NCBI GenBank assembly: GCA_003138815.1
Contig: PLHD01000061.1
Coordinates: 1-43,688, forward strand
DNA: 43,688 bases
Direction: 5' to 3'
From: Acidimicrobiaceae bacterium
Lineage (GTDB): Bacteria > Actinomycetota > Acidimicrobiia > Acidimicrobiales > RAAP-2
Shown: piece by piece, positions 1 through 43,688 of the stretch
Layout of the letters: every line of letters starts with the position of its first letter
Numbering within the stretch: the first letter of the stretch is position 1
Program-made: the position numbers and the translations under genes
The notes under the pieces: generated by a model
What the model was told of the DNA's origin: nothing
Databases searched by the model: none
Seen by the model: the letters and a program-made list of their open reading frames with translations, nothing else

Positions 1-385
1 GCATGCAGACGTCGGGACCCTATTCTCCGTTGATTGCGCGGCAGAATCCGTTCCAGACAGTACGAAGGCCCAGGCTCAGACCGGGCCTTCGATCTTCGTG
101 GGGTGTGCACGTAAGTCCAAAGGCCAAGGGGCGGATGGGGTCTGGGCGGCGCCGGCAGAGACTTTCAACAAAAAGTCGGGCGTCTACTAACCCACGATTT
201 CCCGATCGGCAGCAAGATGAGGTAATGAAGCAGAGGCCACGCCCCGCTGGCGGAGCATTTGAGTGAGGTGAGAATAGCGGCGGCGTAGGCTTCCGGTCCT
301 TGGAGTGAGATACCGGCATTCCAGCACCGGCAAAATACAGTTAGATACTCGTCAAGGTGACCGGGCGAAGAAGGAGCGTCTTGTC
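1..385. other. Left-edge stretch without a supported gene
   Basis: I see no convincing coding frame here. The open frames on both strands are short, arginine/proline-rich and unlike any family I know. The only structure is a perfect 9-bp inverted repeat at 63-91, listed separately. The last 15 bases hold the AAGGAG ribosome site (371-376) of the gene starting at 386. Confidence 0.5.
63..91. terminator. Perfect 9-bp hairpin, possible terminator
   Basis: CGAAGGCCC (63-71) pairs perfectly with GGGCCTTCG (83-91) across an 11-base loop. No T-tract follows on either strand, so it may be a factor-assisted terminator or processing site of a gene left of the window. The direction cannot be decided. 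Confidence 0.35.
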
Positions 386-1438
386 GTGCAGCACCGAGGA
401 GTCCACTACGACACGGGAACCACTTTCCGTGGCCCGGGTTATGCCATCTCAACGCGCCGAGCGGACCTCGACACGTCGGTGGTGCGTCGCGAGCTCGCGA
501 TCATCCGAGACGATCTGCACGCCAATGCCGTTCGCATCGTTGGCAGTGATGTCGAACGGATGACCGCCGTCACTGCGGTCGCACTGGGACTTGGCCTCGA
601 GGTCTGGTTCTCCCCGGCCTTCTTCGAATACTCGCCGGAGCAAACCGCGGCTCGGATGGTCGATGCGGCCAAAGCAGCAACACCGCTCTCGGAGGCCCAT
701 CCGGGGCGTGTGATCTTCGTCGCCGGAAGCGAACTCATGCTCTTCATGAAGGGACTGGTTCCTGGTAAGAGCGTGACTGAACGTCTGGAATGCCTCAAAG
801 GGGATCCGTCGCAACTGGGTAATGGGGGGCTCGACGAGTACTTGGCTGACTTGGTGCTGAGGGTGCGTGCAGTTTTCGATGGTTCGCTATCCTACGCCTC
901 ACTCGTCTTCGAGCAAGTGGACTGGGCACCCTTCGACTACGTTGGCGTGGATCATTACCGCGAAGCACGGACGAAGGACCGTTATGTCGAAAGACTCGAA
1001 CCTTTCCTCTCCTTTGGCAAACCAGTGATCGTCACCGAGTTCGGGATGCGCACCTACCGCGGTGCAGCGAGCTCGGGCGCCCTGGGGTTCGGGGTGACCG
1101 ACACCACTCGACTGTGGCTCCACACCCGTCCGGTGATCGGAGGCTTCTTCCGGCCCCGCCTCAAAGGCAAGTTCCAGCGTGATGAGGCCATGCAGGCCCG
1201 CGAACTGGTCGAGACTCTCAATGAGCTTGAGGGCTCGGGAGTAGCAGGGGCCCTGCTCTCGACCTTTGCGACACCCGAGGCCTACACCGACGATGATCCC
1301 CGCTACGACCTCGACATGGATTCGATGTCGCTCGTGAAGTCCCTGCCTGACGGGCGCCACGGAACGACCTATCCAGATATGCCGTGGGAACCCAAGGAAT
1401 CGTTCGCCGTAGTGGCACACCACTTCGCAACTCAATAG
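386..1438 (+). CDS. TIM-barrel glycosidase-like protein, often labelled 'abortive infection protein'
   Basis: A 350-residue protein. An upstream in-frame ATG exists at 305, but the GTG at 386 has AAGGAG nine bases ahead, and similarity to the family begins right after it (RGVHYDTG). The sequence resembles actinobacterial proteins commonly annotated as abortive phage infection protein. Its layout looks like a (beta/alpha)8 glycoside hydrolase: HANAVRI near residue 45, LEVWFSP near 73, GSELMLF with Glu116 as a possible acid/base, VGVDHYRE near 186, and VTEFG with Glu218 as a possible nucleophile. No signal peptide is visible, so it is probably cytoplasmic. It stands alone and is followed by a hairpin terminator. 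The hydrolase fold is an inference from motif order; the substrate is unknown, and the phage-defence label has no support in this context. Confidence 0.7.
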   Translation: MQHRGVHYDTGTTFRGPGYAISTRRADLDTSVVRRELAIIRDDLHANAVRIVGSDVERMTAVTAVALGLGLEVWFSPAFFEYSPEQTAARMVDAAKAATPLSEAHPGRVIFVAGSELMLFMKGLVPGKSVTERLECLKGDPSQLGNGGLDEYLADLVLRVRAVFDGSLSYASLVFEQVDWAPFDYVGVDHYREARTKDRYVERLEPFLSFGKPVIVTEFGMRTYRGAASSGALGFGVTDTTRLWLHTRPVIGGFFRPRLKGKFQRDEAMQARELVETLNELEGSGVAGALLSTFATPEAYTDDDPRYDLDMDSMSLVKSLPDGRHGTTYPDMPWEPKESFAVVAHHFATQ

Positions 1439-1477
1439 GCCGAAGGTTACCTAGAGAGTCGCGCCCCCATGTGATTA

Positions 1478-1495
1478 GCCGCCCTGAAGGGCGGC
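1478..1495 (+). terminator. Rho-independent terminator of the glycosidase-like gene
   Basis: GCCGCCC, a TGAA loop, then GGGCGGC, followed by TTCCTTC. The 7-bp GC-rich stem lies 40 bases after the stop at 1438. Confidence 0.7.
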
Positions 1496-1559
1496 TTCCT
1501 TCATGTCCTCGCCCAGGCCGAGACGCACGGGCAAGGTCACTCGAGACCGGAGAAAACGA

Positions 1560-1592
1560 AAGTCCCGGCTCAGGGACTCTGAACCGGGACTT
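1560..1592 (-). terminator. Terminator downstream of tRNA-fMet
   Basis: On the minus strand AAGTCCCGG pairs with CCGGGACTT (9 bp, 15-base loop), and the stem runs into TTTCGTTTTC. It lies 40 bases past the tRNA 3' end. Because the arms are symmetrical it could also act on plus-strand transcripts. Confidence 0.7.
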
Positions 1593-1632
1593 ACGTACAT
1601 CTTCGGGCAGCACTTACGTGCACACCCCTTCG

Positions 1633-1706
<74 letters not shown>

Positions 1707-1717
1707 ATGAAGACACC

Positions 1718-1748
1718 ATCCTAGCGCCTGACGGCGCCTGCGTTCCAA
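1718..1748 (-). promoter_or_regulatory. Probable sigma70-type promoter of tRNA-fMet
   Basis: On the minus strand TTGGAA (1743-1748) lies 19 bases before TAGGAT (1718-1723). Transcription would start near 1711, about five bases before the mature tRNA 5' end. A small GCGCC/GGCGC inverted repeat (1724-1737) sits in the spacer. The spacer is longer than the optimal 17. Confidence 0.5.
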
Positions 1749-1752
1749 TGAG

Positions 1753-4644
1753 CTACTTCTTGCCCAATGCGTTCTGAGCCAACTGCAGCTGCTTGTTCAT
1801 GGCGTTCACGTCGCTCTGATAATTGCCGAGGTTACCGGCCTGCAGCGCGGCCTGGGCGGCCGTGTAGTCGTCGGCGGCCTGCTTCAGGTACGCCTGCGCC
1901 GTCTGTCCGGACTTGGTCGAAGGTGGAGTGGTCGGCGTGCTCGACGATGGGCCCACGGTGATGTTCGCCCCCAGCACGTCCGAGAGTGCCCCGGCGAGCG
2001 TCGGTTCGATGCCCACGTCCTGGTTGAAGACCGCGATGACGTATTTCAACTGCGGCAGCGAGTTCGACGAACTCGTCACGTACAGCGGACGGATGTAGAG
2101 CACGCTCTGGTCCAGCGGCACCATCAGGTTGTTGCCGAGCAGCACGCTCGAGCCGTGCTGGTCGAGAGGCGTGATGATCGAGCTCACCTGCGAGGCCTGC
2201 TCGATCTCCGAGTCGGCCTGCACCGGACCGGTGACCGACGTGCCTCGGGGGGTCACGTAGACGTCGAGCTGGCCGTAGTTGTCGGGATTGCTCGTCGCAA
2301 CCAGGAACGCGGTCAGCCCCTGGACCGTGGCCGAGTTGCCTTGGGGCACGTAGGCGATGGATTCGAGCAGTTGCTGGGTCTTCGTGCCCGGCAGTGCGCC
2401 GACCTGGAACAGCGGGCTCATCGGAGTGAGCGACGTCGAGACGATGTTGCCGGCGGCGTTGGTCTTCACGCTCTGGGCCAGCGTCTGGTCGGGGGTGCCG
2501 GCGCCGGTCGTGGGCGAGATCTGCCACTGGTCCGACGCCGAGTAGAACGAACTCGGCGAGGTGATGTGATAGCGGCCGAGGGTCGCGGCCTGCACGGTGA
2601 ACAGGTCGGTCGGGTAACGAAGATGCGTCTGGATCGCCGCGGGCATCTGGCTCATTGGCAGGAACATCTTGGGGAAGGCCGCGCTGTAGGCCCGCAGTAT
2701 CGGATCGTTGGGGTCGGCCGCGTAGAACTTCATCACACCCGAGTAGGCGTTGATGACGACCTTGACCGAGTTGCGCACGTAGTTGGCACTGCTCGGGATG
2801 CCGCCGGTGCCAATGTTGAGGTTGGACACGGCCTCGCTGTAGGGATACTGGCTGGTAGTGGTGTAGCCATCGAGCACGTACTGCACCTCGCCGTTGGCGA
2901 TCACCGCGTAGGGCTGGGAGTCGAACGACAGGAACGGCGCGGCCTTCTGGGCCATCTGCTTCACGTCGCGCACGAAGAGCACGCGACTCTTGGGCGTGAT
3001 CTGGTTGGAGATCAGGAAGTTGAAGTCGCCCAGGCGAAGCGCGATCGCCATGCGGCTGAAGAGTCCCCCGACCGCGATGCCGCCGGTGCTGGCGTAGTGC
3101 GTCTCGACCGGCTGGCCGGCGTTGGCGCCCGAGTTGACCTGGTAGTCGAGTTCGGACTGCTTGGTGTTGGCGACGACCCAGCCGGGGTCGTTGATGCCGA
3201 AGTAGATGTCGGGCTGGGTGAGCGTCGGAAGTCCCTCGGTCGACACCGGCGGCACGTTCGCCACAGCGAACACTGGATTACCGGTGTTGGTGACCTCGGT
3301 GTTCGCCGCGATCACCGCCGCGCCGATGCCATGGGTGTACTGCAGATGGGTGTTGACCCAGCTGGGCGAGGGCAGATTCGCCGAATTGAGCTGGCGGGCG
3401 CCGATCAGCACCGGCGTCAGCTTGCCGTTGATCAAGTAGCGGTCGACCGAGAGCGTCGTGAAGTTGTAGTAGGAGCGGATCGATTGGCGACGGATCGTCG
3501 TGGTCAGGGCGATCTGGCTGGCCGGGTCCCAGAGGCGGATGTTGGCCAGCGTGGCCGTGTCGGTCTTGATCTGGGCGTCGGTGATCGTCGAGGACCCGGC
3601 GAAGTTGTTGTAAGTCACCTTGTCGATGTTGTAGGCGGCGCGGGTGGCAGTGATGTTGCGCGATATGTACGGCGTCTCCAGCGATGCCTGCGCGGGGCTG
3701 ACCTTCAGCGCCTGGAGGATCGTCGGGTAGAGCACGCCGATGACGAGGGCGACGAAGACCCAGAGCCCCACCGCGACCGCCGGCAGCGACCAGCCGCGCG
3801 AGCGTACGTTGGCGAGCAAGATCACGGCCGCGGCCAGCGAAAGGTAGAAGAGGATCGTCATCGCCGGCATTCGAGCGTGCACGTCGGTGTAGCCCGCGCC
3901 CTGAACGTACCCGTTACCCGAATTCACGAGCTCCCACTTGGCGATCACGTACCCGGCCGCCTTCATCAGGGCAATCCCGGCACCGATGACCGACAGGTGC
4001 GCCTTGACGCGCGGCGAGACCCTGGGGCTCGTCCGGGTGGCACGGATGCCGCCGTTCAGGTAGTGGAAGCCGGTCGTCACGATCAGCACCACGAACAGCG
4101 ACACCAAGAGCCAGGTCACGATGAACGAGACGAAGGGCAGCGTCATGATGTAGAAGCTGAGGTCCTTGTGGAAGAGGGAGTCCTTGACGTGGAAGGGGAC
4201 GCTGTGGGCGAAGAGCAGGTAGTTGTTCCACTGGCTCGTCGCGTTGAAGCCGGCGATGAGGGCCATGACGAAGGCAATCGCGGCGTAGATCCGCCCGGCG
4301 CGCGGCCGGACCACCGTCTGGAACCGCCGAACCACTTCGTCCTCGGGGTCAAAGGACAGGTCGCGCGCGCCGAACGTATTGGTGAGCAGGAGGTTTCCCC
4401 ACATGAGGAAGAAGAAGATGGCGCCGAAGACCACCGCCAGGCCGACCTTGATGAAGAGCAGCGACGAGAACACGTTGCCCAGGCCGACGGCCGAGAACCA
4501 CATCTGATCGGTCCACAGCACCGCCAGGCTGTGCAGCGACAGGAACCCGATGAGGACGACGAAGATCACCAAACCAACCCAGAAGCGTCGAGAAAGTCGC
4601 CCTAGTCGACGGGGACGGGACGGCACATCAGTTGGGCTACGCAC
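1753..4644 (-). CDS. UPF0182 family integral membrane protein
   Basis: A 963-residue protein matching the UPF0182 (COG1615) family of large actinobacterial membrane proteins in length and layout. The N-terminal third has about seven hydrophobic helices, beginning FWVGLVIFVVLIGFLSLHSL near residue 21. A long mainly extracytoplasmic region follows, with family blocks such as YFGINDPGWVVANT. The C-terminus is a Ser/Thr/Pro linker and an Ala/Gln-rich helix ending QNALGKK. The function of the family is unknown. The GTG at 4644 is the first start, with no strong ribosome site, and a GTG six codons further in is possible. It is the last of three close minus-strand genes after the protease and the DivIVA-like protein, starting 21 bases past the latter's stop, so the three are probably co-transcribed. 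Confidence 0.9.
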   Translation of the reverse strand: MRSPTDVPSRPRRLGRLSRRFWVGLVIFVVLIGFLSLHSLAVLWTDQMWFSAVGLGNVFSSLLFIKVGLAVVFGAIFFFLMWGNLLLTNTFGARDLSFDPEDEVVRRFQTVVRPRAGRIYAAIAFVMALIAGFNATSQWNNYLLFAHSVPFHVKDSLFHKDLSFYIMTLPFVSFIVTWLLVSLFVVLIVTTGFHYLNGGIRATRTSPRVSPRVKAHLSVIGAGIALMKAAGYVIAKWELVNSGNGYVQGAGYTDVHARMPAMTILFYLSLAAAVILLANVRSRGWSLPAVAVGLWVFVALVIGVLYPTILQALKVSPAQASLETPYISRNITATRAAYNIDKVTYNNFAGSSTITDAQIKTDTATLANIRLWDPASQIALTTTIRRQSIRSYYNFTTLSVDRYLINGKLTPVLIGARQLNSANLPSPSWVNTHLQYTHGIGAAVIAANTEVTNTGNPVFAVANVPPVSTEGLPTLTQPDIYFGINDPGWVVANTKQSELDYQVNSGANAGQPVETHYASTGGIAVGGLFSRMAIALRLGDFNFLISNQITPKSRVLFVRDVKQMAQKAAPFLSFDSQPYAVIANGEVQYVLDGYTTTSQYPYSEAVSNLNIGTGGIPSSANYVRNSVKVVINAYSGVMKFYAADPNDPILRAYSAAFPKMFLPMSQMPAAIQTHLRYPTDLFTVQAATLGRYHITSPSSFYSASDQWQISPTTGAGTPDQTLAQSVKTNAAGNIVSTSLTPMSPLFQVGALPGTKTQQLLESIAYVPQGNSATVQGLTAFLVATSNPDNYGQLDVYVTPRGTSVTGPVQADSEIEQASQVSSIITPLDQHGSSVLLGNNLMVPLDQSVLYIRPLYVTSSSNSLPQLKYVIAVFNQDVGIEPTLAGALSDVLGANITVGPSSSTPTTPPSTKSGQTAQAYLKQAADDYTAAQAALQAGNLGNYQSDVNAMNKQLQLAQNALGKK

Positions 4645-4665
4645 GCAGAGAGCCTAGGCCCTTTT

Positions 4666-6339
4666 CTAGACAGGCACCACCGTGCAGGCGCAGCCGGCGT
4701 GCAGCGGAGGATACGCGGAGCCGCTCGGGAAGCCCTGTCCGGCCACCCGATCGCCAGCGCCGGCGTCGAGCGCGCAGGCGTCGCACGGCGCGTCGTTGGG
4801 CGCCGCGAAGAAGCGCACCGAGCGGCCGTCGGATGCCGCGAGTACGCCCACGTGGAAGGCCCGTCGAGCGGCATCGGTGCAGAGCCTTTCGACGCGCGCA
4901 CCGCGCCACTCCTTGTAGGCGGAGTTTGCCCTCTCCGGCCCGTCGCCGCTGCCGTCGGCCAAGATTCGCTTACGCAGGGCCAGCACGATCGTCACCGCCA
5001 GATCGGCTGAACAGTCGTTCAACGCGCTCATGTCGACGATGCTGGCATTGGCGCCCGCCTCGTCCAGGGCGAACTGCACGCCGGCGTTGGCGGCCTGGCT
5101 TAAGGCATCGAGAGCCGCTTCGGCGTAGCGCGCGCGCTGAGCGTGCTCGTCCTCAAGTTCGGTGGTGATCATCGCCGTCACGTCGCGCAGTCGCTCGAGC
5201 ATGATGTTCTGGTCGTCCTGGAGCGCACGCTTCACCTTGCGGGTCAACGCCGCGAGCGGACCCTCGAGCGCGCGGTCGCGGCGCTCGAACAGTTCACCGA
5301 CCGGGGTGGCCAGCTTGGTCGGCGCAGCGACCTTGCGCGGGGCTGCGGCGGTCGCGCCGCGCTCTTCCAGGGTGGCCTTGCGCAGGCGGGCGAATATCTC
5401 ATTGACCACGTCGGTTCCCGACGAGTCGTCTTCCAGCAGCAGGGGTTCGGCGATGGCGACCGGCTTGGTCGCCTTGCGCGCCTTGGGCTTGATCGCTTCG
5501 GACGTGTCGGGGGTCGGCTCGAGCGTGGTTTCGGGCACTTCTCGAAGCGGCGTGCCGGCGAGGAGCTCCTCCTCGGTGGGCTCGGGCGTCGCAGGTCGCA
5601 TCCTCAGCGCCTCCAGGGCCGCCGCCCGCGCCACCTCGTCGGAGTTGTTGATGCCCGCGAGGACCTCCTCGACCTGATCGCTCAGCGAACTCACGTACGT
5701 CGCCAGCGAGTCTCGCGCCGCGCGTAGCTGGTCGATCTGCATGTGCAGGGCCTTGCGCTTCACGGCCAGGTCGTTCAGGACAGCCTTTCTCGCTTCGTTG
5801 GACTGCTCGAGAATCGCCCGTCCCTGCTCGCGCGCGTTGTCGACGAGCGCTTCCCCGTTCACCTTGGCCGAGTCGATGAGTCGCTCGGCCGCCAGACGGG
5901 CGTCGTGGTCGATCTGGACCGCCGTCGTCTCGGCCTCGGTGATGATCGCGGTGGCCCGCTCCTGGGCTTCGATGAGGTGCGAGGCGGCACGCTGCTGGCT
6001 CTCGGAGAAGAGCTGGGCGCTGCGCTCCTGGGCCTCGGCCGTGACGCGGCCGGCCTCTTCGTGGGCGGAGCGCAGGATCGCCGCGCTCTGGGTGCCCAGA
6101 GCGTTGGTCAGGGTGGCCTCGTCGAAGGTGGGATTGGCCGCCCGGCGCAGGGCCTCGGAGAGCTGATCCTGCGTTTCTCGCAGTCGGGACTCCAGATGGC
6201 CCATTTCCCTGGCGACCGATTCGAGGTGGAGACGTACCTCTTGGGGGTCCAGGCCGCCCTTTCGCACCGTCGTGAAGTTCGCCCGGGCTACCTCGGTCGA
6301 CGCCTGGCGCGTGGCGGAGACAATTCGGCGTTCGTCCAT
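4666..6339 (-). CDS. DivIVA-like coiled-coil protein with phage Mu F-like cysteine tail
   Basis: A 557-residue soluble protein in three parts. Residues 18-60 look like a DivIVA domain (FTTVRKGGLDPQEVRLHLES), which in Wag31/GpsB-type proteins targets curved membrane or scaffolds envelope growth. Residues 60-240 are a long Ala/Glu/Gln/Arg coiled coil, and 250-340 a charged Pro/Lys-rich linker. From about 345 it is helical and ends in a compact Cys/His module: C519-x2-C522, then PPLH547-x2-C550-x-C552. This tail resembles the C-terminus of phage Mu F / SPP1 gp7-like minor head proteins and may bind zinc; that is pattern recognition, not a search result. The ATG at 6339 has AAGGA directly against it, an unusually tight ribosome site. 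It lies between the PDZ/Lon protease gene (38-bp gap) and the UPF0182 gene. A role in envelope growth is inferred; the role of the tail is unknown. Confidence 0.72.
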   Translation of the reverse strand: MDERRIVSATRQASTEVARANFTTVRKGGLDPQEVRLHLESVAREMGHLESRLRETQDQLSEALRRAANPTFDEATLTNALGTQSAAILRSAHEEAGRVTAEAQERSAQLFSESQQRAASHLIEAQERATAIITEAETTAVQIDHDARLAAERLIDSAKVNGEALVDNAREQGRAILEQSNEARKAVLNDLAVKRKALHMQIDQLRAARDSLATYVSSLSDQVEEVLAGINNSDEVARAAALEALRMRPATPEPTEEELLAGTPLREVPETTLEPTPDTSEAIKPKARKATKPVAIAEPLLLEDDSSGTDVVNEIFARLRKATLEERGATAAAPRKVAAPTKLATPVGELFERRDRALEGPLAALTRKVKRALQDDQNIMLERLRDVTAMITTELEDEHAQRARYAEAALDALSQAANAGVQFALDEAGANASIVDMSALNDCSADLAVTIVLALRKRILADGSGDGPERANSAYKEWRGARVERLCTDAARRAFHVGVLAASDGRSVRFFAAPNDAPCDACALDAGAGDRVAGQGFPSGSAYPPLHAGCACTVVPV

Positions 6340-6377
6340 TCCTTCAAGACTACGGCGTGCGGCGGTGAAAGTCCGAC

Positions 6378-7460
6378 TTACCTCGGCTTCGCGATGGCCA
6401 CGGGCGCGGCCCCGCCCATATTTCGCAGGTCGCGCAGGACCTGGCGCAGGCTCGCCACGCCGATGATCCGAAGTCCCGGCTCTTGGGCGCTCTTTGCGTC
6501 GGCGACGTTCGCCTCGGGCACGAAGAAGACTTTCGCGCCGGCGTTCACCACGGCCACGGCCTTCTCGGCGACGCCGCCCACCGCCCCGACCGCACCATTC
6601 GGCGAAATTGTGCCCGTCGCGGCGATCGTGCGATGCCCGGTGATCGAACCGCGGCTCAACTCGTCAATCAGCGTCAAGGTCATGGCGAGGCCCGCCGACG
6701 GCCCTCCGATGTTGCTGGTGTTGATCGAGACCGTGGCGGGCAGCCTGTAACTGAAGCCATCTTCGAGGGAGACCCCGATCCACGACCGGTTGACTCCCTT
6801 CACGCCGGCGCAGCCGGACGCTCCAATCCCGCTCGGAGCCGAGCCGGTGCTCAGGGCGATCGTCGTGGAGCGGCCCCACGTGATGACGCCGGTGGGGCTC
6901 ACGTGGGCGCGCTTGACGCCAAGGCTTACCGAGGTGTCGGGCCCGAGGGGGTGGAGCAGGGCGAAGAGCGAGCACCTGGAGTCGACGGGCGTGCCGTTGA
7001 CGGCGACGATCTCGTCAGCGACCGCCAGCCCGGCCTTACGAGCCGGTGACGGAGCCACGACGCCGGTAACCACCGCACCGGTGGGCGTGGCGGGGACCTT
7101 CCAGCCGAGCGCGCTGAAGGCGGCGACTTCCGCGGCCTGCTTGGAGTCGTTCATCTCGAGGAAGCCCTGGGGGAGCAGCTCGTCTCCGGGAACGCCCGGC
7201 TCGACGAGGTCGCCCGCCGGCACGAACTCGACGTGCGACTGGAACTCCATGGTGAGGCGCTGCCAGGCTGACAGCGAGGTCAGGTAGACGTCAGTCAGCA
7301 TGATCTTGTCGGTGTGTGGATTGGTCGCCAGTCCCTGGATCCTCACGAGCGGCGCCACGTACGTGGCGTTGCCCGGGGTGAGCGCGTACTCCGAGATGTT
7401 CCAGGCCCGCAAGCCCAGGACGGCGCACAGCACAACGACCAGAGCCATTAGCAGGGTCAC
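6378..7460 (-). CDS. Membrane-anchored PDZ / Lon-type (S16) protease
   Basis: A 360-residue protein of the YlbL-like PDZ-Lon family. An N-terminal transmembrane helix (residues 4-19) anchors an extracytoplasmic part. A PDZ domain spans about 125-205 (GVVAPSPARKAGLAVADEIV). The C-terminal S16 domain carries Ser255 in NIGGPSAGLAM and Lys300 in GGVAEKAVAV, the Ser-Lys catalytic dyad of Lon. There is no AAA domain, as usual for this family. The chosen start is a GTG. Codons for SRRRRS precede it in frame without an obvious start, so the natural N-terminus may be slightly longer and more basic. It diverges from the HEAT-repeat gene 39 bases away and leads the DivIVA-like and UPF0182 genes. In Bacillus, YlbL-type proteases act on cell-division inhibitors; a similar envelope quality-control role is inferred. 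Confidence 0.88.
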   Translation of the reverse strand: MTLLMALVVVLCAVLGLRAWNISEYALTPGNATYVAPLVRIQGLATNPHTDKIMLTDVYLTSLSAWQRLTMEFQSHVEFVPAGDLVEPGVPGDELLPQGFLEMNDSKQAAEVAAFSALGWKVPATPTGAVVTGVVAPSPARKAGLAVADEIVAVNGTPVDSRCSLFALLHPLGPDTSVSLGVKRAHVSPTGVITWGRSTTIALSTGSAPSGIGASGCAGVKGVNRSWIGVSLEDGFSYRLPATVSINTSNIGGPSAGLAMTLTLIDELSRGSITGHRTIAATGTISPNGAVGAVGGVAEKAVAVVNAGAKVFFVPEANVADAKSAQEPGLRIIGVASLRQVLRDLRNMGGAAPVAIAKPR

Positions 7461-7499
7461 GGACCGACGGCGCCGTGAGCCAGGTGCTGGAATGGAGTC

Positions 7500-8135
7500 G
7501 TGCAGAGTGATGAGCCCACGATACCGGAGTCGATTGAAGAAGCGTTGCTGCGAGCCGGATTCGCAGAGGGGACCGACGGCGAGGAACTGATCCGCTTAAA
7601 GCTCCGCGACGACGAGGCCCGACTGCGGGTCCTCGCGCTGCGGGCGGCGGCTCGACGCAAACTGCTCGCCAACGGTGACTGGCTCGGCGCGCTCGACGAC
7701 AGCGACGCCGAGGTGCGACGCGACGCCGTGAATCTGATCGCCTACGAAGGGGACATCGACGCCAGTATCACGGCTCGGATCATCGGGCTGCTCGACGACG
7801 AGGACCCGCTCGTGGTCGACGGTGCGGCCTTCGCGCTCGGAGAGCAACTGTGCGTCGACGCGGTCGAGCAGCTCGGCGACGTGGCCCAACACCACGACGA
7901 CGCGAGATGCCGGGAAGCGGCGGTGGCGGCGCTGGGCGTCATCGGCGACGACCGAGGACGCGCGGCCGTGCTGGGCGCGCTCGACGACAAACCGCCGGTG
8001 CGCCGGCGCGCAATCGTGGCGCTGGCCAACTTCGAGGGTCCCGACATCGATGCGGCCCTCGAGAAGGCCAGCCAGGACCGCGACTGGCAGGTACGGGCGG
8101 CCGCGGGCCAGCTCGCGCGCGAGAACGACGACTGA
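7500..8135 (+). CDS. HEAT-repeat protein
   Basis: A 211-residue soluble protein built from HEAT / PBS-lyase-type helical repeats. Repeated Asp-rich helix pairs such as LDDSDAEVRRDAVNLIA, LLDDEDPLVVDGAAFAL, DDARCREAAVAALGVI and LDDKPPVRRRAIVALANF run from about residue 60 to the end. Such solenoids serve as protein-binding scaffolds or couple to tetrapyrrole lyases. No catalytic motif is visible and no phycobilin context exists, so a scaffold role is inferred. The GTG at 7500 is only two bases past GGAG, so initiation may be weak. Its stop TGA directly abuts the stop of the convergent MreB-like gene (8136). Confidence 0.82.
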   Translation: MQSDEPTIPESIEEALLRAGFAEGTDGEELIRLKLRDDEARLRVLALRAAARRKLLANGDWLGALDDSDAEVRRDAVNLIAYEGDIDASITARIIGLLDDEDPLVVDGAAFALGEQLCVDAVEQLGDVAQHHDDARCREAAVAALGVIGDDRGRAAVLGALDDKPPVRRRAIVALANFEGPDIDAALEKASQDRDWQVRAAAGQLARENDD

Positions 8136-9140
8136 CTAGCGGTCCGCGTTTCGAAAGAGGGCGTGCAGCGCGGACATCTCCTCGAGGCACAGCTGCAGCC
8201 CCTTGATGATCACGAGATCGGGCTGGTCGGCGACGTGGACCTCGACGCCGGTGCCGGTGGCGATGAGTTCGGCGAAGTCGTTCAGCAGCGCGTGGCCGCC
8301 CACCAGGGTGAGTCCTCCCGAACTTACGTCCTGGGAAAGGTCCGGCGGTGCGTCGCCCAGACAGTCCTGGACCATCTTGAGCGTCGACATCAAGACGTCG
8401 CCGAGAGCCGCGTTGACAAGGTCCGCACCGACCTCGACCTCGACCAGGTCTCCCCGATCGACCCGGCGAGCCGTCACCACCTCCGAAGCGTCGCGCGTGC
8501 GGCCCAGTGCCGAAGCCAGCGTGCACTTGAGCATCTCGGCCACGGCGGGTGAGACGACGACGCCGTGGCGCTGGCGCAGCAGGGACGCGACGGCGCTGTC
8601 GAGGTCGTTGCCCCCCTGGCGGCGGCCGCTGCCGGTGACGATGCCGCCCAACGAGATCAGCGCCGCTTCCGACGCGCCCGCACCCAGGATCGTGACGGCC
8701 GAGCCCACCGGATCCTGCACCGGCAGCCCCAGCCCGATGGCCGCGGCGATGGGCGCTTCGATCAGGCTCACTTCTCGGGCGCCGGCCTGGATGGCCGCTT
8801 GGCGAAGGGCCCGGCGCTCGATTGGGGTGGCCAGCGAAGGAACGCTCATCACGACGCGGGCCCGGCTCAGTTTCGAGACCCCGGCCCGGTCGAACAGCCC
8901 CGCGATGAGCCGCGCCGTGACGTCGAAGTCCACCGTCGTGCCCTGGGCGAATGGGCGAAAGACCAGCACGTGGCGCGAAGTTCGCCCCACGGAGTCCAGG
9001 GCCCCGTAGCCGACCTCGACGACGTCGCCGGAGTTGGTGTCGATAGCGACCATCGTCGGCTCGTCGAAGACGATCCCGCGCTCGGCCGTGGCCAATCGGG
9101 TGAACGAGGTGCCTATATCGAGTGCGACGTCGGTGGCCAT
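8136..9140 (-). CDS. MreB-like actin homologue with altered nucleotide motif
   Basis: A 334-residue actin/Hsp70-fold protein related to MreB, which polymerises under the membrane to guide cell-wall synthesis. The phosphate-1 loop (DIGTSFTRL, residues 8-16), connecting segment (EAPIAAAIGLGL, 128-139) and adenosine motif (LTLVGGHALL, near 288) are recognisable. The phosphate-2 loop reads ILGAGASEAALISLGGI (151-167) where MreB proteins have DIGGGTTEVAVISLGGI, so the Asp and one Gly are replaced. The ATG at 9140 fits the family N-terminus (MATDVALDIGT); a frame open to 9212 adds no family-like residues. It is not next to mreC/mreD or rodA, so a classical rod-shape operon is absent. It may be a divergent paralogue with weak or no ATP turnover. 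Confidence 0.75.
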   Translation of the reverse strand: MATDVALDIGTSFTRLATAERGIVFDEPTMVAIDTNSGDVVEVGYGALDSVGRTSRHVLVFRPFAQGTTVDFDVTARLIAGLFDRAGVSKLSRARVVMSVPSLATPIERRALRQAAIQAGAREVSLIEAPIAAAIGLGLPVQDPVGSAVTILGAGASEAALISLGGIVTGSGRRQGGNDLDSAVASLLRQRHGVVVSPAVAEMLKCTLASALGRTRDASEVVTARRVDRGDLVEVEVGADLVNAALGDVLMSTLKMVQDCLGDAPPDLSQDVSSGGLTLVGGHALLNDFAELIATGTGVEVHVADQPDLVIIKGLQLCLEEMSALHALFRNADR

Positions 9141-9244
9141 GGAGACCAATGCTACGTCGGCCCTACTGACGCCAGCCTCAGGGCCGAAGCGTCCCGGAAT
9201 GGCAATCGGCACGCGGCGCGATGCGCAGCGCGGATTCGCCCCCT

Positions 9245-9258
9245 ACATTGTCATTGTG
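9245..9258 (+). promoter_or_regulatory. Possible -10 element of a leaderless transcript
   Basis: TACATT (9245-9250) ends five bases before the GTG at 9256, matching the TANNNT-to-start spacing of actinobacterial leaderless promoters. No ribosome site is visible ahead of this GTG. The 115-bp gap is shared with the divergent MreB-like gene. Confidence 0.3.
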
Positions 9259-10377
9259 AGTGATAACCCATTCGAGGGGATGTTTGGCGACATCTTCAAC
9301 ATCCTCGGTCAGCAGGGTCCCAACGCGTGGTTCGAGACCGCCACGCAGCTCGCGCTCAACATCGCGCGCGGCACCGACGGCGATCCCAATCCGTTGCCCA
9401 TCGAGCGCCAGCGCCTCGAGGAACTCGCCCCGCTGGTCGGGCGCCACGTTGACGCGCTCTTCGGCGTGGCGAGCGAGCCGGCGCTCATCGCCGTCAACCG
9501 TTCGGCCCTGGCGAGCGCCGCGCTGGCGCAGTGGCGCCCCCTGATCGAGCCACTCGTGGCGGTACCCTCGGCGCTCGGCGAGAGCCTCGACCCGGGCGAC
9601 AATCCGATGATGGCCCAGATGGTGGCGACGCTCGGCCCGCTGTTCACCGGCTTCCAGATGGGATCGGTCGCTGGCCATTTCTGTGAGCGGGCCTGGTCCC
9701 TCGCCGTGCTGCCCCTGCCTCGAGAAGACAAGAGCCGGCTGATCGCCGTGAACAACCTGGCCAGTTTCGCCGAGGCCTGGTCGCTGGAGCGCGACGAGGT
9801 CTACGTGTTCGCCCTGGCCCAGGAGTTCGTCGCGTCGCTCATACTCACCCAGCCCGGGACCGGGGACGCGCTGCGCGCTCTGCTCATCGACGCGGTGCGC
9901 GAGGCGACCAACGCTCAGGGGGACCTGCTCACGCGCCTTCAGTCGATGGTCAACCCCGAGGACCTCTCGTCGTTCATGGCCAACCCCGAGGCGCTGCTCG
10001 ACGGGATCGAGCTGCCCGAGGAGACCGACGCCACGAGAGCGATCAACGCGGCCGCGAGCGTGCTGAGCGCGTTCTTCGACGCGGCCGCTCGCGAGATCAC
10101 CGAAGCCATACTTGGCCCCCGACCCGCGTTAGTCGAGGCCTACCGGCGTCACCGTCGTAGCGACGCGCGCGGAGAAGACGCGGCGGCGGCGCTGTTCGGC
10201 ATCTCCAACCAGGGGCCCCACCATGAACTGGCGAACGAGTTCGTCACGTCCCTGCAACGCGAGCACACGCTGGGCGTCTTCGACGCGCTGCTGCGCGTCG
10301 ACGGACTGCCGACCGCGCCAGAACTATCGGACCCCGGCGCCTGGTACGAACGGATCACCAGCTCCCCGCTGGCCTAG
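9256..10377 (+). CDS. Zincin_2 (DUF2342)-type protein lacking the HExxH motif
   Basis: A 373-residue soluble protein. Its N-terminus (NPFEGMFGDIFN, then GPNAWFETATQLALNIAR) and helical layout match the actinobacterial family annotated as zinc-dependent metalloprotease or F420-associated hydrolase. In that family a helix carries HExxH. The equivalent helix here reads FALAQEFVASLIL, with QEFVA at residues 189-193, so both zinc-binding histidines are missing and only the glutamate remains. It is therefore probably not a zinc peptidase. The GTG at 9256 is chosen because homology starts there; the frame is open further upstream. The last base pairs overlap the stop of the convergent 92-residue gene at a shared CTAG. 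The family function is unknown even for intact members. Confidence 0.72.
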   Translation: MSDNPFEGMFGDIFNILGQQGPNAWFETATQLALNIARGTDGDPNPLPIERQRLEELAPLVGRHVDALFGVASEPALIAVNRSALASAALAQWRPLIEPLVAVPSALGESLDPGDNPMMAQMVATLGPLFTGFQMGSVAGHFCERAWSLAVLPLPREDKSRLIAVNNLASFAEAWSLERDEVYVFALAQEFVASLILTQPGTGDALRALLIDAVREATNAQGDLLTRLQSMVNPEDLSSFMANPEALLDGIELPEETDATRAINAAASVLSAFFDAAAREITEAILGPRPALVEAYRRHRRSDARGEDAAAALFGISNQGPHHELANEFVTSLQREHTLGVFDALLRVDGLPTAPELSDPGAWYERITSSPLA

Positions 10378-10652
10378 GACTCTTCGTCGTACCCGAGGTT
10401 CCACTCGACCAGCAGATTCTCTCGCTCCGCGTCGCGGTTCACGCGCTCGCGGTTGCGCCGGAACTGCGGGTCGTGGGGCGGAAGGAAACGCAGGCGGGCG
10501 TCGATGCGGTCCACGAAGGCCTGGATCTGCTCCTCGTCGCCGAAGACCATCCGGCACTCCCAGTGGGGCGCGACGGGTCCGAGATAGATGACCTGCACGT
10601 GCCCGACGGGATCTACGACCTCGGTGGACTCGGTAATCGGGACCTGACTCAC
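10374..10652 (-). CDS. Hypothetical protein, 92 residues
   Basis: I do not recognise this small acidic protein. The N-terminal half reads like beta strands (HVQVIYLGPVAPHWECRMVF, residues 18-37) and the C-terminal half is charged helix ending in NLGYDEES. The GTG start has GAAGGAG a few bases upstream, a good ribosome site, and codon use matches the neighbours, which support a real gene. Its stop codon overlaps the Zincin-like gene's stop at CTAG (10374-10377). There is no signal peptide or membrane segment. Confidence 0.65.
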   Translation of the reverse strand: MSQVPITESTEVVDPVGHVQVIYLGPVAPHWECRMVFGDEEQIQAFVDRIDARLRFLPPHDPQFRRNRERVNRDAERENLLVEWNLGYDEES

Positions 10653-10723
10653 GGTGCTCCTTCGCGTACATCAAAACTGATGAACACCCATTCTACCTTC
10701 TCATCAGGAGCCATTCTTCTGGC

Positions 10724-10737
10724 CGTAAACGCTTACG
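10724..10737. promoter_or_regulatory. Palindrome CGTAA-ACGC-TTACG, candidate operator
   Basis: Two perfect 5-bp arms around a four-base centre, 135 bp upstream of the whiB start. The size suits a dimeric DNA-binding protein; the regulator is unknown. Confidence 0.3.
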
Positions 10738-10785
10738 AAAAATGCGGAAAATAACGATACTTTCAGCCAGAGAATATGACAATTT

Positions 10786-10813
10786 GAGGAGAAAAATGAC
10801 ACACAATCGTTAG
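10786..10813 (+). CDS. Five-codon leader frame (MTHNR) upstream of whiB
   Basis: GAGGAG (10786-10791) lies four bases before ATG (10796), which opens a frame of five codons ending in TAG at 10811-10813. The ribosome site is stronger than most in this window. It lies 58 bp before the whiB ATG and could be a translated leader. Chance occurrence cannot be excluded. Confidence 0.25.
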
Positions 10814-10871
10814 ACAATTACGACAACTACTTGGGTACTCTGAAAATGACCCTACAAGTAAGGGGGCACAT

Positions 10872-11120
10872 ATGAGCACAGACTGGATGTCCCAGGGCAA
10901 GTGTCGCGAGTACCCGGCTGAGATCTTCTTTCCTCGCAACGGGACCGGTGTCATCACGACCCAGAAGATCTGCGAGAGCTGCCCGGTGATCAACGAATGT
11001 CTGGAGTATGCCCTCGAGAATCACGTCGACCATGGTGTGTGGGGCGGCAAGAGCGAGCGCGAGCGCCGTCGGCTCTCTCGCATGCGTCGGCGCATCGTCA
11101 ACATCGATTTCGCTAGCTAA
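10872..11120 (+). CDS. WhiB-family iron-sulfur transcription regulator
   Basis: An 82-residue protein with the WhiB signature: Cys11, Cys34, Cys37 and Cys43 to hold a [4Fe-4S] cluster, the GVWGG turn (55-59), and a basic C-terminal segment (SERERRRLSRMRRR) for DNA contact. WhiB proteins bind sigma factor region 4 and respond to redox or nitric oxide. Its short N-terminus differs from the second WhiB in this window; the exact subfamily is unclear. AAGGGGGC precedes the ATG. The stop is 13 bases before the formimidoyltransferase start, so the two may be co-transcribed. The upstream AT-rich gap suggests its own regulated promoter. Confidence 0.92.
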   Translation: MSTDWMSQGKCREYPAEIFFPRNGTGVITTQKICESCPVINECLEYALENHVDHGVWGGKSERERRRLSRMRRRIVNIDFAS

Positions 11121-11133
11121 CCTAAGTCGCACT

Positions 11134-11961
11134 GTGTTCGAGTGCGTAATCAATGTCTCCGAGGGTCGTGACGAAGCCGTCCTGGGCGACCTCTCCGCGG
11201 CCGGTGGCCCGTCGTTGCGCGACCGCCACAGCGACGCCTTCCATCACCGGTCCGTCTTCACCTTGATCAACGACCGCGACCGGCTGGTGCGCGACGTCCG
11301 AACCCTGATCGGCGCCGCGTACCAGCGCCTCGATCTCGCCGACCACCAAGGCGTGCACCCGCGCTTCGGCGTCGTGGACGTCGTGCCGTTCGTGGCGCTC
11401 GAACGGGCTCGAGCCAGCGAGGCGGTGACCCTGCGCGACCAGACCGCGAACTGGATCGCCGCCGCGTTCGCCGTTCCGGTGTTCCTCTACGGGCCCCTCG
11501 CGGACGGTTCGCTTCGCACGCTTCCCGAGGTCCGTCGCGGCGCCTTCGCGGCGCTGAGGCCCGACCTAGGACCCGATCAGCCCTCGCCGGCACGCGGCAG
11601 CGTCGCGGTGGGCGCCCGTCCCATCCTGGTGGCGTGGAATCTCTGGCTCGACGGGGTGAACGTGGCGCAGGCTCGCTCCATGGCTTCAGCGATTCGCCGG
11701 CCGGCCGTTCGCGCCCTCGCCTTCGAGGTGGGCGACGAGGTCCAGGTCAGCTGCAACATCGTGGACACCGACGCCGCGAGGCCGTCGGAACTCTACGACC
11801 AGGTCGGGTCCTTGCTGCCCGCCGGCGCGACGATCAGGCGCGCAGAGCTGGTTGGCCTGGCGCCCGCGTCACTGGTGACCTCCGAGGACCGCAGTCGCTG
11901 GGCACAACTTGGCCTGAGCTCCGACTCGACGATCGAGGCCCGCTGCGGCAGGCAGATATGA
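11134..11961 (+). CDS. Glutamate formimidoyltransferase (FTCD N-terminal type)
   Basis: A 275-residue protein matching the formiminotransferase domain of FTCD. It moves the formimino group of N-formimidoyl-L-glutamate to tetrahydrofolate, giving glutamate and 5-formimino-THF. Family blocks: ECVINVSEGRD at the N-terminus, DRHSDAFHHRSVFTL near 30, HQGVHPRFGVVDVVPFVAL near 72, VFLYG near 118 and RPILVAWNLWL near 165. The cyclodeaminase domain is absent, as in many bacteria. The start is GTG 11134, the first codon of the conserved region; the frame is open further upstream inside whiB. No strong ribosome site is seen. It overlaps nothing and converges on the second whiB with 8 bp between stops. 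Function fits the hut operon about 4 kb away, where HutG offers an alternative route. Confidence 0.85.
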   Translation: MFECVINVSEGRDEAVLGDLSAAGGPSLRDRHSDAFHHRSVFTLINDRDRLVRDVRTLIGAAYQRLDLADHQGVHPRFGVVDVVPFVALERARASEAVTLRDQTANWIAAAFAVPVFLYGPLADGSLRTLPEVRRGAFAALRPDLGPDQPSPARGSVAVGARPILVAWNLWLDGVNVAQARSMASAIRRPAVRALAFEVGDEVQVSCNIVDTDAARPSELYDQVGSLLPAGATIRRAELVGLAPASLVTSEDRSRWAQLGLSSDSTIEARCGRQI

Positions 11962-11969
11962 CGATTAAA

Positions 11970-12245
11970 TCAACCGGCCTGTGCGCGGCGCTCGATCGCG
12001 CGCGCCCGGCGCAGGCGGCGGCGCTCACGTTCGCTCATGCCGCCCCAGATTCCGAACTTCTCGCCGCTGTCGAGCGCGTACTCCAGGCAGTTGTCACGCA
12101 CCACGCAGCCGCGGCAGACCTCCTTGGCCTCGCGGGTCGACGCTCCACGCTCCGGGAAGAAGAGGTCCGGATCGACGCCCATGCAGTTTGCCCGGGACTG
12201 CCATCCGCGATCTTCCATGCCACTCAACAATTCAACAATTTCCAT
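11970..12245 (-). CDS. whiB2: WhiB-family regulator, WhiB2/WhmD type
   Basis: A 91-residue protein with Cys21, Cys44, Cys47 and Cys53, the GIWGG turn (65-69) and a basic tail (SERERRRLRRARAIERR). The stretch GVDPDLFFPERGASTREAKE is typical of the WhiB2/WhmD group, which controls septation and sporulation genes in mycobacteria and Streptomyces. The ATG at 12245 has GGGAGG eight to nine bases upstream. An alternative start at Met10 would also keep the cluster. The gene lies downstream of the VWA gene on the same strand after 132 bp that hold a hairpin and palindrome, so it likely has its own promoter. A cell-division role is inferred from the family. Confidence 0.9.
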   Translation of the reverse strand: MEIVELLSGMEDRGWQSRANCMGVDPDLFFPERGASTREAKEVCRGCVVRDNCLEYALDSGEKFGIWGGMSERERRRLRRARAIERRAQAG

Positions 12246-12377
12246 GCCGCATTCCCTCCCGCCAGTGGCAAGCCCCCACTGATGTAATTACAACGGTGTC
12301 ATTGTTGCGGGGTTTGGCGAGAAAAGCAAATAGAAACTAAGAAATCCCTGATAAACGCCTTATTAGGAAAGTGGAAT
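12246..12377 (-). promoter_or_regulatory. whiB2 upstream region with hairpin and palindrome
   Basis: Read on the minus strand, a perfect 10-bp palindrome TGTAATTACA (12283-12292) is followed by a hairpin CAGTGG-(7)-CCACTG (12263-12281) and then directly by the GGGAGG ribosome site. The far half is AT-rich. The hairpin could modulate ribosome access, and the palindrome could be an operator or overlap a promoter -10. No clear -35/-10 pair can be assigned. Confidence 0.45.
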
Positions 12378-14369
12378 TTACTCGCGGTGGTGACGGACGA
12401 AATCATCCAGCGCATAGGCGCCCAGCTCGTCGACCGAAGTGTAGAAGGTCCGCCCGCCGTTGACGCGGGCAATCTGCTCGACGAACGGGAACTGGCTCCT
12501 CTCGATGTCCAGGGCGAAGATATTGATGATTATCCCCGCCTTGGTGCAGCGCAGCACCTCGGCCATCGTCTTTTCCAGGGTCTCTCGAACCGGTGGCCAG
12601 GCGAAGTACGGCTGGCCGTTCTCCATCAGGTGAGCCGTCGGCTCCCCATCGGTCACCACGACGATCTGGCGCTCCCCCTGCTGGCGACGCATGAGATGAC
12701 GGCTGAGGGCCAGGGCATGCTGGAGGTTTGTCCCGTAGGCGTAGTCGATGTTCAGCGCCGGGATGTCCTCTATGCGCAGCTCCTGGGCCGTCTCGCCGAA
12801 GCCCACGACCGCGCAGAAGTCCCGGGGGAACTTCGAGCGGATCAGCGAGGTGAGCGCCAGCACCATCTTCTTGGCGGGCACCAGGTTCCCGCGCATGGCC
12901 ATCGAGAGCGAGAGGTCGATGGCGAAAACCGTGGACGCGCGGCGCGTCGCCTCGAACTCCTCCACCTCGAAGTCGTCGGGGTGCAGGTGCACCGGCGTGC
13001 CCGGGCCCTGTCGGAACAGGGCGTTTCGCAAGGTGTTGGGCAGGTGCAGCGAGAAGGGTTCGCCCGGCTCCCAGGGCTTGGAAGTCTCTTCGCGGTCTCC
13101 CCCGCGGGCCACGGACGACTCACGGTGCGCGCCGAGCGCGGGCGAGTTGCGCAGCTGGTCGAACAGGTCCTTCAGGGCCTGCTGGCCGATCTGACGCACG
13201 CCCTTGGCGCTGAGCTTGAGCCGGCCGCCCTCGCGGTCGATGAAGCCCTGGTCCCTCAGCCCCTTGAGCGCCTTCTGCAGGCGCACCACGTGCTGGGCCG
13301 CGTCGTCGCCAAGGTTGCGCCGCACCGCCTCCACGTCCACCTCGGGCAGGCCCTGGGCGGCGTTGGACTGGCCGAGGAACTCCTCGAGCCCCCGCAGTTC
13401 GCCGAGCTGCTCGGCCACCGAGGCGGCCTGGGCGAATGACGACGGTTCCGCTCCTCGCATGCGGTGGGCCCGGCTCCAGTCGATGTCGGGGGTCGCCTGG
13501 CGAAGGTTCGACACCAGCCGGTTCATCGAGAAGTTCAGGTCCATGTCGGCCATCATCTGGTCAAACAGGGCACGCAACTCGCCTTGCTGCTGAGAGCTGA
13601 GCGAATTGAACATCGCCTCGGCGGCGGCGGCGCGCTCGGCCATCGCGCGCACGACGTCCTCGAGGGACTCGGCGCCGGGGAAGTAGTCCCCGAACTTCTC
13701 CATGAACTCCTCGAAGCTGGGGTCGAGCGGCTCGCCCCGGCGGTCCTGCTCGATCATTGCCGAAAGGGAGTCCATCATCTCTCGCATGCGGGCCAGCTCC
13801 TCGGGGTCGGGTTTTCCGAGGAACTCCTTGCTCTGCTCGAAGTAGGTGTTGAGGATGTCCTGCTGCAGCTCGCCGATCAGCTGCTCGAACTGCTCGCGGG
13901 CCTCCGAGGAGACGAACTCATACTCCTGATAGTCGCCGAGCCGATCGGCGAGCCGGTCGCTCATGAGCTCTCGCTGCATCTTGCGCTGCTCGACGAGGTC
14001 GCGCGTCACTTCCTTGCGGCGCTCGTCGTCGGAGGCCTGGGCCTCGGCCAGCATGTCGTCGAGCTCGCCCGCCTCGATCGCCTCGATCTCGTCGAGCCAG
14101 TCGCGGTAGCGCTGCATCTCGCCGTCGGGGTCAGCCTGGGCCTCGAGCTCGCGCCGCCGCGAACGGGCGCGCTCAAGCAGGTCACGAAGCCCCTCGGCAC
14201 GCTGGCCGTCGGGCGTGGTGAATCCCTCACGCAGCAGCCGGTCCATGGCTTCTTCGAGGTCGCCGCTCTCGAGGTAGTCGTCGCTCAGCAGCCGCAACAG
14301 CTCGCCGACGTCGAGGTCGTCGAAGTCGTCGTCCTCGCCGAAGCGACGAAAGCCATAGCGAACGGGCAC
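12378..14369 (-). CDS. VWA-domain protein (COG4867-like), partner of AAA ATPase
   Basis: A 663-residue soluble protein. Residues 1-300 are highly charged and helical, with coiled-coil stretches. A winged-helix-like patch may lie near 365-400 (LKGLRDQGFIDREGGRLKLS). The C-terminal von Willebrand A domain (475-663) has an intact MIDAS: D485-L-S487-L-S489, Thr547 in YGTNLQHAL and Asp574 in VVTDGEPTAH. MIDAS domains bind Mg2+ and a partner acidic residue. The gene starts at a GTG whose first base is the last base of the ATPase stop TAG, so translation is coupled. AAA/VWA pairs such as MoxR/VWA or RavA/ViaA act in remodelling or metal insertion. The substrate is unknown, and no magnesium-chelatase context exists here. 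Confidence 0.85.
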   Translation of the reverse strand: MPVRYGFRRFGEDDDFDDLDVGELLRLLSDDYLESGDLEEAMDRLLREGFTTPDGQRAEGLRDLLERARSRRRELEAQADPDGEMQRYRDWLDEIEAIEAGELDDMLAEAQASDDERRKEVTRDLVEQRKMQRELMSDRLADRLGDYQEYEFVSSEAREQFEQLIGELQQDILNTYFEQSKEFLGKPDPEELARMREMMDSLSAMIEQDRRGEPLDPSFEEFMEKFGDYFPGAESLEDVVRAMAERAAAAEAMFNSLSSQQQGELRALFDQMMADMDLNFSMNRLVSNLRQATPDIDWSRAHRMRGAEPSSFAQAASVAEQLGELRGLEEFLGQSNAAQGLPEVDVEAVRRNLGDDAAQHVVRLQKALKGLRDQGFIDREGGRLKLSAKGVRQIGQQALKDLFDQLRNSPALGAHRESSVARGGDREETSKPWEPGEPFSLHLPNTLRNALFRQGPGTPVHLHPDDFEVEEFEATRRASTVFAIDLSLSMAMRGNLVPAKKMVLALTSLIRSKFPRDFCAVVGFGETAQELRIEDIPALNIDYAYGTNLQHALALSRHLMRRQQGERQIVVVTDGEPTAHLMENGQPYFAWPPVRETLEKTMAEVLRCTKAGIIINIFALDIERSQFPFVEQIARVNGGRTFYTSVDELGAYALDDFVRHHRE

Positions 14370-15793
14370 TACCGATTCCTGGCCCGGTAGAGCGCCCTGG
14401 CTCCCGAGGCGTCCTTGGCGAGTCGCTTCGTCAGGTAGAGCCCTTCGAGCACGAACTCGGCCGCAGCCGCCAGCTCGCCGTCACCGGCCCGGGGGCCGGC
14501 GACTCGCCGCGCCGCCGCGTCGAGATCGGGCATCGCCGCCAGGACGTCAAGGTAGGACTGGTCGGCGAGGTCGTCGCCGGTGTGCACCAGCGCCTCGCCG
14601 GTGAACGCCGCGACGATTCCCGGGGCCTCCTCGAGCAGGACGTGCTCGGTGAAGCACTGGCGTACCGCCAGGGACACGAGTGCCGAGATGATCTGGTCCG
14701 AGTCGCTGTCGTCCATCGTGTCGAATTCGATCTTGCCCTGGGTGGACTGGACCATCGCGCTCAGGTCGCTGACGCGCGGCACGACGGCCTGGTCCTTGGT
14801 GCGCAGCGTGCGGCGAAGGGCGTTGGCGACCACGGTCTCGTAGTTCGCGATGGACAGGCGCACCGACACGCCCGAGCTCTGGCTGATGACGTGGCTCTTA
14901 CGCGCGACGTGGCTCACGCGCGCGACGATGTCGTCGATGAACCACGGCACCGTGATGGGCTTGGGCGACGTCGGCAGCCTCGCCTCCTGATGGATGATCG
15001 CAATCTCGGTGGTTATCTCGTAGGGGTAGTGCGTGCGGATCTGCGAGCCGAAGCGGTCCTTCAGCGGCGTGATGAGCCTTCCGCGGTTCGTGTAGTCCTC
15101 GGGGTTCGCCGTCGCGACGACGAGGATGTCGAGGTCGAGGCGCACGAGGTGGCCGCGGATCTGCACGTCGCGCTCCTCGAGCACGTTGAGCAGGCCCACC
15201 TGGATGCGCTCGGACAGGTCGGGCAGCTCGTTCATCGCGAAGATGCCCCGGTTCGACTTGGGCACGAGTCCGTAGGAGAGCGCGAGCGGGTCGTCGAGGA
15301 AGAGGCCGGCGGCCACCTTGATGGGATCCACCTCACCAATCAGGTCGGCCATCGAGGTGTCGGGCGAGGCCAGCTTCTCGGCGAAGCGCTGGGTGCGGTG
15401 CACCCACGTAATCGGAGTATCGTCACCCTTCTCGCTCACGACGCTGATGGCGTAGGCGGAGATCGGGGCGAAGGGATCGTCACGGACCTCGGAGCCCTCG
15501 ACGATGGGCAGCCATTCGTCGAGCAGCTCGACGAGCGAACGGATCATCCGGCTCTTGGCCTGGCCCCTCTCGCCCAGCAGGATGATGTCGTGGCCGGCCA
15601 GGAGCGCCGTCTCGAGCTGGGGCAGCACCGTGTCCTCGTAGCCCAGCACCGCCGACGTCAGGGGACGGCCCTCGCTCAGTCGTTGCTCGAGGTTGATGCG
15701 CAACTCCTCGCGCACCGACTTGGGCACGTAACTGCTCTCGCGCAGGGCGCCGAGTGTGGAGGGGAATTCAGCGGGTACTTTTGGGGTGCTCAT
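14369..15793 (-). CDS. AAA ATPase of the Mg-chelatase / MoxR class
   Basis: A 474-residue protein. Walker A is GERGQAKS (74-81). The Walker B region reads GIFAMNELPDLSER, with Asn-Glu where most relatives have Asp-Glu. The sensor-1 block LDILVVATANPEDYTNRGRL and the arginine-finger region LKDRFGSQIRTHYP follow. A helical lid with IISALVSLAVRQCFTEH lies toward the C-terminus. This resembles the AAA subunit of magnesium-chelatase-like or MoxR complexes, which load or remodel a VWA partner. AAGGTG precedes the ATG at 15793. It is the first gene of a two-gene operon with the VWA gene (one-base overlap). No chlorophyll or cobalamin genes are near, so chelation is not implied. Confidence 0.85.
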   Translation of the reverse strand: MSTPKVPAEFPSTLGALRESSYVPKSVREELRINLEQRLSEGRPLTSAVLGYEDTVLPQLETALLAGHDIILLGERGQAKSRMIRSLVELLDEWLPIVEGSEVRDDPFAPISAYAISVVSEKGDDTPITWVHRTQRFAEKLASPDTSMADLIGEVDPIKVAAGLFLDDPLALSYGLVPKSNRGIFAMNELPDLSERIQVGLLNVLEERDVQIRGHLVRLDLDILVVATANPEDYTNRGRLITPLKDRFGSQIRTHYPYEITTEIAIIHQEARLPTSPKPITVPWFIDDIVARVSHVARKSHVISQSSGVSVRLSIANYETVVANALRRTLRTKDQAVVPRVSDLSAMVQSTQGKIEFDTMDDSDSDQIISALVSLAVRQCFTEHVLLEEAPGIVAAFTGEALVHTGDDLADQSYLDVLAAMPDLDAAARRVAGPRAGDGELAAAAEFVLEGLYLTKRLAKDASGARALYRARNR

Positions 15794-15925
15794 ATAGGCA
15801 CCTTACGGGTCGGCGGCGCCATTTTTCTCGCACCGCGTGCCAACCGCCGACCCGGACGGAATCTGGTCAGTCGCGGACATGAGCGCTTCGAGAGCGACAG
15901 GCCCGCGACGAGTATCTTCGGGACC

Positions 15926-16190
15926 GTGACCGTCAAGTGACTTGCTGCGTTCCTCGGCTTTCCGGCGGCGAGATTCGCGGCGGAGTGTTCCTTCTGGCAG
16001 TCGATTACCGGGTGCCCGCTACCTGCGTCTCGGCGCATCGCCGCTCGACGGAAGCGTCACGGGTCCGATCCGAACCAGGCGATGAGACCGCTCAGATCCG
16101 ATCCACCGGCACCCGCCAGCCACGCGATATTCATAGCACTCCGGATCGCCGGGTCAGCCGGCACACCGACGTGGATCAGGTGGCCACGCC
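15926..16190 (+). pseudogene. Remnant of a VOC-family (glyoxalase-like) gene
   Basis: This 404-bp gap between the ATPase and hutI has no intact gene, but a plus-strand frame from GTG 15926 reads VTVK, stop (TGA 15938), LAAFLGFPAARFAAECSFWQ, SITGC. That resembles the start of actinobacterial glyoxalase/bleomycin-type VOC proteins (TVKWLxAFLDxPxxRF...FWxxVTG), with TGG turned into TGA. Further on RIAGSAGT and, in another frame, HTDVDQVATPG resemble a later VOC block, which implies frameshifts. The remnant stops at the hutI 3' end. Recognition is by eye and the middle part is unclear. Confidence 0.45.
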
Positions 16191-16197
16191 AGGTCGC

Positions 16198-17361
16198 TTA
16201 TCGGCTGGCCCGCAACGTCTGGCGCACGACCCCTCCGCCGGGCCGGTACGCGAGGTGCGCGGCCCTGGGGGCGTCGAGCACCACCACGTCGGACCGGGCA
16301 CCGAGCCCGAGGTGCCCCACGTCGTCTCGGCGCAGGGCTCGCGCACCGCCGCGCGTCGCGGCCCACAGCGCCTCATCGACGGTCATCGACATCTCGCGCA
16401 CCGCCAGGGCGATCACGAACGGCATGCTGGTCACGTAGGACGTGCCGGGGTTGCAGTCGGTAGCGAGGGCCACCGTGACTCCCGCATCGAGCATCCGGCG
16501 GCCCGACGGGTACGCGGAGCGCGTGCAGAACTCCGCGCCCGGCAGCAGCGTCGCCACGGTGCTCGAAGCCCCCAGCGCCTCGAGGTCGAGGTCGTTGACG
16601 TGGGTGCAGTGGTCCACGCTCGCCGCGTCCAGTTCCAGGGCGAGCGCCACCCCTCCCGAGTCCGCCAGCTGGTTGCCGTGCACCCGCAGCCCGAGGCCCA
16701 TGTTGCGAGCCTCCAGCAGGATCTGGCGGGCCTCGTCGACGCTGAAGGCCCCCCGCTCGCAGAAGACATCGGCCCAGCGCGCGTGCGGCGCGCACCTCTC
16801 GAGCATCTGGTCGATCACCAGCGCCACGTAGGCCCGCCGGTCGTGGGCGAACTCGTGGGGCACGACGTGCGCGCCCAGGAAGGTGACCTCGTCGGTGAAC
16901 TCCCCGGCGATCTCCAGGAGGCGCTCCTCGCCGCTCAGGGTCAGTTCGTAGCCGGACTTGATCTCCATGGTCGTCACCCCGCCCGCCAGGAGCTCGCGGG
17001 CCCGCTTGGCCGTTTGGGTGCGCAGCTCGAAGCGCGTCGCCGCGCGCGTCGCCTCGACCGTGCGGGCGATCCCCCCTCCGTCGTAGGGCGAACCCGCCAT
17101 GCGCGCCTCGAACTCGTCGGACCTCTCGCCGGCGAAGACGAGGTGGGTGTGCGAGTCAACGAATCCCGGCACCACCGCGGCGCCGTCGGCGTCGGTCATC
17201 TCGTCGCACGCCGGGGCCTGCGCGCTCGGTCCGACCCACAGCACCCGGGCCTCGTCGACCACCAGCGCCGCGTCGCGCAGGCGGCCCATGGGCGTCGCGT
17301 CGCCCAGCGTCGGGTCGTTGGTCGTCAGCTCGCCGATGTTGGCGATGAGCCGCGTCGTCAC
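16198..17361 (-). CDS. hutI: Imidazolonepropionase
   Basis: A 387-residue amidohydrolase that opens 4-imidazolone-5-propionate to N-formimidoyl-L-glutamate, third step of histidine breakdown. Metal and substrate motifs: [14 protein letters not shown] (HTH at 71-73), [39 protein letters not shown] and [10 protein letters not shown]. Length fits the family. The start is the GTG at 17361, whose GTGA overlaps the hutU stop (17358-17360), giving translational coupling. It is the last gene of the hut run. The stop is TAA, and past it lies the VOC remnant with no obvious terminator. Confidence 0.95.
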
Positions 17362-19019
17362 GTCTCGTTCTCGCGCATGGGCACTCGCACGCCGCGCTCG
17401 CGCGCGGCGTCGTCGGCCAGGTCGTAGCCGGCGTCCACGTGGCGGATGATGCCCATGCCGGGGTCGTTGCTCAACACCCGGGCGATCTTCTGGCCCGCCA
17501 GAGCCGTTCCGTCGGCGACGCAAACCTGGCCCGCGTGGATCGAGCGTCCGATGCCCACCCCGCCGCCGTGGTGGATGGAGACCCACGTGGCGCCCGAGGC
17601 GGTGTTCACGAGGGCGTTCAAGAGGGGCCAGTCGGCGATGGCGTCCGAGCCGTCGAGCATCGACTCGGTCTCGCGGTAGGGCGACGCCACCGAGCCGCTG
17701 TCGAGGTGATCTCGTCCGATGACCAGCGGCGCCGACACCTCACCCGAGGCCACGAGCTCGTTGAAGGCCAGACCGGCCTTGTCGCGTTCGCCGTAGCCCA
17801 GCCAGCAGATCCGCGCCGGCAGTCCCTCGAAGGCCACCTTGTCGCGGGCCTTGGTGATCCAACGATGCAGTCCCTCGTTGTCGGGGAAGAGATCGAGCAC
17901 GGCCTGGTCGGTGCGCGCGATGTCCTTGGGGTCGCCCGAGAGCGCCGCCCAGCGGAATGGGCCCTTGCCCTCGCAGAAGAGCGGGCGGATGTAGGCCGGC
18001 ACGAAGCCGGGGAACTCGAAGGCGCGGCCATAGCCGCCCAGTTGGGCTTCGCCTCGGATCGAGTTGCCGTAGTCGAAGACCTCGGCGCCCCCGTCCATGA
18101 ACCCCACCATTGCCTCGACCTGCTTGGCCATCGACTGGCGGGCGCGGTCGGTGAACTCCTCGGGCTTCTTGTCGGCGTAGTCGTGCCAATCGGCCAAGTC
18201 GATGCCCTCGGGCAGGTAGCTCAGCGGGTCGTGCGCCGAGGTCTGGTCGGTCACGATGTCGACCTCTACCCCGCGGGCCAGCAGCTCGGCGAAGACGGTC
18301 GCCGCGTTTCCGAGCAGTCCGACGCTGAGCGCGCGGCGCTCGCGTTTGGCGCCGAGCACCCGCGCGAGCGCGTCATCGAGGTCGCGCGTCCATTCGTCGA
18401 GGTAGCGGTGGTCGACCCGGCGCTGGAGGCGCTCGGGATCGACATCGACGCAGAGGCAGACCCCGTCGTTCATCGTCACCGCGAGCGGCTGGGCGCCGCC
18501 CATGCCGCCGGCTCCCCCGGTGAGGGTCAAAGTCCCGGCGAGGGTCCCGGCGAAGCGCTTCTTCGCCACGGCCGCGAACGTCTCGTAGGTCCCTTGGAGG
18601 ATCCCCTGGGTGCCGATGTAGATCCACGACCCCGCGGTCATCTGACCGTACATGGTCAGGCCCAGGGCCTCGAGGCGACGGAACTCGGGCCAGTTCGCCC
18701 AGTCGGGCACCAGGTTCGAGTTGGCGATCAGGACTCGCGGCGCCCACTCGTGGGTCGGGAAGACCCCCACCGGCCTTCCCGACTGGACCAGCATCGTCTC
18801 GTCGCCCTTCAGGGTCTTGAGCGTGCGCACCAGCGCGTCGAAGCTGCGCCAGTCGCGCGCGGCACGGCCGGTGCCGCCGTAGACCACGAGGTCGTCGGGG
18901 CGCTCGGCGACCTCGGGGTCGAGGTTGTTCTGCAGCATCCGCAGGGCGCCCTCCTGGGGCCACCCCAGCGTCGTGAGTTCGGTTCCGCGCGTCGCACGCA
19001 CCGGACGGGCACCTTCCAT
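17358..19019 (-). CDS. hutU: Urocanate hydratase
   Basis: A 553-residue cytoplasmic urocanase, converting urocanate to imidazolone propionate with tightly bound NAD+. Visible signatures are the NAD-binding Gly-rich stretch [17 protein letters not shown] (165-180), [36 protein letters not shown] and the active-site block [16 protein letters not shown] with Cys405. Length matches the family. The ATG at 19019 has GAAGGAGGAG a few bases ahead. It starts 16 bases after hutH and overlaps hutI by four. Confidence 0.97.
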
Positions 19020-19035
19020 GGTCTCCTCCTTCGAG

Positions 19036-20565
19036 CTAGTTCAACGTGACGAAACGGCCCACGACATCGAGCAGCTCGCCACTGCGCACCAGTTCCGCGA
19101 CGGCGGCGATCTCGGGCGAGAGCCAGCGGTCGTGACCCGGGCCGCCGCTGACGGCGTTGATGCGCTCGCGCAGGGCGGCCCCGACCGGTGACGGTTCGAG
19201 GGGGGCGCGAAGGGCCAGCGCGCGTGCGCTGGCCAGCAGCTCGATGGCGAGCACGTTGCTGAACGCCGCCAGCGACAGGCGCAACTTGCGTGCGGCGTGC
19301 CAGCCCATCGAGACGTGGTCCTCCTGCATGCCCGACGAGGGGATGGAGTCGACGCTGGCGGGTGACGCCAGGCGCTTCATCTCCGAGACGAGCGCGGCCT
19401 GGGAGTACTGGGCGATCATCAGCCCCGAGTCGACCCCGGCCTGATGAGCCAGGAACGGCGGCAACCCGTAGCTGCGGTCGGCGTCGAGCAGGCGGTCGGT
19501 GCGCCGCTCGGACATCGAGGCCACGTCCGCCAGGGCGATCGCCAGGAAATCGAGCACGTAGGCGATCGGCGCGCCGTGGAAGTTGCCGTTGGACTCCAGC
19601 GTGCCGTCGGCGAGCACCGACGGGTTGTCGATCGCCGACGCCAGCTCGATGTCACCCACCCGAGCGGCGTGGGCGAACGTATCGCGGGCCGCGCCGTGGA
19701 CCTGGGGGGCGCAGCGCAGCGAGTACGCGTCCTGAACCTGGGTCGGGTCGTCAAGATGCGAGTTCACGATCGGCGAGTTGGCCAACAGCATCTCGAGGTT
19801 CGCGGCGCTGTCGCGCTGGCCCGGGTGCGGACGTAGCGCGTGGATATCGGCGAGGAAGACCCGGTCGGTGCCGTGCAGGGCCTGTATCGACATCGCCGCG
19901 GCCACGTCAGCCAGGCAGAGCAGCCGTTCCCCGTCCTCCAGAGCCATAATGAGCTGGCCCAGCATCCCGTCGGTGCCGTTGATGAGCGCGAGGCCCTCCT
20001 TCTCCGCCAACACCACCGGCTCGAGGCCCTGCTCAGCGAGCGCCCGAGAGGCCACCATCCGCTCACCGCCGCGGTCACGCACGTCGCCCTCGCCCATCAA
20101 GGCCAGCGCTACGTGGGCCAGCGGCGCCAGGTCGCCCGAGCAGCCGAGCGACCCGAACTCGTGAACGATCGGCGTGATGCCGGCGTTCAGCATCGCGCAG
20201 TACGCCTGGGCCGTCGACGGGCGCACACCCGACACCCCGCTGCAGAGATTCGTGAGGCGCGACACCATCATGGCGCGCACGACCTCGGTTTCGACCTCGG
20301 CGCCGACGCCGGCCGCGTGCGAGCGGATCAGCGACCGTTGCAGGTCGCGGCGCTGGTCGGGCGAGATGAACGTCGTCGCCAGCGATCCGAAACCCGTCGA
20401 GAGCCCGTAGACCGGCGTGCCGCTCAGCACCATGGCGTCGATCGCGTCACGCTGATGCTCGAGCCGCGCGAGCGCCTCGTCGCTGATGCTCAGCGTCTCG
20501 AACTTCCTCGCGACGCTGAGCAACTGATCGCGCGTCAGCGGCTCGATTCCCATTACGACTGTCAT
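19036..20565 (-). CDS. hutH: Histidine ammonia-lyase
   Basis: A 509-residue lyase that removes ammonia from L-histidine to give trans-urocanate. The self-made MIO cofactor comes from the tripeptide at 142-144, here Cys-Ser-Gly ([17 protein letters not shown]) rather than the commoner Ala-Ser-Gly; cysteine is an accepted variant in the PAL/histidase signature. The catalytic tyrosine lies in [10 protein letters not shown] (Tyr53), where many histidases have [20 protein letters not shown] is also intact. The ATG at 20565 overlaps the hutG stop as ATGA, and GGAGGAG precedes it. Confidence 0.96.
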
Positions 20566-21479
20566 GGCTGTCTCCTCCGAACGCCCGCGAGCGCCTCTAG
20601 TACCAGTAACGCCGCCAGACGGACCGTTCGCTGGTCGGGGGCGTCGCGATCGACGTCGATCTCGGTGATGTCCATCGCGCTCACCCTCGCGTCGCTCGTC
20701 ACGGCGCGCACGAACCTGCGCATCTCGTCGGCGCTGAGGCCTCCCGGTGCGGCGGCGGGACAACCAGGCGCCACCGAACGGTCGGCGGCGTCCATGTCGA
20801 CGTCGACGTAGACCCGCCGTCCTCCGGCGCCGGCGATGGCGAGCGCGCGACCGACGGCCTCTTCGATGGGAACGGTCCGCAGCTCATCGCGCGAGATCAC
20901 CGTGATGCCCTCGTCGCGGGCCCGCGACGCGTAGAAGGCCGAATTCGAGAAGTCCGCCAGACCCACCTGCACGACGTGGCGGCCGTCGAGACCGGCCTCG
21001 AGGAGCTGGCGCACCGGCGAGCCGTTCGACTCGCCATCGCGCAGGTCGAGGTGGGCGTCAAGGGTCACGAGGCCGTAGCGCGACAGGTCGCCGCCGCCCA
21101 GCGCGTAGAGCGCGTGCCACGTGGCCGCGTTGTCCCCGCCGAGCAGGACGATCAGTTCCAGGGTGTCGTCGAAGCCCCCGATTGCCTCGCGGACCCGGTC
21201 GGGGCCGCCGGGGGCGTCGGGATCTCGCACGTCGCCGTAGTCGACGACGCACATCGTGTCGGCCAGATCGGTCCCGTCGCTGAAGGACCAGGTGGAGAAG
21301 CGCTCAAGCGCGCCTCGGATTGCGTCCGGGGTACTCGCGGAGGACCTGGGGGTCACCGAGGTGGCGTAGGTCGAGATACCGAGCAGGCCCACGTTGCGCC
21401 GGTCCTTCGCCGCGGCGCCACTCAAGAGCGAGGCGCCCGAAGGCCAGCGGATATCGTGCGTCGTTGCCACGTTGACCAT
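20562..21479 (-). CDS. hutG: Arginase/ureohydrolase-family protein, probable formimidoylglutamase
   Basis: A 305-residue ureohydrolase. In this operon it most likely cleaves N-formimidoylglutamate to glutamate and formamide, ending histidine breakdown. Manganese-site motifs: LGGDN (113-117), DAHLDLRD (141-148), VDVDMDAAD (225-233) and MDITEID (269-275). The usual GGDH/GGGH histidine ligand is Asn117 here, so one metal site is altered. The chosen ATG at 21479 follows the upstream gene's stop by 26 bases; the open frame further upstream is antisense-type noise. Its TGA overlaps the hutH ATG. Agmatinase or guanidinobutyrase activity cannot be ruled out from sequence, but the operon favours HutG. 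Confidence 0.82.
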   Translation of the reverse strand: MVNVATTHDIRWPSGASLLSGAAAKDRRNVGLLGISTYATSVTPRSSASTPDAIRGALERFSTWSFSDGTDLADTMCVVDYGDVRDPDAPGGPDRVREAIGGFDDTLELIVLLGGDNAATWHALYALGGGDLSRYGLVTLDAHLDLRDGESNGSPVRQLLEAGLDGRHVVQVGLADFSNSAFYASRARDEGITVISRDELRTVPIEEAVGRALAIAGAGGRRVYVDVDMDAADRSVAPGCPAAAPGGLSADEMRRFVRAVTSDARVSAMDITEIDVDRDAPDQRTVRLAALLVLEALAGVRRRQP

Positions 21480-21505
21480 GCTACGCACGCCGCTGAAAGC
21501 GCGGA

Positions 21506-22732
21506 CTAGGGGACCGTCGTCGTGGTCGTGACGCTGGCGGACGTCGCGGTGGTCACCAGGCTCATGGTCGCCGCGGTTCTCGCGGGCGCTCTGGCGGCCG
21601 CTCCGGCGGGCTTGCAGCCGGTGCCCACCAGCGAGAGGGGCTGCGCGCGGACCGGTTCCCCCTGGCCGCTCAGCCCGCGGCTCGCCCAGTGGCACGCCCA
21701 TTGGGACGGCTCGGCGAGGGCGACGAAGAAGTCGCGGATCCATCCGGTCTCGTAGATCGATGCGTTGTGGTCGCTCGTATTCAACTGAACCTGGAACAGC
21801 CCGCCAGTGGCGCGCACCGGCCTTCGCGACGCACCCATGATGGGCCAGGCGGGATTGATGTCGAGCTGCATTGCCTTGGTAGCCCCCGCCGCCACCAGGG
21901 CCCGACCGAGCTGGTCCGGCGTGACGTCGACCGTCGAGGCAATGTAGATCAGGTTCCCCCATGCGTCCACGCCGAGCCCCGTGCGAAGTTCGCTCGCCGA
22001 ATGGCTGACGGTCGATCCCCACTGATTCCACGCCAGCGACGCACCCGCCGCGGTAACGGCACCATTCAGAACCAACGGGGGAAGGTTCTGGCGCAGGCTG
22101 ATCGCGTGGAAGTTCTTGGTGGGAAAGCCTCGACTACCCCACGCTCCCATCTCCCACTGGCCCTCACGGTTGAGTGCGATGGTCATCTCTCCAACCACGA
22201 GAGGACTGAGGATCCGTCCATCGGCGAGCGAGCCGCCCGCTCGCGCCGCCACCTTGAAACCTCCGTTGAACACCGCCACCACTCCCGCGGTACCCTCCGA
22301 CCGCCAATCAATCGACGGTCCCGCGTCGACGGGAACGCTGAGCGCCGCGCCCGGAGGATCGAGGGTCCCGACGTGCCAGCGCAGCAACGTCGTGCGCGCC
22401 CTCATTCGCAGGGCCCGGAACGTCAACGGGCCCAGGACGATCTGGCGGGTGTCAACCATCACGCCACGGCCCGACGTGCTGACGACGGCCCAGCCGGCCT
22501 GGGCCTTCTCCCGGGGCACGCTCGTCGTGGTCGTCGTGGTCGTCGTGGTCGTCGTGGTCGTCGTGGTCGTCGCCACGGTCGTGGTGGTCGCCGCCACGGT
22601 CGTGGTGGTCGCCGTGGCGGTCGTGTCGCGAGACACGAGTGCTCCGACCACCACCCCGGCGATCAGCAAGACAGCGACGACAGCTCGCCCGACCCTGCGA
22701 CGCGCAGCGGAATCACCCTCCCCGCTCGGCAT
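21506..22732 (-). CDS. Exported phosphodiester glycosidase (NAGPA/DUF2233)-like protein
   Basis: A 408-residue protein with an N-terminal membrane anchor (VGRAVVAVLLIAGVVVGALV, about 14-33), then a threonine-rich stalk (39-70). A globular domain has VAVFNGGFKVA, a Gly/Ser loop, MGAWGSRG, LRQNLPPLVLNG and LDINPAW, resembling NAGPA / phosphodiester glycosidase domains that open GlcNAc-phosphate diesters. The C-terminus again has an Ala/Thr tail ending TTTTTVP. It is extracytoplasmic. It lies between qcrB (8-bp gap) and hutG (26-bp gap) on the same strand, an odd place for a wall-related enzyme. Function is inferred from family resemblance only. Confidence 0.75.
   Translation of the reverse strand: MPSGEGDSAARRRVGRAVVAVLLIAGVVVGALVSRDTTATATTTTVAATTTTVATTTTTTTTTTTTTTTTSVPREKAQAGWAVVSTSGRGVMVDTRQIVLGPLTFRALRMRARTTLLRWHVGTLDPPGAALSVPVDAGPSIDWRSEGTAGVVAVFNGGFKVAARAGGSLADGRILSPLVVGEMTIALNREGQWEMGAWGSRGFPTKNFHAISLRQNLPPLVLNGAVTAAGASLAWNQWGSTVSHSASELRTGLGVDAWGNLIYIASTVDVTPDQLGRALVAAGATKAMQLDINPAWPIMGASRRPVRATGGLFQVQLNTSDHNASIYETGWIRDFFVALAEPSQWACHWASRGLSGQGEPVRAQPLSLVGTGCKPAGAAARAPARTAATMSLVTTATSASVTTTTTVP
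22522..22620. repeat. Tandem repeat encoding the Thr-rich stalk
   Basis: Five exact copies of the 9-mer TCGTCGTGG (22522-22566) are followed by about two copies of a 21-base unit containing GCCACGGTCGTGGTGGTCGCC. On the coding strand they give poly-Thr and TTTTVA repeats. The array stays in frame and is prone to length change by slippage. Confidence 0.9.
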
Positions 22733-22740
22733 AGAACTGC

Positions 22741-24285
22741 CTAGCGTTCAACGATGCGGGCGCCGGGTTCGGCGACGTCAGGTTCTTTCGGCGGCGAGGT
22801 GATGTATCGAGGGACCTCGGTGGGCTCGAGTTCGCTGGGCAGGTCGTCGACGTAGACCGGCGCGGAGGAGGCGAGGTACTCGCCCTCCTCGGTGCGCGTC
22901 ACCACGTTGGGCGTCTTGCGCTTGCCGCCGCCCTTGATCCCCTGCATCTCCTTGCAGATCTTGTAGGTGATCGGATAGGCGACGAATGGCGAAACCAGTA
23001 CCAGCACGCGCATCGACCAGAGCACGGTCGTGAGCGAGATGTGGAAGAAGTTTGCGATGACGTCGGTCGAGCTCGCCAGGAACAGCGTCGAGAGCATGGC
23101 CAGCACCGCCGCGCCGGCCGCGGTGCGCTTGGGCCGGTTGCTCGGCCGGTCCAGCAGGTTGTGCATCTCGTTGTCCTTGGTGAACAGGCGCTCCAGGGTC
23201 GGCCAGGCGTACGCCACGCCGAAGAGCAGGCCGGGGAATATGACGGCGGGGATCGTGACCTCGAACGGGATCGTGTAGCCGAAGCTGTGGAACGACCAGG
23301 CGGGGAAGATTCGCAGCATACCGTCGAGGAACGCCATGTACCAGTCGGGCTGGACGGCGTAGGAGATCCGCGAAGCCTCGTAGGGTCCGAACTGCCAGAT
23401 CGGGTTGATCTGGGCGAACGCTCCCAGCAGCGCCGTGACGCCCGTGACGAGCAGCAGGAAGCCGGTCGTTTTGGCCATGAACACCGGGAACATGGGAGAG
23501 CCCACCACGTTCTTTTCGGTCCGGCCCTCGCCGGGGAACTGCGTGTGCTTCTGTCGGTAGAGCAGGAACATGTGAGCCCCGACCAGTCCGAGCATGATGC
23601 CCGGAACGATCAGGACGTGCATGATGAAGAATCTCGGTATGACCGAGGTGCCGGGGAAGTTCCCACCGAACGCGAAGAAGCCCAGGTAGGTCCCTACCAG
23701 CGGAATCGACAGGACGATCGAGTAGGCGATCCGGATTCCCGTGCCCGACACGAGGTCGTCGGGCAGCGAGTAGCCGAGGAATCCGTTCACGATCGCGAGC
23801 GTCAGCAGCGTCAGGCCGATCGACCAGTTCAGCTCGCGAGGCTTGCGGAAGGCTCCGGTGAAGAACACGCGCGCCATGTGCACGACCATCGAGCCGATGA
23901 AGATGTCGCAGGACCAGTGGTGCATCTGGCGCATCAGCAGACCCGCGCGCACGGCGAACGAGAGGTTGACCGTCGACGCGAACGCCTCGGTGACGCGCAT
24001 TCCGTCCAGGGGCAGGTAGCTGCCGTGGTACGTGACGAGGGCCTGGCTAGGGATGTAGTACAGCGTCAGGAAGACACCGGTGACCATGATCACCACGAAG
24101 GAGTAGAGCGCGATCTCTCCGAGCATGAAGGACCAGTGGTCCGGGAAGATCTTGTCCATGAAGCTCCGGCCGCCTTCGGCGACGCCCAAGCGGTCATCGA
24201 GCTCGTTCAGCACCGTGCCGAGGTGGCCGTAGGGCCCCTTCGCCGCCTGCTTGGCGCGCTTGGTGTTCGGAACGGTGATGCTCAT
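22741..24285 (-). CDS. qcrB: Cytochrome bc1 complex cytochrome b subunit
   Basis: A 514-residue membrane protein carrying the b-type haems and quinol sites of the bc1 complex, which passes electrons from menaquinol to QcrC. Haem-ligand blocks are RQMHHWSCDIFIGSMVVHMA (about residue 118) and, in the next bundle, FFIMHVLIVPGIMLGLVGAH. The Qo-type sequence is present as NPIWQFGPYEAS with a following PDWYMAFLDG. The hydrophilic C-terminus after TYKICKEMQ is typical of actinobacteria. The start is ATG 24285, whose ATGA overlaps the qcrA stop; the longer upstream frame is a shadow of qcrA. The next gene starts eight bases after its stop. Confidence 0.95.
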   Translation of the reverse strand: MSITVPNTKRAKQAAKGPYGHLGTVLNELDDRLGVAEGGRSFMDKIFPDHWSFMLGEIALYSFVVIMVTGVFLTLYYIPSQALVTYHGSYLPLDGMRVTEAFASTVNLSFAVRAGLLMRQMHHWSCDIFIGSMVVHMARVFFTGAFRKPRELNWSIGLTLLTLAIVNGFLGYSLPDDLVSGTGIRIAYSIVLSIPLVGTYLGFFAFGGNFPGTSVIPRFFIMHVLIVPGIMLGLVGAHMFLLYRQKHTQFPGEGRTEKNVVGSPMFPVFMAKTTGFLLLVTGVTALLGAFAQINPIWQFGPYEASRISYAVQPDWYMAFLDGMLRIFPAWSFHSFGYTIPFEVTIPAVIFPGLLFGVAYAWPTLERLFTKDNEMHNLLDRPSNRPKRTAAGAAVLAMLSTLFLASSTDVIANFFHISLTTVLWSMRVLVLVSPFVAYPITYKICKEMQGIKGGGKRKTPNVVTRTEEGEYLASSAPVYVDDLPSELEPTEVPRYITSPPKEPDVAEPGARIVER

Positions 24286-25220
24286 CCGCGCTCCCAGAAT
24301 CCAGGGCCCACCGGCTGGTTGTAATCGGCCTGCGCGCGGATGTAGCCCGACGCGTCGACGTAGAGGGGCAGCTGTGGCAGGGGGCGCGGCGCCGGCCCGA
24401 ACTGCGGGATGGCGCCGTTGGTGACGTTGAACATCGACTGGTGGCAGGGACAGACCAGGAGCTGGAGCTCCTGCTCGTAGAGGCCCACCGGGCAGCCCAG
24501 GTGCGTGCAGACTTTCGAGTACGCCAGGTAGCCCATCGGGCCCCAGGTCTCGCGACCCTTCTGGGTGGTGAAGTTCTCGTTGGAGATGCGGACCAGGACT
24601 GTCTGGTCGACGGCTTGGCCGCGGTCGCTGTTCTCGAGGCCTTCGGGGTAGACCGTCACGATCGATCCGACGGCGAGGTCGCCGACCTGCACCCGCCGAC
24701 CGGTGCTGTCCACTGCGTAGGTGCCCTTGCGCCAGTCGGTGTGGAAGAGGGTGCCCTTGGGCAACGGTCCGAGGCTTCGCAGGAGCGGGAAGATCGCGAC
24801 GATGCCGAAGATCCCGAGGCCTCCCGTGAGCAGGCCGCCGAGCAGTTTGCGGCGCTTGACCACGCTGCCGCCGCGCTGGACGATGGCGGCGGCCAGGGCG
24901 TCGCGAGCTTCCGGAGAGCTGGCGTGCGAGTGGCGCTCTTCGACGAAGGGGCCCGCGGGCATGAGGTACTTGCCCCACGCGACGAGGCCGACGCCGAGGA
25001 GGGTGAGTCCGCCGCCCATCGTGGCGCCGAGGGTCCACGGCGGCGCGGCAATCCAGTAGCAGGCGCCGAATCCGGCCACGAGCAGAAGTCCCAGCGCGAA
25101 GGTCACGGCGATGACGCGCTCGACCTGGCGGGGATCGTTCGCCGCCGGCTGCAGGTGGGGGTCGTCTTCGGGGAGGCCGCTGAGCGTGACCGGAGTTCGG
25201 CTTTCGTGGACGTCGCTCAC
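24282..25220 (-). CDS. qcrA: Cytochrome bc1 complex Rieske iron-sulfur subunit
   Basis: A 312-residue Rieske protein. Three transmembrane helices (about 36-57, 63-82 and 127-147) precede the cluster domain, the actinobacterial form, unlike the single helix of proteobacteria. The [2Fe-2S] motifs are CTHLGC (238-243) and CPCHQS (257-262), intact in both Cys and His ligands. GTG 25220 overlaps the qcrC stop as GTGA, and the TGA overlaps the qcrB ATG, so the three are translationally coupled. It oxidises quinol at the Qo site and passes electrons to the QcrC haems. Confidence 0.95.
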   Translation of the reverse strand: MSDVHESRTPVTLSGLPEDDPHLQPAANDPRQVERVIAVTFALGLLLVAGFGACYWIAAPPWTLGATMGGGLTLLGVGLVAWGKYLMPAGPFVEERHSHASSPEARDALAAAIVQRGGSVVKRRKLLGGLLTGGLGIFGIVAIFPLLRSLGPLPKGTLFHTDWRKGTYAVDSTGRRVQVGDLAVGSIVTVYPEGLENSDRGQAVDQTVLVRISNENFTTQKGRETWGPMGYLAYSKVCTHLGCPVGLYEQELQLLVCPCHQSMFNVTNGAIPQFGPAPRPLPQLPLYVDASGYIRAQADYNQPVGPGFWERG

Positions 25221-26107
25221 TGGCGCTCTCCTACCCAGAAGGCCACGAGGGCCAGGATTCCCACGCCGAGCAGCAAGCCCACGAAGCCCTCGGCCACCGG
25301 ACCGAGTCCGCCGAGGCCGAGGCCGCCGGGGTTCTGGGGGTGCTCGATCTCGGTCGTGACGTACTTGACGATGTCGCGCACCTGGTAGTCGCTCAGGTTG
25401 CCGGTGAAGCGCGGCATATTGGCGGGTCCGGTGCGTATCGCCTCGACCACCTGGAAGGCCGGGATCTTGCGGAGCGACGGCGCGAAGGTGTCCTCGGCGA
25501 GGGCGTCGCCGTCACCCTCGATGGTGTGGCAAGCCGCGCAGTTGAGCGCGAAGAGAGCCGCGCCGTCGGCCACGTTGGCGTTCTTCAGGTTCGGCGTCGG
25601 AATGTCGGGGTAGCTCGGCAGCAGAGAGTTCACCCACGCCGCCACCGCGAGGGCCTGGACGGGCGTCAGACGAGGCGTGCGGCGCGGCGCCTCGACCGCG
25701 CGCGGGTCCGCGGCCGGCATGCGTCCCGAATCAATCCAGAAGTCGATCGTGGCCGGTCCGAGACCCACGAGGTTCGGGTAGGCGCCGGAGGTCCCGTTCG
25801 CCGCCACGCCGTTCGCCTCGACGCCGTGGCACGAAGCGCAGTTCTCCAGGAACAGCGCCTGGCCGAGGGTCACCAGCTTCGATGAGGGCGCGTTGTACAT
25901 GATCGCGCTGTTGCCGTAACTGATCACGACGCCGCTCTTGTTCTTCACGACCACGCTGGAGTTCGGCGTACCGGCGTTCTTGCGGGTCGTCTGGTACGGG
26001 GTATGCCCGGCGCCGCTGGCGCTCGATACGAACACGCTGAGCGGGGCGAGCACGAGAAAAGCAACCGCCGAGAATGCGCCGAGGCGCTTGATCAGTGAAG
26101 TGGTCAC
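25217..26107 (-). CDS. qcrC: Cytochrome bc1 complex di-haem cytochrome c subunit
   Basis: A 296-residue membrane-tethered cytochrome with two CxxCH sites, CASCH (90-94) and CAACH (190-194), and methionine ligand candidates at SGRMP (130) and ANMPRF (231). An N-terminal signal/anchor (10-30) and a C-terminal transmembrane helix (about 273-292) flank the haem domains. This two-haem form in actinobacteria hands electrons directly to cytochrome aa3 oxidase without a soluble cytochrome c. The chosen start is the GTG at 26107, eight bases past the ctaE stop; the frame open to 26455 is a shadow of ctaE. Confidence 0.95.
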   Translation of the reverse strand: MTTSLIKRLGAFSAVAFLVLAPLSVFVSSASGAGHTPYQTTRKNAGTPNSSVVVKNKSGVVISYGNSAIMYNAPSSKLVTLGQALFLENCASCHGVEANGVAANGTSGAYPNLVGLGPATIDFWIDSGRMPAADPRAVEAPRRTPRLTPVQALAVAAWVNSLLPSYPDIPTPNLKNANVADGAALFALNCAACHTIEGDGDALAEDTFAPSLRKIPAFQVVEAIRTGPANMPRFTGNLSDYQVRDIVKYVTTEIEHPQNPGGLGLGGLGPVAEGFVGLLLGVGILALVAFWVGERQ

Positions 26108-26115
26108 CTCATGAC

Positions 26116-26712
26116 CTACTTGAGCAGGAAGAGGGCCGAGTACAGCCCAATCCATACGACGTCGACGAAGTGCCAGTAGTAGCTGACGCCCTGGAACGTC
26201 GAGAGCTCGCCCGGGTCGCCTTCGCTTCCGCGCATTCGAAACAGCAAGAAGCCCATGGCGACGAGCCCGAGGAAGACGTGCAGCCCGTGCAGTCCGGTTG
26301 TGATGAAGAAGATGGAGCCGTAGGAGTTCGTGTACCAGCGCGTCGCGAGGTGCGTCCACTCGTAGGCCTGGTTGGAGATGAACAGCGTGCCCATGATCAT
26401 CGTGGTAATCACCCAGCGGCGGGCCTCGGGGCGGCGTCGGTGCTCGATGAGCCACACGGCGCGCTGCATGGTGAACGAGGACGCCACCAGAACGATGGTG
26501 AAGATGCCCGACTGCAGGACGTCGAGGTGGGTGCCGACGGGCGGCCAGGCGGCCAGGTGCGCGCGGATAGTGAATAGGGCGGCGAAGAGTCCCGAGAAGA
26601 ACATGAGCTCACTGCCGAGCCAGATCATCACGCCAATGGCGAGCATCGGCGGACGGTCGTGCACTATCTTCTCTTGCTTCGCCAGGCTATTGAGGGGAAT
26701 CGCCTGACTCAT
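26116..26712 (-). CDS. ctaE: Cytochrome c oxidase subunit III
   Basis: A 198-residue, five-helix COX3 protein of the aa3 oxidase. Family marks are MIWLGSELMFFSGLFAALF, LVASSFTMQ, QAYEWTHL, TTGLHGLHVFLGL and SYYWHFVDVVWIGL near the C-terminus. It heads the ctaE-qcrC-qcrA-qcrB order usual in actinobacteria; ctaC, ctaD and ctaF are not in this window. The ATG at 26712 has no ribosome site of its own. An 11-codon frame with a strong site upstream ends in TGA overlapping this ATG, so initiation may depend on coupling to it. Confidence 0.95.
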   Translation of the reverse strand: MSQAIPLNSLAKQEKIVHDRPPMLAIGVMIWLGSELMFFSGLFAALFTIRAHLAAWPPVGTHLDVLQSGIFTIVLVASSFTMQRAVWLIEHRRRPEARRWVITTMIMGTLFISNQAYEWTHLATRWYTNSYGSIFFITTGLHGLHVFLGLVAMGFLLFRMRGSEGDPGELSTFQGVSYYWHFVDVVWIGLYSALFLLK

Positions 26713-26744
26713 CCGTACATTTCTAGTAGAAATCGGCGGGTCAA
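26709..26744 (-). CDS. Possible 11-codon leader frame coupled to ctaE
   Basis: On the minus strand AGGAGG (26750-26755) lies five bases before a TTG (26744) that opens a frame encoding MTRRFLLEMYG. Its TGA overlaps the ctaE ATG as ATGA, the same arrangement as the proven-looking gene overlaps in this window. It could be a leader peptide or simply a device that delivers ribosomes to ctaE. A TTG start and the tiny size keep confidence low. Confidence 0.35.
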   Translation of the reverse strand: MTRRFLLEMYG

Positions 26745-26766
26745 TGCTGCCTCCTACTGAGATGAC

Positions 26767-29073
26767 TCACAGTAACGTCACCGGCAGGTCGCCACAGGCC
26801 ACGATTGCCAGGCGGCGGGTCGGACGGGTCATGGCCACGTAGAGGGTCCGCAACCCTCGAGGGGTCGTGCGCGTCGGGTCCGACGATCCCCGGCTCGCGA
26901 TCTGGCCCGGCTCGACCACGATGGTCGCGTCGAACTCGAGGCCGTTGGCGCCTTCGGCGGCCAGAACCACCAGGCCAGCGCCGAGGCCTCGGCCCTCTTG
27001 CTCACGCGGATCGACGGCATCAAGCCCGCTGCGCAGCAGTATGCCGACCACCTCGTCGACGCGGCTGCCGGTGACGATCACCGCCACCCGGCCCGGCGCC
27101 ACGGCCTGGGCCTCGCGGCGAGTGGCCTTAGCGAGCGTCGCCTCGAATCGTTCGGGGCCGACCACTTCCACGATCGGTGACGTGCCCGCGCGGCGCACGG
27201 GCCGCGGTGGCTCCAGTTCGGGCGTGGCCGCGCGCAGCGTCGGAGCCGCGAAGTCCAGCACCTCTTCGGGCGTGCGGTAGCTCACGCTCAGGTCCACCCG
27301 CGTGGGGCTCCGGCGAGGATCGAGCACCTCGAGTACCGAGTTCCACGACGCCGAGGACGAGACGGTCGTGGCCTGGCCCATGTCGCCCACGATGGTCATC
27401 GACCCCGTGAGGTCGCGACGCTTGAGCACGCGCAGCTCCATTGGCGAGAGGTCCTGGGCCTCGTCGACCACGATGTGCCCGTACGTGACGAACTCCGCCT
27501 CGTCCAGAGCGGTGTTGGCGGAGGGCGCGAGGCGCGCCGCCTCGCGCAGCGCCGCGGCGCGCACGTTGCCGGCGTAGGCGTCGAGATCGACACCGTCGAG
27601 GATGCCCGACTCCTCGATCTTCATCGGGGGGCGCGGGCGCCGGCAGGGACCGAGCAGGATGCGCGCTTCGTCGATGAGCGCCGCGTCGGCCTTGGTCCAC
27701 TTCGTCGCCTCGAGCGACTCGGCCCGCGGCCGGTACAGCAACGCCATTTCCTCGTCGCTCAAGAGGCCCGCCCCCGCGGCGCGGATCAGCGCCGGCGCGC
27801 CGAAGAGGTCGTGCAGGAGTTCCTGACCCGATAGGCGCGGCCAGATCCGCTGAACCACTTCCTTGAACTCGCGGGTGTTTCGAATGAGGTCGGCCAGCTC
27901 GCCGACCTGGGAGATGTCGTCGGACACCTCGCGGACGAATCGATCGAGGTACTCGTTGGCCAGGCGATTGGCCAGTTCGCGGCCCACTGCCGAACGACGC
28001 TGATTGTGGTTGCCCGGACGGCGACGGGCCCTGTCGACCGCCTCCTTCGTGTACTGCGCCTTCAGCACCACGATGGCCCGGCCCACCGGAATCTCAACGT
28101 CGCTGCGCAGAGGGTGCTGACGGGTCCTCAGCGCGCGCGCGACGAACTGGACCATGCGCAGGTCGCCCTTCAGCCAGTCCACGGGCTCGCTGTCGCGGCC
28201 GCGCACGTCGACGTTGGTCACCAGACCCGAGATCGTCGACAGAGTGACCCCCGACTCGCCGAGCGACGGAAGCACATTTTCGATGTAGTTCAAGAAGAGT
28301 GGGTTCGGCCCTACCACGAGCACTCCTTGTCGCTCGAGCGTGGAGCGATAGGTGAAGAGCAGGTAGGCGGCGCGGTGCAGGGCCACCGCGGTCTTGCCGG
28401 TGCCGGGCCCTCCCTGCACGAGCAGTATGCCGGCCAGCGGCGCGCGGATGATTCGGTCCTGCTCGCCTTGGATCGTGGCGATGATGTCGCCCATGTGTCC
28501 GGTGCGTGCGCGCCCGAGGGCCGCGAGCAGCGCGCCGGGGCCGCCGAGCGCGAGGCCGCCGTCGACGAGCCCCTCCTCGGTGGCGGAGCGAACTTCGTCC
28601 TCCGGCAGCATGAGTTCGCCGTCGGCGTCGGCGAAGTACTCATCCTCGACCCCGGTGACCTCGTGGCTGCGCAACGCGACGTGGCGGCGGCGCGCGAGGC
28701 CGAGCGACTCGACGCCCGTGGCACGGTAGAAGGCCTCAGCGACCGGGGCACGCCAGTCCACGACGAGCGCGTTGAGCTCGTCATCGGAAACCGCCAGCCG
28801 TCCGACGTGGTAGGTGTCGCACTGGCCCTGGTTGTTGGGGGCGTAATCGATACGTCCGAAGAAGAGCGGCTGGTCACCGATCGCCAGCTGGTCCAGCCGG
28901 TTGAGCGCCGTGCCCATCACGACGTCGCGCTCGACCAGGTCGCCGGCTCCGCGCATGTTCGCCACCGCCGCGCTGTCGCGCAAGGAACGGGCTTCGTCGC
29001 GCATGTGGTCGAGCGCCTTCAGGGCGATGTCGAGGAACAATTGCTCTTCGGCAATCTCACGCTCGTGCGCCAC
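26767..29073 (-). CDS. helD: HelD-type UvrD/Rep-like ATPase acting on RNA polymerase
   Basis: A 768-residue superfamily-1 helicase-like protein of the HelD group. The N-terminal coiled coil (EREIAEEQLFLDIALKALDH) is the arm that enters RNA polymerase. Walker A is GGPGTGKT (221-228). The Walker B/DEAQ motif is VVDEAQDLSPME, and downstream motifs MTIVGDMGQ, SVSYRTPEEV and LYVAMTRPTRRL are intact. HelD proteins remove stalled polymerase from DNA, and some (HelR) protect against rifampicin. I choose GTG 29073, which has AAAGAGG at good distance; a TTG at 29097 would add eight residues without a ribosome site. It diverges from hemE and is followed by the ctaE operon. No HelR-associated rifampicin element is seen upstream. 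Confidence 0.85.
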   Translation of the reverse strand: MAHEREIAEEQLFLDIALKALDHMRDEARSLRDSAAVANMRGAGDLVERDVVMGTALNRLDQLAIGDQPLFFGRIDYAPNNQGQCDTYHVGRLAVSDDELNALVVDWRAPVAEAFYRATGVESLGLARRRHVALRSHEVTGVEDEYFADADGELMLPEDEVRSATEEGLVDGGLALGGPGALLAALGRARTGHMGDIIATIQGEQDRIIRAPLAGILLVQGGPGTGKTAVALHRAAYLLFTYRSTLERQGVLVVGPNPLFLNYIENVLPSLGESGVTLSTISGLVTNVDVRGRDSEPVDWLKGDLRMVQFVARALRTRQHPLRSDVEIPVGRAIVVLKAQYTKEAVDRARRRPGNHNQRRSAVGRELANRLANEYLDRFVREVSDDISQVGELADLIRNTREFKEVVQRIWPRLSGQELLHDLFGAPALIRAAGAGLLSDEEMALLYRPRAESLEATKWTKADAALIDEARILLGPCRRPRPPMKIEESGILDGVDLDAYAGNVRAAALREAARLAPSANTALDEAEFVTYGHIVVDEAQDLSPMELRVLKRRDLTGSMTIVGDMGQATTVSSSASWNSVLEVLDPRRSPTRVDLSVSYRTPEEVLDFAAPTLRAATPELEPPRPVRRAGTSPIVEVVGPERFEATLAKATRREAQAVAPGRVAVIVTGSRVDEVVGILLRSGLDAVDPREQEGRGLGAGLVVLAAEGANGLEFDATIVVEPGQIASRGSSDPTRTTPRGLRTLYVAMTRPTRRLAIVACGDLPVTLL

Positions 29074-29178
29074 GATGACCTCTTTCTGAGTGCCCAAAAT
29101 AGGGAACTTTCAATTCTAGATGACCTCCGCGGACGCCAAACGTCATCTCCCCTAGATTGAGAGGGATAAAGGAGAGCA
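29074..29178. promoter_or_regulatory. Divergent gap between helD and hemE
   Basis: About 105 bp that must hold promoters for both genes. On the plus strand TAGATT (near 29152) could be a hemE -10, with AAAGGAG just before the GTG at 29179. On the minus strand an AT-rich patch (TTGAAAGTTCCCTATTTTG) precedes helD. Neither has a convincing -35. Confidence 0.3.
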
Positions 29179-30216
29179 GTGAACGAGCCAGCATTTCTCA
29201 GGGCCTGTCGGGGCGAGAGCGTGGGGCACGTGCCGGTGTGGTTCATGCGCCAAGCCGGCCGCTCGCTGCCCGAATACCGTGCCCTCCGCGGGGCTGGGTC
29301 GATCCTGGACGCCATTGGCGACCCGTCGCTCGCCGCGGAAATCACCATGCAGCCCGTTCGCCGCTACGGGGTCGATGCCGCGATCCTCTTCTCGGATATC
29401 GTGGTCCCCTTGCACGCGATCGGCTTCGGCGTGGACGTCGTGCCGGGGCGCGGGCCCGTCGTCGCCCGGCCCTTCAAGGGTCTCGCCGACCTGGAGCGAC
29501 TGCGTGACCTCGCCGAGAGCGACATCACCCACGTCACGGACGCGGTCGACCTGGTGATCAAGGAGCTTTCGGCCTCCGACACGCCGCTCATCGGTTTCGC
29601 CGGGGCGCCGTTCACGGTAGCGAGCTACCTCGTCGAAGGCGCACCCACGCGCGATTTCGCGGTCATCAAGAGCCTTATGCACGCTGACCCCGCGCTGTTC
29701 GACCAGCTGCTCGACCGGCTGGTCTCGATCACCGTGACCTTCCTGCGCGCTCAGGTTGCCCACGGAGCGCGGGCCCTGCAGCTGTTCGACTCGTGGGCGG
29801 GCGCCCTGACCCGCGACGAGTACCGCCGCTTCGCCCTCGAGGCCACGCAGCGCGTGCTCGACGGAGTCGCCGACCTGAAGGTCCCGACGATCCTTTTCGG
29901 CGTGGGCACCGGCGAGCTGCTGGACCTGATGGCGAGCGCCGGCAGTTCGGTGATGGGCATCGACTGGCACGTCGACATCGATGAGGGTCGCCGACGGGTG
30001 GGGGACCGTCCGGTGCAGGGCAACCTCGACCCCGCACGCTGTCTCGGCGGCGTCGAGCTCGGCGTCGAGGCCGCCCGCGAGGTGCTGGCTCGAGCCGGCA
30101 GCGGCGCCGGCCACATTTTCAATCTGGGACACGGCGTGCTGCCCTCGACGGACCCGGTGGTCCTCGAGGCGGTTGTTCGCACGGTCCACGATGAGGGCAG
30201 GGCGGGCGTCCGGTGA
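29179..30216 (+). CDS. hemE: Uroporphyrinogen decarboxylase
   Basis: A 345-residue enzyme that removes four carboxyl groups from uroporphyrinogen III to give coproporphyrinogen III. Conserved blocks are VPVWFMRQAGRSLPEYR at the N-terminus, AAILFSDIVVP with the catalytic-site Asp, FAGAPFTVASYLVEG, LFDSWAG and HIFNLGHGV near the C-terminus. The start is GTG 29179 with AAAGGAG upstream. Its TGA overlaps the hemH GTG. It opens the hemE-hemH-hemY operon. Confidence 0.97.
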   Translation: MNEPAFLRACRGESVGHVPVWFMRQAGRSLPEYRALRGAGSILDAIGDPSLAAEITMQPVRRYGVDAAILFSDIVVPLHAIGFGVDVVPGRGPVVARPFKGLADLERLRDLAESDITHVTDAVDLVIKELSASDTPLIGFAGAPFTVASYLVEGAPTRDFAVIKSLMHADPALFDQLLDRLVSITVTFLRAQVAHGARALQLFDSWAGALTRDEYRRFALEATQRVLDGVADLKVPTILFGVGTGELLDLMASAGSSVMGIDWHVDIDEGRRRVGDRPVQGNLDPARCLGGVELGVEAAREVLARAGSGAGHIFNLGHGVLPSTDPVVLEAVVRTVHDEGRAGVR

Positions 30217-31118
30217 AGACCGGCGTGCTGGTCATGGCCTACGGCACCCCCACGACCCCCCAGGACGTCGAGACCTACTACACACGGATTCGCCACGGCC
30301 GAGCCCCGACGCCGGAGCTGCTCACCGACCTCGTTCGTCGCTACGACGCCATCGGTGGCATCTCGCCGCTGGCCCAGCGCACCGCGGCCCAGGTCGACGG
30401 GATCGCGTCCGCGCTGGAGCTGGCCTCCCCGGGCAAGTTCGACGTGCGCTTCGGCTCCAAGTACGAACCGCCTCTGCTCGAAGAGACCGCCGAGTCCTTC
30501 GTGCGTGACGGCTTCACCCGCGTGATCGGCATCGCGCTGACGCCGCACTCATCGTCGATGTCGACCGACCAGTACATGTCGCGCGCGAGCCAGGCGCTGG
30601 GCGCCGCAGTCACCTTCAGCGCCATCGGCGCGTGGTGGGAGGCCCCGGGCTTCTTGGAGCTCATCGCCGGGCGCGTGCGCGAGGCGCTGGACCTGATACC
30701 CGCCGAGCTCCACGCGACGACCGAGGTGATCTTCTCGGCCCACTCGCTGCCCGAGAAGATCCTGGCGACCGGCGACACGTATCCCGAACAGCTCCACGAG
30801 AGCGCCAGGCGCGCCGCGCGGCTCGCCGGCGTCACGCGCTGGGACATCGCTTGGCAGTCCGCCGGACGCACGGCCGACCCCTGGATCGGCCCCGACATCC
30901 TGACGGTCCTGCGCAAGAAGAAGGACGAAGGAGTGAACGACGTCGTGTCGTGCCCGATCGGGTTCGTCTCCGATCATCTCGAGGTCCTCTTCGACATCGA
31001 CGTCGAGGCCCAGGGCGTCGCCAAGGAGATCGGGCTCAATCTCGTGCGCACGAGGTCGCTCAACGACGACCCCGCCTTCATGGCAATACTCGCCAACGTC
31101 ATCGGTCTGGCGGCTTGA
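30213..31118 (+). CDS. hemH: Ferrochelatase (coproporphyrin type expected)
   Basis: A 301-residue iron chelatase with catalytic His177 in FSAHSLPEK and Glu257 in GFVSDHLEVLFDID. In actinobacteria this enzyme inserts iron into coproporphyrin III (CpfC) within the coproporphyrin-dependent route. Only one cysteine lies in the C-terminal half, so the [2Fe-2S] cluster found in mycobacterial ferrochelatase is lacking, and the protein is shorter than that form. GTG 30213 overlaps the hemE stop as GTGA. The hemY gene follows with no gap. Confidence 0.95.
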   Translation: MKTGVLVMAYGTPTTPQDVETYYTRIRHGRAPTPELLTDLVRRYDAIGGISPLAQRTAAQVDGIASALELASPGKFDVRFGSKYEPPLLEETAESFVRDGFTRVIGIALTPHSSSMSTDQYMSRASQALGAAVTFSAIGAWWEAPGFLELIAGRVREALDLIPAELHATTEVIFSAHSLPEKILATGDTYPEQLHESARRAARLAGVTRWDIAWQSAGRTADPWIGPDILTVLRKKKDEGVNDVVSCPIGFVSDHLEVLFDIDVEAQGVAKEIGLNLVRTRSLNDDPAFMAILANVIGLAA

Positions 31119-32561
31119 GTGGCGCGTCCCTCCGTCGTGGTCGTCGGCGGCGGCATCAGCGGCCTGGCGGCGGCGTGGGAGCTCTCCGGCGCGGCCCGGG
31201 GGCCGAACGACGAGACGCCGCGCGTCGAGCTCATCGAGGCGAGCGACCGCCTGGGCGGTGCACTGGCGACGACGACGTTCGCAGGACGCACCATCGACCT
31301 CGGCGCCGACGGCTTCCTCGCGCGCCGACCCGAAGCCACCGCGCTGGTCACCGAGCTCGGTTGGTCCGATCGATTGGAGGCGATAGCCGTCAGCGGATCG
31401 TCCATCTGGCTGCGAGGATCGCTGTACGAACTGCCCGCGGGGCTGGTCCTAGGCGTGCCGACCTCGGCCGCGGTCGTCAGATCGGTCAAGGGCCTCAGCT
31501 GGCGGGCCCGCCTGGCCGCCCGGCGCGACGAGCTGTTTCCCGCCGCGTTCAGCGTCGGTGACGACGCGTCGATCGGCGAGATACTGCGCACCAAGCTCGG
31601 CCCCGAACTCACGTACCAGTTGATCGAGCCGATGGTCGGCGGCATCCAGGCCGGGCGCATCGACGAGCTGTCCGCGAAGTCGGTCTTTCCCGCTCTCTTG
31701 GACGCGGCGCGGCGAGGTGGGTCGCTCATGAGGGCGCTCGCCACTCCCGCCGGTGGCGACTCCGCGACACCGGCGCCGACCGCGGCGAACAGTCCGATGT
31801 TCTACTCTCTGACCAGCGGAATCGGATCGCTCGCCGAGGAGCTCGGGCGTCAGCTCGTCGCCCGCGGCGTCGTGCTGCGCACCGGCGTGGAGGTCACCGC
31901 CCTGCGACGCACGCCGTCGGGCAGCTACCCGTGGGAGGTCGACACGGCCAACACCACTACTCCCGCGGACCGCCTGGTTCTGGCCACGCCGGCCCACGTC
32001 ACGAGTCACCTCCTCGGGCACCGGGACCCGGCACTGGCGGCGCTGGACAGCGTGAAGAGTGCCGGTGCCGCGATGGTGACCTTCAGCGTGGCGCGCAGTG
32101 AGATCACTCTTCCCGAGCACGGCACCGGCGTCCTGGTCCCCCTCGGAACGGTCTGGTCGGGCGATGGCTCGATGCTGGTCACGGCCATCACCTTCCTGGA
32201 CCGGAAGTGGCCGCGCCTCGTGCGAGAGGACGACGTCGTGCTGCGCGCCCACGTGGGACGCAGCGACGACGTGCGCTGGGCGTCGCTCAGCGACGAGGAA
32301 CTCACCAATAGGGTGGCGAGCGAACTGGCGGCGCTGCTGCCGCGCTTCGGCGCCGCGTCGGAGTCGCTCGTGCACCGCTGGCAGCCGGGTCTGCCCCAGT
32401 ACTACGTGGGTCACGACCGGATGGTGGTGGCGGCCAAGCTGGCCGCCACGTCGATCCGGGTCGCCCTCGCCGGAAACGCCTACGACGGCGTCGGCGTCCC
32501 GGCCAGTATTGGCTCGGGACGACGCGCCGCCCGTGAGACGTTGAACTCTCTGAAGCCTTGA
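31119..32561 (+). CDS. hemY: Protoporphyrinogen/coproporphyrinogen oxidase, HemY/CgoX type
   Basis: A 480-residue FAD-dependent oxidase. The dinucleotide motif VVVVGGGISGLAAAWEL opens the protein, followed by IEASDRLGGALAT and the family blocks DLGADGFLARRPE, EPMVGGIQAGRIDELSA and, at the C-terminus, VALAGNAYDGVGVPASIGSG. With HemE and HemH it forms the coproporphyrin branch; the final decarboxylase ChdC (HemQ) is not in the window. GTG 31119 directly follows the hemH TGA. It converges on the DUF5666 gene with 9 bp between the stops and no strong terminator. Confidence 0.93.
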   Translation: MARPSVVVVGGGISGLAAAWELSGAARGPNDETPRVELIEASDRLGGALATTTFAGRTIDLGADGFLARRPEATALVTELGWSDRLEAIAVSGSSIWLRGSLYELPAGLVLGVPTSAAVVRSVKGLSWRARLAARRDELFPAAFSVGDDASIGEILRTKLGPELTYQLIEPMVGGIQAGRIDELSAKSVFPALLDAARRGGSLMRALATPAGGDSATPAPTAANSPMFYSLTSGIGSLAEELGRQLVARGVVLRTGVEVTALRRTPSGSYPWEVDTANTTTPADRLVLATPAHVTSHLLGHRDPALAALDSVKSAGAAMVTFSVARSEITLPEHGTGVLVPLGTVWSGDGSMLVTAITFLDRKWPRLVREDDVVLRAHVGRSDDVRWASLSDEELTNRVASELAALLPRFGAASESLVHRWQPGLPQYYVGHDRMVVAAKLAATSIRVALAGNAYDGVGVPASIGSGRRAARETLNSLKP

Positions 32562-32570
32562 GGCAACTTC

Positions 32571-34508
32571 CTACTTCGCGCTGATCACCACGCTGGTGGC
32601 CTCAAGCGCAGTCTGGCTGGCGCTCACGGTGCCCGTGGCGTAGACGTGGAACCCGACGGCGACGTTGCTCAGCGTCGCCGGCTTACCGGCTTCGGTGTAG
32701 GTCGTGGTCGAACTGACGTCAATAGTGCGGGTGAATCCCGCTCCGCCGGTGATCGTGATGACGTTGCCGCTCAGCGCGGTCACGACTCCGCCGAGCTTAA
32801 CGATCACGATGTCGATGCGCGCTGCCGTCGAGGGAGCACCCGTCGACAACCTCACGTTCACGCTCTCGCCAACCGCCAGGGCCGCAATCGTTACGTGCTT
32901 GCTGCCCTCGAAGAACGTGGTGGTCGGGATGATCGCCAGCGTTGCCGAGACGGTGCTCGACTGCTGGACGGTGAGCGACGTGGAGCTGAGCGCGGTCACG
33001 ATGCCGGTGAAGGTCGTGGGTACGCCGATGGCGACGCTGATGGCGTCAAGGGCCGTCTGGTCGGCGCTGACGCTGCCCGTTGCGACGATCTTCATACCCA
33101 CCAGAACGTTGCTCAGCGTGGCGGCCTTGCCGGCTTCGGTGTAGGTCGTGGTCGGGCTGACGTCGATGGTGCGGGTGAAGGCCTCTGCTCCGGTGATGGT
33201 AATGGCGTCGCCGTTCACGGTGCTCACGGTGCCCGCGAGCTTGATCAGCACGATGTCGATACGGCCCGCGGTCGCGGAGGTCGTCGACGAGAGTGCCACG
33301 TTGACGTGCTCACCCGTGGAGAGGGCGGCCGCGGTGACGGCGTGCTTGCCTTCGAAGAAGGTGGTGTTGGCGTCGATCGCCAGCGTGGCCGAGGCACCGT
33401 TGGCCAGCTGCACGGTGAGCGATGTCGTGCTCGCCGCGGTCACGGTGCCCACGATGTGGCTCGGCGCGGGAATCGCGACGCTCGTGGCGTCCAGCGCCGT
33501 CTGATTGGCGCTCACGGTGCCCGTCGCGGTGATGCGGAACCCGACGATGACGTTGCTCAGCGTGGCTGGCTTGCCGGCTTCGGTGTACGTCGTGTTCGCG
33601 CTCACGTCAATGGTGCGGGTGAAGCCCTTCGCCGCGGTGATCGTGATGACGTTGCCGTTCACCGAAGTGACGGTGCCGCCGAGCTTGACGATCACGATGT
33701 CGATCCGGGCCGCGGTCATCGGGGCGCCGGTCGACAGCCTCACGCTGACACTCTCGCCCGTGGCCAGGTCCGAAGCGCTGACGGCCTTGTTGCCCTCGAA
33801 GAACTTGGTGGCCGGGATGATCGCCAGGGCCACCGAGACCGAACTCGACTGCTGGACGGTGAGCGACGTGGCGCTCAGCGCGGTCACGATGCCGGTGAAG
33901 CTCCTGGGCGCAAGAATGGTCACGCTGTTGGCGACCAGGGACGTCTGATCGGCGCTCACGGTGCCCCTCGCGGTGACCTTCAGGCCGACGACGACGTCGC
34001 CCAACGTGGCCGACTTGCCGCCTTCGCGGTAGGTGGTCGCCGAACCGACGTCAATGGAGCGGGTGAAGCCCGCCCCGCCGGTGATGGTGATGACGTTGCC
34101 GCTCACCGCGGTGACGTCTCCGGACAGGGTGACCAGCACGATGTTGATCCGTCCCGCGGTCGCCAGGGCCACCGCCGACGGCGTCACCCTGACGCGCTCG
34201 CCAGTAGAGAGCGCAGCGGCGCTAACCGCAGTGCCGCCTTCGAAGAAGGTGGTGTTGGAGTCGATCGCCAGCGTCTCCGAGGAGCCGTTGGCCAGCCGCA
34301 CGGTGAGCGATGTCACGCTCGCCGCGGTCACCAGGCCAACGACCTTGTGCGAGACAGCGTGCCTGGCCTCGGCCGAGACGGCGACGGGCGCGTGCCTGCT
34401 TGGCGTGGAACTCGCCCCGGCGACGCCCGCGAAGCCGGCGACGAGTGCAAGACCGATCACCAGGGAAGCAGTGGCCCGACCCAGTCCTTTGGTTTCGAAC
34501 TTCTTCAT
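32571..34508 (-). CDS. Secreted protein of four DUF5666-type repeats
   Basis: A 645-residue exported protein. A signal peptide (ASLVIGLALVAGFAGVAGA, about 14-32) precedes four units of about 147 residues (57-202, 204-350, 352-498 and 500-645). Each unit has two beta-rich DUF5666-like halves: a GxVTAxSxTSLTV...FFEG half and a GxVTxVxGNxITI...TIDV...TTYxEAGK half. Units 1 and 3 share LANG...LAID, while 2 and 4 share VQQSS...LAIIP, an ABAB order. No enzymatic residues, sortase signal or C-terminal anchor is visible, so it is likely released or bound to the surface. The ATG at 34508 has AAGGAGG ahead. The function is unknown; a beta-rich adhesive or structural role is a guess. Confidence 0.85.
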   Translation of the reverse strand: MKKFETKGLGRATASLVIGLALVAGFAGVAGASSTPSRHAPVAVSAEARHAVSHKVVGLVTAASVTSLTVRLANGSSETLAIDSNTTFFEGGTAVSAAALSTGERVRVTPSAVALATAGRINIVLVTLSGDVTAVSGNVITITGGAGFTRSIDVGSATTYREGGKSATLGDVVVGLKVTARGTVSADQTSLVANSVTILAPRSFTGIVTALSATSLTVQQSSSVSVALAIIPATKFFEGNKAVSASDLATGESVSVRLSTGAPMTAARIDIVIVKLGGTVTSVNGNVITITAAKGFTRTIDVSANTTYTEAGKPATLSNVIVGFRITATGTVSANQTALDATSVAIPAPSHIVGTVTAASTTSLTVQLANGASATLAIDANTTFFEGKHAVTAAALSTGEHVNVALSSTTSATAGRIDIVLIKLAGTVSTVNGDAITITGAEAFTRTIDVSPTTTYTEAGKAATLSNVLVGMKIVATGSVSADQTALDAISVAIGVPTTFTGIVTALSSTSLTVQQSSTVSATLAIIPTTTFFEGSKHVTIAALAVGESVNVRLSTGAPSTAARIDIVIVKLGGVVTALSGNVITITGGAGFTRTIDVSSTTTYTEAGKPATLSNVAVGFHVYATGTVSASQTALEATSVVISAK

Positions 34509-34741
34509 GATTCCTCCTTGGATTCATTAATCAAGATTGATCTCGAATGACTCCAGTGTCTCGCCCGAAACTTCGAAAAGGGTGTGAGCGACCTTATAGA
34601 GTCATGATTCCTCCGCGGCGGCGATGGCGCCCAGTGCCGGCGGTCCGCTCTCGCGCCCGACGCGACCCCGTTGCAGTGTTCGTCAGCTCGTCGGTGATGT
34701 TCTCGGGGGGAGACCGGCTCCTCCGAGGAAGGCCCGGCCGC
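34509..34741 (-). promoter_or_regulatory. Upstream region of the repeat protein with duplicated start site
   Basis: The 13-mer GGAGGAATCATGA, which covers the real ribosome site and start (34505-34517), occurs again at 34602-34614, 97 bases upstream. The upstream copy opens a three-codon frame, MTL then TAA. An ATCAA-GA-TTGAT inverted repeat lies at 34530-34541. TATAAG near 34593-34598 (minus strand) resembles a -10 without a matching -35. Confidence 0.4.
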
Positions 34742-35362
34742 TCAGCCGCGCGGCGTCGCCGACGCCAGTGGCTCGTGAAGAATCAGCGGCACGTCCGAGA
34801 TGCGGCGCTCGAGGAACGCCGCCCGGCAGCGGCTGAGGTACGTGTCCCGCAGCCATACGAAACCCTCGTCGAATCCCAGTTCGACGACCCCGTCGTATCT
34901 CTCCTGGACGGAGTTGCGCCACTTCGAGAGGGTGGCGGCGTAATCGAGTCCGATCTCCTCGAGGTCGACGGGCTTCGGATCGATGGCGCGGGTCAGCGAG
35001 TTCACGGTCGCGTTCACGCTCGGCCACCAGCCAACGGGGAGGGCCAAGTCGCGGTTGAAGGCATCGCGGCGCTTCGCCCGATCGACCTTCTGGTCGGAGA
35101 TGGTGATCGCCTGCAGGGTCATGCGCCCATCCTCGCCCAGCAACGTCGAGCAATTGGCGAAGAACCGGTCGCGTCTGCGCCCAGAATCGTCCGCCTCGAC
35201 CATTTCAATCGACGTCGGGGCGTCGTAGGTGCCAGTGAGGTTCTCGCAGTGCTCGCCGAGGACCGTGCTCAAATGGCCGAGCCCGGCCTCGGCGACGCGA
35301 TGCGCGCTCAAGGGTTGCTGCGGCGCGGCGAAGGCGCACGCGCCGCCGGTCGTAGTCATCAC
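34742..35362 (-). pseudogene. C-terminal remnant of cyclopropane-fatty-acyl-phospholipid synthase
   Basis: This 206-codon frame matches the second half of CFA synthase / mycolic-acid cyclopropane synthase: HRVAEAGLGHLSTVL, LTGTYDAPTSIEMVEA, then LGEDGRMTLQAITISDQ, KPVDLEEIGLDYAATLSKWR, GFDEGFVWLRDTYLSRCRAA and ISDVPLILHEP. The N-terminal half, including the SAM-binding E/DxGxGxG loop, is missing: the frame begins in unrelated sequence and the HAD gene ends 73 bases upstream. After EMVEA the usual VGxxY segment is replaced by DDSGRRRDR, another sign of decay. Intact family members are about 400 residues. No clear ribosome site precedes the GTG/ATG at 35362/35359. I read it as a truncated, inactive gene. 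Confidence 0.72.
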
Positions 35363-35435
35363 GTGTCGTGCCTGGGCCAGTTCGACCCTTGCGCTTCGCC
35401 ATCGCCGCGCGAGCGCTGGGGCAGTTGTCGCGGAG

Positions 35436-35951
35436 CTATAGGTAGTAGCCCGAGTGGATGTAGATGCACGGCACGCCTTCGCTGACGTACATCGCGTGGT
35501 TCTTCGGATCGTCGTCGAGGGCGAGGCGGATATCGAAGCCCGCGGACACCAGGTCGCGTAGGGCGCCTCGCTTGAACTCGTCGACGCCCGAGTAGTCGCC
35601 GTACTCGCGCATGATCAGCAGGTCCCAGCGCAGCCCGTAACGCTCCAGCCAGGCAACGGTATGGGGTTGGACCCGGCGAGGCCGTCCAGTCAGGAGGATG
35701 ACGGCCAGCCTCTCGTCGAGCAGTTCCAGTAGGCGCTCGATCTCCTCGATGATCGGGTCGTCACCGCAGGCGTCGAAGAAGCTTCGCCAGTCGCCCCAGT
35801 CCAGGTAGTGCTGGCGTCCGGCGGCGTCGGCCAGCACGCCGTCGATGTCGAAGATGACGGCGGATCCGGGGGGGCGCGCTTCACCCCGCCAGTGCCAGTT
35901 TTCTCGTGCGTAGTCCGGTGTCATCAGTGGTTTTGGTCCCGCGGCGCTCAC
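35436..35951 (-). CDS. HAD-superfamily phosphatase, polynucleotide 3'-phosphatase-like
   Basis: A 171-residue HAD hydrolase. Motif I is FDIDGVLAD with Asp35 and Asp37, motif II LLTGRP with Thr88, Lys127 in FKRGAL, and motif IV LALDDDPKNH with Asp146-Asp147. The short cap and the TGRP...FK...DDDPKN order recall the phosphatase domain of T4 polynucleotide kinase and similar small HAD proteins; the natural substrate is unknown. The GTG at 35951 is one base from the start of the divergent MprF-like gene; an ATG at 35924 (Met10) is an alternative that keeps the whole domain. Neither has a strong ribosome site. Confidence 0.8.
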   Translation of the reverse strand: MSAAGPKPLMTPDYARENWHWRGEARPPGSAVIFDIDGVLADAAGRQHYLDWGDWRSFFDACGDDPIIEEIERLLELLDERLAVILLTGRPRRVQPHTVAWLERYGLRWDLLIMREYGDYSGVDEFKRGALRDLVSAGFDIRLALDDDPKNHAMYVSEGVPCIYIHSGYYL

Positions 35952-35952
35952 C

Positions 35953-38900
35953 GTGGGGATGTCTGCGAGACTAGACGCCGTGCGAGCGACCGAGCGACAG
36001 ACGCTGCCAATCCCCTTCGGACACCGCGTCTACGTCGTGAGCGACCTGTCGCTCTCGCCCACGAGCAACGAGGCCAGCCGCCCGCTCCACGAGATGATCG
36101 ACCTGCTGGACAACATCGACGATCCGGCCGTCGTCGTCGTCGCGGGCAACCTCCTGCACCCCTCCGGGACCTCGGACCTGGCGACGTTCGTCGACGCCAC
36201 GCTCTCGGTGCTGCCGGGTCTGGTGCGCGCGATCTCGTCGTTCACGCGGGCGCCGGGCCACCGTCTCGTCGTCCTTCCCGGCAGCCACGACATCGAACTG
36301 CGGGACGACCTCGTGGCGCAGGCCACGCTCGAGGCGCTCGGCGTCACGTTCGCGCGCGACCTGATCCTGCAGATCGCGACCGCCGACGGCGTGCGCGACC
36401 TCGCGGTCGCTCCCGGTACGTGCGACATCGACGTCTCGCGCGCCGATCACGGCGACCGTCCCGACGCGGACCGTCTCGAAGATCCTCCGGCACTCTCGCG
36501 ATTCGTCGCCTCGCGTGTCCTCTACCGCCGCCTCGGTGCGTGGGTGTGGTTCCCCGTGCTCGCCATGGCCGGATTCGATCTCTTCAACTCACTCACCCGG
36601 ATCGCCAATCACTTCACCCATAATCACTTCGACGAGCACGCGCCGCACACCCACAGCTTCTGGGGAAACCTCGTGCTCAACCTGCTCTTCATCGGTGCGC
36701 TCGAGGCGGTCGTGGTCGGATGCGCCGGGCTCATCGTGCGCCGACGGTTCGACCGTACGGCCCGAAACCCCGACGCGCGGGCGCTGAGCGAGCCGCTCGG
36801 CCTGACCACGGTGGACGACGTCGACGCGCTCGAATACGCGCGAAGGGTCGCCGAACGCGGCGGCGCAGGGGCAGTGGTCGGCGGCGCCCCTCGCCCGGCG
36901 CTGGCCTTCCTCGACCGGGGCATCTGCGCGTCGCCCGGTCCTTCGCGCACGGTCGTCGTCGAGCGCCACGGACGGCTCGGCCTGCCGCCGGTCTTCGCGT
37001 CGGTCGAGCGCTTGGGCATCGTCGAGGTCGAAGCCGCCAGCGCCATGCAGGTGCGCCTTTTCGCGGGCCAGTCCCGGCTGCGCCGCGGCACCCTGCTCGA
37101 ACGCATGGTGGCCGGATCGCCGCTCCAGCCCGGTCCCTCGGACCTGACGACCACCATCGGCTCGTGGCCATCGGGCGACCCCTTCCCGCTCAACGTCGAC
37201 CGACTGCGCTCCCAGCGTCACCAGCGCACCGTGCGCCGGTGGACCAGTGGCCTGATCTTCCTGGTCGGACTAGTTAACGTGGTCGTCACCGCGTCGCCGC
37301 CGCTGCGCAGCCGCCTGCACACGGTGCTCACCATCCTGCCCCTCGGCGTGGCGCAGTCGGCGGCCGCGATCACGGCCGTGGCGGGCATTGGCATGATCAT
37401 GATGGCGCGCGGGCTGCGTCGGGGCCAACGTCGAGCGTGGTTCTTCGCCGTCGGGGCGCTCGCGATCACCATCGCGGCCCACCTCGCGCGAGGCGGCAGC
37501 GTCGTCTCCCCGCTGCTCGCCGCGGCCATACTCGTGCTGCTCATCGTCCAGCGCCAGCACTTCCAGGCGACGACCGATCGCTCAAGCTTCCGGTCCGCAC
37601 TGCCCCGCCTCGCCCTGGTCGGGGCCGCCGCGGTGCTCGCCGGCGCAATCGGCCTCGAGGCGTCACCCGCGCGCCACCACCTCCCGGGTTTCGGCGTCCT
37701 GCTGGTCGCGTGCGTGGAGCGACTCTTCGCGCAGTACAACATCAACCTTCCCGACGGGGTGGACGACTTCATCGACCCGGTGCTCGCCACCATCGGCGCG
37801 TCGCTCATCGTCTCGGTGCTCTACCTCATCACGCGGCCCGTCGTCGACCGGCGCCTGTCCCAGCAGGGAACGAGCGCCGAGCGGCGCCTCGGCGAACTGC
37901 GCGCTCGAGACATCGTGCGCCGCCACGGGCGCGGCACGCTCGACTACTTCGCGCTGCGCGACGACAAGCAGTTCTTCTTCTTTCGCGACTCGCTCGTCGC
38001 CTACGCCGTCTACGGCGGCGTCGCGCTGGTCTCGCCCGACCCCATCGGTCCCGAGTCCGAGCGCACCGAGGTCTTCAGCGCCTTTCGCTCCTACGCCGAG
38101 GCCCACGGCTGGACCATCGGCGTGATGGCCGCCGGCGAGGAGTGGCTGCCGGTCTACCGTGCGGCCGGGCTGCACTACCTCTACCTGGGCGACGAGGCAA
38201 TCGTCGACTGCACCACGTTCTCGCTCGAGGGCGGCAAGATGAAGGGCCTGCGCCAGGCCTGCAGCCGCCTGGCGCGCAAGGGGTACACCGTCGAGTTCCT
38301 GGACCCGGCCGAGATCGATCCCGCGCGCGTCACCGACCTCGTCGACCTGATCTCGATGCTGCGCCGCGGCGAGGAAGAACGGGGCTTCTCGATGATGCTG
38401 GGCCGGCTCTTCAACCCCAAGGACAAGGGGTTGCTGCTCACCGTGGTCCACGGACCCGACGGCAAGCCCGCGGCGGTCTGCCAGTTCGTGCCCTCGCCGG
38501 CGATCAACGGCTACTCGCTCGACCTGATGCGCCGCGACCCCGGCGACCACCCCAACGGCCTCATCGACTTCGCGCTCTGCTCGACCATCGAGCACCTTCG
38601 CGAGACCAACGCGCGCGGGCTCAGCCTGAACTTCGCGGCGTTTCGCTCGGTGCTCGACGGTGAACGTGGCGAAGGAACGTTCACGCGGGTCGAGCGCTGG
38701 GCGCTCAAGCGCCTGTCGGGAATCCTGCCGATCGAGTCGCTGTGGACCTTCAACTCGAAGTATCACCCGCAGTGGCTGCCGCGCCACCTGGTCTACCCGG
38801 CCGCCGAGAGCTTCGTGCCGGTCGTCGCGGCGGTGCTGCGCGCCGAGTCCATGACCGAGATACCGGTCCTCGGCCGGTTCCTCACCAACGATCCCACGAA

Positions 38901-38973
38901 CCGCCCGGGCACGGTGGTGCCCGAGGAGGTGCTGGCCGCGGCCAGGCACACCAGCGAGTCCTCGCCGCGCTAG
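35953..38973 (+). CDS. Phosphoesterase-like / MprF (DUF2156) fusion membrane protein
   Basis: A 1006-residue protein in three parts. Residues 24-195 resemble a calcineurin-type phosphoesterase, but the metal motifs are changed: SDLS (30-33) for SDxH, AGN (64-66) for GD, GSHD (110-113) for GNHD. Two membrane helices follow (195-213, 238-262), then a small beta-rich part of the same region (GRLGLPPVF, 340-349). About seven helices (432-630) lead to a DUF2156/MprF catalytic domain (about 645-985): TLDYFALRDDKQFFF, GDEAIVDCTTFSLEGGKMKG, MLRRGEEERGFSMMLGRLF and LDLMRR. MprF/LysX-type enzymes transfer lysine from Lys-tRNA to phosphatidylglycerol and flip the product, protecting against cationic peptides. 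GTG 35953 or ATG 35959 are possible starts. Lipid aminoacylation is inferred; the N-terminal domain may be a sensor or a dead enzyme. Confidence 0.82.
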   Translation: MGMSARLDAVRATERQTLPIPFGHRVYVVSDLSLSPTSNEASRPLHEMIDLLDNIDDPAVVVVAGNLLHPSGTSDLATFVDATLSVLPGLVRAISSFTRAPGHRLVVLPGSHDIELRDDLVAQATLEALGVTFARDLILQIATADGVRDLAVAPGTCDIDVSRADHGDRPDADRLEDPPALSRFVASRVLYRRLGAWVWFPVLAMAGFDLFNSLTRIANHFTHNHFDEHAPHTHSFWGNLVLNLLFIGALEAVVVGCAGLIVRRRFDRTARNPDARALSEPLGLTTVDDVDALEYARRVAERGGAGAVVGGAPRPALAFLDRGICASPGPSRTVVVERHGRLGLPPVFASVERLGIVEVEAASAMQVRLFAGQSRLRRGTLLERMVAGSPLQPGPSDLTTTIGSWPSGDPFPLNVDRLRSQRHQRTVRRWTSGLIFLVGLVNVVVTASPPLRSRLHTVLTILPLGVAQSAAAITAVAGIGMIMMARGLRRGQRRAWFFAVGALAITIAAHLARGGSVVSPLLAAAILVLLIVQRQHFQATTDRSSFRSALPRLALVGAAAVLAGAIGLEASPARHHLPGFGVLLVACVERLFAQYNINLPDGVDDFIDPVLATIGASLIVSVLYLITRPVVDRRLSQQGTSAERRLGELRARDIVRRHGRGTLDYFALRDDKQFFFFRDSLVAYAVYGGVALVSPDPIGPESERTEVFSAFRSYAEAHGWTIGVMAAGEEWLPVYRAAGLHYLYLGDEAIVDCTTFSLEGGKMKGLRQACSRLARKGYTVEFLDPAEIDPARVTDLVDLISMLRRGEEERGFSMMLGRLFNPKDKGLLLTVVHGPDGKPAAVCQFVPSPAINGYSLDLMRRDPGDHPNGLIDFALCSTIEHLRETNARGLSLNFAAFRSVLDGERGEGTFTRVERWALKRLSGILPIESLWTFNSKYHPQWLPRHLVYPAAESFVPVVAAVLRAESMTEIPVLGRFLTNDPTNRPGTVVPEEVLAAARHTSESSPR

Positions 38974-39812
38974 CGGGCGCGGCGTTCGATGGCCCGGGCC
39001 AGGGCGACCGCGGCTCGGGGCTCGAAGCCCAGGAAGAGCGACGGCTCGGCGAGCTCGAGTTCCATCAGGGCCCACCCTTCGTCGAGGCGAACGAGGTCGA
39101 CTCGCGCGTAGAGCAGGTCGCCGTAGCCCAGGCCGTAGAGCAGGCCCTGCGCGAAGTCCAGCGCCTCGGGCTCGGCGCTCGCCGGCGCCAGCTGCTCGGT
39201 CCGGTACAGGAAGTTCCGGTCGAGCGCCGAGACGTTCAGCATGGCGCCCTTGGTCATGGCGTGCGAGAACGAGCCGTCGATGAAGACCAGCGCCCGCTCA
39301 CCCGACTCGTCGACCGAATGGACGTAGGGCTGGATCAGCGCGTCGCGTCCCTCGCCGTGGAGTTCGCGCACGTGGGCCCTCGCGCGCTCGTGCTCCGTGT
39401 CGCGGTAGCGGTCGGTGTCCCTCGAGCCCGCCCCGACGCAGGGCTTCACCACGAAGTTCCCGGCGGGGAAGACCGGCTCGCCGCCCACGTCGCAGAACAC
39501 CGACGGCACGACCCGGTAGCCGCGCGCCTCGACGTCGGCCAGGTAGTGCTTGTCAGTCGAGTACTCGATGACCGGGTAGGGATTGGCGAGGCGCGACACT
39601 CCCCTGGCCCAGCGCAGGAACTGCGCCCGACGCCTCGTGTAGTCCCACGTGGAGCACACGACGCACAGCGCGAAGCGGTCCCAGTCGACGGAAGGGTCGT
39701 CCCAGACGACCAGCTCGGCGGCCACTCCCCGCGCGCGCAGGGCGTCGAGCAGGACCGACGAATCAGGGTCGACGTCGTGGCCCGAGCAGGTGACGACGCA
39801 GACCGGCCTCAC
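38970..39812 (-). CDS. ATP-grasp ligase-like protein
   Basis: A 280-residue protein with an ATP-grasp fold like RimK/glutathione synthetase relatives: an N-terminal domain with VCSTWDYTRRRAQFLRW, then YFDKH-type sequence STDKHYLADVEARG (about 115), the lysine strand NFVVKPCVGAGSRDT with its Gly-rich loop, IQPYVHSVDESGERALVFI, and the metal-binding end YARVDLVRLDEGWALMELEL. Such enzymes join a carboxylate to an amine or thiol through an acyl phosphate; the substrates are unknown. GTG 39812 overlaps the nuoN stop (GTGA), so it is translated as the tail of the nuo operon. Its stop shares CTAG with the convergent MprF-like gene. Confidence 0.82.
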   Translation of the reverse strand: MRPVCVVTCSGHDVDPDSSVLLDALRARGVAAELVVWDDPSVDWDRFALCVVCSTWDYTRRRAQFLRWARGVSRLANPYPVIEYSTDKHYLADVEARGYRVVPSVFCDVGGEPVFPAGNFVVKPCVGAGSRDTDRYRDTEHERARAHVRELHGEGRDALIQPYVHSVDESGERALVFIDGSFSHAMTKGAMLNVSALDRNFLYRTEQLAPASAEPEALDFAQGLLYGLGYGDLLYARVDLVRLDEGWALMELELAEPSLFLGFEPRAAVALARAIERRAR

Positions 39813-41281
39813 GGACTGAACAGGACCGTCGCGTGCTGGGCCAGGGCGGCGATCGGACCGGGCCACACGCCAAAGACGAGCGTGGCCGCGACGCCGACGG
39901 CGATCACGAATCCGGTCAGGGGCGGCACGACGATCCGCGTGCTCTCGAGGTCGTCGTCGGCGTAGAGCGTCATGACCCACCGCAGGTAGAAGAAGGCGGC
40001 GATCGCCGCGGCCAGCAAGGCGATCACGGCCAGCGTGCTCGAGCCGGCGTCGACCACGGCGGCCAGGACTGTGAACTTCGCGTAGAAGCCCGTCGTCAGG
40101 GGCGCGCCGAGCTGGGAGAGCAGCAGGACGGCCAGGGCCCCGCCGAGCCAGGGCTGGCGCCGCGCCAGCCCGCGGTACTTCTCGATCGAGTGGTTCTCGT
40201 CGCCGAGTCCCCCGACGAGCGTCACGACCGCGAAGGTCGCCACCACCACCGGCACGTAGGTCATCACGTAGAAGAGCGTTGCCGCCGTGCCGCGCAGCGT
40301 GGCGGCCCACACGCCGAGCAGGATGAAGCCCGCGTGGTTGACCGACGAGTAGGCCAGGATCCGCTTGGCGTTGCGCTGGACGACACCGAGGCTGGCGCCC
40401 ACGAGCGTCGTGAGCACGATGAGCACCCACAGGATTGGGCGCCACGTGTCCATCTGGGTCCCCAGCGCCGAGACGAGCACGCGCAAAAGCGCCGCGAAGG
40501 CTCCGACCTTGACGATCGAGGCCATGAAGCCGGTGACCGGCGTCGGGGCGCCCTCGTAGACGTCGGGCGACCACAGGTGGAACGGCACGGCCGCCACCTT
40601 GAAGGCGAAGCCCACCACCAGCAGCGCCCCGCCGGCGTAGAGCAGTGCGGGGCGAAGGACGATGTTCGATCCGAGGAAGTACGAGATCGACGTCAGGTTG
40701 GTCGATCCGGTCGCGCCGTAGACCAGGGCCGCGCCGTAGATGAAGATCGCCGAGGCAAACCCGCCGAGCAGGAAGTACTTCAGCGCCGCCTCCGAGGACT
40801 TCGCGCGGTGACGGTCGAACGCCGCCAGGACGTAGAGGCCGAGCGAGAGGATCTCGAGGCCCAGGAAGATCACGATCAGGTCGTTGGCCTGGGTCATCAG
40901 CACCGCGCCCGAGGTCGACGCGAGGGCGAGTATCTGGAACTCGGCGCCCGAGACGTGCTCGCGCAGCGACCAGTCGTGCGCGACGAACGCCGTAAGGAAC
41001 AGCCCGACGGCGATGACCCCCGTCGCCACGACCGAGAAGCCGTCCAGGACGATGGCGTGGGCGACGGTGGTCGTCGCGCCGTGGCTCGCGACGTACGACC
41101 ACTGCACGAAGGTCGCCGCCAGGGCGCCGAGCGAGACCAGCGCGGTCACCGCAGTGGCGACGCGGGTGGTCACCTTGGTGCGCACGAGGGCCGTCGCGAG
41201 CAGCAGGCCGAGCGCACCCCCGAAGAGGATGAGCACCGGCAGGATGGCCAGGTAGTGGATGTGCGGGACGATCAGCTTCAC
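39809..41281 (-). CDS. nuoN: NADH-quinone oxidoreductase subunit N
   Basis: A 490-residue, about 14-helix antiporter-like subunit of complex I that takes part in proton pumping. Family marks are LEILSLGLYVLAAFDR, SSEAALKYFLLGGFASAIF, FKVAAVPFHLWSPDVYEGAP with the channel lysine, RILAYSSVNHAGFILLG and GAPLTTGFYAKF. GTG 41281 overlaps the nuoM stop as GTGA, and its TGA overlaps the ATP-grasp gene. Confidence 0.96.
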   Translation of the reverse strand: MKLIVPHIHYLAILPVLILFGGALGLLLATALVRTKVTTRVATAVTALVSLGALAATFVQWSYVASHGATTTVAHAIVLDGFSVVATGVIAVGLFLTAFVAHDWSLREHVSGAEFQILALASTSGAVLMTQANDLIVIFLGLEILSLGLYVLAAFDRHRAKSSEAALKYFLLGGFASAIFIYGAALVYGATGSTNLTSISYFLGSNIVLRPALLYAGGALLVVGFAFKVAAVPFHLWSPDVYEGAPTPVTGFMASIVKVGAFAALLRVLVSALGTQMDTWRPILWVLIVLTTLVGASLGVVQRNAKRILAYSSVNHAGFILLGVWAATLRGTAATLFYVMTYVPVVVATFAVVTLVGGLGDENHSIEKYRGLARRQPWLGGALAVLLLSQLGAPLTTGFYAKFTVLAAVVDAGSSTLAVIALLAAAIAAFFYLRWVMTLYADDDLESTRIVVPPLTGFVIAVGVAATLVFGVWPGPIAALAQHATVLFSP

Positions 41282-42777
41282 TTGTTCACTCCCGCCGGGG
41301 TGGCGTGCTCGATGAGTTGCTGCACCGAGGGGGTGATCCGGTTGAGGACGGGCTGGGGGAAGACACCGAGCACGACGATCAGCACGATGACGGGCGCGAT
41401 GACCCAGCGCTCACCCGTGGACGCGTCGGGCATGGTCGCGTTCGCGCCCTCGGCCCGCCCGTGGAAGACCCGCTGGTAGGCCCAGAGCAGGTAGAGCGCC
41501 GCGGCGACCACGCCGAAGGCACCGACCACGCCCCACCAGGCGTGGGTGCCGAAGGTGCCGATGAGGATGAGATACTCGCTCACGAAGCCCGAGAGTCCTG
41601 GCAATCCGATCGACGCCAGCATGACCACGGTGAAGACCGCCGCGAGCACCGGCGCGGGGCCCTGCAGGCCCGTCAGGCCCTTGATCGTGTAGCTGGCGCG
41701 ACGGCGCTCGATGAAGCCGATGATGAGGAAGAAACCGATGGTGATGATGCCGTGGTTGAACATCAGCAGCACGGCGCCGACCATGGCGATCTTCGAGCCG
41801 GCCATGAGCCCGAGCGTGATGAAGCCCATCTGGGCCACCGACGAGTAGGCCACGAGGCGCTTGAGGTCGGGCGTCACGCACGCCAGCGCGGAGCCGTAGA
41901 GGATCCCGATGACCGCGAGCGTGAGCACGATGGGGCGCATTGTGGGCAGCGCCAAGGGCAGCAGCCCGATGGCGAAGCGCAGCAGCCCGTACGAGCCGAG
42001 CTTGGCGAGCAGCGCCGACATCTCGATCGATCCGGCCGTCGGGGCCTCGGCGTAGGTCAGCGGCGACCACGTGTGCAGCGGCCAGAGCGGCATCTTCACG
42101 GCGAAGGCGATCAGGAAAGCGACGAAGATCCACACGGCGGTGCCGTGGCTCATGGCGGTCGCCGACAACGCCGAGTAGGCGAACGTCAACGCCCCGCCGG
42201 CCTGGTGCTGGTGGGCGAAGCCCAGGTACAGGGTGCCGACGAAGAGGAAGGCCGAGCCGCTGAAGGTGTAGATGAAGAACTTGAGCGCGGCCTTGGAGCG
42301 CTGCGCGCCGCCCCACTGGGAGATGATGAAGTAGCAGGGGATCAGCGTGAGCTCGAAGAAGATGAAGAACTCGAGCAGGTCGTGGGCGACGAAGCTGCCC
42401 ATCGTGAACGAGGTCAGTAACAGCAGCCACGCGACGAAGGACGGCTCGCGGCGCCGGTCGCGCGCGCCCAGCAGCGCGAGCAGCACCACGATCGAGGTCA
42501 GGGCGACCATGAACAGCGAGATGCCGTCCAGGGCGACGTCGTAGGCCAGCCCGAACGGCGCCGACAGCACGTGGCGGCTGGCGAAGTCGAACGTCTGGGC
42601 ACCGGCGACGTGGTTGTTGTAGAGCACCACGACGCAGACCGTCAGCGCCATCTCGACGCTGGCCGCGGCCACCGCGACGAGGTAGGAGCGGCCCTCGGTC
42701 CTGCGAACGAGCATGGCGATCAGCGCGCCCGCGAGCGGGACCGCGAGAAGCATGGTTAGCCACAGCGATGAGTGCAT
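41278..42777 (-). CDS. nuoM: NADH-quinone oxidoreductase subunit M
   Basis: A 499-residue antiporter-like complex I subunit. Marks include DGISLFMVALTSIVVLLALL, the glutamate helix LLEFFIFFELTLIPCYFI, AALKFFIYTFSGSAFLFVG, AVKMPLWPLHTWSPLTYAEAP, RLVAYSSVAQMGFITLGL and GLPGLSGFVSEYLIL. The ATG at 42777 follows the nuoL stop by two bases; the longer open frame upstream is a shadow of nuoL. Coupled at its end to nuoN. Confidence 0.96.
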   Translation of the reverse strand: MHSSLWLTMLLAVPLAGALIAMLVRRTEGRSYLVAVAAASVEMALTVCVVVLYNNHVAGAQTFDFASRHVLSAPFGLAYDVALDGISLFMVALTSIVVLLALLGARDRRREPSFVAWLLLLTSFTMGSFVAHDLLEFFIFFELTLIPCYFIISQWGGAQRSKAALKFFIYTFSGSAFLFVGTLYLGFAHQHQAGGALTFAYSALSATAMSHGTAVWIFVAFLIAFAVKMPLWPLHTWSPLTYAEAPTAGSIEMSALLAKLGSYGLLRFAIGLLPLALPTMRPIVLTLAVIGILYGSALACVTPDLKRLVAYSSVAQMGFITLGLMAGSKIAMVGAVLLMFNHGIITIGFFLIIGFIERRRASYTIKGLTGLQGPAPVLAAVFTVVMLASIGLPGLSGFVSEYLILIGTFGTHAWWGVVGAFGVVAAALYLLWAYQRVFHGRAEGANATMPDASTGERWVIAPVIVLIVVLGVFPQPVLNRITPSVQQLIEHATPAGVNK

Positions 42778-42779
42778 GA

Positions 42780-43688
42780 CTAACCGACCCTCGCCACGAG
42801 ATAGACCACGATGACCGCCAGGCCGAGGGCCATCGCGAGCGCGTACTGGCGTACGAAGCCCGACTGGACCTTGCGCACGCCCTCGGCGCTGCGGCGAACG
42901 CCCACGGCGACGGCGGTGACCGCCCCGTCGATGATGTTCGGCTCGATCACGTCGTCGCCGAACTGCGCGGCCTCGGTGAGCGGACGCCCGATCGTGGCGT
43001 CGTAGAAGTCGTCCCAGTGCCAGACGTGCTCGAGGAAGGACGGCTCGAACCTGGCCGACTCGGTGCGGTCGCGCCAGATGGAGAAGGCGGCGGCGATGCC
43101 GAAGAGGGCGACGGCGGTGTCCACGACGGCGAGGCCCACCTGGGACAGGGCGCTCGCCGAGCCGACGGACGCCACGTAGCCGAACGTCGGGCTGAGGAAG
43201 CCGGCCAGGGAGTCGCGATGGATCCACGGAAGATCGAGCACCCCGCCGAGCACCGAGAGGCCCGCCAGGACCACCAGGGGCGCGGTCATGACCCACGGCG
43301 ACTCGTGGGGATCGTGACCGTGGGTCACCTCGCGGAACCGCTCGTTGCCGCGGAAGGTCAGGACGAAAAGGCGACTCATGTAGTAGGCCGTCAGCAGCGC
43401 GGTCAGCACGGCCAGCACCCAGAGGATCTTGGAGTGCTCGAAGACGTTGGTGAGCACGTCACCCTTGGACCAGAAGCCGGCGAACGGCGGGATGCCCGAT
43501 ATGGTCAGCCAGCCGATCAGGAACGTCGGGAAGGTGAGCGGAAGGTACTTCTGCAGGCCGCCCATCTTGCGCATGTCCTGCTCACCGCTCAGCGAGTGGA
43601 TCACCGAGCCCGAGCCGAGGAAGAGCAGTGCCTTGAAGAAGGCGTGGCAGACCATCAAGAAGATGGCGGCCGAGTAGGCGCCCACCCC
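42780..43688 (-). CDS. nuoL: NADH-quinone oxidoreductase subunit L (C-terminal part, runs off the window)
   Basis: The visible 302 or so residues are the C-terminal half of NuoL, whose start lies beyond the right edge. Blocks are CHAFFKALLFLGSGSVIHSL with the channel lysine, GEQDMRKMGGLQKYLPLTF, SGIPPFAGFWSKGDVL, AYYMSRLFVLTFRG and a final membrane segment ending VVYLVARVG. This subunit carries the long lateral helix and a proton channel. It is followed after two bases by nuoM in the usual L-M-N order. Confidence 0.95.
   Translation of the reverse strand, partial: GVGAYSAAIFLMVCHAFFKALLFLGSGSVIHSLSGEQDMRKMGGLQKYLPLTFPTFLIGWLTISGIPPFAGFWSKGDVLTNVFEHSKILWVLAVLTALLTAYYMSRLFVLTFRGNERFREVTHGHDPHESPWVMTAPLVVLAGLSVLGGVLDLPWIHRDSLAGFLSPTFGYVASVGSASALSQVGLAVVDTAVALFGIAAAFSIWRDRTESARFEPSFLEHVWHWDDFYDATIGRPLTEAAQFGDDVIEPNIIDGAVTAVAVGVRRSAEGVRKVQSGFVRQYALAMALGLAVIVVYLVARVG

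Follow-up and report, generated by a model that had tools for sequence, protein, structure and literature searches.

A DivIVA-type coiled-coil protein with a C-terminal domain related to phage Mu F-like minor head proteins, encoded beside a UPF0182 gene in Acidimicrobiales

The fusion gene and its neighbours

The stretch of DNA analysed (hereafter the window) is a contig of 43,688 nucleotides from an Acidimicrobiaceae bacterium (PLHD01000061.1, assembly GCA_003138815.1). A gene located at positions 4666..6339 on the minus strand (stop codon 4666-4668) is predicted to encode a protein of 557 amino acids and was found as a single copy in the genome. The original prediction, made from the letters of the sequence, had described this frame as a DivIVA-type N-terminus followed by a long coiled coil and a C-terminal Cys-His module, and this architecture was confirmed by calculation, with exact coordinates, on the minus strand. 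The head (residues 1-46; 6202..6339) is matched by Pfam DivIVA from residue 16 and by TIGR03544 over residues 16-46. It is followed by a coiled coil resembling the middle of Wag31 (residues ~47-235; 5635..6201; NCBIfam Wag31 over residues 49-209, E 1.3e-10), by a linker of low conservation which differs in length between relatives (residues ~236-344; 5308..5634), and by the C-terminal domain, or tail (residues ~345-557; 4669..5307), to which a MuF fold was assigned from profile-profile comparison, PHROGs and the predicted fold. The first helix of the tail carries the signature KRxLQDDQNxxLxxLR (residues 370-385; 5185..5232), and a Cys-His knuckle, C519-x2-C522 ... H547-x2-C550-x-C552 (4684..4785), forms a putative zinc site; C519, C522, PPLH (with H547), C550 and C552 were all where the original prediction had placed them, and the protein terminates five residues past C552. 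All of these features lie on the minus strand. No transmembrane segment was detected in the fusion protein by simple hydropathy, nor any toxin family in Pfam at E<=1.

When the window protein was searched alone it scored 26.7 bits against Pfam DivIVA (cut-off 28) and 15.9 bits against TIGR03544 (cut-off 22), and in a whole-genome scan its Pfam DivIVA score was 30.9 bits. The head motif is RRGFDPxEVR in the family consensus and RKGGLDPQEVR in the window. The family is nevertheless DivIVA-type despite this divergence, since both profiles match all 14 aligned full-length proteins, the window protein included, at E<=0.01. Another DivIVA is encoded elsewhere in the genome, beside frames which by eye are FtsZ-like, YggS-like and SepF-like. 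Two proteins of family f99 (L207 4220-5935 and L225 5495-7000) were observed to have a coiled coil (by eye), the tail and a UPF0182 neighbour, with no detectable DivIVA head.

The next gene downstream (1753..4644, minus strand) encodes a UPF0182 membrane protein (Pfam UPF0182, E 2.9e-237), and its GTG start lies 21 bp beyond the stop codon of the fusion gene. Upstream lies a gene for a Lon-PDZ (SepM/YlbL-like) protease (6378..7460, minus strand; assigned with Pfam and NCBIfam), and the same conserved cluster contains a gene for a divergent MreB-like protein (8136..9212, minus strand; Pfam MreB_Mbl, E 4.9e-77). Across 100 loci UPF0182 was found on the same strand directly after the fusion gene in 99, with a median gap of 25 bp and a largest gap of 332 bp; at the one exception (L041) no UPF0182 was found and the contig ends soon after. 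This linkage is tighter than that of Lon-PDZ, which was present in 74 of the 89 loci with at least 1.5 kb of upstream sequence (nine of the 15 without it are distant loci). Within their limited flanks, 55 of the 100 loci also contain the divergent MreB-like gene. Pfam was also run on ten neighbour proteins from distant loci, giving a response regulator, two histidine kinases, a LuxR-type regulator and an aldolase, with five unmatched. UPF0182 itself is far commoner than the fusion (251 of 392 sampled phylum genomes), and in six lineages without the fusion (L233, L238-L242) Lon-PDZ lies before or near it. A stronger MreB is encoded on another contig of the genome (492 bits, compared with 259 for the window protein). 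Given this MreB and the separate DivIVA noted above, two cytoskeletal families are each represented in the window by a second copy, at a short distance from one another.

Relationship of the tail to phage head proteins

The original prediction had assigned the tail to the phage Mu F/SPP1 gp7 type and had named profile comparison as the way to check this. A scan of viral contigs with the tail alignment gave 62 loci, and the same scan with the whole window protein as query gave no relative. The patterns by which the 62 loci were chosen include the knuckle, so that these loci are no independent test of it, and the rest of the domain was therefore also compared alone. Alignment of 79 bacterial tails to 32 phage MuF proteins (thinned from 46 sequences with enough upstream sequence) using hhalign gave an E value of 6e-26 over 199 columns, and an E value of 3.6e-7 once the Cys-His knuckle had been removed. 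The controls failed, with values of 0.73 for the coiled coil of the family itself and 0.075 for the reversed helical part. The viral relatives are genuine phage MuF proteins, as the Pfam Phage_Mu_F cut-off was passed by all ten tested, one of which lies behind a portal domain, and no ORF listed from the viral loci bears a DivIVA half.

Among the PHROGs families, phrog_2662 (portal protein) matched 23 of 24 tails (best E 8e-14), a minor-head family 21 and a head-morphogenesis family 19. The window tail alone matched phrog_2662 at 3.9e-5, over profile positions 594-707 of 717, and the full-length window protein matched only a head-morphogenesis family, at 0.038. Curated profiles searched with single sequences gave weak matches. 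TIGR01641 (SPP1 gp7) matched six of 14 full-length proteins (best E 4e-4; the score displayed for one protein was 18.7 bits, below the cut-off of 39.65), Pfam Phage_Mu_F (PF04233) matched 14 of 24 tails at E<=1 (best 0.0043), and the window tail alone matched nothing in Pfam at E<=1, Phage_Mu_F included. A plain HMM (HMMER) of the helical part found only two phage ORFs at E<=0.01, which makes the similarity to phage proteins a remote one. A tblastn search with the L019 tail against isolated phages and plasmids returned nothing at E<=0.01. Taken together, the profile comparisons make the tail a genuine, if distant, relative of phage MuF/SPP1 gp7-like domains, fused here to a DivIVA-family coiled coil. 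The bacterial tails are marked by their own signature, in which K370, R371, D375, Q377 and N378 were invariant in 24 of 24 tails picked by overall similarity. The signature is rare among the phage relatives, a D[DE]xN-type motif being found upstream of the knuckle in only five of 63 phage ORFs.

The fold of the tail was predicted with AlphaFold from 79 sequences (L067 and L072 were excluded from the alignment, their domain match having begun late), giving a model with a pLDDT of 93.5 and a pTM of 0.91. The model consists of helices at 8-47, 59-89, 98-122 and 128-163, followed by a small knuckle with short strands. A Foldseek search of the tail had also been put forward as a check, and when it was run with this model against BFVD it found phage head-morphogenesis proteins: there were 56 matches at E<=1e-3, and among the 50 listed 29 were named, 28 of them as head or capsid morphogenesis, minor capsid, capsid maturation or portal proteins (TM by query 0.34 to 0.69 among the matches listed). 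Against the PDB, Foldseek gave no match at E<=1e-3, and no experimental MuF structure surfaced; VIA-align returned helical bundles, the best at Z 8.4 with an rmsd of 6.0 across 154 residues. The Foldseek and VIA-align outcomes exclude nothing. In a profile search the chains listed were all ribosomal, designed or ZorA ones, at E 0.049 or higher.

Conservation of the five Cys and His residues was assessed in several sets of loci. The first 30 loci contained 28 tails (that of the window included), of which 25 hold CxxC..H..CxC and the other three (L021, L024 and L026) are clipped at the locus end, giving a full site in 25 of 25 complete near tails; the motif is therefore not due to chance. The full knuckle was also present in all 80 named-record loci (the best 80 of 306) and was invariant in 79 aligned tails. 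These loci had been fetched with patterns containing PPxHxGCxC and QDxQN, and accordingly test only the CxxC half.

In more distant relatives the site was found to vary. The full site was held by 20 of 30 loci from the phylum scan (the window's included), and the other ten keep the His and CxC and are without one Cys of the CxxC. In L131, L132, L133, L134, L135 and L140 a new Cys was observed just before the Trp of the preceding strand; where the second CxxC Cys is lost, this new residue resembles a compensating metal ligand. Among 22 loci drawn mostly from distant groups, 13 had the full site and five had four Cys with the His changed to D, G, N, E or R. The remaining four were without the full site, with L218 and L223 stopping ahead of the knuckle and L214 also having Arg for His, so that the His is replaced in six of 22 loci. 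Across the order, tail matches ended ahead of the knuckle in 12 of 121 genomes, possibly through gene decay or loss of the knuckle. Genomes with such ends include G106, G070, G087, G084 and G016, and five have a stop codon within the match. The expectation that the five residues would be conserved among orthologues was thus upheld in near relatives (25/25 complete tails) and weakened by more distant ones, where a CxxC Cys was missing (10/30) or the His replaced (6/22), and by the order-wide scan, where some matches fell short of the knuckle (12/121). The knuckle, probably a zinc site, appears to be a metal-type site under changing constraint and not an invariant one.

Distribution and origin of the fusion

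The phylogenetic spread of the fusion, another of the checks that had been suggested, was determined by scanning genome samples at several depths. When genomes sampled evenly from the order were scanned with the tail alignment, the tail was detected in 121 of 148 (97 of the 115 good ones), and the single window protein, used as query, gave 122 of 148 by either half. The tail was undetected in 27 of the 148, or about one genome in five or six, nearly complete genomes included. A sample of the phylum (396 genomes) gave 54 with the tail: all 30 listed genomes of the window's order, six of eight from the rest of its class (a sharper profile also picked up the remaining two, G191 and G435) and 18 from two other classes. 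Class-wide scans of those two classes showed a patchy presence, in eight of 24 and 15 of 66 genomes; the latter scan missed G483, which had been positive in the phylum sample.

Head and tail were found in one frame in 73 of the named-record loci (again the best 80 of 306, which by title are from Acidimicrobiia or unplaced actinobacteria, one being labelled Acidobacteriota). Of the other seven, three run into a contig end, and in four the head occupies a frame of its own upstream. Among 20 phylum-wide loci, 16 had head and tail in one frame, one was split, one was clipped and two were the f99 loci without a detectable head. Two loci of genus g193 were observed to be altered: L214 4489-5842 is split into two frames, and L244 5107-5769 is a decayed remnant in which no knuckle was seen, although UPF0182 is present. 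The fusion is dispensable, given that it is undetected in 27 of 148 genomes of the order and is patchy (15/66) and partly decayed in another class. Misassembly or chance fusion was rejected as an explanation of the locus, the fusion being present in many assemblies. A prophage remnant was likewise rejected on the basis of the conserved cellular context, the presence in 121 of 148 genomes and the adjacent UPF0182 in 99 of 100 loci.

A quick tree was calculated from 71 tails, 40 of them bacterial (including 21 of the 80 named-record tails). Bacterial and phage rows separated, except for one long-branched phage row. When the 40 bacterial rows were constrained as one clade, the log-likelihood was 8.6 better than that of the free quick tree (p-AU 0.66), and a single origin of the bacterial tails is therefore compatible with the tree and was not rejected by it. 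The only phage row to land next to the bacterial tails is L149 2-1534, from a viral contig, in which a MuF-like ending lies behind what by eye looks like a NUDIX-type domain. Transfer from phage to host is assumed as the direction because MuF is ubiquitous in phages. The pairing is kept in most sampled members of the order, nearly always beside a UPF0182 gene, and it therefore seems that a virus part has been turned into ordinary cell machinery.

Possible role and comparison with known systems

We know of no established function for UPF0182, to which the fusion gene is so closely linked. A pLDDT of 90 was obtained for the UPF0182 model, which has seven long helices at its N-terminus and a sizeable soluble part that is presumably outside the cell. 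At its C-terminus a helical hairpin (residues 910-960) is predicted after a Ser/Thr/Pro-rich linker. Searched against the PDB, the model gave no Foldseek match at E<=1e-3 and no VIA-align match above Z 7.5, and a profile search gave one match, at 0.01. We take Rv3193c of M. tuberculosis, DIP0733 of C. diphtheriae and cg0896 of C. glutamicum to be members of UPF0182. The last two are homologues, described as seven-helix proteins in one study (PMC6123952). Another lists Rv3193c, also with seven helices, among 14 membrane-protein genes under-represented in Tn-seq in the absence of the division protein Rv0954, and six of those 14 are division genes (PMC8093794). This link offers independent support for a role in the envelope or in division.

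The original prediction had suggested that the neighbouring Lon-type protease could process the fusion protein. In the Lon-PDZ protein, which has a GPSAG motif, a single hydrophobic segment at the N-terminus precedes the PDZ and Lon domains, and SepM/YlbL-type proteases of such arrangement face outward. The neighbour probably faces outward too and, as relatives of its type do so, should not meet a cytoplasmic coiled coil. Processing is thus unlikely and was rejected on topology; the fusion protein has no transmembrane segment by hydropathy, and its tighter linkage is to UPF0182. The Lon part of 6378-7460 also gave a weak match to the PADLOC CARF-Lon model (E 6.3e-5), most likely via the shared Lon domain.

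Members of the DivIVA family assemble where the membrane is negatively curved, and they recruit partner proteins. For the location, binding partner, metal and function of the fusion protein, we infer the following from its parts. As in the DivIVA family, the head and coiled coil would self-assemble and attach to the membrane from its inner side, at poles or septa. The C-terminal 210 residues would be a domesticated MuF domain, with a Cys-rich knuckle closing off its four long helices, and would most likely serve as the partner-binding end of the scaffold, much as the SPP1 protein docks on the portal; in that phage the portal protein gp6 binds gp7 strongly and carries it into the procapsid (PMC6316719). 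The tail would then hold or position an envelope complex containing the co-operonic UPF0182 protein, and, since the soluble part of UPF0182 is presumably outside, docking would use its short cytoplasmic loops. We offer this reading, of a second DivIVA-type scaffold whose domesticated phage docking tail binds an envelope partner, probably UPF0182 or its complex, tentatively and at somewhat less than an even chance. Linkage to UPF0182 does not prove binding. Only one UPF0182 column of 963, in the C-terminal hairpin, tracked the presence of the fusion (about one in three alignment rows was used, and L049 was excluded as incomplete); this was taken as nothing, and the absence of a residue pattern following the fusion lends no support to a dedicated binding site there and speaks against such an interface.

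The lack of a co-varying partner site in UPF0182 would suit a tail that is a mere structural cap, a folded terminus which the DivIVA coil requires for stability or spacing and for which the MuF fold happened to be at hand. The variable knuckle of distant groups and the absence of the gene from part of the order would fit as well. Such a cap is nonetheless improbable, as the five signature residues are invariant in 24 of 24 similarity-chosen tails and the tail is about as conserved as the DivIVA half (identity of 40% for the tail and 36% for the DivIVA half in L015, and of 34% and 39% in L019); these observations suggest a specific interaction of the tail. Alternatively, the tail, as a descendant of DNA-associated head proteins, might bind DNA and tether the scaffold to it, the protein then linking the chromosome to the membrane or pole. 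A 2003 paper, to judge from its title, describes an SPP1 DNA-binding protein that reaches the procapsid by way of the portal, and a basic KR pair occurs in 24 of 24 tails together with the Cys knuckle. The signature helix is, however, as acidic and polar (QDDQN) as it is basic, and the linkage is to an envelope membrane protein, which together leave a DNA tether a rather poor prospect.

It is very unlikely that the protein interferes with phages, a membrane-anchored host copy of MuF sequestering the portals of infecting phages or occupying their MuF site. The homology of the tail, the strength described for the SPP1 gp6-gp7 interaction (PMC6316719) and the non-universal presence in the order would allow this, but 121 of 148 genomes of the order carry the gene, it sits among cellular genes in a fixed cluster, and no PADLOC model matched the fusion protein at E<=0.01 (0 families). 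Convergence, with the tail an unrelated helical bundle that ends in a zinc knuckle, would agree with the two phage ORFs found by HMMER without the knuckle (E<=0.01) and the want of a PDB fold match at E<=1e-3, but is scarcely credible beside the HMM-HMM match of the helical part alone (3.6e-7, with failing controls) and the TM values (by query) of 0.6-0.69 reached with several phage MuF models.

The docking scaffold proposed here could belong to a broader scheme, which we regard as doubtful: that capture of a portal-docking domain from a phage happened a single time, deep in the phylum, that this domain became the working end of the second DivIVA scaffold, and that the scaffold, the diverged MreB and UPF0182 form an envelope-organising module not yet described, with a virion-assembly interface reused to dock a membrane machine. 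DivIVA proteins recruit factors to poles and septa, and most of the order keeps on one of them a tail that descends from a virus head-assembly protein or has a common ancestor with one. If the protein works as proposed, viral assembly parts became cell-organising parts, and the fusion would provide a concrete handle on UPF0182, a membrane protein of 251 of 392 sampled phylum genomes.

The author of the original prediction knew of no described protein with this pairing, and no description of a DivIVA-MuF protein was found in the open-access full texts searched, a scope outside which most subscription papers and bioRxiv preprints fall. With the DivIVA/Wag31 family the fusion protein shares the N-terminal DivIVA domain, the long coiled coil and the lack of a transmembrane segment (by hydropathy), and differs in its large folded C-terminal domain; the only added folded domain named in one survey of DivIVA-like proteins is a Ser/Thr kinase in one PolyDIV cluster (PMC9858780). 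With phage Mu F/SPP1 gp7-like minor head proteins (PF04233, TIGR01641, PHROGs 2841 and 4728) it shares the predicted fold of the tail and the CxxC...PPxH..CxC ending, whereas the fusion is cellular, places the domain behind a DivIVA coil and has its own QDDQN signature helix. Its gene lacks the portal or terminase neighbours of a phage context and is flanked by the Lon-PDZ and UPF0182 genes, within a conserved cluster of cellular type; in one survey 90% of 901 chromosomal muf genes lay inside prophages (PMC5576092). Phage portal-MuF fusions (phrog_2662), the best PHROGs match, likewise carry MuF as the C-terminal tail of a larger protein, but their N-terminal partner is a portal and that of the window protein is a DivIVA scaffold. 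Finally, MuF polymorphic toxins also place MuF in a multidomain protein; in these the toxin occupies a C-terminal extension of the MuF protein, according to the same survey (PMC5576092), whereas in the window protein MuF is itself the last domain.
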